Of a DNA stretch of 64,000 bases, positions 1-64,000 are shown piece after piece. Each line of letters opens with the position of its first letter. Positions within the stretch are counted from its first letter, which is position 1. The stretch comes from Providencia vermicola (lineage in GTDB: Bacteria; Pseudomonadota; Gammaproteobacteria; Enterobacterales; Enterobacteriaceae): the NCBI RefSeq assembly GCF_020381325.1, contig NZ_JAGSPI010000003.1, positions 62,001-126,000 of the forward strand. The letters are read 5' to 3'. Below the pieces are notes generated by a model. The model was given only the letters and a program-made list of their open reading frames with translations. It searched no databases and was not told where the DNA came from. The translations under genes were made by a program, and so were the position numbers.

Positions 1-180
1 TTAACGGGAGGTGTCGTCAAAAGTGGAACATTTAAACAATTTGTTCGAGGAGGCATTGTGTTTGCAACCCCACCAACAGTGCCACTATCCCCTAACGCTA
101 AGCCTGAACAGCACTTCATTCTAAAATTAGAGCCACCAAGCGATTATTTGGAATGGGGAACCTCCATTCCAAAAAAATAA
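1..180 (+). CDS. 3' end of an MCE-domain intermembrane lipid transport protein (LetB/YebT-like), partial
   Basis: The window opens inside a reading frame that runs for 59 codons to a TAA. The visible tail has the pattern F-x-x-GGIxFATPP followed by a basic residue and FxLxxxP, which recurs at the end of MCE domains in LetB/PqiB proteins. These form periplasm-spanning tunnels for lipids between inner and outer membrane. The next gene is yebV, and in E. coli yebT (letB) lies just upstream of rsmF and yebV, so the context agrees. rsmF is absent between the two here. The start and most of the protein lie outside the window. The identification rests on a short motif plus gene order. Confidence 0.55.
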   Translation, partial: LTGGVVKSGTFKQFVRGGIVFATPPTVPLSPNAKPEQHFILKLEPPSDYLEWGTSIPKK

Positions 181-187
181 CGACTAC

Positions 188-226
188 AAAGGTGCTTGTT
201 ACCCCAACAATGCACCTTTTCCTTTT
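188..226 (+). terminator. Rho-independent terminator after the MCE gene
   Basis: The arms AAAGGTGC and GCACCTTTT, with further pairing TTGTT/AACAA inside, form a long stem. A T-rich tract follows. It sits 7 bases after the stop of the partial upstream gene. Confidence 0.75.
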
Positions 227-326
227 AAGGCTCAAAAAAATATTTTGGAAATAGATTCCATTTATACTATGCTTAATCTCGTTGGGCTGAATTTATACAG
301 CTAAAATCAATCAGAGAGGTGTGATT

Positions 327-560
327 ATGTGTATAGTTAAATTGAAAATATCTTCCTATGAAATCAATGATGCCGTTATGGAGACCCATAAAAGCGATAC
401 AGTGAGTATCCCTTGTGATTCTGACACGGATTTTTGTATGCAGTTAGACGGTTGGGATGAACACACGAGTATTCCAGCAACGATTGATGAAAAACCCGTG
501 CTGTTATATCGCCACCGTTATGACAAAGAAAATCATCATTGGGTTATGAAGGTTGCTTAG
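327..560 (+). CDS. yebV: YebV family small protein (DUF1480)
   Basis: This is a 77-residue acidic soluble protein of unknown function. The central stretch SIPCDSDTDFCMQLDGWD and the following TSIPA and LYRxRYD segments match E. coli YebV closely, and the length is the same within one or two residues. ATG at 327 is preferred over the in-frame GTG at 321 because AGAGGT lies six bases upstream of it. In E. coli the gene sits between rsmF and yebW; here rsmF and yebW are both missing and the sRNA gene sdsR follows on the opposite strand. No catalytic motif or membrane segment is visible. Confidence 0.85.
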   Translation: MCIVKLKISSYEINDAVMETHKSDTVSIPCDSDTDFCMQLDGWDEHTSIPATIDEKPVLLYRHRYDKENHHWVMKVA

Positions 561-646
561 TCGCTTATTGGGCAACAAAGCCATTAATCCAAAGATGATT
601 GGCTTATTAATGATGAGTCAATATGTGGGAAAGCAAACTAATAGGC

Positions 647-744
647 AAAAAAAGAGGCCTGGTAGATTCCGATTACCGGGCCTTGGGAAATGGCTCTGGC
701 AGAGCCGTGCGCTAAAATTGCCATTGAGACGTAACAAAGTACAC
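647..744 (-). ncRNA. sdsR: SdsR (RyeB) sigma-S-dependent small RNA
   Basis: On the minus strand, the segment complementary to 701-717 reads TTTTAGCGCACGGCTCT. This is the most conserved part of enterobacterial SdsR and is the Hfq-dependent mRNA-pairing region. It is followed by a GGCTCT/AGAGCC hairpin (692-706), the CATTTCCC linker and a terminator hairpin (about 655-683) ending in seven T. The predicted length of about 98 nt agrees with the roughly 104 nt of the E. coli RNA. The location between yebV and yebY is also as in E. coli. In enterobacteria SdsR accumulates in stationary phase and represses mRNAs such as ompD and mutS (family knowledge). An antisense partner (SraC/RyeA) may be read from the plus strand but cannot be proven here. 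Confidence 0.88.
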
Positions 745-756
745 CTTAATACTAGC
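742..756 (-). promoter_or_regulatory. Predicted sdsR promoter (-10 element)
   Basis: On the minus strand GCTAGTATTAA precedes the predicted RNA 5' end, with hexamer TAGTAT at 754-749. The C immediately upstream and the T/A-rich extension fit a sigma-S type -10. The transcription start would fall at about 742-745. Confidence 0.5.
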
Positions 757-983
757 TTTCAATGTACGTTCTTACCACATTAATTATCAATTATTTTACA
801 TATTATTAACACAATTTATTGTTTAATATTCTAATATTGAACAATTTGTTTAATAGGTTATGCCTATGTAAGTAATTAATAAAACCTTTCAATCAATTAT
901 TACATTGATATATAAGATAAATTTCAATAATCAACTGTTTTAGCTTCCCACTCTTTTCAATGATAAAAACAACTTAAGCACAC
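757..983. other. AT-rich intergenic region without a recognisable gene
   Basis: This stretch between the sdsR promoter and the yebY stop is strongly AT-rich. It has many short stop-interrupted frames. No terminator with a clear GC stem, RNA motif or coding frame could be recognised in it. Confidence 0.5.
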
Positions 984-1331
984 TTACTTACTACCACACA
1001 ATTTCGCAGCGGCTTCCTTTAACGGTAAAACACGTTCTTCAACACTTTTTGCAGTCTCAATCGGCTTGAGTAATACATCGATTGGTTGGCCTTTAATTTC
1101 TTTATTATCCATTTGTGTTGCAGCGATATCATTTAATGGATATTGCATTAATGTGGCTGGATTGATCACCACCAGCGCACCATTAGTGCGGCATTCCAAC
1201 ATCACCTCTTCACGTGTAAATGGCCAATCATCACCAAATTGTTTTTTACTCACTGATGTTAAGGGAGCAGCAACAGCAGTACTAATTGTTCCACCAACTA
1301 ATAAGAAGCAAATAATGAGTTTAGATTTCAT
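984..1331 (-). CDS. yebY: YebY family exported protein (DUF2511)
   Basis: The 115-residue product begins with a cleavable-type signal peptide (hydrophobic core about residues 4-18, AVAA near 20). The mature part starts with APLTSVSKKQFGDDWPF, which resembles E. coli YebY. Two cysteines (in LECRTNG and KLCGSK) could form a periplasmic disulfide. The function is unknown. It is the third gene of a minus-strand copC-copD-yebY set, the same order as E. coli yobA-yebZ-yebY, which suggests a periplasmic role connected with copper or cell-envelope stress. The ATG at 1331 has AAGG upstream. Confidence 0.85.
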   Translation of the reverse strand: MKSKLIICFLLVGGTISTAVAAPLTSVSKKQFGDDWPFTREEVMLECRTNGALVVINPATLMQYPLNDIAATQMDNKEIKGQPIDVLLKPIETAKSVEERVLPLKEAAAKLCGSK

Positions 1332-1396
1332 TGAAATGACCTTGTTAAACGAGTGCGATAATAATTCGCTATTATCAAATAAATAAAATGGTTTTG

Positions 1397-2293
1397 CTAC
1401 ACGGGTTGATACGTGGCAAAAATGGCTACCGCTAAAATCGCCATTGTCCCTAACAACAATTCGACCCAGCTATTGATGATCAAGTAACTAACTTGCCCTT
1501 TTTGCTTGATCCTTGGCACGATGTAATAACGGTTAATAGATGCAAGCATTATCATTCCCATGACCAATATAATCTTAAACCAGAGTAGTGATTGATATTC
1601 AGAACCTGAATATTCCATTGGCCATTGCGGCAAAATACTTATCGCACTTATGATGCCAGTGATGACCACTAAAACAACTGCAACGTGTCCATAACGGGAG
1701 AATCGCTTCATTGTCTTAATAATTTGCGCATCCATTCCAGCCACAAGTTCACGTTTATTACGCAAAAATTGAATACAGATTAAAAATGGCCATAAGCCAC
1801 CAAACCAATAGGCTGAGCTAATAAGATGAATAAATTGATTAAAGCGATGAAGCCCGCCAACGATACCATCTTGCATCGCGGCATGCCCAACAAAGGCATG
1901 TAAGCCAAGAATAAGAATAGAAAGAAGTAAAACAAGGTGTAATCGTAACTTAATAGACTTAATAAATAAAACTACCAACAAAATTACAGATAATAATAAT
2001 TCCCAGCGCCAAATTTGACCGAATGATGTCCCCAGCACGCCCTGCCAGATATCCCAATCTGTTGCATCCTCCCAGCCATCCCCCATTGAACCCGCTTGTG
2101 CTAACATCCAGCCCCAAACGGTCACAACAGTAACGACTGCGCAAAAGTTGATCCCTTTATTCAAATAACGGCTAATAAGATAACTAAATTGCCCACAACT
2201 CAGCAACGCTGCAAATATTGACATTCCACACATCAATATTGCAGCAATAAAATGAATAAAACGGATTAAAGTATAAAACGCGTCCAGTGACAT
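1397..2293 (-). CDS. copD: CopD family copper homeostasis inner-membrane protein (YebZ)
   Basis: This 298-residue integral membrane protein has about eight hydrophobic segments spread along its length. It belongs to the CopD/PcoD family, thought to move copper across the inner membrane in partnership with periplasmic CopC. Conserved-looking histidines occur near the N-terminus (IRFIHFIAA), in the middle (LHAFVGHAAM and GLHRFNQFIHLISSAYWFG) and are candidate metal ligands. The start is one base after the copC stop, so the two are translationally coupled and co-transcribed. The length agrees with E. coli YebZ (290 residues). Confidence 0.85.
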   Translation of the reverse strand: MSLDAFYTLIRFIHFIAAILMCGMSIFAALLSCGQFSYLISRYLNKGINFCAVVTVVTVWGWMLAQAGSMGDGWEDATDWDIWQGVLGTSFGQIWRWELLLSVILLVVLFIKSIKLRLHLVLLLSILILGLHAFVGHAAMQDGIVGGLHRFNQFIHLISSAYWFGGLWPFLICIQFLRNKRELVAGMDAQIIKTMKRFSRYGHVAVVLVVITGIISAISILPQWPMEYSGSEYQSLLWFKIILVMGMIMLASINRYYIVPRIKQKGQVSYLIINSWVELLLGTMAILAVAIFATYQPV

Positions 2294-2294
2294 A

Positions 2295-2681
2295 TTATTT
2301 CACTGTAAAGCTATAAGTCCCTTTGGTTTTGTGGCCATCAACTGAAACAACACTCCAGTTAACATCGTATTTCCCTGAAGTCAGTTTGCCTTCAACTGGC
2401 ACGATCACTTTGGTGTCATTACTTGGGTCTAATGTCGCTTTTCCTGTTTTAACGATATTTTTTTCAGGTCCGATGATAGACACTTTCGTAAAGTTAACTT
2501 CAATACCTTCAGAGAAATTTAACGTGATTGATTCAGGTGTTTGCTCAACTGCAGCGCCTTCTGCTGGAAGTTGGTCTTTTAAATGTGCGTGGGCAAAAGC
2601 TTGTTGGAAAGACATCCCTAAAAATAAGACAGCGATTGCACTTAATTTGCGCCATGAAGATTTAATATGGGTAATTGGCAT
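2295..2681 (-). CDS. copC: CopC family periplasmic copper-binding protein (YobA)
   Basis: This 128-residue protein has a signal peptide ending at AFA (residues 28-30), which leaves His31 at the mature N-terminus. That is the expected Cu(II) ligand of CopC proteins, part of the histidine-brace type site. The remainder fits the beta-barrel CopC domain, including NFSEGIEVNFTKVSI and the C-terminal WSVVSVDGHKTKGTYSF, whose Asp-Gly-His is also conserved. No Met-rich Cu(I) loop is visible, as in short enterobacterial YobA. It is the first gene of the copC-copD-yebY operon and likely hands periplasmic copper to CopD. Confidence 0.88.
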   Translation of the reverse strand: MPITHIKSSWRKLSAIAVLFLGMSFQQAFAHAHLKDQLPAEGAAVEQTPESITLNFSEGIEVNFTKVSIIGPEKNIVKTGKATLDPSNDTKVIVPVEGKLTSGKYDVNWSVVSVDGHKTKGTYSFTVK

Positions 2682-2805
2682 AGTAACCTCTTAATTTGCA
2701 GGTAAATTTAGAATATTTGCCAATCATTATACGGAAAAAAACAGTTTGTGCCGCTTAAAAACGGGATTTAAGCGCTCATCCTGTGAGTATTCACACAAAA
2801 TGAAA

Positions 2806-2855
2806 AGAAAAAGGCTTATGAACATTGAAATTAATCACTTTTATCCATAAGCCTA
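2806..2855 (-). terminator. Rho-independent terminator of ftnA
   Basis: A nine-base inverted repeat (AGGCTTATG at 2812-2820 with CATAAGCCT at 2846-2854) encloses a 25-base loop. On the minus strand it is followed by TTTTTCTTTT, 60 bases downstream of the ftnA stop. Confidence 0.6.
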
Positions 2856-2915
2856 CTAAGGTCTTTATACTTCAGATAGATTAAGTTTTAGTCATAATCT
2901 ATTCGTAACACAAAA

Positions 2916-3419
2916 TTAGATGTGTGTAGCTGCTGACATATTTTTCAAATCTTTATCCAATAAGAATAGTGCTTTACCAGACTCACCCACCATATCCAGT
3001 TTATCCAGCACCGATTTAAATAGTTTCTCTTCTTCATGCTGTTCTGCGACATACCATTGCAGGAAGTTAAATGTTGAATAATCTTGTGTCGTCATTGCTA
3101 GGTGCGCTAACTTATTAATTTCACGGGTAATTAACTGTTCGTGTTCATAAGTTTGATTGAACACATCAGCAATAGATTTAAAATCAACCGGTGGTGCCGC
3201 AATTTGGCCTAATAATGGCAGTGCACCTGTATCGCTAAGGTAATCAAACAAACGCTGCATATGTTCCATTTCTTCTTGAGAATGTGCTTTTAAAAAAGCA
3301 GCGGCGCCTTCGTAGCCTTTATCGCTACACCAAGCGCTCATTTGCAAATAAAGATTTGCAGAGTAAAACTCAAGGTTTAATTGTTCGTTTAATTTTTTGA
3401 CCATATCAGTAGTTAACAT
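2916..3419 (-). CDS. ftnA: Non-haem ferritin FtnA
   Basis: This 167-residue four-helix-bundle ferritin oxidises Fe(II) and stores iron as a ferric core in a 24-subunit cytoplasmic shell. The ferroxidase ligands are visible at the canonical positions: Glu17, Glu50, His53, Glu94 and Gln127, and the third-site residues Glu49, Glu126, Glu129 and Glu130 are also present. Length and sequence match E. coli FtnA (165 residues). The neighbours differ from E. coli, where ftnA lies elsewhere on the map. The upstream region is AT-rich. A stretch ending in TCATTATC around 3540-3570 weakly resembles a Fur site, but not well enough to call. Confidence 0.93.
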
Positions 3420-3711
3420 ATTTTTACCTTAATGTTTAAATATTCTTGAGGCTATTATGCACAGTATTACAATAATTAAAACCCTAAAACATTCTGAAAA
3501 CAAAAAAATCCAATTTACTGATTATTAATAACTTTTGCTAAAAACAATAATAATCAATCTCATTATCTTTCTCTGTTTTTAAAGTCATTAATTAAATATA
3601 AAACTATATTAGTTTGATTATATTTTCACGTTCTTTTCGCTAAGAATTGAGACTTCTTCTCATTTAATCGCTACAATATTCCTAAATCCCATTAAGTGAT
3701 AGAGAATTAAA
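3420..3711. other. Intergenic region between divergent ftnA and holE
   Basis: This AT-rich stretch must hold both promoters. No high-scoring operator was recognised. It contains no convincing small ORF. Confidence 0.4.
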
Positions 3712-3942
3712 ATGAGCCATAATCTTGCTTTATTGCCCAAAGATGAAATGGATAAGGTCAACGTTGACTTATTGGCATCAGGCGTTGCATTCAAAGAACG
3801 CTATAATATTGCCATTCTTGCCGACGCTGTTGAGCGGGAACAACCCGAGCATTTAAGGGAATATTTTAGAGAAAGGCTGGTCTATTACCGCCAATTATCA
3901 CAAAATTTCTCGCGGTTACCGTACGAACCCAGAAATCGTTAA
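3712..3942 (+). CDS. holE: DNA polymerase III theta subunit
   Basis: This 76-residue protein matches E. coli HolE across its length: [30 protein letters not shown] and the C-terminal SRLPYEP. Theta binds the epsilon proofreading subunit in the Pol III core (alpha-epsilon-theta) and stabilises it. The exact family length and the strong matches in all three helices leave little doubt. As in E. coli it lies close to copC/yobA and yebF, but ftnA intervenes on one side and exoX and ptrB are missing on the other. Confidence 0.93.
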
Positions 3943-3944
3943 GA

Positions 3945-3971
3945 AAAAAGAGGGTTATCTCCCTCTTTTTC
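3945..3971 (+). terminator. Rho-independent terminator of holE
   Basis: AGAGGG and CCCTCT form a stem with a six-base loop, with A-rich sequence before it and TTTTT after. It starts three bases after the holE stop. It may also act on the minus strand for upstream transcription. Confidence 0.8.
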
Positions 3972-4013
3972 ATTATAAGATATTCAATTGCAAATATTTG
4001 CAATTGAATAAAA

Positions 4014-4379
4014 TTAGTTGGAATTGTTATAAGTCACTGTATTGTTTTGGCAATCCACTAAAACAGAATAATGAAGGTCAGATTTTGCCCCTCTTACCAC
4101 TAAGGGAACTGTGTAGCCTTTATCTGTTTTAGTCACTTCATTATCATTAACCCAAGCAACGGCTTTTTTACCTAGTGCGGCTTTTTCTTCCGTCCAACGT
4201 GGTAAACGATTATGCATAAAATCACTTTTAACCTGAGCCGCAATTTGTGATTCTGTTAGTGCGCCACAGCTCACAAATGGTGCAGCCTTACCTTCTTCCT
4301 TGTTAACACTTAACGCAAATGAACTAAAAACAAGAGCGCACGTCCCTAAAGCAATCACTATTTTTTTATTCGCTTCCAT
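4014..4379 (-). CDS. yebF: YebF family secreted protein
   Basis: The 121-residue product has an N-terminal signal peptide (hydrophobic residues about 7-24). The mature domain resembles E. coli YebF: CGALTESQIAAQVKSDF, RLPRW, AVAWVNDN, YTVPLVVRG and HYSVLVDC. Cys38 and Cys110 likely form the family disulfide. YebF is secreted in E. coli and shares its fold with colicin M immunity proteins; its physiological role is unknown. ATG at 4379 was chosen over an upstream in-frame start because GGAGGAG lies just before it. yebF is also a near neighbour of holE in E. coli. Confidence 0.85.
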   Translation of the reverse strand: MEANKKIVIALGTCALVFSSFALSVNKEEGKAAPFVSCGALTESQIAAQVKSDFMHNRLPRWTEEKAALGKKAVAWVNDNEVTKTDKGYTVPLVVRGAKSDLHYSVLVDCQNNTVTYNNSN

Positions 4380-4571
4380 ACTCTCCTCCGACACCTAATT
4401 GTTAGGTGAATATTTTTGATTAGTTTAGCTGCTCATTTAAGCCTATAAGAAGGTGTTAAATTTGCGCGTTATCTGTGAATTATTTTGTAACGACATTGAT
4501 AAACAGAATGACTTAACTAATATTAATCTATCAGATTCATGTATGGATGTTAATAGTATGTTTACTTATTA

Positions 4572-4751
4572 TTAATTTTCATCATCAAAACGTACATGCA
4601 CTTGCTCTTTACCTTGATGTTTCTCACGAATTTCTTGTGCAACAAGTGCGATTGCTTCTCCGCTACTCATACCGTCAGCCATTAATTGGTGAATTTTTTC
4701 AACCGCTTCTTGCTGTTCTTCATGATTAAGTGCAGGGATCCCTGATAACAT
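4572..4751 (-). CDS. yoaH: YoaH family small protein (UPF0181)
   Basis: Reading the minus strand gives a 59-residue protein that resembles E. coli YoaH (59 residues) throughout: [15 protein letters not shown], the block [20 protein letters not shown], and an acidic end RFDDEN. The function is unknown. It is divergent from pabB with 124 bases between starts, exactly as yoaH and pabB are arranged in E. coli. The coding frame is well supported although the gene is shorter than usual ORF cut-offs. Confidence 0.9.
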
Positions 4752-4875
4752 GGTTTAAACCTCATTCATAAAAGACTAAAATTAATCTTTAAGATTTTAA
4801 CATCTCTTCGATTATTAAGATAAGAATATCTGTTAGTCTGGCTAGAGTCACTTACGAAGAAATAAACTTATCACC

Positions 4876-6255
4876 ATGATTATTAATAAAATTCAGTTAC
4901 CATATAGCCCAACAGCGGCAATCGATTATTTTACGCCCCTCGCTCACCAACCTTGGGCGATGCTATTGCACTCGGGCAATGCGAAACACTCACACAATCG
5001 TTTTGATATTATTGTCGCGGATCCAATAGCAACACTCACGACCTATCAAACACAAACAACAATTACCGAACAGAATCAAGAACCTATTATTTCAGGAGCA
5101 TCGCCATTCGCTCTACTTCAAACGCAACTTGATAAGCACCATGCAAACCAAATATTGGATAATACACTGCCATTTAATGGCGGGGCATTGGGTATCTGGA
5201 GCTACGATCTTGGCCGCCGTATTGAAAAAATCCCAGAAATCGCGAAAACTGAATTAACATTTCCCGATATGGCTGTCGGCATCTATTTATGGGCGCTGGT
5301 TGTTGATCACCAAGATAAAACCGTCACATTAATTAGTCATCAAGATGCTGAAGCACGCCTAACTTGGTTGCAAAGCCAAAAAGCACCCCGCAAAAATAAA
5401 TTTAAGCTAAATACCCCCTGGCAATCCAATATGACCGAGGATCAGTATCAACAAAACATTGCTCGCATTCATGAATATTTGCGCAGTGGTGATTGTTATC
5501 AAATTAATTTAGCACAGCGATTTAAAGCAAAATATAAAGGAGATGAATGGAATGCTTTCCTAGCATTGCTTGAAACGAATGGCGCCCCATTCTCTTCTTT
5601 TATGCGCTTACCTGAAAATGCCGTCATTAGTATTTCCCCTGAGCGCTTTATTTTATTGCAAGATGGCGATATCCAAACTCGCCCTATTAAAGGCACACTT
5701 CCGCGTTTAGACGATGAACAAGACGACTTGGCTCAAGCGCAAAAGCTGGCTAACTCACCTAAAGATCGCGCTGAGAACTTAATGATTGTCGATTTATTAC
5801 GCAATGATATCGGACGAGTAGCGAAACCAGGTACCGTTAAAGTGCCTGAATTGTTTATGGTTGAACCCTTCCCTGCCGTTCATCATCTCGTGAGCACGAT
5901 TACGGCAAGATTGGATAGTCCATATCAAGCCACCGACTTACTACAAGCTTGTTTCCCTGGCGGTTCCATTACAGGTGCACCAAAAATTCGAGCAATGGAA
6001 ATTATTGAAGAATTAGAGCCTCATCGGCGACATGGATATTGTGGCGCAATAGGCTATATTAGTTTCTGTGGCAATATGGACACCAATATTACTATCCGAA
6101 CCTTACTAACCTATAAAAAGCAGATTTACTGCTGGGCAGGCGGTGGTATTGTGGCAGATAGCCAAGCAGATAAAGAATATCAAGAAACTTTTGATAAACT
6201 GAGCCTTATTCTACCCCTATTAGGAGCGTTAAATTCGGATGACCGAGCTGAATAA
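4876..6255 (+). CDS. pabB: Aminodeoxychorismate synthase component I
   Basis: This 459-residue enzyme joins chorismate and ammonia (from PabA glutaminase) to give 4-amino-4-deoxychorismate for folate synthesis. The N-terminal part is the TrpE/PabB N-domain. The C-terminal chorismate-binding domain carries PIKGTLPR (with the lysine that distinguishes PabB), NLMIVDLLRNDIGRV, CFPGGSITGAPK and the ending YCWAGGGIVADS. The length is normal (E. coli 453). The 3' end overlaps nudL by 17 bases, so the two are co-translated, as in E. coli. Confidence 0.95.
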   Translation: MIINKIQLPYSPTAAIDYFTPLAHQPWAMLLHSGNAKHSHNRFDIIVADPIATLTTYQTQTTITEQNQEPIISGASPFALLQTQLDKHHANQILDNTLPFNGGALGIWSYDLGRRIEKIPEIAKTELTFPDMAVGIYLWALVVDHQDKTVTLISHQDAEARLTWLQSQKAPRKNKFKLNTPWQSNMTEDQYQQNIARIHEYLRSGDCYQINLAQRFKAKYKGDEWNAFLALLETNGAPFSSFMRLPENAVISISPERFILLQDGDIQTRPIKGTLPRLDDEQDDLAQAQKLANSPKDRAENLMIVDLLRNDIGRVAKPGTVKVPELFMVEPFPAVHHLVSTITARLDSPYQATDLLQACFPGGSITGAPKIRAMEIIEELEPHRRHGYCGAIGYISFCGNMDTNITIRTLLTYKKQIYCWAGGGIVADSQADKEYQETFDKLSLILPLLGALNSDDRAE

Positions 6256-6799
6256 CTTTATCAACCGTTTTCAGTTTACTTTACCAACAACCCGTCAGGC
6301 ACAGCGCCAGACGGGTAAGTCGGCTGCGGTTTTATTACCGATTATTAATAAACCTAATCCAACCCTGCTACTGACCCAACGCTCACCATTTTTACGTTCC
6401 CATGCAGGCCAAGTCGCCTTTCCTGGTGGCGCAAAAGATCCCGAAGATGGCTCATTAATTCATACTGCGCTGCGCGAAACTTTTGAAGAAGTCGCCATCC
6501 CACCAGAAAAAGTGAAGGTACTGGGGCAATTAGCACCGTTGCAAAGTTATGGTGGTTATGAGGTCACCCCCATTGTTGGCTTGCTACCTGCCAATATTCA
6601 ATATCAAGCAAACCCTAGTGAAGTCGCCTCTATTTTTGAAGTTCCACTTTTTGATGCGCTGTCATTGCGACAACACAAATATGTGGATATCAAACGCTCA
6701 GGCCGTGAAAATCGGATTTTTTTCTATTGGTATAAAGGCCATCTCGTTTGGGGTTTAACAGCATCCATTCTTCATCAATTAGCATTGCAACTAGACTAA
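6239..6799 (+). CDS. nudL: CoA pyrophosphatase, Nudix family
   Basis: This 186-residue Nudix hydrolase cleaves CoA and its derivatives to phosphopantetheine and 3',5'-ADP. The Nudix box begins at GGAKDPEDGS and contains the catalytic RETFEEV, at about residues 60-85. The preceding LTQRS and HAGQVAFPGG segments match the NuCoA subfamily, and family motif residues around LLPxxG follow. The start lies inside pabB, which places translation under coupling. E. coli has the same pabB-nudL-sdaA order. Confidence 0.92.
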   Translation: MTELNNFINRFQFTLPTTRQAQRQTGKSAAVLLPIINKPNPTLLLTQRSPFLRSHAGQVAFPGGAKDPEDGSLIHTALRETFEEVAIPPEKVKVLGQLAPLQSYGGYEVTPIVGLLPANIQYQANPSEVASIFEVPLFDALSLRQHKYVDIKRSGRENRIFFYWYKGHLVWGLTASILHQLALQLD

Positions 6800-7077
6800 C
6801 CCTTGCAATATAAATCACCGCATAAAATTAATTTTTCAAACAAAAATTTTACGTTAACTTTTATCTGCTTCCCTATCATTCCTAATTTTTTTAATGTGGC
6901 TGTATAAATTTAAAGCAAAACACAAGCAGATTGTGCTATTTACAATCAATTATTCCTAAGCAACTACCTTATTTCAAAAAATACTTTAAACTTACTGGTT
7001 AACACTACTAAATAACAGTAAAGTAGCGCCTTTTAAAATAAAGCACTCTATTTTCAACTTTTTTTAAGGAGTCCTGC

Positions 7078-8442
7078 GTGATAAGCGTTTTCGACATGTT
7101 TAAAGTGGGCATTGGCCCGTCAAGCTCTCATACCGTTGGTCCAATGAAAGCTGGTAAAGAATTTGTCGATGATTTAGTGAGCAAAAATCTATTACCTAGC
7201 GTCACTCGTATCTCTGTTGACGTCTATGGGTCATTATCGCTTACTGGTAAAGGGCACCATACTGATATCGCCATTATTATGGGGCTGGCAGGTAACTTAC
7301 CTGCCACCGTTGACATTGAATCTATCCCAACTTTTATCAAAACGGTAGAAGACACCGAAAAACTGCCTTTAGCAAATGGGGCTCAATCTGTTGATTTCCC
7401 ACGTGAAGGTGGCATGAATTTCCGTCAAGATAACCTAGAGTTACACGAAAATGGCATGACTATTCATGCTTTTGCAGGAAATGACGAAATTTATACTAAA
7501 ACCTATTATTCAATTGGTGGCGGCTTTATCGTTGATGAAGAACACTTCGGTGAATCAACGGTTGATAGCAAACCAGTATCCTACCCATTTAATTCAGCAA
7601 ATGAATTGCTGCTAAATTGCAAAAAATCAGGTTTATCAATTTCCAGCCTGATGATGAAAAATGAACTCGATCTTCACTCAAAAGAAGAGATTGACGACTA
7701 TTTCGCAAATGTATGGCACACCATGCAAGCATGTATTGAACGTGGGTTAAATACAGAAGGCGTGTTACCTGGCCCATTACGTGTACCGCGTCGTGCACCT
7801 GCATTAAACCGTGTGGTCACATCATCAAGCAAATTATCGAATGACCCAATGAATGTCATTGACCTCATTAATATGTATGCCCTCGCGGTAAATGAGGAAA
7901 ATGCGGCGGGTGGACGCGTCGTTACTGCCCCAACTAATGGAGCATGTGGGATTGTTCCTGCTGTTTTGGCTTACTACAACCACTGTATTGAGCCAGTTAC
8001 ACCTGAACTTTATCTACGTTATTTCTTAGCGTCTGGCGCTATTGGTATTCTCTATAAAATGAATGCGTCTATTTCAGGTGCAGAAGTGGGTTGCCAAGGT
8101 GAAGTCGGTGTTGCTTGTTCGATGGCCGCAGCTGGCCTAGCGGAATTACTCGGCGGTAGTCCTGAACAAGTATGTATCGCCGCTGAAATTGGCATGGAAC
8201 ACAACTTAGGTCTTACTTGTGATCCTGTTGCGGGTCAAGTTCAAGTCCCTTGCATCGAACGCAATGCAATAGCCTCCGTTAAAGCAGTCAATGCAGCAAG
8301 AATGGCTATCCGTAGAACTAGTGAGCCTCGAGTCTCATTGGATAAAGTGATTGAAACCATGTATGAAACAGGCAAAGACATGAACGCAAAATATCGTGAG
8401 ACCTCTCGCGGTGGTTTAGCTATCAAAGTGCAATGTGACTGA
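7078..8442 (+). CDS. sdaA: L-serine dehydratase (iron-sulfur type)
   Basis: This 454-residue enzyme deaminates L-serine to pyruvate and ammonia. The N-terminal half contains the characteristic MFKVGIGPSSSHTVGPM. The catalytic C-terminal half has the cysteines for the 4Fe-4S cluster in NGACGIVPA, LTCDPVAG and VPCIERN. The start is GTG at 7078 behind a strong AAGGAG, and the length equals E. coli SdaA (454). It follows pabB-nudL after a 278-base AT-rich gap with its own promoter. Confidence 0.95.
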   Translation: MISVFDMFKVGIGPSSSHTVGPMKAGKEFVDDLVSKNLLPSVTRISVDVYGSLSLTGKGHHTDIAIIMGLAGNLPATVDIESIPTFIKTVEDTEKLPLANGAQSVDFPREGGMNFRQDNLELHENGMTIHAFAGNDEIYTKTYYSIGGGFIVDEEHFGESTVDSKPVSYPFNSANELLLNCKKSGLSISSLMMKNELDLHSKEEIDDYFANVWHTMQACIERGLNTEGVLPGPLRVPRRAPALNRVVTSSSKLSNDPMNVIDLINMYALAVNEENAAGGRVVTAPTNGACGIVPAVLAYYNHCIEPVTPELYLRYFLASGAIGILYKMNASISGAEVGCQGEVGVACSMAAAGLAELLGGSPEQVCIAAEIGMEHNLGLTCDPVAGQVQVPCIERNAIASVKAVNAARMAIRRTSEPRVSLDKVIETMYETGKDMNAKYRETSRGGLAIKVQCD

Positions 8443-8462
8443 TTAAGCCTGTTTATTCCTAC

Positions 8463-8500
8463 AAAACGCCCTTTTCTCACCCTGAAGGGCGTTTTTTCTT
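8463..8500 (+). terminator. Rho-independent terminator of sdaA
   Basis: AAAACGCCCTT pairs with AAGGGCGTTTT across a ten-base loop. A TTTTTT tract ends the stem. Confidence 0.85.
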
Positions 8501-9097
8501 CCTCTCCCATACGCTATTGTTCACTTTTATTCACTAAGCCCCCACACTATCAACAAATTTTTTTAATCAATTCCCCATGGTAACCCAACGATTACCACCT
8601 TATTTCATTCAATTTCGACAATATGTTCAATCTCAAATCAAGACTATTTTATTCTAAAAACCAATTTTGTTAGTTCTCTCTGATTAATATTTATCATACA
8701 AAATAGTCTATTTTTCACTCAAAATATCAATATCAAACACTTTTACATTCGATTTTTGTTACCGATAACAATAATTTACTCTAAGAAATAATTATTTAAC
8801 AGAATCAATAACTATAACAAATCAAATAAAAAGATAATAATCGTAAATTATTAAGTGATTTTAGGTATATTCTTATTTTTCTGACGCGAAACAAGTTTTT
8901 AGGTTAAAACAAAATGATATGCTACAAATGTACTTCATACTAATAATTCAAATAGCTGACTCGTGACCGCCATAAGTAAATTGTCATTATTCAGCTAATA
9001 TTATGATACAGGGGAAATTGATAAAAAGGAGTCTAACTTTAGTGTCCAATTTATCTACAGATAATATTTCGTTTTATCTATCAATGAGGGAAAAATA
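8501..9097. other. Long AT-rich leader and promoter region of manXYZ
   Basis: About 600 bases without a gene separate sdaA and manX. The stretch is AT-rich with stop codons in all frames. The only recognisable element is a Mlc/NagC-like site near 8880. A long untranslated leader for manX is possible. Confidence 0.5.
8872..8895 (+). promoter_or_regulatory. Candidate Mlc/NagC operator upstream of manX
   Basis: CTTATTTTTCTGACGCGAAAC resembles the Mlc/NagC operator pattern (TTATTTxxxxGCGAAAxxAA). manXYZ is repressed by Mlc in E. coli. The right half is imperfect, and the site lies about 200 bases before the start. Confidence 0.35.
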
Positions 9098-10063
9098 GTG
9101 AGTATAGCTATTATGATTGGTACCCACGGAGTCGCCGCTGAGCAGCTTCTCCGAACCACCGAAATGTTAATTGGCGAGCAAGACAATGTCTCGTTTATTG
9201 ACTTTATCCCTGGGGAAAACGCAGACACCCTGTTTGAAAAGTACACTCAAAAGTTAACGGATTTAGATACCTCAAAAGGGGTGCTATTCCTTGTCGATAC
9301 TTGGGGAGGTAGCCCATTCAACGCTGCTAGCCGTATTGTGAATGAACATGATAATTACGACATTATCACAGGTGTGAATGTTCCAATGCTGGTTGAAACC
9401 TTCATGTGCCGTGATGATAACCCATCTTTGGATGAGCTTATCACTGTTGCATTAGAAACGGGTCGTGGCGGCGTTCGTCCATTCAAATTTAAAGAAGTTG
9501 AAGCACAACCTGCACCTGCTGCATCAAGTACTCCACCGCCTGCTCCTGCCAGAAAAGCGGGACCTGGCGAACATATGGTGATTGCCCTTGCTCGCGTCGA
9601 TGACCGGTTAATTCATGGCCAAGTTGCAACGCGCTGGACAAAAGAGACCCAGGTCAAACGTATTATCGTCGTCAGTGATGAAGTCGCCAAAGACCAAGTC
9701 CGTTCAACACTGTTAAAACAAGTTGCGCCTCCAGGTGTCACTGCTCACGTTGTTGACGTTGCAAAATGTGTCCGCGTCTATAACAACCCGAAATATGCGG
9801 GTGAGCGTGTAATGTTATTATTTACTAACCCGACTGACGTAAAACGTATTGTTGAGGAAGGCGTAGACGTTAAATCCGTCAATATTGGTGGTATGGCCTA
9901 TCATGAAGGTAAAACCATGGTAACCAATGCCGTTTCTATCAACCAAACTGACATTGATGCCTTTAATTATTTGAATGACAAAAATATTGAGTTAGAAGTT
10001 CGTAAAGTTTCATCTGACAGTAAAGTCTTCATGATGGACTTAATCAATAAGCTCAAAAAATAA
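9098..10063 (+). CDS. manX: PTS mannose transporter subunit IIAB
   Basis: This 321-residue cytoplasmic phosphotransfer protein of the mannose PTS accepts phosphate from HPr and passes it to sugars (mannose, glucose, glucosamine, N-acetylglucosamine). His10 in MIGTHG is the IIA phosphorylation site. An Ala/Pro linker at about residues 137-156 joins the IIB domain, whose phosphorylated His173 lies in VDDRLIHGQVATRW. GTG at 9098 follows GAGGG and gives the E. coli-like N-terminus. It is the first gene of manXYZ. Confidence 0.95.
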   Translation: MSIAIMIGTHGVAAEQLLRTTEMLIGEQDNVSFIDFIPGENADTLFEKYTQKLTDLDTSKGVLFLVDTWGGSPFNAASRIVNEHDNYDIITGVNVPMLVETFMCRDDNPSLDELITVALETGRGGVRPFKFKEVEAQPAPAASSTPPPAPARKAGPGEHMVIALARVDDRLIHGQVATRWTKETQVKRIIVVSDEVAKDQVRSTLLKQVAPPGVTAHVVDVAKCVRVYNNPKYAGERVMLLFTNPTDVKRIVEEGVDVKSVNIGGMAYHEGKTMVTNAVSINQTDIDAFNYLNDKNIELEVRKVSSDSKVFMMDLINKLKK

Positions 10064-10145
10064 TGTGTTATCAAACTTTTAATTTTGCTTTTTAAACCAT
10101 TACTCAAACAGATTTTAAAACTTGTTGGTTACAGGAGATTAAACA

Positions 10146-10946
10146 ATGGAACTTACCGTTGTTCAAATAGTACTGGTTTTCATCGTAGCATGTATCGCTG
10201 GTATGGGGTCAATTCTCGATGAATTCCAGTTTCACCGCCCTCTCGTTGCCTGTACGCTTATCGGTATCGTTCTGGGAGACATGAAAACGGGTATCATCAT
10301 CGGTGGTACGCTAGAGATGATCGCATTAGGTTGGATGAATATCGGTGCGGCTGTTGCCCCTGATGCGGCTTTAGCCTCCATCATCTCAACTATCTTAGTT
10401 ATCGCAGGTGGTCAAAGCATTGGTGCAGGTATTGCCTTAGCAATTCCACTTGCCGCTGCGGGACAGGTATTAACTATCATCGTTCGTACTATCACCGTTG
10501 CTTTCCAGCACGCGGCTGACCGCGCTGCAACCAGTGGCAACCTAACATCGCTAAGCATTATCCATGTCAGCGCATTAGTGCTGCAAGCGATGCGTGTTGC
10601 AATCCCTGCGCTTATTGTTGCCGTTTCCGTTGGTACGTCTGAGGTTCAACACTTATTAAGCTCCATTCCTGAAGTTGTGACCAGCGGTTTGAACATTGCA
10701 GGTGGTATGATCGTCGTGGTCGGTTATGCAATGGTTATCAATATGATGCGTGCTGGCTACTTAATGCCATTCTTCTATTTAGGCTTTGTCACTGCCGCAT
10801 TTACAAACTTCAACCTTGTTGCCCTTGGGGTCATCGGTGTGGTTATGGCTGTTCTGTATATCCAGCTCAGTCCAAAATACAACAAATCGCAAGTTGTTGT
10901 CACACAAGGCAATAGCAACAATAACCTTGATAACGAATTAGACTAG
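10146..10946 (+). CDS. manY: PTS mannose transporter subunit IIC
   Basis: This 266-residue membrane subunit forms the sugar channel together with IID. Multiple hydrophobic segments are visible, and motifs typical of the family include the early FQFHRPLVACTLIG and DMKTGIIIGGTLEMIALGWMN. The length matches E. coli ManY (266). It lies 82 bases after manX and 13 before manZ. In E. coli ManYZ is also the entry route for lambda DNA and a target of some class IIa-type bacteriocins. Confidence 0.95.
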   Translation: MELTVVQIVLVFIVACIAGMGSILDEFQFHRPLVACTLIGIVLGDMKTGIIIGGTLEMIALGWMNIGAAVAPDAALASIISTILVIAGGQSIGAGIALAIPLAAAGQVLTIIVRTITVAFQHAADRAATSGNLTSLSIIHVSALVLQAMRVAIPALIVAVSVGTSEVQHLLSSIPEVVTSGLNIAGGMIVVVGYAMVINMMRAGYLMPFFYLGFVTAAFTNFNLVALGVIGVVMAVLYIQLSPKYNKSQVVVTQGNSNNNLDNELD

Positions 10947-10959
10947 GAGGAGCACAAAC

Positions 10960-11811
10960 ATGGTTGATACAACTCAGTCTACAGAGAAAAAACTGACACA
11001 GAGCGATATTCGCGGCGTGTTCCTGCGTTCCAACTTATTCCAAGGTTCTTGGAACTTTGAACGGATGCAAGCCCTTGGTTTTTGTTTCTCAATGGTGCCC
11101 GTTATCCGTCGTCTTTATCCAGAAAATAATGACGATAGAAAACAAGCGATTAAACGTCACCTTGAGTTCTTTAATACCCACCCATATGTTGCTGCTCCTG
11201 TTCTTGGTGTGACCATGGCGATGGAAGAGCAACGTGCTAATGGTGCTGATATTGATGATGGTGCAATAAACGGTATCAAAGTTGGTTTGATGGGGCCTTT
11301 AGCGGGTGTTGGTGACCCTATATTCTGGGGAACTGTTCGCCCTGTATTCGCAGCATTAGGTGCGGGTATCGCGATGACAGGTAGCTTACTTGGCCCTGTC
11401 CTATTCTTCGTTTTGTTTAACCTAGTTCGTTTATTAACTCGTTACTATGGTGTTGCATACGGATATAAGAAAGGGATTGATATCGTTCAAGATATGGGTG
11501 GTGGCTTCCTGCAAAAACTGACTGAGGGAGCATCGATACTCGGTTTATTCGTTATGGGGGCCCTTGTGAACAAATGGACCCATGTGAATATCCCGCTCGA
11601 GGTTTCGCGCATTAAAAACCAAACCACGGGTGTTGAAGATATTACAACCGTCCAGATGATCCTTGACCAATTAATGCCAGGCTTAGTCCCTCTTCTGCTT
11701 ACATTTGGGTGTATGTGGCTATTACGCCGTAAAGTCAATGCGCTGTGGATTATTATTGGCTTCTTCGGTTTGGGTATTTTAGGTGCTTGGCTGAAATTCT
11801 TGGCTCCATAA
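10960..11811 (+). CDS. manZ: PTS mannose transporter subunit IID
   Basis: This 283-residue membrane partner of ManY has the family motifs FLRSNLFQGSWNFERMQ near the N-terminus and LMGPLAGVGDPIFWGT in the middle. C-terminal hydrophobic helices end in a short tail. A strong AGGAGG precedes the ATG. Length and composition are normal (E. coli 283-286). It is the last gene of the operon and is followed by a terminator. Confidence 0.95.
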   Translation: MVDTTQSTEKKLTQSDIRGVFLRSNLFQGSWNFERMQALGFCFSMVPVIRRLYPENNDDRKQAIKRHLEFFNTHPYVAAPVLGVTMAMEEQRANGADIDDGAINGIKVGLMGPLAGVGDPIFWGTVRPVFAALGAGIAMTGSLLGPVLFFVLFNLVRLLTRYYGVAYGYKKGIDIVQDMGGGFLQKLTEGASILGLFVMGALVNKWTHVNIPLEVSRIKNQTTGVEDITTVQMILDQLMPGLVPLLLTFGCMWLLRRKVNALWIIIGFFGLGILGAWLKFLAP

Positions 11812-11832
11812 TTTTCTCATAATATTTTACTC

Positions 11833-11856
11833 GGGAGGTTGCGGCCTCCCTTTTTT
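11833..11856 (+). terminator. Rho-independent terminator of manXYZ
   Basis: GGGAGG and CCTCCC form the stem around TTGCGG, and TTTTTT follows. It lies 22 bases after the manZ stop. Confidence 0.85.
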
Positions 11857-11900
11857 AATTTTAAGCTTTGCCATATGTTTACTTAGTCAAGGGCGCACCA

Positions 11901-12359
11901 ATGACTTTAAATGATGTTATTCTCGCCATTATCATTTTGATCATGCTTATATATGCTATTTATGATGAATTTATTCAGCATTTGCTAAAAGGGAAAACGC
12001 TATTAAAAATTAACTTAAAACGAAAACATCGCGTTGATGCCATTATTTTTATTGTCTTAATCTGTATTGTCATTTATACAAATATTGTTCGACATGGTAA
12101 TTTATTAACCACTTATTTATTAATGATTACTATATTTATGTCTGTTTACTTGGCGTTTATTAGAACACCTAAGCTATTCTTTAAACAAACTGGTTTTTAT
12201 TTTGCCAATACTTTTATTTCCTACGATAGAATAAAAGCAATGAACTTATCTGAAGATGGTATTCTTATAATAGGTTTAGAGCAAAAGAAAATTCACATTC
12301 AAGTTTCGCATCTTGATGATTTGCAACGAATTTATGAATTCCTTATAAATCATAAGTAA
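11901..12359 (+). CDS. yobD: YobD family inner-membrane protein (DUF986)
   Basis: This 152-residue membrane protein matches E. coli YobD in length and in segments such as RVDAIIFIVL, TTYLLM, IRTPKLFFKQTGFYFAN and IKAMNLSEDGILI. Three transmembrane segments are apparent (about residues 5-25, 45-62 and 70-90), followed by a cytoplasmic domain. The function is unknown. ATG at 11901 is chosen over a longer in-frame start at 11868 because it reproduces the family N-terminus and the extension would run into the manXYZ terminator. The man-yobD-mntP order is as in E. coli. Confidence 0.88.
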   Translation: MTLNDVILAIIILIMLIYAIYDEFIQHLLKGKTLLKINLKRKHRVDAIIFIVLICIVIYTNIVRHGNLLTTYLLMITIFMSVYLAFIRTPKLFFKQTGFYFANTFISYDRIKAMNLSEDGILIIGLEQKKIHIQVSHLDDLQRIYEFLINHK

Positions 12360-12384
12360 TCGTTATATATATTCATAAGAATAC

Positions 12385-12420
12385 TAAGGTTAATTAAAAA
12401 TATAATTAACCTTTTTTTTC
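12385..12420 (+). terminator. Rho-independent terminator of yobD
   Basis: AAGGTTAATT pairs with AATTAACCTT around a short A-rich loop. Eight to nine T follow. It separates yobD from the mntP leader. Confidence 0.7.
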
Positions 12421-12514
12421 TTATTAACCTAATTGATAATAATTCTCACTACCGTTTAATATCCACAATTAATTAAGTGTTGCCTTTAAAATAAAATGTG
12501 GTATCTTTCTTTCC

Positions 12515-12695
12515 ACGTCATTGGGGAGTAGCCTGTTCTGGAAATATATATATTCCAGAAAGTCCGTATCAACATACTCGTTTGATTTCAAACGTGGTGC
12601 GGACACCATAATCTGGTTGGCAAGACCATAGACACATAAATACACCTTAGGTTGGGGGTAGTTTATGTGTATATGGAAACACCCAACCGAGGTTA
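12515..12695 (+). promoter_or_regulatory. Manganese-sensing yybP-ykoY riboswitch in the mntP leader
   Basis: The leader carries the conserved yybP-ykoY landmarks: TTGGGGAGTAGCC at 12521-12533 at the 5' side and GGCAAGACC around 12619-12627 at the 3' side. A variable hairpin (TTCTGGAAT/ATTCCAGAA) lies between them. Downstream, GGTTGGG near 12651 can pair with CCCAACC near 12682, and the second arm lies just before the GAGG ribosome-binding site. This suggests control of translation initiation by Mn2+, as known for E. coli mntP. The apparent N-terminal extension of the coding frame into this region is therefore not coding. Confidence 0.88.
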
Positions 12696-12699
12696 TGTT

Positions 12700-13281
12700 A
12701 TGAGTTTTTACGCTACCCTTGTTCTAGCCCTCGCGCTATCAATGGACGCATTTGCAGTTGCTATTTGCAAAGGTGCCGTCCTGCATAAACCCCGTTTTAG
12801 AGAGATCCTCCGTACTGGTTTCATTTTTGGCTTCATAGAAGCTATCACTCCTATCATTGGTTGGGGAATTGGTATTCTTGCTAGCCAGTACGTTATCCGC
12901 TGGGATCACTGGATTGCATTCGCGTTATTATTTGTTTTAGGTGCTCGCATGATTTGGCAGAGTCTTAAAACAAAAGATGAAGAATGCTGTTCAAAACCTT
13001 CAAGTCACAGCTCTACTAGCCTTATTTTTTCCGCGATTGCAACGAGCTTAGATGCCATGGCAATTGGCTTAGGCTTAGCTTTCTTGCAGGTAGATATTGT
13101 CCACACTGCGATGACTATTGGCTTGATGACCATGATTATGGCAACTATCGGTATGATGATTGGCCGTTATGTAGGCCCATTATTAGGAAAAAAAGCAGAG
13201 ATTATCGGCGGGTTAGTGTTAATAGGGATCGGGTTTAATATCTTATTTGAACACCTCGAATTATTTATGTACGCACCATAA
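12700..13281 (+). CDS. mntP: Manganese efflux pump MntP
   Basis: This 193-residue, six-helix inner-membrane exporter removes excess Mn2+. It is built from two homologous halves with the matching motifs [13 protein letters not shown] and [16 protein letters not shown], whose aspartates are needed for transport in the family. The length fits E. coli MntP (188). ATG at 12700 has GAGG at 12688-12691; upstream in-frame starts fall inside the riboswitch. A short Cys- and Ser-containing loop (about residues 89-106) separates the halves. Confidence 0.93.
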
Positions 13282-13289
13282 TAATTTAT

Positions 13290-13320
13290 GGCCCCCTACA
13301 CTTATCTCTTAGGGGGCTTT
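13290..13320. terminator. Hairpin between convergent mntP and rlmA, probable shared terminator
   Basis: GCCCCCTA pairs with TAGGGGGC across an eleven-base loop. Only three T follow on the plus strand and a loose A/T tract on the minus strand, so termination is likely but imperfect in either direction. Confidence 0.6.
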
Positions 13321-13327
13321 ACCAACA

Positions 13328-14152
13328 TTAGTCCGCTTGGTATTGATAGACTCGAATTAAAAAGTCTGCTGTATAATCTTTCACTTTCCCTTGTTGCAGA
13401 TATTGTTTCACTTCTTCAGATGCTCGCCACGCAAACGGTGTCATCGCTAACAGCTCATAAGCTTCGCTGCCAGTCAGCACCATTTTATAATTTAATTGAC
13501 TCTCATCCAGTAATTTAAAATTCGGCAAATTTTCGTCTTTAGCGGGGTGCAATTTAACTTCATCGTAAATAAGGGCTTTTAATTCTTGCAGATGTTCCGC
13601 TGCTGGTGTGACAGTAACTAAAATACCATTATCGATTAATACCCGGCTTAATTCTTCCGCTTTACACGGCGCATAAATACGAACAATCGCTCCTAAGCTT
13701 GATTCAGGAAAAGGTAAACGGTGGCTAGTGCCTACACAGAAATTAACTAATTTATAGCGTTTGGCCGCATAACGAATTGCTACCTTTGATACATCCAACC
13801 CAAAAACTTGGATGTTCCCGAATTTATTTTGCAATGTTTGCCTAAAATAGTCAGTGTAATACCCTTCACCACAGCCGATATCCAATACCGATAAATGGCT
13901 TGAAGGTAAATATTGAACCAATTTTTTAGCCACTTGATCTCGCATTGGTTGATAATGTCCTGCATCAAGAAATTGACGCCGCGCTTGCATCATTTCTGCA
14001 CTATCACCAGGATCTTTCGAGCGCTTATGCTGCACAGGTAGTAAATTAACGTACCCTTCTTTAGCACAATCAAATTGGTGATTGGCTTCGCAACGATAAC
14101 TATTGTGAGTTTGTAAGAGAGGCGTAAAACAAAGTGGGCATTGATAATTCAT
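13328..14152 (-). CDS. rlmA: 23S rRNA (guanine(745)-N1)-methyltransferase
   Basis: This 274-residue SAM-dependent enzyme methylates G745 of 23S rRNA. The N-terminal zinc ribbon shows [10 protein letters not shown] and a second pair [20 protein letters not shown]. The Rossmann methyltransferase domain has [15 protein letters not shown] (motif I). The length agrees with E. coli RlmA (269). ATG at 14152 gives the family start MNYQCP; an upstream extension of 20 residues has no family support. It is convergent with mntP as in E. coli. Confidence 0.93.
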
Positions 14153-14258
14153 AAAGGTCACTGATTGCAAAATAATAGCCAGTATACCATACAAGCAACG
14201 ATGCAACGCCATGGAAAATATCCCATGGCACCGTGACGTTAGCGAATTTTATAACTGA

Positions 14259-14459
14259 TTATTTCGCTGATTTACTTTTTCCAGCATGCTTTTCTTTAAC
14301 AACTTGCTTCTCAGCTTTCGCCTTCAAATGAGACGATTTAGCCACTTGATGTGATTGCGCAATAGGTGAAACAGGCTCAGATTTGACGGTTGTGTTTGCT
14401 AATGCTGCACCAGAAACAGCAATAGACATAACCGTTGCAATTGCTAATAACGTTTTCAT
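14259..14459 (-). CDS. Small exported Lys-rich protein, unknown function
   Basis: This 66-residue protein has a clear signal peptide (residues 1-21, ending GAALA) and a mature part rich in Lys, Ser, Ala, Val and His. It ends in KHAGKSKSAK. The composition is reminiscent of acid-shock protein Asr precursors, but it lacks their repeats and the similarity could be compositional. AAGG lies upstream of the ATG. It follows rlmA on the same strand with about 100 bases between. No function can be assigned. Confidence 0.6.
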   Translation of the reverse strand: MKTLLAIATVMSIAVSGAALANTTVKSEPVSPIAQSHQVAKSSHLKAKAEKQVVKEKHAGKSKSAK

Positions 14460-14856
14460 TTTTGTACCTTAGATTTTTAAAGCAAGGATGTTCTTGCAAC
14501 ACTAATAAATCACAAATGAATATTCTCCCACAATAGGACAAATTTAAAGATTTATAAATTTTTTATAGGTTATTTTGGTAAATAAATATTTTCAGTTTGT
14601 TGATTATTTATTTACTTTACTTTCAGATAACTATTATTATCTCAAAATAAAAAACCTATAAAAACAACAGATTAACTCAATCTCTTATTTGTTTTCAATT
14701 TTTTAATTTAAATTACCCACTTAATATCAATTAATTTGTTGTACTCTTTTTTTGTTTTCTAGCCTAATTTTAACTGTTAATACTTTATAACTTGCTTTCC
14801 TCCTTTGTTTTTGGTTTTAATAAAATGATGAGAAATGACATTATTTAGGTAAGAAA
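14460..14856. other. AT-rich intergenic region between divergent genes
   Basis: This stretch of about 400 bases holds promoters of the Lys-rich protein gene (minus) and the acetyltransferase gene (plus). Apart from very AT-rich runs, nothing recognisable was found. Confidence 0.5.
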
Positions 14857-15327
14857 ATGCAAATTCGATTAGCAACACCAAAAGAAGCCAAACGGTTATG
14901 GTTTATTCGTAATCAAGCCATTCGCCATGGCTGTAAAACAAGCTATGACGCACAAACGATTTGTAATTGGACACCTGATGAAATGCCACTAAGCTACATA
15001 AAGATGGTTGAGAACAACCCCTTTTTTGTTGCTGTAAATGAACTCGGTGACGCGGTATCAACGGGCTTTTTAAATTTAGAATCAAATAGTATTGATGCGA
15101 TATTCACTCTGCCAGAGTATATGGGATATGGTGCGGCAGGTTTAATATTGGATGCAATAAAAGCCGAAGCGAGAAAACGAAAAATAAAAAACCTAACCTT
15201 AGACTCATCACCAAATGCAGAGCGCTTTTACCAAAAACACGGGTTTACCTCTATTTGCCATGATAATTATTATTCTGCACTCGCTCAGGTTAATTTATCC
15301 TGTATACGAATGGAAATAGAGTTATAA
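14857..15327 (+). CDS. GNAT family N-acetyltransferase
   Basis: This 156-residue protein fits the Gcn5-related acetyltransferase fold. Residues 1-30 form the first strand and helix (IRLATPKEAKRLWFIRNQAI), an acceptor region follows, and LPEYMGYGAAGLILDAI at about residues 85-101 is the acetyl-CoA pyrophosphate loop (weaker than the canonical RGxGxG/A). FYQKHGFTSI near residue 130 is the usual motif B. The substrate is unknown. It is a single gene with its own terminator. Confidence 0.8.
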   Translation: MQIRLATPKEAKRLWFIRNQAIRHGCKTSYDAQTICNWTPDEMPLSYIKMVENNPFFVAVNELGDAVSTGFLNLESNSIDAIFTLPEYMGYGAAGLILDAIKAEARKRKIKNLTLDSSPNAERFYQKHGFTSICHDNYYSALAQVNLSCIRMEIEL

Positions 15328-15336
15328 GATAAAAGC

Positions 15337-15368
15337 AAAAGCCGTTAGCGTATTAACGGCTTTATTTC
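15337..15368 (+). terminator. Rho-independent terminator of the acetyltransferase gene
   Basis: AAAGCCGTTA and TAACGGCTTT form a stem with a six-base loop, followed by ATTTCTT. It lies between two convergent genes and could serve both. Confidence 0.7.
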
Positions 15369-15391
15369 TTGCAGGTTATCTGATTTGTTCA

Positions 15392-16129
15392 CTAAAAATC
15401 TGCAAATTCAGGGATTGGTTTACGTCCATGGGATTCAAGAAAATCCAACACTCGACGGGGAGTTACATTTAAAATTTGTGATTGAGGGAAATCAATCGAT
15501 TCCAACATTTCCACTACGCGATCAAAACGCCCTAAATAGCCTGCAAAATGGGAGTCAGAACCCAACGCAACCCACCCCCCTGCTTCTTTTACTGCTTTTG
15601 CAATCTCGAGACAATTTTGTTGACTTCCCGCTCTCGAGTGCAAAAAAGACGAATTATTCATTTCTAGCGCCACATTACACTCTTTGGCTGCTTGGGCAAC
15701 CGCTTTGATATCAATAGGATATTTTGGATTACCAGGATGTGTAATAATCTGTACTTTTCCACTGCGGATAGTGGCAATCATTGCTTCGGTATTATCTGCA
15801 AGACTTTGTGGTTCAAGAACAGGTTCATGAAAGCCTGCTAAAATAATGTCTAAGTGGCGAGCAATTTTTTCATTACAATCTGTTTCGCCTAGCTTATTTT
15901 TAATATTGGCCTCAATGCCATACAATAAGCCAACGCCATCAACAATCCGCGGTAAAATGGGCATATTACCAAAATGCCATTCGTGCGGTGCATCCTGCAT
16001 TTCAGGGCCATGATCGGTGATTGCAAATAGCTTTACACCACGGCTCGCGGCCTCAGCAAAATATTCATTAACAGTACTGTATGCATGGGTGCTGGCAATG
16101 GTATGGGCGTGTAAATCAACTTGATACAT
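15392..16129 (-). CDS. ycdX: PHP-domain phosphatase YcdX
   Basis: This 245-residue protein matches E. coli YcdX in length and sequence. PHP metal-ligand motifs are visible in order: [24 protein letters not shown], a Glu in [23 protein letters not shown] and [10 protein letters not shown]. They bind a trinuclear zinc-type centre for phosphoester hydrolysis. The physiological substrate is uncertain; YcdX is linked with swarming in E. coli. ATG at 16129 has GGAT upstream and gives the family start MYQVDLH. Confidence 0.9.
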
Positions 16130-16295
16130 AAATAATATCCTTCTCATTCTACTATTCGCCTTCTGAGTCTATCCGCTCAGAAAAGGTTCAACCAAGCTAA
16201 CATATCAACGTAAAGGTTTCGATAGTCATTCACTTAAACAGCACTTTATCAACACATTGCAATACATTGCATATAATCCTAAATTATTTTTAGGA

Positions 16296-16322
16296 TAAAA
16301 AACCCGCAATCAATGCGGGTTA
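16296..16322 (-). terminator. Rho-independent terminator of the racemase gene
   Basis: AACCCGCA and TGCGGGTT form the stem. On the minus strand the stem is followed by TTTTTT. It lies 25 bases after the racemase stop. Confidence 0.8.
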
Positions 16323-16346
16323 AAATATGTTGAATAAAACATTAAG

Positions 16347-17603
16347 TTAATTCGCTAAGACGCGTTTATTGGTCGCCCCCCAAAGGATGGACATTTCTGT
16401 AAACAGTGCACCGCTGATGTCTTCTACTTCTTCAGCCGTAACTTCTTCATTACCTTGCTTGCCAAAGAAAACCACTTCATCACCTGGGCGGACTTGTTTT
16501 ATATCAGTCACATCTACCATCACAGTATTCATTGAAGTTTTCCCTAATACGGGTACTTTCTGGCCATTGATAAGCACATGCCCAGTATTACTAAATACGC
16601 GACGATAACCATCAGCATAACCAACGGGGATATTCGCTAAAACAGAATCACGTTTCAGTGTAAAGGTACGATCATATCCAACCGTGTTGCCTTTCGGATA
16701 ATGATTTACTGAAGCAATATTTGATTTCAATGTCATCACACGTTTGTAGTCGTTGGTTGCAACGGTATCGCCATAAAAAATACCGCCAACACGCACCATA
16801 TCTAACCACGATTCAGGGACGGTAATTGTTGCATAAGTATTCGCAACATGCAGTGTAATATCTTCGCGTTTTAACCCCGTTATATTCAATACTTGCTGAG
16901 ATTCTTTATTAAATTTAGCGAGATCTTTGCGAATTTGTGTCTCATCTTCTTCTGGATAATGGGACATAATGCCAACAACTTTTAAATTTGGTAATTGTGA
17001 AATCAACTTAGCTTGTTGTAATCCTTCAGCATTACTCACTTCTAAGCCATTTCGTGACATTCCTGCTGAGTTCAATGCAAGGTGAATTGGAATAACTTTG
17101 CCTTGTTTCATTGCAATCGCATTTAAGCGCTGTGCCATTTCTAAATTACCGATTAACTCTTCCGTTTGATACTGCGTTGCTTGCGCCATTTCTTTTTCAG
17201 TTGCACTTCTAACGCGCATTAAACGGCCTTTGAAACCAAGATCTCTCACTGTTTTTAATTCTTGGTTATTAGTGACACCAATACATTGTACGTTATTAGC
17301 CATCATCACTGGCGTCACTAATGATAAATCATGGCCATAAGCATCCCCTTTGAGAACGGCGCACATGGCAGATTTATCCCCTAATAACGCTTGAACTTTT
17401 TTGATATTAAAATCCAGTGCGCTTTGTGAAATTTCAATCCATGAATTATTTACAACAACTGGCTGTACTTGCGCAGCTGGCATTGAAATAGAAGTGTTAT
17501 TTGAATTAGTAGGCTGCTGACAAGCGGTCGCTGCAACAAAAAGAGGGAGTAATGCCAGATATTTTAAACGGAATGCCACAAGATTTTCCTTAACTGTTAT
17601 CAT
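16347..17603 (-). CDS. bsr: Periplasmic broad-specificity amino acid racemase (Bsr/alanine racemase family)
   Basis: This 418-residue PLP enzyme is an alanine-racemase-fold protein with an export signal. Residues 1-27 are a signal sequence ending in AATAC, a possible lipobox with Cys28. The PLP lysine is Lys85 in [12 protein letters not shown], and the catalytic tyrosine lies in [21 protein letters not shown] and GVTNNQEL also fit the broad-spectrum BsrV-type group, which makes non-canonical D-amino acids in the periplasm. ATG at 17603 has GGGG just upstream. It is a single gene with its own terminator. Confidence 0.85.
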
Positions 17604-17807
17604 GTTGCCCCAACTCATTATTTTTATGATTGTGGGATATAGAAATATACATGAAATGTATAACTTCTTTGGATGATAGCAACTTAAGGAAATTGAACAA
17701 GTAATAATTCACTTTTATTGCATAAAAAGGCGATTGGTTATAAAAAACATATGCCCTGTCTAGTGTCAGTTAACTGATCTGTTCGAATGAACATTAGCGC
17801 CTAAAGA

Positions 17808-17895
17808 ATATTCATTCCATACAAATAGCACAGTTCGTTACCTCGGTATCGAAGTCGATAATGTATTGGAGATATCTGAGTCAATTGAAGTATAA
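17808..17895 (+). pseudogene. 3' remnant of a tyrosine recombinase (integrase) gene
   Basis: An open frame of about 29 codons ends at TAA 17893-17895 and reads ...HTNSTVRYLGIEVDNVLEIS. It resembles the C-terminus of plasmid- and transposon-borne tyrosine recombinases (LLGHTxLESTVRYLGIEVDDAL), with the catalytic Tyr in RYLG. The rest of the gene is missing, with a TGA upstream in the same frame. An immediately following GC-rich hairpin is similar to what ends such genes. It is a scar of an earlier mobile element at the border of the accessory catabolic region. Confidence 0.75.
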
Positions 17896-17901
17896 ATCTA
17901 T

Positions 17902-17922
17902 CAGGGCTGTTCCCCAGCCCTG
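17902..17922 (+). terminator. Hairpin after the integrase remnant
   Basis: CAGGGCTG and CAGCCCTG pair around TTCCC. No T tract follows, so it may be a terminator relic or a recombination-site hairpin. Confidence 0.45.
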
Positions 17923-17996
17923 TGCCTAATGTAGATGAGGCCATTGTTCACTTATCTTTAATTGAAGCGTGCTACATTTAAAAAATAGTCGGGTGC

Positions 17997-18557
17997 TTAT
18001 TCAAGATTGGCGTGCCGTCTGAACATGCTTTCACTGGTTTCGTTCAATAAACTCATAAGCTTTAATATAATCGCATCATAAGTAATAAAACATAGTTGTT
18101 CGAATGCTGACCCCATCGGCTGTGAAAATACGTCCTCTTTTCGGGTGTTATCGTTTTTAACTGTTCCTGGTAATACCAATATGCTATTCGCTAAGTGGCC
18201 AATAGAGGAATCCGCTTTCATCGTTACTAGCGCAACACTAACACCACTGTCGACGGCTTTTTGAGCTAAACTCACTAAACTTCCTGTTTCTCCACTTCCT
18301 GAACCTATGATGACAAGGTCACCAGCTTGTGTATGAGGGGATGAAATCTCCCCGACTACACTGACTGAAAAACCGAGGTGCAAGAGTCGATTAGCAAAAG
18401 CCCTAATAGCTATCCCGCTACGGCCAGCCCCTTGCAAAAATATATGGTTTGCTTGACGGATTTGTTCAACGAATTGATCGGCTTGCGTATCATTAATTTT
18501 CAGCGCGTTTTGTTCTAATTCTTTTAAAATATTAATAGTGTATTCTTGAATATTCAT
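17997..18557 (-). CDS. SIS-domain sugar-phosphate isomerase, 6-phospho-3-hexuloisomerase (HxlB)-like
   Basis: This 186-residue protein consists of one SIS domain. The sugar-phosphate-binding segments QGAGRSGIAIRAFANRLLHL (about residues 36-55) and IIGSGSGETGSLVSLAQKA (about 83-101) are typical of 6-phospho-3-hexuloisomerase, which interconverts D-arabino-3-hexulose 6-phosphate and fructose 6-phosphate. No hexulose-phosphate synthase is present, so a formaldehyde-fixing RuMP role is unlikely. It is the last gene of the cluster A operon, 11 bases after the dehydrogenase gene. The inferred role is conversion of a 3-keto-hexose phosphate from that dehydrogenase. Confidence 0.75.
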   Translation of the reverse strand: MNIQEYTINILKELEQNALKINDTQADQFVEQIRQANHIFLQGAGRSGIAIRAFANRLLHLGFSVSVVGEISSPHTQAGDLVIIGSGSGETGSLVSLAQKAVDSGVSVALVTMKADSSIGHLANSILVLPGTVKNDNTRKEDVFSQPMGSAFEQLCFITYDAIILKLMSLLNETSESMFRRHANLE

Positions 18558-18568
18558 TTTACATTCCT

Positions 18569-19321
18569 TTATGCAATAGTACGTCCGCCGTCCATTAAAA
18601 TTGTTTGCCCTTGGATATAAGAATTTGATTTGTCTGCTAGGAAAACGGCTAGATTAGCAACATCATCTATCGTACCAAGGCGTCGAACAGGAATTTTTTC
18701 AAGCACAGCGTCTAAATCTGCTTGCGTTGGATAATTAACACGCATCATTTCACCTGTATCAATCAGGCGTGGCGCGATAGCATTAACATTAACGCCTTTT
18801 GGGCCCAGCTCTTTTGCTAGACCACGAATAAGCCCTTCACCACCGGCTTTACTTGCAGGATAACTCACACCGCCTCCCGTACCAGAGAGTGCAGAACCAG
18901 ATGATATATAAACAATCGAACCATGATTTATTAAAAAATCATCATAGAATGCTTTAACTGTATTAAATAAACCGCTTAAATTAATTGAGATTGTTTTATT
19001 CCATTCATCATAAGAAATATCATTAACTTTATTTGCAAAGGCTACGCCAGCATTTAAAATCAAAATGTCAATACGGCCAAATGCATTGAATACATCTTCG
19101 CGAACTTTAATTAATGCTTGAGGATCAGAAACATCTGTTTTAATAAATAATGACTTAACTTTACCAAAAGTTAATTCTTTTGCAGTTTCAATACCATTTT
19201 GTTCATTATAATCAACGATTATCGTGTGCGCACCTTTATTGGCAAATTGTTTCGCGATGCCTTTACCAATACCATGCGCACCACCTGTAATCAATGCAAC
19301 TTTCCCAATGAAATTGCTCAT
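18569..19321 (-). CDS. Short-chain dehydrogenase/reductase (probable polyol- or sugar-phosphate dehydrogenase)
   Basis: This 250-residue classical SDR has the nucleotide-binding TGGAHGIG at residues 12-19 and Asp37 after the second strand, which favours NAD(H). The catalytic residues are Asn114, Ser140/141, Tyr154 and Lys158 (SYPASK). The C-terminal region carries the usual PVRRLGTIDDVAN and SNSYIQGQTILMDGG. Its substrate cannot be read from sequence. Given the adjacent PTS, epimerase-like and hexuloisomerase-like genes, oxidation of a phosphorylated polyol to a keto-sugar phosphate is the best inference. Confidence 0.8.
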   Translation of the reverse strand: MSNFIGKVALITGGAHGIGKGIAKQFANKGAHTIIVDYNEQNGIETAKELTFGKVKSLFIKTDVSDPQALIKVREDVFNAFGRIDILILNAGVAFANKVNDISYDEWNKTISINLSGLFNTVKAFYDDFLINHGSIVYISSGSALSGTGGGVSYPASKAGGEGLIRGLAKELGPKGVNVNAIAPRLIDTGEMMRVNYPTQADLDAVLEKIPVRRLGTIDDVANLAVFLADKSNSYIQGQTILMDGGRTIA

Positions 19322-19406
19322 TTATATTTACCTCTTAAATTTTAATGGACAGAGGAATAGTGCTCCCTCTATTATTTAAATAGAACCTAAGAATTAATAT
19401 TTCATT

Positions 19407-20057
19407 TTATTGAATGGCTTTATTTAATAATTGATAATTTTCTTTTGCATTACCATTAAATAGCGCACCACCTACCACAATTAAATCGGCACCTGCATCT
19501 TTAACTTTTTTTGCAATTTCAATATTAACGCCGCCATCCACTTCTATTTTGATATTTCGGTTCGCGATGAGTTTTTTAGTATTACGTATTTTTTCTAAAC
19601 TCTTTTCTATAAATACTTGTCCTGGTTGCCCAGGGTTAATTGTCATCAGTAATACATAGTCAATATCATCGAGTAAATATTCCAGTACACTTTCTGGTGT
19701 ACCCGGATTTAAAACCACGCCCGCTTGACGTCCTGCCTTCTTTATTTTTTGCAAAATATAATGAATATGCGGTGTTGATTCATAATGAACAGAAACCATT
19801 TCAGCACCAGTTTTAATGACATCGTCAATGTGACTTTCTGGGTTTGCTAACATCATATGAACATCAAATACCATCGTGCTAACTTGTTTGAGTGCAGCAA
19901 TTTGGTTTGGCCCAAAGGCGATATTGCTAACAAAATTTCCATCCATTAAATCAACATGTAAAATTCCTGTTTTTTCAGACTGTAAAAATTCAATTTCATC
20001 TTGTAGGCGTAAGATATTTGCACCGAAGATTGAAGGTAGTATTTGTGCCATTTCCAT
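19407..20057 (-). CDS. Ribulose-phosphate 3-epimerase family protein (Rpe/SgcE/AlsE-like)
   Basis: This 216-residue TIM-barrel protein has the family metal and catalytic motifs ILHVDLMDGNFV, FDVHMM, LLMTINPGQPGQ and IEVDGGVN. Housekeeping Rpe normally has SVNPGFGGQ; the TINPGQPGQ variant points to a paralogue such as SgcE or AlsE with a different sugar phosphate. It is encoded between EIIC and the dehydrogenase in cluster A. A second in-frame ATG at 20051 is a plausible start, since GGAG lies nine bases before it. Confidence 0.8.
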   Translation of the reverse strand: MEMAQILPSIFGANILRLQDEIEFLQSEKTGILHVDLMDGNFVSNIAFGPNQIAALKQVSTMVFDVHMMLANPESHIDDVIKTGAEMVSVHYESTPHIHYILQKIKKAGRQAGVVLNPGTPESVLEYLLDDIDYVLLMTINPGQPGQVFIEKSLEKIRNTKKLIANRNIKIEVDGGVNIEIAKKVKDAGADLIVVGGALFNGNAKENYQLLNKAIQ

Positions 20058-20076
20058 TTACTCCATAGGTTATTAA

Positions 20077-21330
20077 TTAATGAGAAAATGTACTTAACCA
20101 GTAAGTCAAAACTTCCCAAGGCCCAGTTAGAACAAAGTCCGTACCTTGCCCGTTAAGGCCGACGCCTGCCCCATTTAAAAATTCTGTCGCCCCAGGCGCA
20201 ACATAGGCACCTAAGTACATAACAACAATACAAAATAGCACTGTTGATATGATTGAGCGGATGACATTCCCATTACATACCATGACAGTCATTGTGGTCA
20301 TGTAGATGATGGACATCAGCACTCCAATAGGGAAAATTTGAATTCCAGGTAACACCAAAGCGCATAACATGGTTAATGGAATTGTTATCACTGTTACCGT
20401 AACGGTTGATGGGTCACCTAATGCAAGGGCGCAATCCATACCAATATTAAGTTCCGCATCTTTACCCATTTGTTTTTGCATGATTTCTTTGGCACTTTTA
20501 CCAATAGGGTTTAGACCCTCCATCAATATACTGACCACTTTAGGCAGCAATACCATGACACCGGCCACCCCCATAGCCATTGGCACAATAGTGGTAATAT
20601 TTTGTTTTGTTAATACCCCGAGTAAAAGCCCGACAATCACCCCGATAATGGCAGGTTCGCCAAATACACCAAGGCGTTTTTGCGCACTTTCTAGGTCTAC
20701 ATCGAGTTTATTAATCACAGGGATGTAATCGATGATTTTATTAACAACCCATGCAAAAGGTAGTGTCCAACCTGTGTGGATCATAGTGGTACACGTTGTT
20801 CCTTCTAGTCCGTAATATTTCTGCCAACGAGGTGCAATGAGATCACCCACAAATAAAGCTGCAACACTTAACGCAACAGAAATACCCAACCCAAGAAAGA
20901 AACTATCGAACACGAAATAAGCCAATGCACCAGGAACAAGAAAGTGCATGTAATTCCAAATATCAACATTCAATGTTTTTGTTAGTTTTAAGCGAACTAA
21001 GAAAAGATTTAAGACAATACCAATCGGGATCACGAGTGCAGCAAAAGGAGCTACCCATGCTGCGGCACCAACGGCTGGCCAACCAATATCCGCAATTGTG
21101 AATCCACTCCCTACATTTGAATAATATTCAATTGCTGGTTGTAGTGAGGAGTTTAACAAACCAACAACTAGCCCTAATCCAATAAAACCAATACCAACCG
21201 TAATACCTGATTTTATCGCCGCGCCCACTTTCATGCGAAAAACTAAACCGAGAATGAAAATAACTAGTGGCAATATTGCTGTTGCGCCCATACCAGTTAT
21301 TGTTAACATCATGTTTTTTAACATTTCCAT
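20077..21330 (-). CDS. PTS galactitol-type transporter subunit IIC (cluster A)
   Basis: This 417-residue polytopic protein of the GatC/SgcC family has about ten hydrophobic segments. Family features include GITVGIGFIGLGLVVGLL near residue 45, the Asp in DIWNYMHF, the loop SILMEGLNPIGKSAKE and the segment IGMDCALALGDPSTVTV. It should transport and phosphorylate a polyol or sugar together with the EIIB encoded 21 bases upstream. No EIIA gene lies in this operon. Substrate assignment to galactitol is not warranted. Confidence 0.88.
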   Translation of the reverse strand: MEMLKNMMLTITGMGATAILPLVIFILGLVFRMKVGAAIKSGITVGIGFIGLGLVVGLLNSSLQPAIEYYSNVGSGFTIADIGWPAVGAAAWVAPFAALVIPIGIVLNLFLVRLKLTKTLNVDIWNYMHFLVPGALAYFVFDSFFLGLGISVALSVAALFVGDLIAPRWQKYYGLEGTTCTTMIHTGWTLPFAWVVNKIIDYIPVINKLDVDLESAQKRLGVFGEPAIIGVIVGLLLGVLTKQNITTIVPMAMGVAGVMVLLPKVVSILMEGLNPIGKSAKEIMQKQMGKDAELNIGMDCALALGDPSTVTVTVITIPLTMLCALVLPGIQIFPIGVLMSIIYMTTMTVMVCNGNVIRSIISTVLFCIVVMYLGAYVAPGATEFLNGAGVGLNGQGTDFVLTGPWEVLTYWLSTFSH

Positions 21331-21351
21331 TTTGGTTTCCCCCGTTCCTTA

Positions 21352-21645
21352 TTAACTTTTTATTAATCCAGTTAATAGTTCTCCTAACTTTTTCCTTAGT
21401 GCATCTTCATTGATTCCAGTGATGAACCCTGCAACGCTCATATGAGGCTTATCAATTTCACCTTTATAGTTATTTGTTGTGAGGACAACGTCCGCATTTG
21501 TTATCTCAGATGATAGTTCTGACATGCTACATTTGTTGATTTTGTATGATGTTATATTGTATTGAGAACAAACTGCTTTAACTTCATCAGCAGCTAAAGT
21601 TGATGTTGCTACTCCGCTTCCGCAGGCGACAAGGATAGTAATCAT
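21352..21645 (-). CDS. PTS galactitol-type transporter subunit IIB (cluster A)
   Basis: This 97-residue phosphotransfer protein has the phosphocysteine at position 8 in LVACGSGVATST, the typical P-loop of GatB/SgcB/LacB-type EIIB. TNNYKG and GFITGINEDAL in the C-terminal half also fit. It is the first gene of the cluster A operon, behind GGAG. It needs an EIIA donor, and the nearest candidate is the EIIA of cluster B at 25.5 kb. Confidence 0.88.
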   Translation of the reverse strand: MITILVACGSGVATSTLAADEVKAVCSQYNITSYKINKCSMSELSSEITNADVVLTTNNYKGEIDKPHMSVAGFITGINEDALRKKLGELLTGLIKS

Positions 21646-22142
21646 AGAAACTCCAATTCATTGTTATTGTTAACATAAATAGTGATATAAATTACTAATT
21701 ATTGATTTCATAACAAGCATTAATAACTAGTGTATAAATTTTATCCTATTCGAAAGGCCATCAGTAATTGCGTTGTTTCATCCTCCGTTAATAATGCTCA
21801 TATGAGAAAATGAACAACAAACATAAGAGCGTTTATATCACGAGCATAATGAGCGGCAATGTGTATTATTAAAAAACACTACTTAAGTCACACAAAATAG
21901 CATTAAACCATTTTATTTTCCGCTCATAAGAGCGGAAAGAAGATAATGCTTCATATGAAAACCTGAAAAAACGTCGAAGTTGGAGTGATTAGCTTTAATC
22001 AATTAAGCCTAAATAATGACTACATGGCTAAATAAAGCTATTTCTGTACTACTTGGGGAGGAAGGTGGTGAGTTTTATTCGATGTGAGGCACTGGTGCTT
22101 ATCCGCTCTTTTGAGCACCAGTACAGTAAAGATGCTTGTCAT
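21646..22142 (-). promoter_or_regulatory. Cluster A promoter/operator region with repeated palindromes
   Basis: About 500 gene-free bases separate the regulator gene from EIIB. They contain CTCATATGAG (21797-21806, perfect palindrome), TTCCGCTC-ATAA-GAGCGGAA (21918-21937, perfect eight-base arms), TTCATATGAA (21950-21959, perfect palindrome) and the direct repeat GAGC-ATAAT-GAGC (about 21842-21854). The shared GCTCATAwGAG core suggests binding sites for the adjacent DeoR-type regulator. No coding frame was recognised. Confidence 0.55.
22091..22122 (-). terminator. Hairpin downstream of the DeoR-type regulator gene
   Basis: ACTGGTGCT and AGCACCAGT form a perfect nine-base stem with an inner CTCTTTTGAG palindrome. 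No T tract follows on either strand, so termination efficiency is doubtful. Confidence 0.4.
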
Positions 22143-22898
22143 TTAGCAGGTGATTACTTTTGTTTGTTTACTGAGCTCATTTACACGGTCTTTATCAGCA
22201 ATATCATTTGTAATAAGGGCTGTAATTTCATTCCATTCGCAAATTTTAAACAGGCTGCTACGTTGAAACTTAGAATAATCACCAAGTACATATTTCTTTT
22301 CAGAATGTGCGATGATGGCCTTATCGATAAATGCATCTGAGGACGATGGTGTTGATGGTCCCGATAGGTTATGGAATCCATCTGTACCAATAAAACATAA
22401 ATCAACATTAATACCATTGATCATGGATACAGCCCAGCCACCGAAAACAGAAGAACTTTTTTTCCTCAGCTCTCCCCCAAAAAGAAAAACTTGGTTATCC
22501 GATTCAATCAATATACTTGCGACAGGTAATGAGTCAGTAAAAATTTTATAGCCTGATTTTAGGCAAAGTAAATTTGCTAATTCAAAAGTAGAACTACCTG
22601 TACCGATTATCATGGAGCTATTTGCGGGAATAAACTCAAGCGCTTTGCGCGCAATTGCTTTTTTGTAGACTGTATTTTCTTTTTCTCTCACCTGAAAGGA
22701 GTGCTCAATTGCACCTTGTTTTAAGGTCGCTCCACCATGGCTTTTAACAAGCAAGCCTTTTTGCTCAAGGTAAGTTAAGTCTTTTCTAATTGTTTCATAA
22801 GTGACTGAATACTTTTTAGCAAGCTCACTCACATGAACAGTGCCTGCAGAAATAATATCATCAAGGATCATTTTTCTCCTTTCATCAACTATGTACAT
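22143..22898 (-). CDS. DeoR/GlpR family transcriptional regulator (cluster A)
   Basis: This 251-residue regulator has an N-terminal helix-turn-helix (VHVSELAKKYSVTYETIRKDL, about residues 21-41; recognition helix TYETIRKDL) followed by KGLLVKSHGGA. The C-terminal DeoR sensor domain has MIIGTGSSTFELA and IGTDGFHNLSGPSTPS, which bind a phosphosugar inducer in this family. Encoded just upstream of the cluster A PTS operon in the same direction, it most likely represses that operon through the palindromes in between. GAGG precedes the ATG. Confidence 0.85.
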   Translation of the reverse strand: MYIVDERRKMILDDIISAGTVHVSELAKKYSVTYETIRKDLTYLEQKGLLVKSHGGATLKQGAIEHSFQVREKENTVYKKAIARKALEFIPANSSMIIGTGSSTFELANLLCLKSGYKIFTDSLPVASILIESDNQVFLFGGELRKKSSSVFGGWAVSMINGINVDLCFIGTDGFHNLSGPSTPSSSDAFIDKAIIAHSEKKYVLGDYSKFQRSSLFKICEWNEITALITNDIADKDRVNELSKQTKVITC

Positions 22899-23250
22899 TT
22901 AACTTACCTCTATTCTCTTATGCATGTTGGAATTATGGAGATAATAACACAATTATTACCAATAAAAGCAAATCCCACACTCAATAAAAGCCATTCTGTC
23001 AATTTTTCACTGAAAAAACAAAACAATTCAATACATTGTTTTTAAACACTTTTAATAACAATAAGATTTATTTCACGAAATAATCTTCGTCGTATCAAAA
23101 TATCCGACAAAAAAATAATATTGGCTTTTATTTGCTTTTAACTGAATAAATATCAATATGTTACAAAATATGTGACATTAATCTCAGTTGACAACCAATA
23201 ATTACCAATTGCATACTTGGCTTTATGAATTAATTGACAGGTTGGGTAAT
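22899..23250. promoter_or_regulatory. Divergent control region between the DeoR regulator and cluster B
   Basis: The region holds a perfect palindrome TTATTTC-AC-GAAATAA at 23068-23083, extended by AGA/TCT outside. A CRP-like site TGTGA-CATTAA-TCTCA lies at 23171-23186. Several AATAAAAGC / GCTTTTATT motifs occur in opposite orientations around 22960-22990 and 23122-23142. No coding frame is convincing; the in-frame N-terminal extension of the RpiB-like ORF (from 23188) overlaps this control sequence. Confidence 0.5.
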
Positions 23251-23787
23251 ATGAAAACGAAAATAGCAATTGCATGTGATGATGTTGGTTTTGAACGCAA
23301 GGAAGAAATTAAAAAATATCTGCTAGAAGAAAAAAATGCAGAGATTGTTTATGATCCAGTTAAGCAAAAAAAGGACGGTGTGAATAATTTTGCGATCCTT
23401 GCGGATGAAATGGCAGGTGTTATTCAACGTGATGAATGTCGTTTAGGTATTTATATCTGCGGAACAGGAATTGGGTTTACTTGCCAAATCAATAAACATT
23501 GGGGGATCCGGGCTGTAGCAGTGACAAACCCTTATTCTGCTAAGCGTGCAAGACTAAGTAACAATGCACAAGTTATTGGCCTAGGATGCAGAGTGAGTGA
23601 TTTAGAATATACGAAAATGATTATTGACTCTTGGTATGACAATTCGTTTGATTTTTCAACCGCGAGAGAAAACTCCAAAAAAAATCTTTTAGAAGCCGAA
23701 CGCAGCGATAATTCACTATTAGTAAAACCAGAAAATGTTCGCTGGAATATGGGGTTTAGACCAGATGACGATAAACTGAGGGCATAA
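23251..23787 (+). CDS. RpiB/LacAB family sugar-phosphate isomerase
   Basis: This 178-residue protein has the RpiB fold signature: IAIACDDVGFERKEEI at the N-terminus, the active-site Cys70 in YICGTGIGFTCQINK, and RAVAVTNPYSAKRARLSNNA with VIGLGCR. About 30 residues at the C-terminus exceed housekeeping RpiB (149 residues). The family isomerises aldose and ketose phosphates of four to six carbons. ATG at 23251 was preferred over an upstream in-frame start that lacks family support. It is three bases before the cluster B EIIC gene. Confidence 0.8.
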   Translation: MKTKIAIACDDVGFERKEEIKKYLLEEKNAEIVYDPVKQKKDGVNNFAILADEMAGVIQRDECRLGIYICGTGIGFTCQINKHWGIRAVAVTNPYSAKRARLSNNAQVIGLGCRVSDLEYTKMIIDSWYDNSFDFSTARENSKKNLLEAERSDNSLLVKPENVRWNMGFRPDDDKLRA

Positions 23788-23790
23788 AAA

Positions 23791-25161
23791 ATGGAATTAA
23801 TAACGCAGTTTATTAATGATTTAGGAAATTTTATTTTTATCCCTGTCATTTTTCTTATATTAATGAAGATGTTAGGTCGTCCATGGTCTGAGTGTATTTC
23901 TTCAGCAATTAAAGTTGGAATAGGGTTCATTGCGCTAACAATGACCATAAGATTCATGCTTGAAAAAATGCAACCCGCCGTCACTGGGCTGGCTGAAAGA
24001 ACAGGTTCTTCCCTAAGTGCTATCGATGTTGGCGGTGCAGCAACTGCGGTGATGGGATTTGGCTCTAGCATGGGGGCAATAATCATTCCGCTTTGTGTTG
24101 CCGTGAATATTATCATGCTGTTGGTTCGTTTGACTGATTGTGTCAATGTTGATGTATTCAATTTACACCAAAATGCATCAATGGGGGCAATTGTGGGTGT
24201 CTACTCCGGCAGCTTTTTTTATGGCGTGTTAACTGCTGGATTATTCCATGTTTGGGCATTAATTGCTGCCGATCTTGGGGCGAAAAATAATGAAAAATTC
24301 TTTAATCTGCCAAAAGGTGTCGCGATTTCACACCCCGTAGCAAATACGTATATGCTTTTCGCCTACCCATTTAATTGGGTTTATGATCGTATTCCTGGTT
24401 TTCGTCACTGGAATGTTACCGCTGAAAGTATCCAAAAACGTTTTGGTATCCTTGGTGACCCGACTATGGTTGGTTTTATCATTGGTATTTTATTGGGTTT
24501 TTGTGGTTATGGTTGGGAATCCCCTTATCACACAATTATTGCAAGCTTACAACTCGGTATGTACCTTGCAGCAGTCATGCTATTACTACCAAGAATGACC
24601 TCTATCATGATGGAAGGTTTGGTTCCGTTATCAAATGTTGCACGTAAGAAATTAGTAAAACGTTTTCCAAATAGAGACATTACGGTGGGTATGGATACAG
24701 CGCTTATTGTGGGGCATCCTTCTGTAATTGCACCAGCATTACTCTTGATCCCCGTTATTGTTATTCTGGCTGTTATTTTACCGGGTAACCGAGTAATGCC
24801 ATTGGGCGACCTCTCACAGTTTGTGTTCTTTATTGCTTGCATGGTACCTATTTTTAACGGGAATATCATTCGTACATGGGTAACGTCAATCTTCTTATTT
24901 GGTGGAGGGCTCTATATTGCTTCATGGATGGCGCCTGCAACCAATGAAGTATTCCAAAAATTTGGGACAAATCCGGATGCAAGTGTGATGTATTCATCAC
25001 TTAACCCATCAGCTAATCCATTCACAGGGCTATTTGCTGCACTTAGCCATGTTGGTGTTGTTGGGTATGTTCTGGCCGGCGTTCTCTTAGTCTCTGTTGG
25101 GTATTTAATTAAACAAAAGTCACGTCATAAATTAGAAAATGAAGTGGAAAAAACACTTTAA
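23791..25161 (+). CDS. PTS galactitol-type transporter subunit IIC (cluster B)
   Basis: This 456-residue GatC-family permease has about ten membrane segments. Landmarks parallel those of the cluster A paralogue: KVGIGFIALTMTIRFML, the NVDVFNLHQNASMG loop, SIMMEGLVPLSNVARK and VGMDTALIVGHPSV. The two EIICs are clearly homologous but distant, so they probably differ in substrate. The C-terminus has an additional hydrophobic helix and a basic tail. The gene is tightly packed after the isomerase gene and 24 bases before EIIB. Confidence 0.88.
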   Translation: MELITQFINDLGNFIFIPVIFLILMKMLGRPWSECISSAIKVGIGFIALTMTIRFMLEKMQPAVTGLAERTGSSLSAIDVGGAATAVMGFGSSMGAIIIPLCVAVNIIMLLVRLTDCVNVDVFNLHQNASMGAIVGVYSGSFFYGVLTAGLFHVWALIAADLGAKNNEKFFNLPKGVAISHPVANTYMLFAYPFNWVYDRIPGFRHWNVTAESIQKRFGILGDPTMVGFIIGILLGFCGYGWESPYHTIIASLQLGMYLAAVMLLLPRMTSIMMEGLVPLSNVARKKLVKRFPNRDITVGMDTALIVGHPSVIAPALLLIPVIVILAVILPGNRVMPLGDLSQFVFFIACMVPIFNGNIIRTWVTSIFLFGGGLYIASWMAPATNEVFQKFGTNPDASVMYSSLNPSANPFTGLFAALSHVGVVGYVLAGVLLVSVGYLIKQKSRHKLENEVEKTL

Positions 25162-25185
25162 ACCATTTACTTAGGAATAATCAAA

Positions 25186-25470
25186 ATGAAAAAGATTTTA
25201 GTTGTATGTGGAAATGGTATCGCCTCTTCTTCAATTATGGTGTCTGTATTGCAAGATTTTTTGAAAGAAGAAAATATCGAAGCACAAGTTGAGAAATCAT
25301 CACTAATGGCATGTTCTGCCGATACTTTTAATAGTTATGATTTAGTGGTTTCATCAACCAAGCTTGATAACCCAGAAATTACTACTCGCGTGATTGTAGG
25401 AGCAGGTTTATTAACGGGTATCGGAGAAGACGAAATTTTTGATGCTGTCAAAGACGTTATTCAAAAGTAG
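25186..25470 (+). CDS. PTS galactitol-type transporter subunit IIB (cluster B)
   Basis: This 94-residue EIIB has phosphocysteine Cys8 in ILVVCGNGIASSS. Its C-terminal LVVSSTKLDNPE and GAGLLTGIGEDEI fit the SgcB/GatB type. AGGA precedes the ATG. It is seven bases upstream of the EIIA gene and certainly co-translated with it. Confidence 0.88.
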   Translation: MKKILVVCGNGIASSSIMVSVLQDFLKEENIEAQVEKSSLMACSADTFNSYDLVVSSTKLDNPEITTRVIVGAGLLTGIGEDEIFDAVKDVIQK

Positions 25471-25477
25471 GTGCGAT

Positions 25478-25933
25478 ATGAAATTTGAAATTCTAGTCAA
25501 CGATGTTGATGGAAAAATAGAAAACTGGCAATCAGCCATTGAATTTTCAGGTCAAAAATTGTTGGAGCAAGGTTATATTTCGCCAGAATATATCACCGCT
25601 TGCTTAGAACGAGAAAAGACCTACCCAACGGGTTTATTAATGGGGAATGGGCAAGGCATTGCAATTCCTCACGCTGATTATACACTGGTTAAAACCAACA
25701 GCATTTGTATAGTACGATTTAAAGAAGCGGTGACTTTTGGTCAGATGGAAGATTCTGATCTCGTTGTGGATTGTCACATCATGTTTAATCTTGCTTTCGC
25801 AACCAGTGACCAACACTTATCCATACTGCGTCGTTTGTTTACATTATTCCAAGATATTGAGTTTATCGAGTCATGTCGGCAGTTATCGACAGATGAAGTT
25901 GGAAAGTATGTGTTAGAAAAGCTTTCTATCTAG
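25478..25933 (+). CDS. PTS fructose/galactitol-type subunit IIA (cluster B)
   Basis: This 151-residue EIIA domain of the PTS_EIIA_2 type has the phosphorylated His65 in GIAIPHADYTLV and a preceding catalytic-loop TYPTGLLMGNGQ. It accepts phosphate from HPr and gives it to EIIB. ATG at 25478 follows AGGTG. This is the only EIIA in the two clusters, so it may serve both the cluster A and the cluster B EIIB (inference). Confidence 0.85.
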   Translation: MKFEILVNDVDGKIENWQSAIEFSGQKLLEQGYISPEYITACLEREKTYPTGLLMGNGQGIAIPHADYTLVKTNSICIVRFKEAVTFGQMEDSDLVVDCHIMFNLAFATSDQHLSILRRLFTLFQDIEFIESCRQLSTDEVGKYVLEKLSI

Positions 25934-25943
25934 AAATAAACAA

Positions 25944-25976
25944 AAAAGGTAGATATCTCGGTATCTACCTTGTTTA
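25944..25976 (+). terminator. Rho-independent terminator of cluster B
   Basis: AAGGTAGATA and TATCTACCTT form a ten-base stem around TCTCGG. Short A and T tracts flank it, so it can also act for the convergent regulator gene. Confidence 0.75.
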
Positions 25977-26007
25977 ATTAAATTTTTGTGTACTTTATTT
26001 GATCATG

Positions 26008-26988
26008 TTATTCATTTAAAAGCTTCGTTGCCGTATCAAAATCAGTGATTAAAACATCAAGAAGACCCGATTTTAAAGATGCAACAATACCTTGATATTT
26101 TTCCTCACCACCAGCAACACCTATCACTTTTTTAGTATTTCTCAGCTGTTCACTGGTGATACCGAAACCATAGTTTGTCATCGGGCTTGCTAAAATTTCA
26201 CCTTTGCTATTCACAAGGGTAATGCAGATATCAGCTGCAATATCTTGGTTAATCAATGGAGTACTCCAAGATTTAGGAAAAATATCATATAAGCTGGAAG
26301 AGCCCGACTTCCAGTCCCCAATCCCCGTTATAATAACATCTAAGTTTGAATAAAATTTCTGAGTTTCCATCACCGCTTGATCTTCACAGAGTTTCTGTGC
26401 GAGACTTTTATCATCCACCCACATTGGCACATACATTGGATAGGCTTTCCCTTGAGAAACAGACGCTATTTTATGAATTAAATCAATGGGCCCTTGACTA
26501 AATTCAATGCCTGGATGAACGCCTGAAAGTTGGACAACATCCAAAGGTGGTAATGACTCAAGTTGACTCACTGTACTTGATAATACCCTTCCCCAAGCGA
26601 CTCCCAGCTTCATCCCTTCTTTTAGATTTTTTGTTAGGTACTGCGCTGTGATGCCACCAAGTTTTGCGTTTAATTGTTCCTGAGAAGACCAAGAGTCAGA
26701 GATAGAGAGAATAACTGTATCGTGTAAATTGTATTTTTCACATAAGTTTCGAGTTATCTCTTCGTCTAAGACTTGTTGCTTAGGAAAAATGAATTTAACG
26801 TAACCTTGCTCTATAGATTCATCAATCAGCCTAGCTACTTTAAAGCGAGACACACCAAGCTCTTCCGCTATTTCAATTTTAGTTTTCATTTCTGAAAAAT
26901 AACGTTTAGCAACAAAGGAATAAATGTATCGAGGATCAGAGTGCTGCCAGCGATTTTTCATTTTTTGTTCGGGCATCATAGACTCCAT
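26008..26988 (-). CDS. SorC family transcriptional regulator (cluster B)
   Basis: This 326-residue protein has an N-terminal helix-turn-helix (TKIEIAEELGVSRFKVARLI, about residues 36-55). The C-terminal SorC sugar-binding domain has LGVAWGRVLSSTVSQL, a ligand loop in VVQLSGVHPG, the ITGIGDW motif and the ending VIGVAGGEEKYQGIVASLK. SorC regulators control neighbouring sugar and polyol operons in response to phosphorylated substrate. It is convergent with cluster B and is its likely regulator. Internal ATGs at 26979 and 26976 follow GGAG and may be the true start. Confidence 0.83.
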   Translation of the reverse strand: MESMMPEQKMKNRWQHSDPRYIYSFVAKRYFSEMKTKIEIAEELGVSRFKVARLIDESIEQGYVKFIFPKQQVLDEEITRNLCEKYNLHDTVILSISDSWSSQEQLNAKLGGITAQYLTKNLKEGMKLGVAWGRVLSSTVSQLESLPPLDVVQLSGVHPGIEFSQGPIDLIHKIASVSQGKAYPMYVPMWVDDKSLAQKLCEDQAVMETQKFYSNLDVIITGIGDWKSGSSSLYDIFPKSWSTPLINQDIAADICITLVNSKGEILASPMTNYGFGITSEQLRNTKKVIGVAGGEEKYQGIVASLKSGLLDVLITDFDTATKLLNE

Positions 26989-27482
26989 TATGGATTTAAG
27001 TGGTACAAATAAATAGGCGATAACATTATTGCCAAGATATTTTTTATCAAAAGAGTATACGTTTTTATGCTCATAAGGTAAATCTGAAGTGCCATAGTTA
27101 GTTTAGTACCTTTAATAGAGTCTGCGCTCATATTTTGAAATGCAACACGACAAAACTTAAAGATATTAATAAATTAACATTTAATTACCCAAATTAAAGT
27201 AGCTAAAAACTATCCTGCTATTGAGCCTAAATTTTTTAGAGGAAAAGTCACTTTTACTGAATTGTTAGGTTACTGCAATGAAAGGTGAATCTATCACGAA
27301 AATAATTATTCATTTAGATGTAATCTATTTATGCTTAAGGGGAGCTTAGTCTTCTCTTAGCCCAAAGCCCCCGGTCAGATTTAGTAATGTACTGAGAAAA
27401 AATTGTTAAATCTAAATCAACTAACACATTCAACTTGTGCTTGACGCTGCTAATTAGTGCCAGATACGGCAAGCTATAAAAA
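26989..27482. other. Gene-free region between the SorC regulator and guaA
   Basis: About 490 bases of AT-rich DNA hold the regulator promoter. Two GCTCAT half-sites (near 27069 and 27126) resemble the cores of the cluster A palindromes. An inverted repeat AGATTTA...TAAATCT spans about 27378-27413. A 23-codon frame starting near 27278 has no support as a gene. The location just past the guaA 3' end, a known island insertion site, is noteworthy. Confidence 0.45.
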
Positions 27483-27509
27483 CAAAAAAGCCCACTTTTA
27501 CATGGGCTT
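27483..27509 (-). terminator. Rho-independent terminator of guaBA
   Basis: AAGCCCA and TGGGCTT pair around TGTAAAAG. On the minus strand TTTTTTG follows, 46 bases beyond the guaA stop. Confidence 0.8.
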
Positions 27510-27555
27510 AAGTTGTTATTTTGCCAGTCAGTGCCAGCTGATTCTTATTGGGGGA

Positions 27556-29133
27556 TTATTCCCACTCAATTGTCGCAGGTGGCTTGCCGCTGATATCATA
27601 AACCACGCGGGAAATACCATTAACCTCATTGATGATGCGGTTAGAAACGCGGCCTAAGAAATCGTATGGTAAGTGTGCCCAATGAGCTGTCATAAAGTCG
27701 ATGGTTTCAACTGCACGCAGTGAAACAACCCAGTCATATTTACGGCCATCGCCCATAACGCCAACAGAGCGAACAGGTAAGAACACAGTGAATGCTTGGC
27801 TAACCTTATGATATAAATCAGCTTTATGCAGTTCTTCGATAAAGATAGCATCTGCACGGCGCAGTAAGTCACAGTACTCTTTCTTCACTTCACCTAATAC
27901 ACGAACCCCTAAACCTGGGCCTGGGAATGGGTGACGATATAACATGTCATAAGGTAGGCCTAACTCTAAGCCAATTTTACGCACTTCGTCTTTGAACAGC
28001 TCTTTTAATGGCTCCACTAAGCCAAGTTTCATATCATCTGGCAATCCACCCACATTGTGGTGAGATTTAATGACGTGCGCTTTGCCTGTTGCAGAAGCTG
28101 CTGATTCAATAACGTCTGGGTAGATAGTCCCTTGAGCTAACCACTTGATATTTGGTAGTTTAGATGATTCTTCATCGAAAACTTCGATAAATACATGGCC
28201 AATTTTCTTACGTTTCGCTTCTGGATCGCTGATCCCTGCAAGGGCATTTAAGAAACGGTCTTCCGCTTTGGCATGAACAATGTTTAGGTCAAATTTACCT
28301 TCAAACATCTCCATCACTTGATCAGCTTCGTTTAAACGTAATAAACCGTTGTCGACGAAGACGCACGTTAAGCGTTTACCAATAGCGCGATTTAACAGTA
28401 AAGCGGTAACTGAAGAATCAACACCGCCTGACAATGCCAGCAATACGTGGTCATCACCGATTTGCTCTTTCAAGCGCGCAACAGTGTCTTCGATAATCGC
28501 AGCAGGTGTCCATAATGCATCACACTGGCAAATATCTTGAACGAAACGTTTTAAGATGTTTAAACCTTGGTGTGTATGCGTCACTTCTGGGTGGAACTGC
28601 ACTCCGTAGAATTTTTTCTCTTCGTTTGCCATGATGGCATATGGGCAGCTTGGGGTGCTTGCGATGGTTTTAAAATCCGCAGGGATAGCCGTTACTTTGT
28701 CGCCATGGCTCATCCACACGTCTAAAACAGGTTTGCCCGCTTCATTGAGAGAGTCTTTGATATCGCGGAATAATTCACATTGTTCAGTGATTTCAACGTT
28801 TGCATAGCCAAACTCACGTTCACCTGAAACTTCAACAGCCCCACCGAGTTGCATGGACATGGTTTGCATGCCATAGCAGATACCTAATACTGGCACGCCT
28901 GCATTGAAGACATAGTCGGGTGCTCGTGGGCTATCATTCTCAGTCGTACTTTCTGGGCCACCAGAAAGAATAATACCATTTGGATTAAATTCTCGAATTT
29001 GCTCTTCTGTAACGTCCCACGCCCAGAGTTCACAATAAACGCCAATTTCACGGATACGGCGGGCAATCAGCTGTGTATATTGCGAACCGAAGTCAAGGAT
29101 AAGGATGCGATGCTTATGGATATTTGTTGTCAT
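27556..29133 (-). CDS. guaA: GMP synthase (glutamine-hydrolysing)
   Basis: This 525-residue enzyme converts XMP to GMP. The N-terminal class I glutamine amidotransferase has the nucleophile in [11 protein letters not shown] and the His-Glu of FHPEVTHT. The ATP pyrophosphatase domain carries [16 protein letters not shown], and the dimerisation domain ends in [11 protein letters not shown] at 29133 reproduces the E. coli N-terminus ([17 protein letters not shown]); 21 further upstream codons have no support. It is the second gene of guaBA. Confidence 0.96.
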
Positions 29134-29217
29134 TTGAGGAGAATTCCAAAAATTCAAGTCAAAAATAAAAATTGGTGATGTGCAGTACATCAGCACACCA
29201 CCCTGTAAAGTTATCGG

Positions 29218-30738
<1,521 letters not shown>

Positions 30739-30747
30739 TTATACACA

Positions 30748-30763
30748 CCGTAATCGGTTGCTT
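30748..30763 (-). promoter_or_regulatory. Candidate PurR operator upstream of guaB
   Basis: CCGTAATCGGTTGCTT matches 11 of 16 positions of the PurR consensus ACGCAAACGTTTGCGT. It lies about 65-80 bases before the guaB start. guaBA is under PurR control in E. coli. Confidence 0.4.
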
Positions 30764-30855
30764 CCAGCCTTTTTTTGAAAAATTACTTGATAACTCCGAT
30801 AGCTAGGTTAGTATTTAGCGATTAAGTCCTTGTTTTAAAATTTGATCTGGCTCAC

Positions 30856-32232
30856 ATGTCGACATCACAAAATAGTGCAATTTTTTCTGTTAGTAAGCTT
30901 AACCTTGCCGTGCGCGAACTTCTTGATCAGCAAATGGGTCGCATATGGCTAACTGCAGAAATTTCGAATTTTTCCCAGCCTAGTTCAGGTCATTGGTATC
31001 TGACGCTGAAAGATGACCGTGCGCAAGTTCGTGCGGCGATGTTCCGTGGGCAAAATGCACGAGTGACCTTCCGTCCGCAAAATGGGCAACAGGTTTTAGT
31101 TCGCGCCACCGTCACCTTGTATGAACCCCGCGGTGACTATCAGTTAATTATCGAAAGCATGCAACCTGCGGGTGAAGGGTTATTACAGCAACGTTTCGAA
31201 TTGCTAAAACAAACACTCAGCGCACAAGGTTTATTCGATACACTGCATAAAAAACCGTTACCCAGCCCAGCAAAATGCGTGGGGATTATCACCTCTGCAA
31301 CGGGTGCGGCTTTGCACGATATTTTAAATATTCTTCGACGCCGTGACCCTTCACTGCCGATTGTGATCTACCCCACTGCGGTTCAAGGGGATCTCGCCCC
31401 TGCTCAAATCGCACGTATGATTGAATTAGCAAATTTACGCCGTGAATGTGATGTATTGATTGTTGGCCGTGGTGGTGGTTCATTAGAAGATTTATGGGCA
31501 TTTAATGAGGAAATTGTCGCAAGAGCGATATTTTCGAGCCAATTACCCATCATCAGCGCCGTAGGCCATGAAACTGACGTCACCATTGCAGATTATGTGG
31601 CGGATGTGAGAGCACCGACACCATCCGCTGCCGCGGAACTGGTTAGTCGTAACCAACAAGAAATGCTCCGCCAGATAAAATCGGCACAACAACACCTTGA
31701 AATGGCGATGGACTATTACATCGCAGGGCAACAGCAACGTTTTGCTAAGCTTCATCACCGTTTACAACAGCAACACCCGCAATTACGTTTAGCAAGACAA
31801 CATAATCAGTTGAATTTATTGCAACAAAAACTTGCACAGTCAATGACTCGTCAATTGCAAACTGCCACATTTAAATTTGATAGAGCCAATCGTAGTCTGC
31901 AACAAAACGATTTACGACCACAATTACAAAAGCAACAGCGCCACTTACAACAAGTGCAATACCATTTGCAAAATATGATGACGCAATTAGTGAACAGTTA
32001 CAGGCAACGTTTTGCAGTAGCGTGCTCAAAAATGGAAGCTGTTAGCCCATTAGCAACACTGGCTCGTGGCTTTAGCATTAGCGAAGCACCTGATGGCGCA
32101 GTTTTGAAAAAAACGACCCAAGTTAAACTGGGACAACAGCTACGTACACGCTTAAATGATGGCTGGGTAGAAAGTGAAATTACCCATATTGAAAAAGTGA
32201 AAGCAAAACGCTCAACGAAAAAACCAAATTAG
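30856..32232 (+). CDS. xseA: Exodeoxyribonuclease VII large subunit
   Basis: This 458-residue nuclease subunit degrades single-stranded DNA with XseB. An N-terminal OB-fold domain (about residues 10-110, with [18 protein letters not shown]) precedes the catalytic domain, which has [34 protein letters not shown] and [18 protein letters not shown] long Gln-rich helical segment (about 275-390) forms the coiled coil. The length fits the family. It is divergent from guaB. Confidence 0.95.
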
Positions 32233-32239
32233 CCGTTTT

Positions 32240-32273
32240 ATGGGTTTCATCTTATTAGTTTGATGAAACCCAT
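32240..32273. terminator. Hairpin between convergent xseA and haem receptor gene
   Basis: ATGGGTTTCATC and GATGAAACCCAT form a perfect twelve-base stem around a ten-base loop. Only short T/A tracts follow on either side, so it is a probable bidirectional but weak terminator. Confidence 0.6.
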
Positions 32274-32286
32274 ATTTAAACCATAA

Positions 32287-34548
32287 TTAGAAACGAACTT
32301 GCCCACCAAGCATATAAGTGCGCCCTCTTCCCGTTTCATTATTTCTGCCTCGCTCCTCCATAATTGCACCAGAGTTAGCTCGGTTTAACACATCGGTATA
32401 GTTTTTATTTGTTACGTTGTTCACTGTCATCATCAATTTGACGTTTTTACTGATGTCATAATCTGCATATAAATCAATAATTGTCGGTTGTTTTTCATAT
32501 TTTTCTGTCATGGCATCGCCATTTTGGTCACCATCAGGAATAGGGCTGATACGCTTAGAGGGGCCTGTCCATGTAATGGTTGATCCAAGTGTTAGCTTCT
32601 CATCAAATAACCGTACGCCTGAATCCAACGTGACATAGTATTCTGGTAATTGCGTAAAGTCCCCTGCACTAAATACCGATGTACTATTGATAGAAACAGG
32701 CTGTTTTCCTGACTCTTTTGTATAAGAAATCATGGAATAAAATACACCTGCGTCATAGTTAGCTTGTAGCTCATATCCACGTAAATTCACGTCTCTAGGG
32801 TCATTAACATACATATCTGCACGTTGAAATATATCAGGATTTTCTTTATCCCAAACATCATCATTAATCAAGCACCAGTCAAACTCTTCTTGTGAGGTTG
32901 CTCTACATAGCATAAAAGATTTGCTTGTAATGTAATCTTTAACCTGAGTATGGAACCACAATGCTTTTAGGTTAAACTGGTCACCTTCCATGACTAAATC
33001 AGGCTTAAAGCTATTAAACCCAACTTGCCATGTTTTCGCTTTTTCGCCTTTTAAGAATGGATTCATGCTTTGTCCCCCATTTTGAGAGAAAAAAACCTCT
33101 TGTGAATTAGGGGCTCGCATTGAGTGCGCATAGCTCACGAAAGGTTGAAACTCAGGGATAATTTGTGCAGATAACAAAATACCTGGGTTAAGACCACTGT
33201 CACGTATATTCAACGTGCTGGCTTCTTGTGGAAAGCATTTTTCGGTTGCATCACACGCTGGTTTATAACCTTTAACTTTATAGTTCATATAATTAAGGTC
33301 AAATATCGCCGTATAAATATCATACTTTGCTTCTAGCTGAGTATATGCACTCGCGATATCTTGCGTACCACTCGGTGAAAATGGGTTATAAATCTGAGTG
33401 TTTGGGTCTTCAACGGGTTGAGATGTCTTTTGGTATTTGGTTTTCATCAATTTAGAACCAACCTGCCACTGAAAATCCATATCTCCATAAGAAAAATGGC
33501 TGGTATTTGATAGATTAATGCTATCGGATTTATTTTCAGAGACGGCATCTCTAAAAGCCCCACCCACAGGATCACCTTGGAATTTCTGTTTATTATTTCC
33601 ATGGCTTGCCAAAACTTCTACGTCAATTAATTCGTTTAATGGCGTGTATTTATATTTGACATAGTAATCTTCACTATCAATCTTTCTGCTCGTTAATTTA
33701 TTTTGTAAAAAACGCCCACTAAATTCTAATTCATGACTATCACTGGGTTTATATTTTAATTTAGCTAATTGAGATTGTGGTTTTTGTTTGAATGAGGGAT
33801 CTGTTGCAAATTCATCGCTATCAAATCCATCCCCATTTTTATAACTTCCAGGAATGTTATGACCACTAACCGCAATTAAACCGCCAAAGTATCCATCGCT
33901 ATCATTTAATAATGTTTTCCCTGCAACAGAAACCATGCCGTTATAACCAAGGCCGTTATCTCCCCAACTTGCTTTACTACGTAGCCCATATAAATTATCT
34001 TTAAAAATAACATCATCAATACTAATAGTACGAAAGTTAGCACTTCCCGCTAGTGCATTGATACTATTACTGCCATTGAGCTGCCCTTTTTCCACTTCTA
34101 CAGCAACAATAAAATTAGGGTCAATTAATGAGCCAAAATCATTATTGGGTTGCATTCCGTGGGTATATTTACTTGGAGAAATACCATAATAGCTTTGCGT
34201 CACGCCATCAACCATCATATTAACGCGCCCAAAACCACTCAGGCCACGAATGTTCACATTGATAGTGCCTTGGCTGCCATCCATTTGGGTGTACGTCCCT
34301 GGCATAGTACGGATAATTTTATCCATACCTTGTAACTTATTTTCAGTTCCAACAGCACTGTAAGCACCTGGTTTTTCCAGTGCTTTAACCAAAGGCGTTT
34401 GTTTTTGCGCGCCTGAGACTTTTAATTGGCTAAATTTAACAACCTTTTCTTTGCCTTGATTTTCTTGCTGTGTATTTTCAGCGAAAGCAATACCCTGAAC
34501 GCCAGTAAAAACCATACTCGCACTCAATATTATTATTTTATTTTTCAT
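32287..34548 (-). CDS. TonB-dependent haem/haemoglobin receptor
   Basis: This 753-residue outer-membrane protein has a signal peptide (cleavage near AFA, about residue 23). The plug domain (about residues 50-190, with TINVNIRGLSGFGRVNMMVDGV) precedes a 22-strand barrel ending in the terminal phenylalanine GQVRF. The segment HSMRAPNSQEVFF followed by MNPFLKGEKA corresponds to the FRAP and NPNL boxes of haem receptors, with substitutions. ILNV-type TonB box is not obvious, though KVVKFSQLKV near residue 35 is a candidate. It is the last gene of the haem cluster and is separated from the peptidase gene by a hairpin. The exact ligand is unknown. Confidence 0.85.
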   Translation of the reverse strand: MKNKIIILSASMVFTGVQGIAFAENTQQENQGKEKVVKFSQLKVSGAQKQTPLVKALEKPGAYSAVGTENKLQGMDKIIRTMPGTYTQMDGSQGTINVNIRGLSGFGRVNMMVDGVTQSYYGISPSKYTHGMQPNNDFGSLIDPNFIVAVEVEKGQLNGSNSINALAGSANFRTISIDDVIFKDNLYGLRSKASWGDNGLGYNGMVSVAGKTLLNDSDGYFGGLIAVSGHNIPGSYKNGDGFDSDEFATDPSFKQKPQSQLAKLKYKPSDSHELEFSGRFLQNKLTSRKIDSEDYYVKYKYTPLNELIDVEVLASHGNNKQKFQGDPVGGAFRDAVSENKSDSINLSNTSHFSYGDMDFQWQVGSKLMKTKYQKTSQPVEDPNTQIYNPFSPSGTQDIASAYTQLEAKYDIYTAIFDLNYMNYKVKGYKPACDATEKCFPQEASTLNIRDSGLNPGILLSAQIIPEFQPFVSYAHSMRAPNSQEVFFSQNGGQSMNPFLKGEKAKTWQVGFNSFKPDLVMEGDQFNLKALWFHTQVKDYITSKSFMLCRATSQEEFDWCLINDDVWDKENPDIFQRADMYVNDPRDVNLRGYELQANYDAGVFYSMISYTKESGKQPVSINSTSVFSAGDFTQLPEYYVTLDSGVRLFDEKLTLGSTITWTGPSKRISPIPDGDQNGDAMTEKYEKQPTIIDLYADYDISKNVKLMMTVNNVTNKNYTDVLNRANSGAIMEERGRNNETGRGRTYMLGGQVRF

Positions 34549-34611
34549 TTAAACCATTCCTGTAAACGCAATATTTCTATTCACGCCCACAGTGCATTCC
34601 AATATAAAAAA

Positions 34612-34641
34612 GATAAATTCAATTCCCATAATTGAATTATC
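34612..34641. repeat. Near-perfect inverted repeat upstream of the receptor gene
   Basis: GATAAATTCAATT and AATTGAATTATC are inverted copies differing by one inserted base, around CCCAT. It lies 64-93 bases before the receptor start and could be an operator or hairpin. It does not match a Fur box well. Confidence 0.5.
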
Positions 34642-34652
34642 AAAAAATGTTT

Positions 34653-34682
34653 CCCCCTAAATACATTCATACATTTAGGGGG
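34653..34682 (-). terminator. Hairpin after the oligopeptidase gene
   Basis: CCCCCTAAAT and ATTTAGGGGG form a ten-base stem. On the minus strand it is followed by AAACATTTTTT, so it may attenuate transcription between the peptidase and receptor genes. Confidence 0.55.
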
Positions 34683-34702
34683 TTATTATTAGATTGAATA
34701 AA

Positions 34703-36877
34703 TTATTTTAAATAAGGAAAGTATTTAGCTTTATCTTCTAGCATTAAAAGAAAACTGTAATCCAGAGCTATATCATCAAGTGCATTAAAACGCCCAGATT
34801 TACCGCCGTGCCCTGCGTTCATGTTAGTTTCTAATAATAATAAAGAATTGCCTTGTTTCATGTCGCGTAATTTTGCCACCCATTTAGCGGGTTCCCAATA
34901 TTGAACTTGAGAATCATGCAGGCCTGTAGTGACCAACATATGTGGATAACGCTGTGCTTTAATATTATCATAAGGACTATAGGATTTTATGCGCCAATAA
35001 GCCTCTTCATTTTCAGGGTTGCCCCACTCATCATATTCCCCCGTGGTTAATGGAATAGAAGGATCAAGCATTGTCGTCACAACATCCACAAAAGGAACCG
35101 CAGAAACTACCCCTTCATATAACTCAGGTGCCATATTCACAATCGCCCCCATTAATAAGCCACCTGCGCTGCCCCCCATCGCATAAATATGCCCTTTTTT
35201 TCCATAGCCTTGGTCAATAAGCGCATTGGTTGCATCGATAAAGTCAGTGAAGGTATTCATCTTATGAATGGTCTTTCCTTGCAAATACCATTTTTTACCC
35301 AGTTCACCACCACCACGAATATGTGCGATAGCATAGACAAAACCGCGATCTAACAGAGACAATCTTGATGAACTAAATGAAGGGTCTAAACCATAACCAT
35401 ACGCGCCGTAGCCATAAATAAGTAATGGATTTTTACCCTGTTTAAAGAGGTCTTTACGATAAACCAGTGAAACAGGGACTTTTACACCATCATTAGCCGT
35501 TATCCATAAACGTTCACTTTGGTAATTTGCCTTATCAAAATTTTTTATATCCTCTTGTTTTAACAACTGTTTTTCTTGCGTTTGCATATTAATTTCATAC
35601 ACAGAAGACGGTGTAGTCATCGATGAATAGCCATAACGCAATTTGTTCGTATTGGGTTCTGGATTATTTGATATCCATGCCATATACGCAGGGTCGTCAA
35701 ACGTTACATAGTTTTCTTGCTGAGTTTGCCAATCAATTTGGCGAATATTCACCAAACCATTCGCCCGCTCTTCAAGCACTAACCAGTTATTAAAGAGTTC
35801 AAATCCTTCTAAATCAACATCATCGCGAGGAGCAATCAACGTCGACCACGCCGAAAAATCATCGTGTTTTTCTGCGCTGTTATTGGTGTACAAACCAAAT
35901 AATGGGTTTTGATGGTTTGAACGAATATAGAATTTCCCATTAAAATGATCAGGATAGTATTCCACACCCGTTTGACGCGGTTTAAAGGTTTCAATCGCTT
36001 TATCAGGGTGGTTAGCATCGATAAACTGGTATTCTGATGTCTCAGTACTGGTAATGCCAATAAAAATAATATCTTTCGAGGTCGATTTGCTGAGGCTCAC
36101 GTAAAACGTATCATCGTTTTCTTCATACAACAGTTTGTCTTGCGCTTGCTTTGTACCTAGCTGATGGCTAACCACTTGATACGGTAATAACGTTTGCTTG
36201 TCTTTATTCACATAGAATAAAGTTTGGTTATCATTCGCCCAAACAATATTGCCTGATGTATTCATCAACACATCATTTTGCCACTGATTTTCATTAATTT
36301 TACGAAATGAAACAGCGAATTCATTGCGCCCTTGTCTATCCTCTGCAATTGCCATTATCGTGTTATCGGGTGAAATTGTTAACGCCCCCATACGATAATA
36401 TTCTGTACCTTCCGCACGTTGGTTACCATCGACTAAAACAGTCCATTCACCTTGGCTATTTACAGGACGTCTTTCATAAATTGCATAGTTTTTTCCAGCA
36501 ACAACTCGAGTGCGATAAGTATAGCCATTAAAATCGTACGGAACTGACTCGTCATCTTGTTTCATACGTGAGAATAACTCGTCATAAATCTCTTTTTTTA
36601 ATGACTCACCTGATTTAAGCTCTTGCTGTGTATAGGCATTTTCTTGGGTGAGATAGTCAATGACCTCTGGCGCTTTACGCTCGTCATCCCTTAACCAATA
36701 ATAGTTATCGACACGGGTATCACCGTGGATTGTCATCGTATGAGGCTGCTTTTTGGCCATCGGTGCTGTCATTCGTTCCTCCGCAAACACTGCGCTTGTC
36801 TGTAATCCCAATAATGCAATAAGACAAAATTTAACGGCTCTTGATAAGCCTGACAATCTATTTAAGTGCGTTCGCAT
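34703..36877 (-). CDS. Prolyl-oligopeptidase family serine peptidase (oligopeptidase B-like) with signal peptide
   Basis: This 724-residue S9A peptidase has an N-terminal beta-propeller (about residues 40-440) and a C-terminal alpha/beta-hydrolase domain. The catalytic triad is Ser570 (MGGSAGGL), Asp655 (GLHDSQV) and His690 (AGHGGKSG). Oligopeptidase B cleaves short peptides after Arg or Lys. Unlike cytosolic E. coli PtrB, it starts with a signal peptide (hydrophobic about residues 15-30, ending VFAEE), so it should act in the periplasm. It lies 12 bases after the TonB-like gene and shares its operon. Its presence beside a haem receptor suggests trimming of peptides from haem proteins (inference). 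Confidence 0.88.
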   Translation of the reverse strand: MRTHLNRLSGLSRAVKFCLIALLGLQTSAVFAEERMTAPMAKKQPHTMTIHGDTRVDNYYWLRDDERKAPEVIDYLTQENAYTQQELKSGESLKKEIYDELFSRMKQDDESVPYDFNGYTYRTRVVAGKNYAIYERRPVNSQGEWTVLVDGNQRAEGTEYYRMGALTISPDNTIMAIAEDRQGRNEFAVSFRKINENQWQNDVLMNTSGNIVWANDNQTLFYVNKDKQTLLPYQVVSHQLGTKQAQDKLLYEENDDTFYVSLSKSTSKDIIFIGITSTETSEYQFIDANHPDKAIETFKPRQTGVEYYPDHFNGKFYIRSNHQNPLFGLYTNNSAEKHDDFSAWSTLIAPRDDVDLEGFELFNNWLVLEERANGLVNIRQIDWQTQQENYVTFDDPAYMAWISNNPEPNTNKLRYGYSSMTTPSSVYEINMQTQEKQLLKQEDIKNFDKANYQSERLWITANDGVKVPVSLVYRKDLFKQGKNPLLIYGYGAYGYGLDPSFSSSRLSLLDRGFVYAIAHIRGGGELGKKWYLQGKTIHKMNTFTDFIDATNALIDQGYGKKGHIYAMGGSAGGLLMGAIVNMAPELYEGVVSAVPFVDVVTTMLDPSIPLTTGEYDEWGNPENEEAYWRIKSYSPYDNIKAQRYPHMLVTTGLHDSQVQYWEPAKWVAKLRDMKQGNSLLLLETNMNAGHGGKSGRFNALDDIALDYSFLLMLEDKAKYFPYLK

Positions 36878-36889
36878 TTTTTACCCTGA

Positions 36890-37684
36890 TTATTTATTTT
36901 CAATTGTAAAATCAATCGGCAATTCTACCGTCACTTTGCCTTGAGTTAACATACCAGCAGGAGGTGCAGGCAAGGGCTCAGCTCGCGTGAGTACCCGCTG
37001 TGCTTCTCTATCTAATGAGTTTGTACCTGAGCTTCTGACTAATGCACTATTCACAATATACCCCTGCGCATCTACCTCAAATTTGATTATTGGCTTTCCA
37101 ATACGATTACGCCGTTTGGCATCCTCCGGATAACGCTTAAATTTATTGAGTTGCCCAAGGACTAGCGCTTCCCATTGGCGCTGTTCATCATCTGATTGAG
37201 CATGGCTGTTAAATGTGGCCGCAACGCGATCTGTTTGTTGTTTTGCTGCCGCATCGCTTGTCACAGGAGCCGCACTGGCTTTTGAGTTATCACTTTCCAA
37301 CTCGCTAATTCGCTTATTTTTCACGTCGTTACGTTCTTTTTTAGGCGCTGGCTCAGTTTTCTTTTTTTCCACCTTTGTCACCAACACTTCAGCCTCTTCG
37401 TTAATCGGCACTGAAGGGGTGACAACATCATCCATAACCGCTTCTTGTGCTTGGCTTGCCATCGCGAGCTCTTGAGTTTCACCGATATTAGTTTCAGTTA
37501 ACTGTTTAGCTTGTGATTCAATGGAAATTTCCATAACCACTGAAGGTGGCGGTAATAAATGTTGCCAGTCATTTTCCGTAATTTTAAAAAAAAGGAGAAT
37601 AACCGCAACATGCAGAATAACAGCCAAAGCAAAAGCGCCACTGGTTTTCGTCGTTCTACCGTATTCTAAAGTGATCGTCGACAT
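36890..37684 (-). CDS. TonB family energy transducer (haem cluster)
   Basis: This 264-residue protein has one N-terminal membrane anchor (about residues 17-36, FALAVILHVAVILLFF). A charged, Lys/Glu-rich periplasmic spacer (about 85-130) follows. The C-terminal TonB domain has FKRYPEDAKRRNRIGKPIIK and AEPLPAPP. It would couple ExbBD to the receptor of this cluster. exbB and exbD are not in the window, so it must share those encoded elsewhere. It is immediately upstream of the peptidase gene and downstream of a Fur-like site. Confidence 0.85.
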   Translation of the reverse strand: MSTITLEYGRTTKTSGAFALAVILHVAVILLFFKITENDWQHLLPPPSVVMEISIESQAKQLTETNIGETQELAMASQAQEAVMDDVVTPSVPINEEAEVLVTKVEKKKTEPAPKKERNDVKNKRISELESDNSKASAAPVTSDAAAKQQTDRVAATFNSHAQSDDEQRQWEALVLGQLNKFKRYPEDAKRRNRIGKPIIKFEVDAQGYIVNSALVRSSGTNSLDREAQRVLTRAEPLPAPPAGMLTQGKVTVELPIDFTIENK

Positions 37685-37712
37685 TTTAATCTTTCATGTA
37701 ACAACAAAGGAC

Positions 37713-37731
37713 GCAAATGATAATCAATAAC
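37713..37731 (-). promoter_or_regulatory. Candidate Fur box upstream of the TonB-like gene
   Basis: GCAAATGATAATCAATAAC matches 15 of 19 positions of the Fur consensus GATAATGATAATCATTATC. It lies 29-47 bases before the start, which suggests iron-regulated transcription of tonB-peptidase-receptor. Confidence 0.65.
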
Positions 37732-37814
37732 AAATGCAAATGAAAACTATTTATTACAAATAGTGCTAATTCATTCACATTATTAATATTTATTTAGCTT
37801 AATTAGCCTGACTA

Positions 37815-38687
37815 TTAATCACTTGTTGGCGTATACCAGACGTAATCAGCATGCAAATTATCAATCTCACTACCTTTTTCAGAGATAATTAACACCTTTA
37901 ATTCCGTTTCTGGTGATAAATCTTGTAAGTGAAGAGGCACGCCAATCGCGCGAGTTGCATGATATCCACCTGCAAACAGTAATGCAGGTTGTGGTGCGTT
38001 AATTAAAGCGTTAGCCATTGCGCGGTCGCGCATTTGTTGGATAACCGTCATTTTAGCGACCTGTTCTGCCGTCAATTCGCCACCGTGGGAAGACTCAATC
38101 GTTTTACTGATAATCTCTTGTACGACGGGTTGAGTTGAGTGCCCTCCCGTCAATTTAGGCGGATTTGCATAAGCCTTTGTAATAACATCTTTATCCAAGT
38201 TTGCTGCCAACACAGGATAAGGCTGCGCTAAAACATGTTTAATCAGGTCGCCGTATTGATCCCATGGCCAGCCCGTATTCCATTTGATCGCCGTTTGTAA
38301 CCGCTCACCACGAATATAAGCATTTCCCTGTAATTCCGCTTTTGCTCTATTGAATTCTTTTTGCTGCGATGGTGTCATCATCTCTAATAAAACCGCACCT
38401 TGCGGCCTAACCTGCTGCATTTCTTGGACTAACCACTGCTCGATTTGATGGTGATAACGGTTGTCATGCTTTTCGCCTACAATCACATGGGAAGATTGGG
38501 CGAGTTGCTGTATCAGTTGTTCTGGTGTAATTGATTTCCCTGTGGATAAATCAATCAATTGATTTTTTTCTACGAGTTTATGATCGAGTTGAAGTGTTTT
38601 TTGCGGGGATTTCTGAACACACCCCATCAGTAGCACTAGGCCTGCCAGTAATGCGATTGTTTTTCCAATAAAGCGTTTTGATATCAT
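37815..38687 (-). CDS. ChaN family haem-binding-type lipoprotein
   Basis: This 290-residue protein has a lipoprotein signal ending in LLMGC (Cys23), so it is lipid-anchored. The mature part is a ChaN/DUF399 domain with HVIVGEKHDNRYHHQIEQWL near residue 70, VLLEMMTPSQQKEF and a C-terminal LLFAGGYHATRAIGVPLHL. The related Campylobacter ChaN binds haem. ATG at 38687 gives the best signal peptide; starts 5 or 11 codons upstream are possible but lack a ribosome-binding site. It is the first gene of the haem cluster, with a strong Fur box upstream. Confidence 0.82.
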   Translation of the reverse strand: MISKRFIGKTIALLAGLVLLMGCVQKSPQKTLQLDHKLVEKNQLIDLSTGKSITPEQLIQQLAQSSHVIVGEKHDNRYHHQIEQWLVQEMQQVRPQGAVLLEMMTPSQQKEFNRAKAELQGNAYIRGERLQTAIKWNTGWPWDQYGDLIKHVLAQPYPVLAANLDKDVITKAYANPPKLTGGHSTQPVVQEIISKTIESSHGGELTAEQVAKMTVIQQMRDRAMANALINAPQPALLFAGGYHATRAIGVPLHLQDLSPETELKVLIISEKGSEIDNLHADYVWYTPTSD

Positions 38688-38728
38688 TATTTTATTTTCC
38701 ATTATGCAGATGAAGCACACAAAATACA

Positions 38729-38747
38729 GATAATGATAATCATTTTC
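38729..38747 (-). promoter_or_regulatory. Fur box upstream of the ChaN-like gene
   Basis: GATAATGATAATCATTTTC matches 18 of 19 positions of the Fur consensus. It lies 42-60 bases before the proposed start. It strongly suggests repression by Fur under iron sufficiency. Confidence 0.85.
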
Positions 38748-38751
38748 AATT

Positions 38752-38786
38752 AAAAAAGGGCCTCATATAAATACGAGAGCCCTTTT
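38752..38786 (-). terminator. Rho-independent terminator of maeB
   Basis: AAAAGGGC(CTC) and (GAG)GCCCTTTT form the stem with a ten-base loop. On the minus strand TTTTTT follows. It lies only five bases from the Fur box, so maeB ends right at the haem-cluster promoter. Confidence 0.8.
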
Positions 38787-38818
38787 ATGCTTAATTTAAA
38801 TACAAACTGACTGCCATA

Positions 38819-41098
38819 TTAGAGTGGGTTAGTTTGTGCTTCAACAACCGCCAACGCCACCATGTTCACGATACGACGAACAGAGGCAATTGGTGTTAAA
38901 ATATGCACAGGCTTCGCAACCCCCATTAATACAGGCCCAACAGTCACGCCATCAGAACTGGTTACACGCAGCAAGTTATAACTAATACGTGCGGCTTCCA
39001 TCGTAGGCATAATTAATAAGTTAGCGGACCCTTTTAATGGGCTATCTGGCATCACATCTTTACGGATAGATTCGACCAATGCCGCATCTGCATGCATTTC
39101 ACCATCAATTTCAAGGTGCGGATCACGCGCTTTGATCATCGCTAAGGTATCACGCATTTTTTGTGCAGAAGAACAATCGGAAGAACCAAAACTTGAGCGT
39201 GATAATAAAGCCACTTTTGGCTCAATACCAAAGCGACGTACCGTATCTGCGGCCATCAAGGTAATTTCGGTTAACTCTTCTGGGGTTGGGTCTTCATTGA
39301 CGTAAGTATCGGCAATAAAAGTGTTACCTGTTGGCAGCAATAAGGCGTTCATTGCACCTGCCGTATGGACGCCTTCGCGGAAACCAAATAGATCTTTTAC
39401 CACTTCATAGTGTTCGCCATAACTACCTACTGTACCGCAAATCATACCGTCAGCTTCACCACGTAACACCATGATACCGCCAATTAGCGTTGGGTTATTG
39501 ATCACGGCACGGCGAGCCATTTCTTGGGAAACCCCACGACGCTTCATGATTTGGTAATATTCTTGCCAGTATTCTTTATAGCGCGGGTCATTTTCATTGT
39601 TGACCACTTCAAAATCTTTACCTAATTCAATATGTAGGCCCAGTTTTTGAATACGCATTTCAATAACACTTGGGCGACCCACTAAAATTGGGAATGCCAA
39701 ACCTAATGAAACCAGCTCCTGCGTTGCATGCAATACGCGCTCTTCTTCCCCTTCCGCTAAAACAATGCGTTTTTTCGCTGTTTTCGCTTGAGAGAAAATC
39801 GGTTTCATAAATAAATTTGTTTTATAAACAAATTGGTTTAATTTTTCGATGTAGGCATCAAAATCCGCAATTGGGCGAGTTGCCACACCAGAATCCATCG
39901 CAGCTTTCGCCACCGCGGGAGCAATCTTAACAATCAGACGTGGGTCAAATGGTTTTGGAATGATGTATTCTGGGCCAAAGAACAGGTCTTGATTGCCATA
40001 CGCGGAAGCAACTTCTTCACTTTGTTCTGCAAGAGCCAAATCGGCGATAGCATAAACACAAGCCAGTTTCATTTCTTCGTTAATAGTCGTTGCCCCGACG
40101 TCCAGCGCACCGCGGAAAATGAATGGGAAACATAATACGTTATTAACTTGATTTGGATAATCAGAGCGGCCTGTACAGATGATGGCATCTGGGCGAACTT
40201 CTTTCGCTAGTGGTGGTAAAATTTCAGGTTCTGGGTTCGCTAGCGCTAAAATGAGAGGGTCTTTCGCCATCGTTTTCACCATTTCTGGTGTTAATAAGCG
40301 TGGACCTGAACAGCCTAAGAAAATATCAGCATCTGGAATAGCGTCTGCTAAAGTACGTTGGCCGTTATCTTCAATTGCATAAGCGGCTTTCGTAACATCC
40401 ATGCGTTCATCACGGCCTTTATAAATCACACCTTTTGAATCACAAACCGTGATATTTTCACGTTTAAGGCCTAATGCAACCAACAGATTCATACATGCGA
40501 TTGATGCAGCACCTGCACCCGAAACCACTAAGCGAACATCGCCAATCTCTTTTTTCACAATACGCAGGCCGTTAATTACCGCTGCTGTACAGATAATCGC
40601 CGTACCGTGTTGGTCATCGTGGAACACAGGAATTTTCATGCGCTCACGTAATTTTTGCTCAATATAAAAGCACTCTGGCGCTTTGATATCTTCTAAGTTG
40701 ATACCACCAAAGGTCGGTTCAAGTGAGGCAATAATATCAACCAATTTATCAGGATCAGTTTCATCGACTTCAATATCAAAGACATCAACGCCAGAAAACT
40801 TTTTGAATAGAACCCCTTTCCCTTCCATAACAGGCTTACCCGCTAAGGCGCCAATATTCCCTAAGCCAAGAACAGCTGTTCCGTTTGATACCACTCCCAC
40901 CAAATTACCTTTCGCTGTATAACGATAGGCTTTTAGTGGATCATCAGCAATTTCAAGACATGGCACAGCAACGCCAGGAGAATACGCTAAGGCAAGGTCA
41001 CGCTGGGTCGTTAAAGGTTTTGTAGGGGTAACCGTGATTTTCCCTGGATGTGGAAACTCATGAAAATCAAGAGCACTTTGTTTTAATTTGTCATCCAT
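38819..41098 (-). CDS. maeB: NADP-dependent malic enzyme
   Basis: This 759-residue enzyme decarboxylates malate to pyruvate with NADP+. The N-terminal malic-enzyme domain (about residues 1-430) has [35 protein letters not shown] and [14 protein letters not shown]. The C-terminal phosphotransacetylase-like domain (about 430-759) is regulatory in E. coli MaeB and binds acetyl-CoA. The length equals E. coli MaeB. ATG at 41098 has AGGA upstream; an in-frame TTG lies two codons earlier. Confidence 0.96.
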
Positions 41099-41698
41099 CG
41101 TCAAGTCCTTTCAAAATAGGTAAGGTAAGAGCGATAACAGTATAAACACATCTCGCTAGCAAATCATGATCATGCTGGCAATTTCCAGAAAAATCTTTTG
41201 ATAAGCAGGAATTTGCAACAGTAGGATGGATAAAACATCTGTATTTAAACGTATCATTTAGCCTTTTTTCTCAGACTACATGGTGGAGGTAATCTCTAGC
41301 CTATTTAATTAAATAATAAATATATTATTAATATAATAATTATACATTAATAATGTATATGTCATTTAATTTTTTACTTAGTTAATATATTAATTATATA
41401 CTAACTAATCCCACCCTTATCATTCATTAAGTATCATTTAAATTATTCAAATTACCGATATTAATTTTCCAAATTTAATGTATTATCAAAAATCAGTAAA
41501 AGTTATCTTAATTTCATATTTAAATTGCGCTTTACATATTTTATTTCAGCAATGTCAAATAATATTACACATATTAAACCCATAGCCATTGGCATATTAA
41601 ATAATAAACATGGTTATATTAACGTCAAAATAGTGATTATTTCTATCACTCCAGTCCAAATAGTTCGTAACGTTTCAGACATAACAAAGGAACCCTCT
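41099..41698. other. AT-rich 600-base gap between divergent maeB and narP-like gene
   Basis: The middle (about 41300-41550) is very AT-rich, with repeated TAATATAATAATTATA-like runs. An in-frame upstream extension of the response regulator from 41525 is not supported. No RNA element or operator was recognised. The sequence should contain both promoters and may be a nucleoid-protein (H-NS) binding region. Confidence 0.5.
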
Positions 41699-42319
41699 AT
41701 GTCTAATTACACAGTAATGATTGTTGATGAGCACCCTATTATACGCTTTGGATTGCGTCAGCTCATCAATACCGATGAACACTTCGTTGTCATGGCAGAA
41801 AGCTGTAATTGTACCGAAGCCTTAAGTATTGCAACACATCTACAGCCCGATCTTATCGTGATAGATACCAATATGCATGGCAATAAAACCTTTGAAACCA
41901 TTCGGATGCTCCGAAAACAATGCTTAAATAGCTATCTATTAGTTTTATCAGCATCTACAATTAAAACCGATATATATGGTGCTATTGATGCAGGGGCCCA
42001 AGGCTATTTATTAAAAAGTAGTGAGCTTGATATGCTATATTACAGCATGAAAAAAGCTTCTGCGGGGCAACATGTATTCAGTGAAAAAATTTACCAACAT
42101 TTAATGACTCGCCATCAATCTAATGACCCACTATCTACATTAACACGCAGGGAATGTGAAATTCTGCATGAGCTTGCCGCGGGGTTAAAAAACAGAGAAA
42201 TTTCAAAGTTACTTTTTATTTCTGAAGAAACCGTTAAAGTACACATTCGAAATATTCTAAAAAAACTGCGCGTGCGCTCTCGACTTGAAGCCAGCTTAAT
42301 TTATATGCGTTCAAAATAA
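41699..42319 (+). CDS. NarL/NarP-type response regulator
   Basis: This 206-residue two-component regulator has a receiver domain (about residues 1-120) with the phosphoryl acceptor Asp56 in LIVIDTNMHG and the Lys in YLLKSS. A LuxR-type DNA-binding domain (about 145-205) has LTRRECEILHELAAGLKNRE and SEETVKVHIRNILKKLRVRS. It resembles E. coli NarP along its length. The usual acidic pair is DEHP rather than DDHP. No sensor kinase is adjacent. AAAGGA precedes the ATG; the extra upstream codons from 41525 are AT-rich and unsupported. Confidence 0.82.
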   Translation: MSNYTVMIVDEHPIIRFGLRQLINTDEHFVVMAESCNCTEALSIATHLQPDLIVIDTNMHGNKTFETIRMLRKQCLNSYLLVLSASTIKTDIYGAIDAGAQGYLLKSSELDMLYYSMKKASAGQHVFSEKIYQHLMTRHQSNDPLSTLTRRECEILHELAAGLKNREISKLLFISEETVKVHIRNILKKLRVRSRLEASLIYMRSK

Positions 42320-42498
42320 CCAATATGAGTTATTTAACTACTCATTTATATAATAAGTATTAGTTATAATGGTTATATAAGACATTCATTATAATCAACG
42401 TAATAAATACCTACTTTTATTTATATTGTTGGGGGTAGACCCATAATGCATTTTCCCGCATTATGTAAGATAAATCATTTGCTTTAGAGGAAAACTGT

Positions 42499-42870
42499 AT
42501 GTCTAAAACCCCTTCTTCTCCTTATATCATGTACGGAATTAAAAACTGTGACACCATCAAAAAAGCACGTCGCTACTTAGAAGACAACGGGGTCGACTAT
42601 CAATTCCATGATTATCGGGTTGATGGCCTAGACGATGCCTTACTTTCTGTATTTATGGAACATATTGATTGGGAGGTTTTAGTCAATAAACGGGGGACAA
42701 CATGGCGTAAACTCAGCGACGAGCAAAAAAATGCGGTGGTTGACGCAACAAGTGCCAAACAAGCATTACTTGCTGAGCCAGCAATGATTAAACGTCCTGT
42801 TTTAGTTTCAGCAGATAATCGCTATCTGGTCGGTTTTAGTGCCGATGAGTACCAAACTTTTACTCAGTAG
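42499..42870 (+). CDS. yffB: ArsC/Spx-family reductase-like protein YffB
   Basis: This 123-residue thioredoxin-fold protein has its single active-site-type Cys17 in MYGIKNCDTIKKARRYL. Segments such as DYRVDGL, WEVLVNKRGTTWRKL and MIKRPVLV follow the ArsC/Spx pattern. E. coli YffB is not an arsenate reductase and its function is uncertain; glutathione-dependent thiol chemistry has been suggested. It lies 13 bases before dapE, the same order as in E. coli. Confidence 0.9.
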   Translation: MSKTPSSPYIMYGIKNCDTIKKARRYLEDNGVDYQFHDYRVDGLDDALLSVFMEHIDWEVLVNKRGTTWRKLSDEQKNAVVDATSAKQALLAEPAMIKRPVLVSADNRYLVGFSADEYQTFTQ

Positions 42871-42883
42871 TTAGGTGGTATAA

Positions 42884-44011
42884 ATGGATTGTCCTGTTAT
42901 TCAATTAGCAAAAGAGCTTATTTCACGCCCCTCGATTAGCCCTGATGACCAAGGCTGCCAAGCATTACTTACCGAAAGGCTACAAAAAATTGGTTTTACC
43001 GTTGAACCAATGCCCTTTGGTCATACACTCAATTTTTGGGCTCACCGCGGTACAGGAACAACACTCGCGTTTGCAGGTCACACAGATGTTGTTCCCGCAG
43101 GAAATAGCGAAAACTGGCAAACGCCACCATTCACTCCAACAATTATCAACCAACACCTATATGGTCGTGGCGCAGCAGATATGAAAGGTTCTGTTGCCGC
43201 TATGATTGTAGCTGCTGAGCGTTTTGTCGAAAAACACCCGACTCACCAAGGTCGTTTAGCCTTTTTGATTACCTCTGACGAAGAAGCTGACGCCCATGAT
43301 GGCACTGTCAAGGTTGTTGAGGCGCTGATCCAACGTAACGAAACCGTGGATTACTGCTTGGTGGGTGAACCCTCAAGCCAATCAACGCTAGGCGACATCA
43401 TCAAAAATGGCCGCCGTGGTTCTATTACCGCTGATTTAACTATCCTTGGCACGCAAGGTCACGTTGCTTATCCACACCTCGCCGATAACCCTGTCCATCG
43501 TGCAGCAGCCTTTTTACAAGCGCTAACGACAACAACATGGGATAACGGTAATGCATTTTTCCCTGCAACTACCCTGCAAATTGCCAATATTCATGCGGGT
43601 ACAGGGGCAAGTAATGTCATTCCTGGTGAGTTATTTATTCAATTTAACTTCCGTTTTAGTACAGAGCTAACAGATGCCGTGATTCGTGACAGGGTCACAG
43701 AAATGCTTTCGCACTACGGACTAGAATATAAAATTGAATGGTCGTTATCTGGTCAGCCATTTTTAACAGATAGTGGCAAATTAGTTTCAGCAACCTTACA
43801 AGCAATCCAAGAATTAACAGGCCGTACTGCGGAATTGTCCACCAGCGGAGGCACCTCTGATGGTCGATTTATCGCACAAATGGGGACACAAGTCATAGAG
43901 TTGGGGCCTTTAAATGCAACCATCCATAAGGTTGATGAATGCGTTAGTGTCGATGACCTACAGCAGCTGGCTTTGATTTATGAACGGATAATGGAGTTGC
44001 TCCTTCTATGA
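42884..44011 (+). CDS. dapE: Succinyl-diaminopimelate desuccinylase
   Basis: This 375-residue M20-family di-zinc enzyme hydrolyses N-succinyl-L,L-diaminopimelate in lysine and peptidoglycan synthesis. Metal and catalytic motifs are [43 protein letters not shown] and the C-terminal [12 protein letters not shown]. The length matches E. coli DapE (375). It overlaps the next gene by four bases (ATGA). Confidence 0.95.
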
Positions 44012-44676
44012 TCACCATTGAAATGCTAACAGGCCGCTCAACGGATCACTTGGTCACACTGGGTGGTCCTCATCGCTTGCAATTTAATGCAACCAAAGCC
44101 TTTCTTGCAATGCAGCAAGCCGCAGCAAAAGCAGGCTTTAAATTACAATCAGCCAGTGCGTTTCGTGATTTTTCACGGCAACAACTCATATGGAATGAGA
44201 AGTTTTCAGGTAAACGCCCTGTGCTGGATGCCAACAGCCAGCCTCTGGATATTACCCGACTTTCTGAAGGTGAACTTTGTGAGGCTATTTTGCACTGGTC
44301 TGCACTACCTGGTGCAAGCCGTCACCATTGGGGAACTGAGATTGATGTTTATGACCCCTTACGCATTCCTGCAGGGCAAACGTTGCAATTAGAGCCTTGG
44401 GAGTACGACGCAGGTGGTTACCTTGCACCGCTAAATGATTGGTTGTCAAGCAATATGGCCACCTTTGATTTTTACCGTCCTTTCACTGCAAAGGATTCAG
44501 GTGTTGCCTATGAACCTTGGCATATTAGCTATTGGCCGCTTTCACACGAAGCGGAACAATTGTTAACACCCGAGGTCATCAAAGATGTTTTGGAAAAAGA
44601 AGATATTCTTGGGAAGAATTGGTTAATCAATAATCTAGACTATATTTTTAACCACTATATTAAAATTCCAGAGTAA
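44008..44676 (+). CDS. M15 family metallopeptidase (D-Ala-D-Ala carboxypeptidase VanY-like)
   Basis: This 222-residue protein has the M15B zinc motif [11 protein letters not shown] (about residues 111-121) and the downstream YEPWHISYW with the third His. [21 protein letters not shown] near residue 48 also fits the VanY/LdcB group. These enzymes trim stem-peptide D-alanine or act in wall remodelling. No signal peptide is apparent, which is unusual for a wall enzyme. It is co-translated with dapE, linking it to diaminopimelate/peptidoglycan metabolism. Confidence 0.85.
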
Positions 44677-44702
44677 CGTTTAGCCCTTCTTTTTAATTCA
44701 AT

Positions 44703-44736
44703 CCCATAAGCTAGATATTAACTTATGGGGTTGTTT
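44703..44736 (+). terminator. Rho-independent terminator of yffB-dapE-M15 genes
   Basis: CCCATAAG and CTTATGGG pair around an eleven-base loop, with GTTGTTTT after. It overlaps the end of the convergent ybaN gene. Confidence 0.7.
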
Positions 44737-45115
44737 TATCACGTGTTGGTATGGCCTCGTCAACGACAGGTAGCCGATACATAAAATAAAGCAGCCAACA
44801 GAGTAGTCCAAACAAGCCTATTTTCAACCACAAATAGCTCACAACCCAAATCGATAACGAAAAAGTGAGTACGATCAAGATAATCGCTTTAGGTTTAGCA
44901 CCTTTAGGCAGTCCTCTATGTTTCTGCCAATGACGTAAATAGCCACCAAACCAAGAGCGATACAATAACCACTGATGAAAACGCGGTGAGGAGCGTGAAA
45001 AACACCATGCTGCTAATAATAAAAATGGCGTTGTCGGTAAAACAGGCAATACTACGCCTGCAAATGCAAGCGCCACCGCCAGCCAACCCAAAATAATAAG
45101 AAGGATTTTTTTCAA
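44723..45115 (-). CDS. ybaN: YbaN family inner-membrane protein (DUF454)
   Basis: This 130-residue membrane protein matches E. coli YbaN: LGWLAVALAFAGVVLPVLPTT, CFSRSSPRFHQWLLYRSWFG and a final PVVDE. Three to four hydrophobic segments are visible. The function is unknown. The start is TTG at 45115, with AGG about nine bases upstream, because it gives the family N-terminus; no ATG lies in the same frame nearby. It is convergent with the M15 gene. Confidence 0.85.
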   Translation of the reverse strand: MKKILLIILGWLAVALAFAGVVLPVLPTTPFLLLAAWCFSRSSPRFHQWLLYRSWFGGYLRHWQKHRGLPKGAKPKAIILIVLTFSLSIWVVSYLWLKIGLFGLLCWLLYFMYRLPVVDEAIPTRDKTTP

Positions 45116-45352
45116 ATTTGCCTGCGCTCCCTTGCAAACTCATGTAAACGTAAAAACCCTGATAAATATGTGGTAACTCACAGTAATATCAATGATATAC
45201 TGTAATCGCAAACGGGTTTAATGAAAAGTCGCTTTTCCCTGTTTAAACCCATCAGTGAAATCGTTGATTGATATCATGTCACTCACATTAGTGGTATAAG
45301 CACAATATAACTGGCTCAACGAAAAAGCAAAAATGATAAATGGTGATAAAAA

Positions 45353-45541
45353 ATGCAATGGCTAGCAGATTACTGGTGGATAATTCCGCTTCTCTTGGTT
45401 GGACTGATTTGGAACTCTGTCAAAGAAATGATGAAGCTTGACCCTAAAAAGTTTCTTGATGATAAACCAGAGGTTCCTCCCCACAAAGATAATAACCACC
45501 TGTGGGATGATGAAGATGATTGGCCTAAGGACAAAAAGTAA
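45353..45541 (+). CDS. ypfN: YpfN family membrane protein (UPF0370)
   Basis: This 62-residue protein has one N-terminal membrane helix (about residues 4-24, [20 protein letters not shown]). An acidic tail with [15 protein letters not shown] and DDEDDWP follows. The match to E. coli YpfN is clear and dapE is similarly close by. The function is unknown. Its 3' end overlaps the convergent tmcA gene by 17 bases. Confidence 0.9.
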
Positions 45542-47546
45542 TCACCTTTTGAACAACCTCAGACAACAGCGCTGGCTGGTATTGCCTGACAAAAACACCA
45601 ACCTGCTTTCGCACACGATTCAACCACTGTTTTTTGCCTGTTAGCTTGAATTCTTCGCATATTTGAGACAGTGGCTTACCCTGTTCGAAATAATGTCTTA
45701 AAAGAGGGGCGGGATCAGAATATTGAGCTAAAAAGCGCAAAATAGCACTTTGGCTGGCTGAAACTGGGCGCTTAAATTCACTAAAACCAATAAGTTCAAC
45801 CCAATCTTCTTGAGTAAGTTGTTGATCATCCGTTGAATAAAGGGGGAAATCTGCTAAATCTTTTCGCCAGTAAAGATCCCTTTGAAGCAGGATTTTACCG
45901 TGCTCGCATAATTGCTTAGCGTTTGGGGAAAGCGGTAAAATCGCCATCGCTGTATAGCACCCGCTACTCGCTTCTTTCTGTGACCCAATACGAAGCAAAC
46001 TAAACCCTGCTTTTTGCCAAAATGCATATAAATCAGGCGTTAAGCCAAAACTAACAGAAAGAAAATCAATATTTTGTACGATACAATCCTGCTTTTGTTG
46101 TTCAACTAATGTCAAACCAATTTGCTGCCGACGATAATGTGTATCGACAGCAATGCGCATCACCCTTCGCGACTTCCACTGTGCTGCCTGCGGAAAATAA
46201 CTATGCGCTGCTAACGATTGAGCGACTAGATTCCCTCTAGGGCGACGTAAACCCGCCCAAATTTGCCAACTTAATGATTCATCTAATAACCCCTCATCCA
46301 CCATCCATAGTGCAGCTAAATAGTTTTCATCCATTTGTTGGCTAGAGGCGGCCATGAAATGCTGTTTGTTTGCATCCAATAAACGACGTAAATCTAATGG
46401 TGATGTTCGATAATGAGCACTCATTAATAAACCATAAAATGCGGTTAATTTACGCTCATTTTTTGCCAATTCGTCCTGGCTAATTGATTGATATTCAATA
46501 ATCGAATGCGAAATCAAAGTTGAATTTGGTTCTTGCAATAACAGTGCTTGATTTAGCCATTTTTCTAGCGGGTCATGGCGTGCAAAACGAATCGGCTCGT
46601 CAAGATTTAAAGACGTAAAATTGGGTAAGCTTGCACAAAACTTCAACACAAAACCGCGTCCTGTACCTTCATAGCCATCAACCGTGGTCGTTAATAACAC
46701 ACGAGGAAAATAATTAACTAATTGACGTAATATATAGTTCGGGATAGCAGCGGCCTCATCGATAACCAACCAATCTGCGGTTATTTTATGACCCGATTGA
46801 CAATAAGCGAGTAAAGCATCTGGCGCCCAAAAATGCAGTGGTTTAACCGCATGTTGTGCAAGCACTTCAGTGGAGACTTTAGCGGGGGCACAGCACCAAC
46901 ATTCCCCTTGCCATTGTTGTATTAGCTGACCTGCCACCGTCGATTTTCCACGGCCTCTTGGTGCAATAATCCCCCAAATTCCTTTTGAAGCTGATAATAG
47001 TTGGTTTAAGACCTGCTGCTGTTGTGCTGTTAATTTCCCAGTTGGTGGTAACCAAACAGGGCTATTGTTCAGTAATTTTACGCGTACTGTATTACTTTGC
47101 TGATAAACGATGACATCATCAGAGGCGCACATAGCACGTTGCAAATGACGCACAAAATTGGGTGTTGGGATCATGCCATGCTGTTCATTCCAGCGCAGAC
47201 TGTCAATATCTAGGTGATTAGGCCATGTCTCTTGCGCTACCGTGCAAAAAACCAGCAAACTACCTGCCTTGAGTGAGCCTGCTTGCATTGCAAGTGCTTC
47301 ACTATGAATTCCCTTGCGTGCATCAAAAATACCATGCAAGAATTCACGTCCTAACAATAAGTGAGCATTCTCAGGCAACACACTATTTGGTAAATCAGAG
47401 GAAAGTGTCAGCCAATCCCCTGTTAAGGAGGTTTGTAGTTCACCTAACCGCTGAGTAATCCATTCATCGTCGCCAGATAAAACCAATAAGCGGCGAAAAC
47501 CCAATATACGCAGCTGGTCTACGCAGGCAGACAGCAAATCATTCAT
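45525..47546 (-). CDS. tmcA: tRNA(Met) cytidine acetyltransferase
   Basis: This 673-residue enzyme uses ATP and acetyl-CoA to make N4-acetylcytidine at the wobble position of elongator tRNA(Met). The RecD-like helicase domain has a Walker [16 protein letters not shown] and a Walker-B-like [12 protein letters not shown]. The GNAT domain has a [20 protein letters not shown] acetyl-CoA loop, and an RNA-binding tail closes the protein. ATG at 47546 starts seven bases after the yeaL stop; a TTG seven codons earlier is possible. The length fits E. coli TmcA (671). Confidence 0.93.
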
Positions 47547-47553
47547 AACGTAA

Positions 47554-48006
47554 TTAAGACTTCCCAATTAATAGCGACAATATCCCTGCGGCAATCAAAG
47601 GCCCAACAGGAACACCTCTAAATAATGCAACACCAATCACGGTGCCAACAAGCAGTCCAGCGACGGTAGAGGGTTGATTTGACATTAACGCGACCCCGCG
47701 GCTCCCTAACCAGGAAACCGCGATACCAATGACGATTGCCAGAATGGATTTCCAATTTAAAAATGAGCCCAATACTTCGCTCGCGCTGATTTTACCACTT
47801 GCAATGGGAGCCATTACCCCAATAGTTAAAATCAGGATCCCGATGGTTAATCCATACTTTTCAATCCAAGGAAAATAATTATTTAGTGGTGTTATTCGTA
47901 CAACCAATAAAAATAACATGGCAAGTGTTACTGTCATATTATGGCTAATTATTCCTAACCCAGCTAAGACCAAAAGAATGATTAATGTGGGGTCAACGTG
48001 ACTCAT
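47554..48006 (-). CDS. yeaL: YeaL family inner-membrane protein (DUF441, UPF0756)
   Basis: This 150-residue membrane protein has at least four hydrophobic segments and matches the YeaL family: [47 protein letters not shown] and [19 protein letters not shown]. The function is unknown. ATG at 48006 has AGGG upstream and gives the family start. It is placed directly upstream of tmcA, unlike in E. coli, so the two may be co-transcribed. Confidence 0.88.
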
Positions 48007-48629
48007 AGATTTTTCCCTGTAGAACTGGCAATTTTTTGTGAGTAGCAAAATAACTTATTTTAAAACATGTTATTGGGTCATTAGTTAAGAAGCAAATAAT
48101 TACATCAACTCTTTTTGTTATTAGCCATATTCACTATTAAATCTGTGTTTTTATTCACCTAAACATGAAGTTTCAAATACGCATGAGTAACAATGGGGAA
48201 TTTTGATACAAATAAGCATCAAAAACTCCAGAGTGGGATATGATTAAAACTCGCGTCACGCGCCTCTTAATGAATTTCCGTCTCCCAGTATAATCCATGG
48301 CAAACGAGCAAAATGAAAAAATAAACCATGACTGCACTGGAATTTCACTGCCCGATAAAAACCTTAAGCTAAATTCTCGGAATATTCATCACTCTTTATT
48401 TTTTTATCTGCCTTTATTTTTGATTTTCCTCACGATAAACACCAACTCGTAGAGGGTTTTCCTGAAGTTTGCATCACATGTCTTATCCCCCCAGAAACGC
48501 ATCAATTATTGCGTATAATGCCCCAGAGTAATCAATACACAAAAACTTATAACCTAGCATTATTTATCATTTTAATGTTTTACATGCTTGTGCGACATTC
48601 AGCACAATTTCAACTCTAGGATTGAAAAC
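48007..48629. other. Long gene-free region upstream of the PPC/ECF operon
   Basis: About 620 bases hold the yeaL promoter (minus) and the promoter of the PPC-ECF operon (plus). An 84-codon open frame (48368-48619) has no start codon or recognisable motif. No known riboswitch consensus could be identified. A structured leader remains possible because the region is long. Confidence 0.45.
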
Positions 48630-49055
48630 ATGACCCAAGCATTACCCTTTTATTCAAATGCACGTTTTATTGCGATCCGTTTGCTTCCAGGTGACGACGT
48701 TTTATTAACCTTAAGAAAACAGATTGCCCTACATGGGTTCCAAGCCGCCTTTATTGCAGGTTGTGTAGGGAGCCTTACCAATGTTGCGTTACGTTTTGCT
48801 GGCCAAGAAGATACCGACCATATCTGTGGCAAATTTGAAATTGTTTCGTTAATTGGCACCTTAGAAGCCAATGGTGAACACCTGCATTTATCCGTTTCGG
48901 ATGAAAAAGGCCACATGCGAGGCGGTCATATGATGCCTGGCTGTAGTGTTAGAACAACATTGGAATTAGTCATTGGCGAGCTTGAAAATATTGCCTTTAC
49001 ACGGGAACCCTGCCCCCTTTCTGGTTATGAAGAACTTGTTGTTATTTCACGCTAA
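48630..49055 (+). CDS. PPC/DUF296 domain protein, predicted DNA-binding or accessory protein
   Basis: This 141-residue protein is a single PPC domain: FIAIRLLPGDDVLLTLRKQI, FIAGCVGSLTNVALRFAG, FEIVSLIGTLEANGEHLHLSVSD and the hallmark GHMRGGHMMPGCSVRTTLELVI. In plants PPC is linked to AT-hooks; prokaryotic stand-alone versions form trimers and have no established function. ATG at 48630 has AGGA upstream. It is the first gene of a tightly linked set with an ECF transporter, which suggests a role in the metabolism or regulation of the transported compound. Confidence 0.85.
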   Translation: MTQALPFYSNARFIAIRLLPGDDVLLTLRKQIALHGFQAAFIAGCVGSLTNVALRFAGQEDTDHICGKFEIVSLIGTLEANGEHLHLSVSDEKGHMRGGHMMPGCSVRTTLELVIGELENIAFTREPCPLSGYEELVVISR

Positions 49056-49089
49056 TTTTTCTATTTTATTTTGCAAGGAATCGTTTTTT

Positions 49090-49671
49090 ATGAGTAAACC
49101 ATCGTTTGTTTCCAGCCGCATCCTAACGCTAATTGTTTTTTCAATTGCGATCAATATGGTTGTAGGCCAATTAAGCTCCATGTTAAAGCTGCCTATTTTT
49201 CTTGATTCTATCGGAACATTAATTTGTGCCTTACTCGCAGGGCCTTGGGCTGCTCTCACTAGCGGATTATTGACCAACTTATTATGGGGACTTCTAAGTG
49301 GTCCAATCGCAGCAGCTTTTGCCCCCGTTGCAATGATGATAGGTTTAAGTGCTGGCCTTTTAGCACGTGCAGGTGGTTTTCGCACATTACCAAGAGTGAT
49401 TTTATCAGGCGTTGTGATCACCTTTGCGTTAATGATTGTTGCTGTGCCAATTCGAACGTATTTATTTGGCGGCACAACAGGTAGTGGTGCCGATTTCTTT
49501 GTCGCCTATTTCCATGCTGTGGGTGATAACTTACTTGAATCCGTTGCTATCACCGTTTTAGGGGCAAATATTGCCGATAAGATCATCTCAGCGCTCGTCG
49601 CATGGTTATTAGTTCGACAATTACCTGAACGTGTACAACGCAACTACCCTAATATGGCAAAGGTCCGCTAG
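49090..49671 (+). CDS. ECF transporter substrate-binding (S) component
   Basis: This 193-residue protein has six hydrophobic segments. The early LPIFLDSIGTLICALLAGPWAALTSG region resembles the family of ECF S components that includes vitamin and precursor transporters. It binds substrate and uses the T and A proteins encoded next for energy coupling. ATG at 49090 has AAGGA upstream, 34 bases after the PPC gene. Its substrate cannot be assigned from the sequence. Confidence 0.8.
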   Translation: MSKPSFVSSRILTLIVFSIAINMVVGQLSSMLKLPIFLDSIGTLICALLAGPWAALTSGLLTNLLWGLLSGPIAAAFAPVAMMIGLSAGLLARAGGFRTLPRVILSGVVITFALMIVAVPIRTYLFGGTTGSGADFFVAYFHAVGDNLLESVAITVLGANIADKIISALVAWLLVRQLPERVQRNYPNMAKVR

Positions 49672-50376
49672 ATGCACCCGTTTACCTCACTGACGTTGTG
49701 GCTTTGGCTCAGTGCCAGTGCATTGCTATTACCGCTAGACTGGCCATTGATTCTGCTGGGGTGTAGCACATTTCTTGCTTTACTATCATGGCCCCCAGCT
49801 CGCCCTCGCTGGAAAATTGTTGCATGGTTTATGATCCCAATGGCATTAGGTTTATGGCTAATACATGGAGGGTGGTTCGCACAACTGCTGACAGGTGAAA
49901 CACTGAAAAATAGCCGACCTGAGTTTGCTTTAGCCTTATGGTTTAAGTTGCTAACAATTATCAGTTGTTCACAACTTTGGCTGCAATATGTACCCACTGA
50001 GCGGTTTATCCGTGCTTTATTTGCTAGCAGACTACCTGCTAGCTTCTCTTACCTCTTTGCTGGACCTCTCTTACTTGTCGAGCAACTTAAGCAACAGTTG
50101 AAGACAATTCGTGAAGCACAGTTAGCACGAGGCGTCCCCCTTGATGGCAACTTTTGGGAGCGGTGTATTTCATTACCTGCCATGTTGTTCCCATTAGCCA
50201 GTAATGCCCTAAGCGAGCTAAGTATTCGTGGGGCAGCGCTGGATATGCATGCGTTTCGCTATAGCACCAAACGCACGACATTGAACCCACCGGCGGATAG
50301 CTATTCGCAAGTTATATTACGTTACAGTCTGTTATTATTGATATTTATTGAAGGTGGATTAGCTCTGTGGTGGTAA
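49672..50376 (+). CDS. ECF transporter transmembrane (T) component, CbiQ family
   Basis: This 234-residue protein begins directly after the S-component stop. It has four to five membrane helices, and the coupling helices contain IREAQLARGVPLDG and the second ARG-like SIRGAALDM, which contact the ATPases. It is shorter than many EcfT proteins but has the family ending. The final codons overlap the next gene. Confidence 0.83.
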   Translation: MHPFTSLTLWLWLSASALLLPLDWPLILLGCSTFLALLSWPPARPRWKIVAWFMIPMALGLWLIHGGWFAQLLTGETLKNSRPEFALALWFKLLTIISCSQLWLQYVPTERFIRALFASRLPASFSYLFAGPLLLVEQLKQQLKTIREAQLARGVPLDGNFWERCISLPAMLFPLASNALSELSIRGAALDMHAFRYSTKRTTLNPPADSYSQVILRYSLLLLIFIEGGLALWW

Positions 50377-51233
50377 ATTTACAGCAAATGCAATTTATTC
50401 CCCAAGGTGCACAGCACCCGTTACTGGGGCCCATTGACCTCCAGCTTAATGCAGGCCAATGGCTTTGCGTATTGGGAGGAAATGGCAGTGGAAAAAGCAC
50501 ATTAGCACAGATTCTTGCTGGTTGGCATGGGGACTTATTACATGGTGAGTTAACAGGGATAGCCGATGTATTACAACAACCGCTAGTAAATAACGTATTA
50601 GTCCAAGCGTCTGTTACACGCCAACTTATTCAGCAATCCCCTCAGTTACAGCTTTCTGGCTGCACATTTACCGTCGAACAAGAAATTGCCTTTGGCCCCG
50701 AAAACTTAGGCTTGTCACCCGATGAAATCGCGCAACGTGTCGAACATGCCATCGCATTCACTTTTTGTGAGCCACTCAGGCATCGGCACCCTGCAACCTT
50801 ATCGGGTGGAGAAGCTCAACGTGTTGTTTTGGCAAGTGCCCTTGCGATGCGTCCCCAATTATTGTTGTTAGATGAAGCTTTTAGTCGATTGACCCCCAGT
50901 GCGACACAGCGCCTATTGTCTCAATTGAAACACTATTCAATTCACACCAATTGCTGCATCATATTATTTGAGCGTAATTTATTGCCCGCTATCAATTACT
51001 GTGAAGACTACCTTTTACTCAGTAGCGGTGAGGCATTTTCTGAAGCAGGGAGAATGCTCTCCAGTGGTGCCTTAGAATCGATTTTCCCAAGCTCAATCGC
51101 CACAATTAATATGCCCGATGCATGGCGTGCGATTGGGGAGTTAATTAACCTCGGCGAATGGCAAAGTTCAATCCCTCGTGATGAAACACAATTAATTGAT
51201 GCATTTAAGGTGTTATATGCTACAACTCAATAA
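50367..51233 (+). CDS. ECF transporter ATPase (A component 1)
   Basis: This 288-residue ABC ATPase has Walker A GGNGSGKST, signature LSGGEAQR and Walker B LLLLDEAF, with a switch region around IILFERN. FTVEQEIAFGPENLGL is the EcfA-type Q-loop. The start is GTG at 50367 and overlaps ecfT by ten bases. A C-terminal extension of about 50 residues follows the nucleotide-binding domain. It forms the motor with the second ATPase encoded next. Confidence 0.85.
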   Translation: MVVNLQQMQFIPQGAQHPLLGPIDLQLNAGQWLCVLGGNGSGKSTLAQILAGWHGDLLHGELTGIADVLQQPLVNNVLVQASVTRQLIQQSPQLQLSGCTFTVEQEIAFGPENLGLSPDEIAQRVEHAIAFTFCEPLRHRHPATLSGGEAQRVVLASALAMRPQLLLLDEAFSRLTPSATQRLLSQLKHYSIHTNCCIILFERNLLPAINYCEDYLLLSSGEAFSEAGRMLSSGALESIFPSSIATINMPDAWRAIGELINLGEWQSSIPRDETQLIDAFKVLYATTQ

Positions 51234-52020
51234 CGTCAGTTACCGCTGGCCAAGCTCAAATATCGATAATATTTCTGATTTATCATTCAATGTACAGGCT
51301 AGTGAATGGGTTGCGCTTGTTGGTGATAATGGCGCAGGGAAATCGACACTTTTGCGACTTTTAGCGGGGTTATTATCCCCTAACCAAGGTGATTTACTGC
51401 TACATAACCAGCCCCTCGCACAATTAACGACCCCTCAACGCGCTAACCAAGTCGGTATCTTATTTCAAGAGGCGGAAAAGCAAATTTTCCACAGCACAGT
51501 AAAAGCCGAAGTCGCATTTGGATTAAAACGAAAAAAGCTACCAAAAGAGATCATTACTGAACGTGTACAAGATGCGTTGGAAGCTTGCCACTTAACTGAT
51601 GTTGCGGACAAACACCCACTCGACCTGCATGCAGGACAACGAAGAATGGTTGCGGTCGCCTGTTTAGAAGCCGTCTCGCCATCACTAATCTTACTCGACG
51701 AGCCAAGCCGTGACTTCGATGCGTTATGGATACAGCGGTTTGAAAATTGGTTGAATTTACAACGAATTAAAGGTACCACTATTGTGACTATTAGCCATGA
51801 TTTTGACTTTGTGGCGCGTCATTTTAAACGGGTGCTACATTTATCCCATGGAAAACTGATTGCAGATGGCTCACCAATAGAGGTGCTCAATCATCATACA
51901 TTACAAGTTGAGTCTGAGCTCCCTGCTCCAACTTTGATTTCATTGAGCCAAAAATTGGCACTATCAACCGCATCCGTCACACCGAAAGCATGGGTTAAAA
52001 ATTTTCTTCATCTTGATTAG
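51217..52020 (+). CDS. ECF transporter ATPase (A component 2)
   Basis: This 267-residue ABC ATPase has Walker A GDNGAGKST, Q-loop VGILFQEAEKQIF and Walker B LILLDEPSRDFD with the switch ISHD. The signature motif is degenerate (LHAGQRRM instead of LSGGQ), so one of the two ATP sites of the motor may be impaired. ATG at 51217 has AAGG upstream and overlaps the first ATPase gene by 17 bases. It is the last gene of the operon. Confidence 0.85.
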   Translation: MLQLNNVSYRWPSSNIDNISDLSFNVQASEWVALVGDNGAGKSTLLRLLAGLLSPNQGDLLLHNQPLAQLTTPQRANQVGILFQEAEKQIFHSTVKAEVAFGLKRKKLPKEIITERVQDALEACHLTDVADKHPLDLHAGQRRMVAVACLEAVSPSLILLDEPSRDFDALWIQRFENWLNLQRIKGTTIVTISHDFDFVARHFKRVLHLSHGKLIADGSPIEVLNHHTLQVESELPAPTLISLSQKLALSTASVTPKAWVKNFLHLD

Positions 52021-52022
52021 AT

Positions 52023-52048
52023 AAAAAAATAGCCTGCTAAGCAGGCTA
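52023..52048 (-). terminator. Rho-independent terminator of purC
   Basis: AGCCTGCT and AGCAGGCT form the stem. On the minus strand seven T follow. It lies 27 bases after the purC stop and next to the end of the ECF operon. Confidence 0.8.
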
Positions 52049-52074
52049 AAGTCATTCTATTTTATAGGAAATAA

Positions 52075-52788
52075 TTAATCTAATTGAACCCCGATGCGGC
52101 GCGCAACTTCTTCATAAGCTTCAATCAAACCACCAAGGCTTTGGCGAAAACGGTCTTTATCCATTTTGTTTAGTGTTTCTTTATCCCACAAACGGCTACC
52201 ATCAGGGGAAAACTCATCACCCAGAACCACTTGGCCGTTAAATAAACCAAACTCCAATTTAAAATCAACTAAAATCAAACCTGCATCTGCAAAAATCTTG
52301 CTTAATACATCATTAGCTTTGTAGCTAAGCTCACGCATTTTAGCGAGATTTTCTTTGCTCACCCAGCCAAACGTTTCGCAGTAAGATTCGTTAACCATTG
52401 GGTCGTGTTTAGCATCGTCTTTTAAGAACAGGTCAAATAGTGGTGGGTTTAATACCATCCCTTCTTCAACACCTAAACGCTTCACTAATGAGCCCGCAGC
52501 ACGGTTACGGATCACGCACTCAACTGGCACCATGTCTAACTTTTTGACCAGTGCTTCGGTGTCGGACAGTAACGCTTCCATTTGTGTTGGAATACCCGCT
52601 TCTTCTAACTTACTCATAATGAAGTGGTTAAACTTGTTATTGACCATGCCTTTACGGTCAAATTGCTCGATACGCTCACCATCGAGTGCTGATGTATCAT
52701 TACGGAATTCCAGAACTAACAGATCAGGATCCTCAGTGGTATAGACAGTTTTTGCCTTGCCACGATACAACTCAGCTTTCTTTTGCAT
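52075..52788 (-). CDS. purC: Phosphoribosylaminoimidazole-succinocarboxamide synthase
   Basis: This 237-residue SAICAR synthetase joins aspartate to CAIR in purine synthesis. Typical segments are [38 protein letters not shown] and [11 protein letters not shown] followed by the [12 protein letters not shown] motif (here [12 protein letters not shown]). ATG at 52788 has GGAG upstream, and the length matches E. coli PurC (237). A PurR box overlaps its predicted promoter. Confidence 0.96.
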
Positions 52789-53007
52789 CTTACACACTCC
52801 AGAGATGTGATTAAACTATAGAGAAAAACAATAGGTGAATAGATTTTGTGACGCTGTTTTGCAGAACACAAAATTAACGGAAAATAGAAAACAGATGAAA
52901 ATGCCTTTTCTCAGTTAATTTTTTGCTCTGTTTCAGTCAACTAACCATCAAACCGCATCGTTAATCTAACTTACTGATATTCAATATTTTATCTTTCAAT
53001 GCCTATT

Positions 53008-53046
53008 ATGATAATAAAATTTCACGTTTGACGCAAACGATTACTT
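53008..53046 (-). promoter_or_regulatory. purC promoter with overlapping PurR operator
   Basis: On the minus strand TTGCGT and TATCAT are separated by 17 bases, a good sigma-70 promoter. ACGCAAACGATTACTT (53031-53046) matches 13 of 16 positions of the PurR consensus and covers the -35 hexamer. The leader would be about 210 bases long. Confidence 0.6.
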
Positions 53047-53221
53047 AATGATAAACACTGATTTTTTGTCCATTTGTTTTTCTATTATAAGTCATCGTTA
53101 ACAATGGGAGACGTTAAAATGAAGTATCCGCCTTTAATTTGCTAATAACTAATTAGCTAGCTATATCTTTGATAACAAAAGGAAGCGGCATAATGAATAA
53201 ACTGATTAATAATCAGAGTTA

Positions 53222-53833
53222 TTATTTGGATTGGTTCAATGGTGATTGACTAATAACAACTAATTTATGTGGATGAATATCCTTGTCTTTCCCCCAGTAC
53301 ACGTCTATCCAGTTAAGGTAAAAATCCTCCATATTGGCAATACGAGCAAGGGACCTCTCTTCTTCTTCGCCATTAGATGCGTAGACAAAGTAATTTTGAC
53401 TAAAAGCCCAACTGATCATCGTTTCCCAAAAACGCTGTCCAGCATCGGTTTGTTCTTCATCAGTAACCATGATGGAATAAGAATTAAGTAAGTTAATGAA
53501 AAACTGACGAGGTAAATCTTTAATTATTTCAACATGGTTATATGCGCTACTGCGCCACACTTTAACCTGAGTACAGGTGGTTTTCCCTATTACGATGTCC
53601 CGTCGAAACCGCAGTTCGACCAAATACACTGTTTCGGGCTTCTCACCTTCTGCAATTAAGCGATATTGATCCTTCGTTCGTGATTTCACTAAACGGTAAC
53701 CTTTGGGTAAAACAAAACCAGGGAGTACAAATTCACTCACACCTTCTGCTAAAAAATGTAGGGTATCTTCTACATTTCGGCGGTTGATGCGTAATTTTTG
53801 GTTAAATTCTGTCCCTGAAATTTTCCTTGGCAT
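53222..53833 (-). CDS. Unrecognised conserved-looking protein between bamC and purC
   Basis: This 203-residue protein has no signal peptide, membrane segment or motif I recognise. It looks like a folded soluble protein with mixed charge: NQKLRINRRNVEDTLHFLAEG, PKGYRLVKSRTKDQYRLI, ELRFRRDIVIG, FWETMISWAFSQNYFVYAS and YLNWIDVYWGKD. ATG at 53833 is preferred, since upstream codons run into the bamC terminator; no strong ribosome-binding site is visible. In E. coli purC directly follows bamC, so this is an insertion. A mobile-element or phage-derived origin is possible but not shown. Confidence 0.55.
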   Translation of the reverse strand: MPRKISGTEFNQKLRINRRNVEDTLHFLAEGVSEFVLPGFVLPKGYRLVKSRTKDQYRLIAEGEKPETVYLVELRFRRDIVIGKTTCTQVKVWRSSAYNHVEIIKDLPRQFFINLLNSYSIMVTDEEQTDAGQRFWETMISWAFSQNYFVYASNGEEEERSLARIANMEDFYLNWIDVYWGKDKDIHPHKLVVISQSPLNQSK

Positions 53834-54013
53834 AATATCGTTGCTACCGTTTTGTGTGGGTTTCGTCGAGTGATTATGCACGTATTGCCTCTGCGGTGTG
53901 ATTGATATTAAATGAAGTATATCCGAAAAATTGCTGATGATAAATTCATCAAAATATACGCGACGTGTATCGATTATTAAAATAAATAATCGATCACTGT
54001 TATATTTTTCCCA

Positions 54014-54046
54014 TAAAAAAACCGTGGCTAATCGCGCCACGGTTCT
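54014..54046 (-). terminator. Rho-independent terminator of dapA-bamC
   Basis: AACCGTGGC and GCCACGGTT form the stem around CGCGATTA. On the minus strand TTTTTTT follows. It lies about 26 bases after the bamC stop, so bamC and purC are not one operon here. Confidence 0.85.
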
Positions 54047-54071
54047 ATTTTTAACCATCAAAACTGAGTGA

Positions 54072-55124
54072 TTATTTTTTTGTTGGGGCTTTACTGAACG
54101 CCGCTTTTAATGCTGCAACCATTTCGTCATTTTGTTTCTGCGTTAATGCAACGCCTTTTGTCGAAATAAACTGCAACGTACTACGGTTGTTTAAGTCGCC
54201 CACTTGCACTTTATAGTCTGCTTCAGGCACAGTTGGGTCATCAATACCCAACGCTTGCCACTCAGAACTACTTAAACCTTTATAAGTCACCATCACTGAA
54301 CCCGTTGAGCGCGTGCGGTCACCGACTTTCATCCCCACGCTTTCTAAGGTGTGCGGTAAACGTTCCCATACAGCATCAAACGGTGCACGGACAACAATCA
54401 GCGGTAAACCAGTATCATCACTGCCAGTTTGCACATCAATGATGCCATAAGCGTTTTGCAGGCTATTTTTATTTGAGGTATCACGTAACGCATACAAGTT
54501 GTCAGTTAATTCATTTAATAACAATTTGTTATAACGTTGAATTTCAACAACATCCGTAATGGTTTCATCACCTTGACGCATACCTAAGTTAGTCACCGTC
54601 AAGGCTATCATGCCATTCTCAGGTTTAACTGACACTTTATGACGACTTTCCATCGGAATGTTTTCGTCAGCACGCGTCCATTTTACCCAATCAGTTTCAA
54701 TGGAGTGAGTACCGTCATCTTTCGATGAAACTGGAATGTTACGTTGCTCTAAGATCATCGTAACTTGTGACCATAAAGCACTATTTTCAGGTGTGTTTTC
54801 TAGCAACAAACGACTTGCATCAGCGCTATTTTCCGTGCGCGAACCAGCTAATTGCGAAATCGTCAGTACTGGTGGACGAATATCTAACGCTTTCCCAACT
54901 GGACCTGTTGAGGTCGTTTTTGGAATGTCGTACTCACCATTTTGTGCAGGCAATGTAATCCCTTGCGGCACATTTAATACTTTCAATGGCGCGGTGTTAA
55001 GGTATTCCTCATCACCACTGACCTGACGTTTATAGCGCTGATCGCTGGAGCAGGCTGCCAGTAACACCACAAGTGACAGGCCAGCAACCTTCATAACCTT
55101 CGATTTTTGCAATAATGTTGCCAT
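54072..55124 (-). CDS. bamC: Outer membrane protein assembly factor BamC
   Basis: This 350-residue lipoprotein has a signal ending at LLAAC (Cys25). It belongs to the BAM complex that inserts beta-barrel proteins into the outer membrane. The N-terminal unstructured part contains QRYKRQVSGDEEYL, and two helix-grip domains follow. The C-terminal half (VRAPFDAVWERLPHTLESVGM, KVQVGDLNNRSTLQFI) matches E. coli BamC closely. It lies 16 bases downstream of dapA. Confidence 0.95.
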   Translation of the reverse strand: MATLLQKSKVMKVAGLSLVVLLAACSSDQRYKRQVSGDEEYLNTAPLKVLNVPQGITLPAQNGEYDIPKTTSTGPVGKALDIRPPVLTISQLAGSRTENSADASRLLLENTPENSALWSQVTMILEQRNIPVSSKDDGTHSIETDWVKWTRADENIPMESRHKVSVKPENGMIALTVTNLGMRQGDETITDVVEIQRYNKLLLNELTDNLYALRDTSNKNSLQNAYGIIDVQTGSDDTGLPLIVVRAPFDAVWERLPHTLESVGMKVGDRTRSTGSVMVTYKGLSSSEWQALGIDDPTVPEADYKVQVGDLNNRSTLQFISTKGVALTQKQNDEMVAALKAAFSKAPTKK

Positions 55125-55140
55125 TAAAATTCCCTAAATT

Positions 55141-56049
55141 TTACAGTAACCCAGCGAGTTTTAAAGCGTCCTCAACTTTTTGCTGGCCTGCTGCAGTTAA
55201 CGGTGTCATTGGTAACCGTAATGTCCCGTCGGCAATCAGACCTAAGCGATGACAACCCCATTTCGCTGGAATTGGATTCGGTTCAACAAATAACTGTTGG
55301 TGTAAGCCCATCAGTTTTTTATTTAATTCACGCGCCTCAGTATATTTGCCTGCAAGCGCTAAGTCACACATTTTTACCATCTGAGCCGCAGCAACGTTCG
55401 ATGTCACTGAAATAACGCCCTTTCCACCCAGTTGCATGAAATCAAGTGCGGTCGCATCGTCACCCGTTAATAGCACAAAATTATCATCAACCAGCTCTTT
55501 GATTTGATGAACACGTGCTAAGTTCCCTGTCGCCTCTTTAATTGCGACAATATTCGCCAATTTTGCTAAACGACCCACAGTTTCTGGCAGCATATCGCAG
55601 CCTGTACGTGATGGTACATTATAGAGAATTTGTGGCAAGCTCGTGTTTTCTGAAATTGCTTTAAAGTGTTGATATAACCCTTCTTGTGAAGGCCTATTAT
55701 AATAAGGTGTTACGGTCAGGCAAGCAACTACACCACTGTTTTCAAAATCATTTGTGAGTGAAATAGCTTCTGCTGTTGCATTTGCTCCCGCCCCGGCAAT
55801 AATCGGGATACGACCATCAGCAAGCTCTAATGTTGCCTTCACAACATCCACATGTTCTTTATGCGTTAAGGTTGCTGATTCACCAGTAGTACCAACAGAA
55901 ACGATAGCCGTTGTGCCGCTTTCCACATGGTAATCGACCAATTTTTTTAAGCTAGCTTTATCTAAACGCCCTGCTGAATCCATTGGTGTGATAACTGCGA
56001 CAATACTTCCTGTTAAAAATTCTTTGTAGTTTGCGTTTCCATTAGCCAT
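55141..56049 (-). CDS. dapA: 4-hydroxy-tetrahydrodipicolinate synthase
   Basis: This 302-residue aldolase-fold enzyme condenses pyruvate and aspartate semialdehyde in lysine/diaminopimelate synthesis. [13 protein letters not shown], the Tyr in [12 protein letters not shown] and the Schiff-base Lys in [13 protein letters not shown] are visible. ATG at 56049 with AGGGG upstream gives near-family length (E. coli 292); 33 further in-frame codons are not supported. It has a ten-residue N-terminal extension ([10 protein letters not shown]). It is divergent from gcvR as in E. coli. Confidence 0.95.
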
Positions 56050-56335
56050 AGCGATACCCCTTAAATAATTGAACCTCCATGTTACGTTTTCATTTCCAAG
56101 AAGAAAACCACCCAACAGCAAGATTTTAATGAATTTTGTTAATGCCAACAGAGTTAACTTAAATAGAAGTAATAATTCACTGACTTTTCTCGCAAGAGTG
56201 AATGACGCCTCTTGGCAGATGTCACTTTTTATGGTTTCCTTACTCCCAGTGGCCGTCAGTTTTTATAGTCTCGATTTAAGGCTATATTCTAATCAAATAT
56301 TTAACTGGCATAATCAAAAAAATAAGGAATAGACT

Positions 56336-56893
56336 TTGCCTAAGACTGAACAGCAATTTCTTGTCATTACTGCGCTGGGAACAGATCGTCCGGGCATCGT
56401 GAACACCATTACACGCATTGTTAGTGAGTGTGACTGTAATATTGAAGATAGTCGCTTAGCGATGTTTGGCAAGGAATTCACCTTCATTATGATGTTATCT
56501 GGCAGTTGGAATGCAATTACCTTGCTTGAGGCAACCTTGCCCCCTAAGGGAGCCGAGCTCGACTTGCTGATTGTCATGAAGCGAACTCAGAGTGTTCAAA
56601 TAACTTATTATCCATCCACAGTTACTGTGAATGTCGTTGTCGATGATGCACCTCGAATTGTCGAGCAATTCACAAATTTATTTACAACTTCGCAATGTAA
56701 TATCGCAGAACTTGTTTCTAAGACTCAACCAGCCAATAATAATATGCCTGCTCAACTGGAAATTCAGATTACTGCACATGACCCGTTGGACGATAATGGC
56801 ATAATTATAAAGAATAAATTTCAACAACTATGTACAATGCTAAATGCCACAGGCAATATCAGTATTGTTAACAACCCCAATATGCAGAGTTAA
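56336..56893 (+). CDS. gcvR: Glycine cleavage system transcriptional repressor
   Basis: This 185-residue protein with two ACT domains binds GcvA and blocks activation of gcvTHP when glycine is low. FLVITALGTDRPGIVNTITRI begins the first ACT domain, and the block SRLAMFGKEFTFIMMLSGSW is conserved; the second lies around residues 90-175. The start is TTG at 56336 with AAGGA six bases upstream, the same rare start as in E. coli. It precedes bcp by 14 bases. Confidence 0.93.
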   Translation: MPKTEQQFLVITALGTDRPGIVNTITRIVSECDCNIEDSRLAMFGKEFTFIMMLSGSWNAITLLEATLPPKGAELDLLIVMKRTQSVQITYYPSTVTVNVVVDDAPRIVEQFTNLFTTSQCNIAELVSKTQPANNNMPAQLEIQITAHDPLDDNGIIIKNKFQQLCTMLNATGNISIVNNPNMQS

Positions 56894-56907
56894 CGGAGAT
56901 ATATGTA

Positions 56908-57378
56908 ATGAACCCATTGAAAGCCGGTGATAAGGCGCCACAATTTAGCCTTCCTGACCAAGATGGTGAGATCATCAATCTTTCTGATTACCAGGGTCAG
57001 CGCGTATTAGTTTACTTTTACCCAAAAGCGATGACTCCCGGCTGTACAGTTCAAGCGTGCGGCTTGCGTGATGAGATGGATACACTCAAAGCAAAAGGCG
57101 TCGAAGTGTTAGGGATTAGCACTGACAAGCCAGAGAAACTGTCGCGTTTCGCTGAAAAAGAAATGTTGAATTTCACACTGTTATCCGATGAAGACCACCA
57201 AGTGTGCGAGCAATTTGGGGTTTGGGGCGAAAAACAATTTATGGGGAAAACCTACGATGGAATTCACCGTATTAGTTTCTTAGTCGACCCAACAGGGAAA
57301 ATCGAACACGTTTTTGATGATTTCAAGACCACCAACCACCACGAAATCGTTCTTGCGTACATCAACGCAAACGCATAA
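56908..57378 (+). CDS. bcp: Thioredoxin-dependent thiol peroxidase (Bcp/PrxQ)
   Basis: This 156-residue peroxiredoxin reduces hydroperoxides. The peroxidatic Cys46 and resolving Cys51 lie in MTPGCTVQACGLRD, as in E. coli Bcp, and YFYPKAMTPG is the family active-site loop. Length and sequence match E. coli Bcp (156). It follows gcvR closely and is likely co-transcribed with it. A perfect hairpin terminator follows. Confidence 0.95.
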   Translation: MNPLKAGDKAPQFSLPDQDGEIINLSDYQGQRVLVYFYPKAMTPGCTVQACGLRDEMDTLKAKGVEVLGISTDKPEKLSRFAEKEMLNFTLLSDEDHQVCEQFGVWGEKQFMGKTYDGIHRISFLVDPTGKIEHVFDDFKTTNHHEIVLAYINANA

Positions 57379-57392
57379 TACTTTATAATTCA

Positions 57393-57419
57393 ATAGTGCT
57401 GTATCCCATACAGCACTAT
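57393..57419. terminator. Terminator between convergent bcp and perM
   Basis: ATAGTGCTGTAT and ATACAGCACTAT are perfect twelve-base arms around CCC. T tracts are short on both strands, so the element likely serves both genes moderately. Confidence 0.6.
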
Positions 57420-57429
57420 GATTGACTGC

Positions 57430-58494
57430 TTATTTAGCCGCTTCTACAGGCTCTTCTGGCCAAACATGGATAACTGCTTTAATTAACGTCGCCAACGGGA
57501 TAGCAAAGAATACGCCCCAAAAGCCCCACAACCCGCCAAATACTACCACGGACAAAATAATCACCAATGGGTGCAAGTTAACAGCCTCTGAAAATAACAA
57601 TGGCACCACAACGTTGCTATCCAGCCCTTGAATGACCAAATAAACTAACATCAGATACCAAAATTCACTGCCAACACCGTATTGGAATAACGCAACAATA
57701 ACCACAGGAATGGTGGCAGCGACTGCACCAATATAGGGAATGAGAACGGCGACCCCGACTAGCACCGATAGCAACACCGCATAGCGCAAATCGAAATAAG
57801 CAAAACATAAATAGGTTGCGACGCCGACAATCACCATCTCCGTCACTTTGCCGCGCAGATAGTTAGTGATCTGCCCGTTCATTTCTATCCACACTTTTCC
57901 TACCAACAAACGGTTTTTAGGTAGTAATTTTAAGAAACTGCGACTAATACGTTCTTTATCTTTTAGTAGAAAAAAGGTCATTAATGGCACTAACACTAAA
58001 TACACCGCAAGGGAAAAAATGCCAATTAATGATGCTACAGACGCCTTAACCACGGAATCAGCAATCCCAGACAAACGGCTACGTAAGTTATCAGCCATCA
58101 TATCTATAATCCCAACATCGACTAATGCAGGGTATTGCTCCGGGAGTTTTTGAGCAAACTCATTGAAGCGATTAACCATATTGGGGAGATCGGCCATCAA
58201 ATTAATACCTTGCTGCCATGCCGTTGGCGCAATAATTAAAATAACCATGGCACTTATTCCTGCAAACAAGGTCAAAATAATACTCACGGCAAGTGCGCGG
58301 GATAACCCTGCGCGCTGTAGCATATTTGTTGGCCATTCAAGTAAATACGCCAAGGCAATTGCCACCAGCAATGGAGCCAGTATACTGCTGAAAAAGAAGA
58401 TGATCACAAAACCTGAGACCAATAATGTAAACAGTGCCACGGCTTGTGGATCGGCAAAACGCCGACGGTACCATTGTAAAAACAATTCCAGCAT
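57430..58494 (-). CDS. perM: AI-2E family transporter PerM
   Basis: This 354-residue inner-membrane protein has eight or so hydrophobic segments and matches the PerM/YfgO family, for example ILAPLLVAIALAYLLEWP, LAVYLVLVPLMTFFLLKD, VLIPYIGAVAATIPV and GLDSNVVVPLLFSEAVNLHP. The transport substrate is unknown; the broader family includes TqsA for autoinducer-2. It is divergent from bepA as in E. coli. The length agrees with the family (353). Confidence 0.92.
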   Translation of the reverse strand: MLELFLQWYRRRFADPQAVALFTLLVSGFVIIFFFSSILAPLLVAIALAYLLEWPTNMLQRAGLSRALAVSIILTLFAGISAMVILIIAPTAWQQGINLMADLPNMVNRFNEFAQKLPEQYPALVDVGIIDMMADNLRSRLSGIADSVVKASVASLIGIFSLAVYLVLVPLMTFFLLKDKERISRSFLKLLPKNRLLVGKVWIEMNGQITNYLRGKVTEMVIVGVATYLCFAYFDLRYAVLLSVLVGVAVLIPYIGAVAATIPVVIVALFQYGVGSEFWYLMLVYLVIQGLDSNVVVPLLFSEAVNLHPLVIILSVVVFGGLWGFWGVFFAIPLATLIKAVIHVWPEEPVEAAK

Positions 58495-58690
58495 GTATTG
58501 CTCCTGGGGAATTAATGCGAAGGACAGTTCCTAAATTAACGAAAATTATACCGAATAACAGATTTTACGATAGCTTTTGCTATCATGTGTTTTAAACTTT
58601 TCGAGTTATTTGATGCCTTGTGTTTATGTACTCGAAATAAAGTTGGTACTTACCCTAAATTTTAAACGTTGTATGGGACACTCACGCTTC

Positions 58691-60154
58691 ATGAAAAAAA
58701 AATTGAAATACCCATTATTGGCTTTCATGATCGCTGCACTCGTCAATGGTGCGGTTTTGCCTGCTTATAGTGCAATTGAAGATACCTTACCCGACATCGG
58801 TACCACTGCGGGTGGCACACTTAGTATTAATCAAGAAATTATTATGGGTGATGCCATTACCCGGCAAATTCGCGCCAGCACACCACTAATTTACGATCCC
58901 TTGCTAACTCAGTATGTTAACAAGATTGGCATGCGTTTAGTGAAGAATGCGGACTCAGTTAAAACCCCGTTTAAGTTTTATTTAGTCAATAACCCAAATA
59001 TTAACGCCTATGCTTATTTTGGCGGCAACGTGGTGCTGCACTCCGCATTATTCCGTTACAGCCAAAATGAAAGCCAGCTAGCTTCTGTTATGGCCCACGA
59101 AATTTCTCACGTCACGCAAAGGCACCTTGCGCGAATGATGGAAGACCAAAAAAGCACCACGCCGTTAGCGATTGCGGGGACAATTGGCTCACTCCTTTTA
59201 GTCATGGCCAACCCACAAGCGGGTTTTGCTGCACTAACAGGTACGATGGCGGGTGTGCAACAGGGTAGAATTAGCTTCACACAAGCGAATGAGCAAGAAG
59301 CGGATCGCATTGGGCTGCAAACATTGCGCCGTTCGGGTTTTGACCCTCATGCAATGGCGGATTTTATGCAAACCATGGCAGATCAAACGCGCTATATGTC
59401 TAAACCGCCTGAAATTTTGTTAACGCACCCCCTGCCCGATAGCCGTTTAGCGGATGCACGTAACCGTTCAAGTCAGTTACCCAAAGCCAGTGTGCCTTCA
59501 TCATTAGATTTTATGTTAGCCCGTGTACGTATTTTAGCCATGTATGGCACAGAGCAAAAGCATGCCCTTGACCAGATCATCGAAAATTACGAAAAAGGTT
59601 CGCAAAACGAACAGCTCGCTGCGCAATATGGTAAAGCTCTGATCCTTTCACAGGATAAAAAATATGCAGATGCAGGTAAAATTCTCACTGAATTATTAAA
59701 TAAACAACCCGATAACCCGTGGTTTATCGATAGCATGACAGATGTTGATATCGAGCAAAATCAAGCAACTAAAGCCATCACACGCCTGCAAGGTGCACTG
59801 AAAAAATCACCGAAAAACACGGTGTTTATTGTTAACTTAGCGAACGCATTAATCAACAACCATCAGTATAAAGAAGCGACCACGTTACTGAACAAATACA
59901 CTTTTGATTATCCTGATGACCCAATTGGTTGGGATTTGTTGGCTGAAGCATCAGCGAAACAAGGCAATCGCCCCGAAGAACTCGCGGCTTATGCAGAAGG
60001 CCTCGCACTACGCGGTGGTTATGACACAGCAATCAACTATTTAAGTGATGCCAGCCGCCAAAGCCGTTTAGGCAGTTATGAACAACAACGCTACGATGCA
60101 CGTATCGATGCATTGAGAAAACTACAATTACGTGATGAAAATGCAAAACCGTAA
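58691..60154 (+). CDS. bepA: Periplasmic M48 metalloprotease/chaperone BepA
   Basis: This 487-residue protein has a signal peptide (residues 1-26, ending PAYSA). A zinc protease domain with HEISHVTQRH and a downstream NEQEADRIG follows, and a C-terminal TPR region (about residues 310-480). It supports outer-membrane assembly, including LptD maturation, and degrades misfolded barrels. ATG at 58691 gives exactly the E. coli length (487); longer upstream starts are unsupported. It precedes arsC (yfgD), as in E. coli. Confidence 0.94.
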   Translation: MKKKLKYPLLAFMIAALVNGAVLPAYSAIEDTLPDIGTTAGGTLSINQEIIMGDAITRQIRASTPLIYDPLLTQYVNKIGMRLVKNADSVKTPFKFYLVNNPNINAYAYFGGNVVLHSALFRYSQNESQLASVMAHEISHVTQRHLARMMEDQKSTTPLAIAGTIGSLLLVMANPQAGFAALTGTMAGVQQGRISFTQANEQEADRIGLQTLRRSGFDPHAMADFMQTMADQTRYMSKPPEILLTHPLPDSRLADARNRSSQLPKASVPSSLDFMLARVRILAMYGTEQKHALDQIIENYEKGSQNEQLAAQYGKALILSQDKKYADAGKILTELLNKQPDNPWFIDSMTDVDIEQNQATKAITRLQGALKKSPKNTVFIVNLANALINNHQYKEATTLLNKYTFDYPDDPIGWDLLAEASAKQGNRPEELAAYAEGLALRGGYDTAINYLSDASRQSRLGSYEQQRYDARIDALRKLQLRDENAKP

Positions 60155-60164
60155 GGACTCAAAA

Positions 60165-60521
60165 ATGACGGATTCAATTAAGATTTACCATAACCCGCGT
60201 TGCTCTAAAAGCCGTGAAACCTTAGCGCTTTTAGAAGAAAAAGGGATCGCACCAACGGTGGTTGAATACTTAAAAACGGCACCAACTGCTACTGAAATTA
60301 AAAAATTATTGAAAATGTTAGGTTTTAAAGATGCGCGTCAATTAATGCGTACGAAGGAAGACCTGTATAAAGAATTGAATTTAAGCGATGACAGCTTAAC
60401 GCAGGATCAACTCATTAAAGCGATGCATGAAAACCCTAAATTGATTGAACGCCCTATTGTGGTTAAGGGTGATAAAGCCCGTTTAGGTCGTCCACCTGAG
60501 CAAGTGTTAGAGATTTTGTAA
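60165..60521 (+). CDS. ArsC family (glutaredoxin-type) arsenate reductase YfgD
   Basis: This 118-residue thioredoxin-fold protein has active-site Cys13 in IYHNPRCSKSRETL. RTKEDLYKELNL and IERPIVVKGDKARLGRPPE contain the arginines that bind arsenate in ArsC. It is the bepA-linked chromosomal YfgD, which in E. coli is not part of an ars operon; actual arsenate reduction is uncertain. ATG at 60165 has AAGGA upstream. A strong terminator follows. Confidence 0.9.
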   Translation: MTDSIKIYHNPRCSKSRETLALLEEKGIAPTVVEYLKTAPTATEIKKLLKMLGFKDARQLMRTKEDLYKELNLSDDSLTQDQLIKAMHENPKLIERPIVVKGDKARLGRPPEQVLEIL

Positions 60522-60540
60522 AAATCCCTCTTAATAAGCA

Positions 60541-60577
60541 AAAACCAGTCTCACTGAAAAATTAAGACTGGTTTTTT
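60541..60577 (+). terminator. Rho-independent terminator of bepA-arsC
   Basis: AAAACCAGTCT and AGACTGGTTTT form an eleven-base stem around 13 bases. TTTTTTT ends it, and the A-rich start makes it work on the minus strand too. Confidence 0.85.
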
Positions 60578-60579
60578 TG

Positions 60580-60813
60580 TTATTTCTGGCCTTTATATTC
60601 CATATAGCTCAGTATGGTTAAAAAAAAAGCAGTGGAAAAGCCCACTATATTTGAAATTATTATTGCTTCAATAAAACCACTTTTACCATAAGAAAATTCA
60701 CCAACCTTATAGAGTATATTTAATTGGTTAATTAATTGGCTTATGACTATAACGCAAAAAAAAACAACAAATAAACTTAAATAAAAATAGATAAAGTACA
60801 ACAAGATTTTCAT
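60580..60813 (-). CDS. Small two-helix membrane protein, possible immunity protein
   Basis: This 77-residue protein has two long hydrophobic segments (about residues 3-28 and 50-69) joined by a loop with YKVGEFSYGKSG. I recognise no family. The start codon directly follows the stop of the upstream toxin-like fragment (TAA-ATG), with AAGGAG before it, so translation is coupled. A small membrane protein after a toxin tail is typical of toxin-immunity pairs, but the assignment is inference. The local DNA is AT-rich compared with its neighbours. Confidence 0.5.
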   Translation of the reverse strand: MKILLYFIYFYLSLFVVFFCVIVISQLINQLNILYKVGEFSYGKSGFIEAIIISNIVGFSTAFFLTILSYMEYKGQK

Positions 60814-61071
60814 TTATTCATTGTCTCCTTTTAAGTTGTCATCTATATTTTTCTTCGTTAATTCTGATGATACAGCACCCGTAGCACTACCAATAATATT
60901 AGGGTACTTAGATTGTTTTGGCGGAGCAGATATGGATGGCATATGTGTTAAAAATCGTTCTTTCAGCCCACTAGACCACGTATTCATTTTCTTATCTAAT
61001 AAAATAAAACCTATATATTCCCTTTCATTTATGATTGAGTTTCCTGGCTTTGTTTTATCGTAAAGAAAAAT
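60814..61071 (-). pseudogene. Fragment resembling the C-terminal end of a polymorphic toxin
   Basis: A minus-strand open frame of 85 codons reads in order FLYDKTKPGNSIINEREYIG, FILLDKKMNTWSSG, SISAPPKQSKYP and NIIGSATGAVSSELTKK. It is preceded in frame by a TAG, with no ATG before the internal one at 60987-60985. Thus either a 57-residue protein starts there or, more likely, only the tail of a longer gene remains. The NIIGSATGAVSSE motif recalls C-terminal parts of haemagglutinin/CdiA-like toxins, but the family is not certain. It is coupled to the following small membrane-protein gene. Confidence 0.45.
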
Positions 61072-61182
61072 CTAAAATATTCTTTTTTTATAGTCAACTA
61101 ACCATATCTTTTATATTTATTATTTTAAATACCATTGCCGTTCAAACTTAAGGCTATATTAATCATTAAGACAGTTGTATTA

Positions 61183-61884
61183 TTATAACTTCAAAATATC
61201 TTTTACAAACGGAATGGTGAGTTTGCGTTGGGCAACAATCGAGGCGTGATCGAGCTTGTTGAGAATATCAAACAACGTACCCATTTTTCTGTCGAGGCGT
61301 TTAAGCACAAAACGGCATACATCTTCAGGCAATTCAAAACCACGCATACGAGCACGTAATTGTAAGGCGTAGATTTTATCTTCATCACTTAATGGATGCA
61401 GTTTGTAAATCTGCCCCCAGTCGAGACGAGAAGCTAGATCAGGCAGTTTAAGGTCAATTTGACGAGGAGGACGATCACTGGTGATCAACAAACAGGTACG
61501 GCCAATTTCGAGAATACGATTATATAAATTAAACATCGCCATTTCCCATTCATCATCCCCTGCTATGCATTGAATATTATCAATACACACCAGTGATAGG
61601 TTTTCCATACCTTCAAGGACATCAGGCACAAAATAAGCGCGTTTATCTAAAGGAACATAGCCAACAGCAATGCCTTGCTCTGAAAGCTCTGCGCACGCAG
61701 CATGGAGTAAATGGCTTTTTCCGCCACCTTCACGTGACCAATAATAAATATAGCTACCATGTGCTTGATTGATTGCAGATTTTATAGCAGACAGCAACGC
61801 TTCATTTTCCCCTGCATAAAAGCTGGCAAAGGTTTCATCATCGGGTAGATAAAGTGGTAGTGAAAGCTGTGATGGTGTGTTCAG
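61183..61884 (-). CDS. hda: DnaA inactivator Hda
   Basis: This 233-residue AAA+ protein binds the beta clamp and promotes ATP hydrolysis by DnaA (RIDA), preventing over-initiation. The N-terminal clamp-binding motif QLSLPL is at residues 6-11. [20 protein letters not shown] contains Walker A, and the [14 protein letters not shown] block and arginine finger region match E. coli. The start is CTG at 61884, with AGAGG five bases upstream. This restores exactly the E. coli length and motif, and E. coli hda itself uses CTG. The first ATG, 29 codons later, would lose the clamp motif. Confidence 0.92.
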
Positions 61885-62016
61885 AATCGCCTCTGGCTGT
61901 ACAAATCAATTTTCGCTAAATAGTTTACCACAAAAAACGTGGATAGATGAACAGGATCCCGTTCAATTGCCGCTGCTTTAACCACAGCAGCAATTGTCAG
62001 AAATTAAAAAATGCGA

Positions 62017-63309
62017 TTACTTATCGCTATTTAGCTCTTTAACTTCGCTGTTTACAAACTGTTTTTCAGGACGAACAAAAGTAATAAAACGGAACAGTAA
62101 TGCCATAAAGATCCCGACGATAGTCGCTAATGCCATCCCTTTTAACTCAGCTTGGCCAATGTGAATAACCGCGCCACTCACCCCGATAATCAAGATCACA
62201 GAGGTTAAAATTAAGTTTTGTGGCTTATTATAATCAACCTTCGAATCAATCAGGACACGAATACCTGACGCGCCGATAACTCCGTACAGCAATAATGAAA
62301 CGCCGCCCATCACAGGTACAGGCACTAATTGGATCGCAGCGGCTAATTTACCAATACACGATAACAAAATAGCGATAACCGCTGCCCCACCGATGACCCA
62401 AGTACTGTAAACCTTGGTAATTGCCATCACACCAATATTTTCACCGTACGTGGTGTTTGGCGTTGAACCAAAGAAACCAGATAACACCGTTGAAAAACCG
62501 TTAGCAAACATCGAGCGGTGTAAACCTGGGGATTTCATTAAATCGCGTTCAACGATATTAGCCGTAACCACTAAGTGGCCTACGTGTTCTGCGATAACGA
62601 CTAATGCCGCAGGTAAGATGGTGAGAATGGCAAACCACTCAAAACGTGGGGTATAGAATGTTGGGATAGCAAACCAAGGTGCTTCAATCACTGGGGTAAA
62701 ATCCACAATCCCCATAAAGTATGACAACGCATACCCCGTTAAAAAGCCAATTAAAATAGGGATAATCGATAAGAAACCACGGAACATGACCGCACATAAA
62801 ATGGTCACCGATAATGTGGTTAATGAAATAATTAAAGTGTTAGTATCAACTGCCGCGCCATCTTTTGGCAGTAAACCTGCCATACCTGCCGCCGTTTGGG
62901 CAAGCTCTAAGCCGATAACCGCAACAATCGCCCCCATCGCCGCTGGTGGGAACATCACATTAATCCAGCCCCTTCCTGCCACTTTGACGATTAACGCCAC
63001 AAGGCAAAACAGCACACCACAAATAATAAAACCACCCAATGCCAGTTCATAACCCAATGGCAGTAGAATTAATACGGGTGAAATAAAGGCAAAACTTGAC
63101 CCTAAATAAGCAGGGATCTGCCCTTTACAGATAAATAAATAGATTAATGTACCAATTCCGTTAAACAGCAAGATAGTTGCTGGGTTTACACCAAACAGGA
63201 TAGGTACGACAACGGTTGCGCCAAACATCGCAAAAAGATGCTGAAAACTCAGTGGAATAGTTTGTAGTAATGGTGGTCTTTCTTCAACACCAATCGTGCG
63301 ACGTGTCAT
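62017..63309 (-). CDS. uraA: Uracil:proton symporter
   Basis: This 430-residue nucleobase transporter (NAT/NCS2 family) has about 14 hydrophobic segments. QHLFAMFGATVVVPILFG begins it, and signatures LIVIAEHVGHL-type (here VVIAEHVGHLVVT) and FGSTPNTTYGENIGVMAIT carry the conserved Glu residues that bind uracil and protons. The length matches E. coli UraA (429). It is encoded downstream of upp in the same direction, as in E. coli, so uptake and salvage are co-expressed. Confidence 0.95.
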   Translation of the reverse strand: MTRRTIGVEERPPLLQTIPLSFQHLFAMFGATVVVPILFGVNPATILLFNGIGTLIYLFICKGQIPAYLGSSFAFISPVLILLPLGYELALGGFIICGVLFCLVALIVKVAGRGWINVMFPPAAMGAIVAVIGLELAQTAAGMAGLLPKDGAAVDTNTLIISLTTLSVTILCAVMFRGFLSIIPILIGFLTGYALSYFMGIVDFTPVIEAPWFAIPTFYTPRFEWFAILTILPAALVVIAEHVGHLVVTANIVERDLMKSPGLHRSMFANGFSTVLSGFFGSTPNTTYGENIGVMAITKVYSTWVIGGAAVIAILLSCIGKLAAAIQLVPVPVMGGVSLLLYGVIGASGIRVLIDSKVDYNKPQNLILTSVILIIGVSGAVIHIGQAELKGMALATIVGIFMALLFRFITFVRPEKQFVNSEVKELNSDK

Positions 63310-63382
63310 TTGAGCTTATCCCCTTTTAGCTATATTTATGCAAGTGGCCGAAGACTTGCAAACATTGATTTCATTTAATAAA

Positions 63383-63412
63383 TCAAAAAAAAGCCGACTT
63401 CTCAGTCGGCTC
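63383..63412 (-). terminator. Rho-independent terminator or attenuator after upp
   Basis: AGCCGACT and AGTCGGCT form the stem around TCTC. On the minus strand eight T follow. It lies between upp and uraA and may reduce transcription into uraA. Confidence 0.8.
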
Positions 63413-63416
63413 ATTT

Positions 63417-64000
63417 TTATTTAGTACCAAATATCTTATCGCCCGCATCACCGAGGCCTGGAACAATGTAACCTTCTTCATTGAGATATTGATCAATAGA
63501 AGCGGTATACAGTTCAACATCAGGGTGGACTTTTTCTAATGCTTTGATCCCTTCAGGTGCCGCAACTAAAACTAAAACTTTAATTGACTTACACCCTTCT
63601 TTTTTCAGTAAATCGATAGTTGCGATCATCGAACCGCCTGTTGCTAACATAGGGTCAACAACTAGCGCCATACGCTCATCGATATCTGAAGTCAGTTTTT
63701 GGAAATAAGGGACAGGCTGCAGTGTTTCTTCATCACGGTACACACCAACCACACTGATACGTGCGCTAGGAATACTTTCCAATACACCATTCATCATACC
63801 AATACCTGCACGGAGGATTGGGACTACAGTGATTTTCTTACCTTTAATTTGTTCTATTTCGACAGGACCACACCAACCATCAATAGTCACTTTTTCAGTT
63901 TCTAGGTCAGCGGTTGCTTCATAAGTCAGTAGGCTACCAACCTCTGAGGCCAGTTCACGAAAGCGTTTGGTGCTTATATCATGATCTCGCATCAGGCCAA
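63417..64000 (-). CDS. upp: Uracil phosphoribosyltransferase, N-terminus beyond window
   Basis: This gene converts uracil and PRPP to UMP. The visible 194 residues match E. coli Upp: [41 protein letters not shown], the PRPP motif [14 protein letters not shown] and the ending [15 protein letters not shown]. The first Met at 63992 is internal; the frame continues through 64000 (GLMRDHD), so about 14-15 N-terminal residues are missing from the window. Together with uraA it forms the pyrimidine salvage operon. Confidence 0.95.

Follow-up and report, generated by a model that had tools for sequence, protein, structure and literature searches.

Which sugar or sugar alcohol is served by a PTS operon that joins a GAT-family transporter to an Rpe-like epimerase, an SDR and an HxlB-like protein? 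The combination occurs in a 64,000-nucleotide stretch of the Providencia vermicola genome (the window), where an earlier note, made from the letters alone, had described six minus-strand genes for DeoR, EIIB, EIIC, Rpe-like, SDR and HxlB-like proteins. An ORF check and profile searches bear out the coordinates and families of all six (Table 1). They make up half of a two-operon cluster (17997-26988) that is inserted between alr and guaA; no tRNA gene was found within the window. The note had taken E. coli as its frame, but the window is not from E. coli. It knew of no described E. coli pathway with this exact combination, and the literature that we searched, which took in few subscription journals, gave none either. 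Judged by its genes, the cluster looks like an undescribed route from a rare sugar alcohol to fructose 6-phosphate.

Layout and regulators of the cluster

In relatives, operon 1 has the gene order IIA-IIB-IIC-Rpe-SDR-HxlB, and a divergent operon 2 has the order RpiB-IIC-IIB-IIA, often with a second HxlB (HxlB2) added. The five-gene set that had been taken for the whole unit is therefore only part of one: EIIA1 is normally included, and the second PTS operon goes along with it.

Table 1. Features of the two-operon cluster, in positions of the window
Feature	Position	Strand	Evidence or remark
HxlB1, SIS-domain 6-phospho-3-hexuloisomerase-like	17997..18557	-	TIGR03127 214.5 bits, cut-off 160
SDR, putative NAD-dependent polyol-phosphate dehydrogenase	18569..19321	-	PF13561/PF00106
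Rpe-like epimerase with NPGQPGQ loop	19407..20057	-	TIGR01163 226.6 bits, cut-off 212.6; start more likely 20051
EIIC1, GAT family	20077..21330	-	PF03611; 90.6% to E. coli cluster copy
EIIB1	21352..21645	-	PF02302; 79.4% to E. coli cluster copy
Regulatory stretch, EIIA1 gene of relatives missing	21646..22142	-	no coding remnant; promoter region aligns with relatives
Operator-like palindrome TCTCATATGAGC	21796..21807	-	1 mismatch to GCTCANNTGAGC
Operator-like palindrome GCTCTTATGAGC	21922..21933	-	1 mismatch to GCTCANNTGAGC
DeoR-family regulator, assigned to operon 2	22143..22898	-	PF00455, PF08220; accompanies operon 2
RpiB/LacAB-like isomerase without His99	23251..23787	+	TIGR00689 96.1 bits, cut-off 88.3
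EIIC2, GAT family	23791..25161	+	PF03611; 29% to EIIC1
EIIB2	25186..25470	+	27.2% to EIIB1; 88% to E. coli cluster copy
EIIA2, nearest possible EIIA for operon 1	about 25475..25933	+	PF00359; 72.2% to E. coli EIIA2, 24.7% to E. coli EIIA1
SorC-type sugar-binding regulator, assigned to operon 1	26008..26988	-	PF04198; accompanies operon 1

By co-occurrence, the SorC-type protein and the putative operator GCTCANNTGAGC are assigned to operon 1, and the DeoR-family protein to operon 2. Sites like GCTCANNTGAGC lie upstream of operon 1 in all 26 stretches (24 distinct) and upstream of operon 2 in none of 18. A promoter scan of positions 21600-23300 returned 11 promoter-like sites where shuffled sequences average 8.4 (sd 2.9), a number not clearly above chance, and a terminator scan of the same interval found none.

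The absence of an EIIA, as the earlier note had it, holds for the space between DeoR and EIIB, where a permissive tblastn search with the E. coli cluster EIIA gave chance pieces only (best E 1.5). It does not hold for the cluster, as EIIA2 lies about 3 kb away in the divergent second operon, and the lack is peculiar to the present copy. The E. coli cluster has EIIA1, as does every enterobacterial operon 1 with its 5′ side in view, which points to a local loss here. The promoter region and operator-like sites survive; with EIIA1 gone, operon 1 would depend in trans on EIIA2 or on some other EIIA.

Families of the encoded proteins

The operon 1 transporter does not group with the galactitol PTS (GatABC). 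EIIC1 belongs to the Pfam EIIC-GAT family but scores 323 bits with TIGR00827 against a cut-off of 542.2, and EIIB1 scores 52.6 bits against a galactitol-model cut-off of 95. The SDR is well conserved among cluster copies (89.2% identity to that of E. coli, 82.8% to that of Enterococcus raffinosus) and only 27.2% identical to K-12 SrlD, so a close relationship to that sorbitol-6-phosphate dehydrogenase was rejected. Among the 25 listed of 235 matched NCBIfam SDR models, none reaches its cut-off.

The Rpe-like protein passes the TIGR01163 cut-off, and its β6 loop reads NPGQPGQ as compared with NPGFGGQ in K-12 Rpe. The NPGFGGQ loop is found in none of the 27 stretches that hold the Rpe-like protein, and a short β8 phosphate loop, which we take to be of the pentulose type, is found in all 27. 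Of the 392 family genomes sampled, 11 have the INPGQPGQ motif, and these are precisely the 11 with the cluster SDR; in sequence terms, the NPGQPGQ loop is diagnostic of the cluster's Rpe-like enzyme. AlsE (D-allulose 6-phosphate 3-epimerase) belongs to the same family, but the identification fails on the AlsE model (170.9 bits, cut-off 271) and on the short β8 loop. The genome also encodes an ordinary Rpe and an AlsE-like protein with the longer β8 loop.

The RpiB-like protein of operon 2 falls below the RpiB equivalog cut-off (100.1 against 138.65 bits) and above that of the wider RpiB/LacA/LacB model (Table 1). Cys66 is kept in 18 of 18 copies, and position 99 is Ser in 17 and Glu in one broken locus; we take Cys66 and His99 to be catalytic residues, the latter presumably for ring opening. 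With the equivalog cut-off missed and His99 lost, ribose 5-phosphate isomerase B was set aside as an identity, and the genome already has an ordinary RpiB. In the Rpe-like and RpiB-like proteins alike, active-site loops are thus changed relative to the ordinary enzymes. Since allulose 6-phosphate is able to form a ring, the lack of His99 counts against the reading that we favour below.

HxlB1 passes its equivalog cut-off (Table 1), as do HxlB2 (192.1 bits) and the HxlB of an E. faecium plasmid (208.4 bits). HxlB1 shares 79.6% identity with its counterpart in the E. coli cluster, and its residues 2-186 align with B. subtilis YckF (PDB 1m3s). With GutQ, an arabinose 5-phosphate isomerase, HxlB shares 20.8% identity over the N-terminal part of GutQ.

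Distribution of the two operons

The gene set that the earlier note had described from this genome is not peculiar to it. Of 5426 complete E. coli genomes, 223 (about 4%) carry 80% or more of the cluster in its E. coli version, the SDR appears on 36 of 72,556 plasmid records, and a related HxlB on 146 Enterococcus plasmid records. The hosts are various gut and plant bacteria, and the cluster is mobile. Within the genus the SDR was found in just one of 24 genomes, which suggests a recent or unstable gain.

HxlB goes with the PTS even where the SDR or Rpe is missing. A full HxlB2 is kept in all four enterobacterial loci with operon 2 alone; the cases in which it is absent (four), a remnant (one) or in broken pieces (one) all fall among the 11 distinct loci where operon 1 is present as well. 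This pattern, retention where operon 2 stands alone and loss only beside operon 1, suggests that HxlB is the common exit, and the third PTS module described below, which has Rpe-like and HxlB proteins, fits that role. One locus (L031) counts against this reading, having a 53% SDR and PTS genes and neither Rpe nor HxlB.

A candidate route, its rivals and its relatives

The explanation that we favour, at roughly an even chance of being right as a whole, is that the cluster was acquired horizontally and serves the catabolism of rare hexitols or hexoses, its two GAT-family PTS operons having HxlB as their shared exit enzyme; the reactions and substrates are proposed from gene content. The operon 1 PTS would import and phosphorylate a hexitol, the SDR would oxidize the hexitol phosphate with NAD, and the Rpe-like enzyme and HxlB would convert the product via hex-3-ulose 6-phosphate to fructose 6-phosphate. 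The operon 2 PTS would import a sugar whose oxidation level is that of a hexose from the start, and which the RpiB-like isomerase and HxlB would likewise bring to fructose 6-phosphate. D-arabino-hex-3-ulose 6-phosphate may be viewed as ribulose 5-phosphate plus one carbon on C1, its C4 epimer as xylulose 5-phosphate plus one carbon, and D-allulose 6-phosphate as ribose 5-phosphate plus one carbon. The Rpe-like and RpiB-like enzymes would then carry out the interconversions of the pentose phosphates on compounds longer by one carbon, and HxlB would drain the pool. By stereochemistry alone, D-talitol (= D-altritol), D-iditol or galactitol are candidate substrates for operon 1 and D-allulose for operon 2. 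The earlier note had sketched the operon 1 branch, from a PTS-imported polyol phosphate through the SDR and a 3-keto-hexose phosphate to HxlB, with the epimerase adjusting stereochemistry; the presence of HxlB beside the PTS even without the SDR or Rpe lends support to that sketch, but its unit was incomplete.

A pentitol pathway would read the same genes differently. The PTS would import ribitol, D-arabitol or xylitol as the 5-phosphate, the SDR would yield ribulose or xylulose 5-phosphate, the Rpe-like and RpiB-like proteins would be plain Rpe and pentose isomerase, and the SIS protein would have a side role or act as an arabinose 5-phosphate isomerase. In its favour, pentitol PTSs of the GAT type are known, the Rpe-like protein scores above the Rpe cut-off and has the short loop, and eight of the 14 distinct loci with operon 1 only adjoin an ABC importer and a kinase above the xylulokinase cut-off, a possible sign of pentose use; the part of PMC6685057 consulted proposes a PTS for arabitol. 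We nonetheless consider this unlikely, given that HxlB passes its own cut-off and is distant from GutQ, that every enterobacterial locus with operon 2 alone retains it, though it would be superfluous there on a pentose route, that both isomerase-type loops depart from the ordinary enzymes, and that ordinary Rpe and RpiB are already present. Oxidation at C2 is more improbable still. Here the SDR would make D-allulose 6-phosphate from allitol or altritol 6-phosphate, the Rpe-like protein would be an AlsE-type 3-epimerase and HxlB an auxiliary. Conversion of allulose 6-phosphate by way of AlsE is well established and AlsE is of the same family, but the AlsE score and loop are against it, an AlsE-like protein is encoded elsewhere in the genome, and HxlB would be left without a task.

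HxlB is best known from the formaldehyde (RuMP) pathway, which shares the proposed last step. A RuMP function with the synthase elsewhere is nevertheless scarcely credible: as the earlier note had said, the locus lacks a hexulose-phosphate synthase, and none in the genome passes the family cut-off of 200 bits, the best of four matches reaching 132.9; the annotation of the stretches inspected, two from E. coli and seven from plasmids, shows no HxlA; and such a function does not account for the PTS genes, the SDR or the regulators. The substrate would come from a PTS sugar, not formaldehyde. A further possibility, compatible with the favoured explanation and on balance doubtful, is that operon 1 here is a decaying remnant that does not import without its own EIIA. 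EIIA1 is gone without trace and the SDR is rare in the genus, but the five downstream ORFs are intact, the promoter region and two operator-like sites are kept, and EIIA2 and six other PTS_EIIA_2 domains are encoded in the genome. Third codon positions are far more diverged than the first and second (six genes against K. oxytoca, Rpe left out), which does not date the loss.

More tentatively, and beyond this locus, we can envisage a hex-3-ulose-phosphate pathway in which Rpe- and RpiB-type enzymes are re-tuned to hex-3-ulose 6-phosphates, held with the phosphate in the register of a pentulose 5-phosphate, and HxlB is the link to fructose 6-phosphate. Several hexitols and ketohexoses might be converted, also at C4 via a 3-keto intermediate, without bisphosphate aldolase or formaldehyde chemistry, and plasmids and islands may have spread the modules among Enterobacterales, enterococci and streptococci. 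If true, HxlB, which annotation takes as a sign of formaldehyde assimilation, has a further and mobile role in the use of sugars or sugar alcohols, hxlB matches in gut bacteria may be misread, and the enzymes may isomerize or epimerize rare sugar phosphates at C3 and C4, which would be useful in rare-sugar synthesis. The frequency of the cluster in E. coli and on plasmids suggests a common nutrient niche without a name.

Known systems share parts of the design. The E. coli galactitol operon (gatYZABCD) likewise pairs an EIIC of the GAT family with a dehydrogenase in a polyol route that starts from a PTS, but GatD, a zinc enzyme, stands there in place of an SDR, and the cluster has Rpe-like and HxlB proteins and lacks the GatY/GatZ aldolase. 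The E. coli D-allose pathway (als operon and rpiB) aims at fructose 6-phosphate and has an RpiB-type gene adjoining an Rpe-type gene, but it uses ABC import and a kinase, its AlsE has the longer β8 loop, and it lacks SDR and HxlB. The sgc operon combines PTS IIA, IIB and IIC with an Rpe-family protein and a regulator; it has neither SDR nor HxlB and is only distantly related (SgcE 29.7%, SgcC 30.3% identity). The Bacillus methanolicus arabitol operon likewise has a PTS and a polyol-phosphate dehydrogenase, but its dehydrogenases differ and the Rpe-HxlB pair is not in its gene table, as far as the part consulted goes (PMC6685057). The K. pneumoniae psicose locus has yet another gene set (permease, kinase and allulose-6-phosphate epimerase in the part consulted; PMC6020474). 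Two E. faecium plasmids carry a third GAT-type PTS module, for which the literature searched gave no characterization, with a YjbQ/UPF0047 protein in place of SDR and RpiB. Its Rpe-like protein also has a changed β6 loop, and its HxlB is 64% identical to that of the window.

Two separable operons sharing an HxlB-like isomerase

The earlier note described six minus-strand genes (DeoR regulator, galactitol-type (GAT) EIIB and EIIC, Rpe-like epimerase, SDR and HxlB-like isomerase). All six ORFs are present in the window, and family model searches bear out the family names given to them. For the HxlB-like protein the score is 214.5 bits (equivalog cut-off 160), and its alignment with B. subtilis YckF (PDB 1m3s) spans residues 2–186. 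The two absences reported also hold: no EIIA was found within the six-gene stretch, and no hexulose-phosphate synthase reaches the family cut-off genome-wide (best of four matches, 132.9 versus 200 bits). The five-gene set does recur in other genomes, and in the window it belongs to one half of a larger cluster. Beyond the DeoR gene, and divergent from the five genes (operon 1), lie an RpiB/LacAB-like isomerase and a second GAT-type EIIC, EIIB and EIIA (operon 2), with a SorC-type regulator after this second PTS set on the opposite strand.

Coordinates of features in the window and in compared loci
Feature	Stretch	Positions	Remark
Six-gene half of the cluster	window	17997–22898	minus strand
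Whole cluster	window	17997–26988	
alr–guaA interval	window	17730–27475	
HAD phosphatase-like ORF	L017 (enterococcal)	11422–12087	after HxlB1
HAD phosphatase-like ORF	L025 (enterococcal)	11455–12072	after HxlB1
ABC importer and FGGY kinase	L009	11552–16575	beside operon 1
Third PTS module	L113 (E. faecium plasmid pSU8419_2)	5714–11552	also in L114

In a gene map of 40 stretches (the window, L001, L009–L032, five plasmid loci and nine further genome stretches; L085 repeats L016 and L087 repeats L021), operons 1 and 2 are separable and HxlB is their common element. Operon 1 occurs without operon 2 in the mapped stretch at 14 distinct enterobacterial loci. The SorC regulator is present at 13 of 13 where that side is covered (L013 ends before it), and the map contains no DeoR relative near any of them; a separate comparison gave a 28% one in L020, where EIIC is split in two pieces. 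Operon 2 stands alone at four distinct enterobacterial loci (L070, L080, L081 and L082), all with DeoR and a full second HxlB (HxlB2) and none with SorC; in the L082 genome, operon 1 is found at a separate place (L083). Inspection by eye of the ORFs separating RpiB from HxlB2 in L080–L082 reveals no further dehydrogenase, and L080 has an ORF of aldo-keto reductase appearance past DeoR. Both operons and both regulators occur together at 11 distinct enterobacterial loci, where HxlB2 is full in five (L011, L014, L068, L069 and L084), a remnant of 61% of its length in L071, fragmented in L032, as are the other genes of that locus, and absent from four (the window, L001, L016 and L018). Every operon-2-only locus thus has a full HxlB2, and each loss of it falls at a locus that also carries operon 1.

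Seven of nine non-enterobacterial loci (L017, L024–L028 and L030) carry SDR, Rpe-like, HxlB-like and PTS genes in varied orders, and the truncated L029 retains SDR, Rpe and SIS genes with weaker matches. L031, which has a 53% identical SDR and PTS genes without Rpe and HxlB, is a counter-example at that SDR distance. Several of the nine begin with a large ORF for a putative PRD-type regulator. The HAD ORF of L017 resembles beta-phosphoglucomutase-family and hexitol phosphatases.

The promoter region before operon 1 in the window, including two operator-like palindromes, aligns with that of relatives; the missing piece is the EIIA1 gene immediately downstream, and no trace of an EIIA coding remnant was found between DeoR and EIIB. 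The lack of EIIA is thus a local loss in the window copy. EIIA2 (24.7% identity with E. coli EIIA1) or one of the six other PTS_EIIA_2 domains encoded elsewhere in the genome could stand in for EIIA1.

Upstream of operon 1, all 26 stretches (24 distinct, several of them close relatives) carry a palindrome, GCTCANNTGAGC, with one mismatch or none, no farther than 420 bp away and often around −36, −159 and −279. Mononucleotide shuffling of 25 operon-1 upstreams reproduced such a palindrome in 45 of 5000 cases, and none of 18 stretches (17 distinct) has it upstream of operon 2. Operon-1-only loci have SorC and lack DeoR, so these sites are probably bound by the SorC-type protein.

Insertion site and distribution

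Of 24 genomes in the genus, that of the window (4.24 Mb, 19 contigs) alone has the SDR. The insertion site was compared in four relatives (L109–L112). L110, L111 and L112 have the flanking DNA on both sides (up to about 17.73 kb and again from about 27.4 kb) and no cluster; 4.5, 6.6 and 1.1 kb of other content, respectively, separate the nearest matching flank pieces. This shows that the cluster was inserted between alr and guaA. L109 matches on the guaA side only, within the 18 kb taken. The alr–guaA interval is a variable insertion site in the genus. Its contents vary by genome, with nothing cluster-like in the four relatives.

E. coli has a cluster of identical gene order adjoining a tRNA-Asn gene, its first operon reading IIA-IIB-IIC-Rpe-SDR-HxlB; a DNA search with an 8 kb query matched about 28% of the query at 76% identity. 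Among 5426 complete E. coli genomes, at least 80% of this copy is found in 223 and some of it in 265. The seven partial copies listed (H134–H140) retain the SorC-side end and lack the HxlB side, as if deletions had started from the tRNA-Asn side.

A genome scan for the SDR gave 39 loci, 24 of them (L009–L032) at 53% identity or more, from Enterobacterales (15) and from Enterococcus, Streptococcus and Firmicutes MAGs (nine); the other 15 (L033–L047) are at most 40% identical. The SDR occurs in 11 and the RpiB-like gene in seven of 392 sampled family genomes (one RpiB-like copy has three internal stops), and on 36 and 39, respectively, of 72,556 plasmid records. The window and Enterococcus raffinosus SDRs share 82.8% identity, which suggests transfer across phyla.

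HxlB matches at E 1e-40 or better extend to 146 Enterococcus plasmid records, with 72.7% identity to E. raffinosus HxlB among the ten matches listed. Two plasmids opened carry a third GAT-type PTS module (PRD-EIIA regulator, IIA, IIC, IIB, YjbQ/UPF0047, Rpe-like and HxlB), in which neither SDR nor RpiB was found. The position of YjbQ inside a sugar operon is a possible hint at a role for UPF0047.

Active sites and a candidate pathway

The window Rpe-like protein retains His34, Asp36, His67 and Asp174, which we take to be the RPE metal ligands. A scan of 29 stretches, some of them repeats, found Rpe-like proteins in 27 and none in L031 and L032; the beta6 loop reads NPGQPGQ in 23 and NPGTPGQ, NPGESGQ or NPGTEGQ in four. 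The INPGQPGQ DNA pattern occurs in exactly the 11 of 392 family genomes that have the SDR. The third-module Rpe-like protein (37.1% identical to that of the window) likewise combines an altered beta6 loop, NPGTENK, with a short beta8 loop. In beta8 loop length the cluster protein matches K-12 Rpe, whose loop is short, and not AlsE, whose loop is one residue longer; Chan et al. 2008 reportedly found the longer loop to suit hexulose 6-phosphates and the short loop pentulose 5-phosphates. Elsewhere the window genome encodes an ordinary Rpe with the loop NPGFGGQ and a protein resembling AlsE, which has DPGYAGQ and a longer beta8 loop. Hex-3-ulose 6-phosphate and ribulose 5-phosphate have their carbonyl equally far from the phosphate; hex-3-ulose 6-phosphate would thus be a fitting substrate for an enzyme that has a short beta8 loop and an altered beta6 loop and is encoded beside HxlB. 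The RpiB-like protein retains Cys66 in 18 of 18 stretches, has Ser for His99 in 17 (the exception is the broken L032) and is altered at positions 10, 133, 134 and 137 in all.

From established structures we infer a scheme that uses all the enzymes of both operons. The SDR would oxidise a PTS-imported hexitol phosphate, the Rpe-like enzyme would epimerise hex-3-ulose 6-phosphate at C4 (the counterpart of C3 in ribulose 5-phosphate), and HxlB would convert hex-3-ulose 6-phosphate to fructose 6-phosphate. If the SDR acts at C3, the epimerase would be needed for D-talitol (D-altritol) or D-iditol 6-phosphate. If it acts at C2 of galactitol 6-phosphate, the resulting tagatose 6-phosphate would reach fructose 6-phosphate with HxlB acting both before and after the Rpe-like enzyme. 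Such a route would likewise account for the enterococcal module, which has no SDR. D-allulose 6-phosphate corresponds to ribose 5-phosphate extended by one carbon, and for it the RpiB-like enzyme of operon 2 together with HxlB would be enough; this assignment does not account for the loss of His99.

A pentose pathway is an alternative to this hexitol pathway. The Rpe-like protein scores past the ordinary Rpe cut-off. Among the 14 distinct operon-1-only loci, eight (L009, L010, L013, L015, L022, L023, L072 and L088) adjoin an ABC importer and kinase; for the L009 kinase the score exceeds that required for xylulokinase (397.6 against 380.25). These neighbours favour the pentose reading or are unrelated to the operon; the importer and FGGY kinase possibly form a second entry to operon 1's pathway.

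No description of the pathway was found in the literature searched, and public annotation names the cluster genes one by one. GAT-type PTS operons are known; as far as searched, the present enzyme set is not. HxlB may accompany other PTS families too: in GR 29 of E. coli BEN2908, another HxlB-like gene neighbours PTS-II-BC-glcB, and regulators of the RpiR and LysR types are present (PMC12928451). A further source associates hxlB (K08094; which hxlB is not specified) with two necrotizing enterocolitis-linked E. coli clades (PMC4819403).
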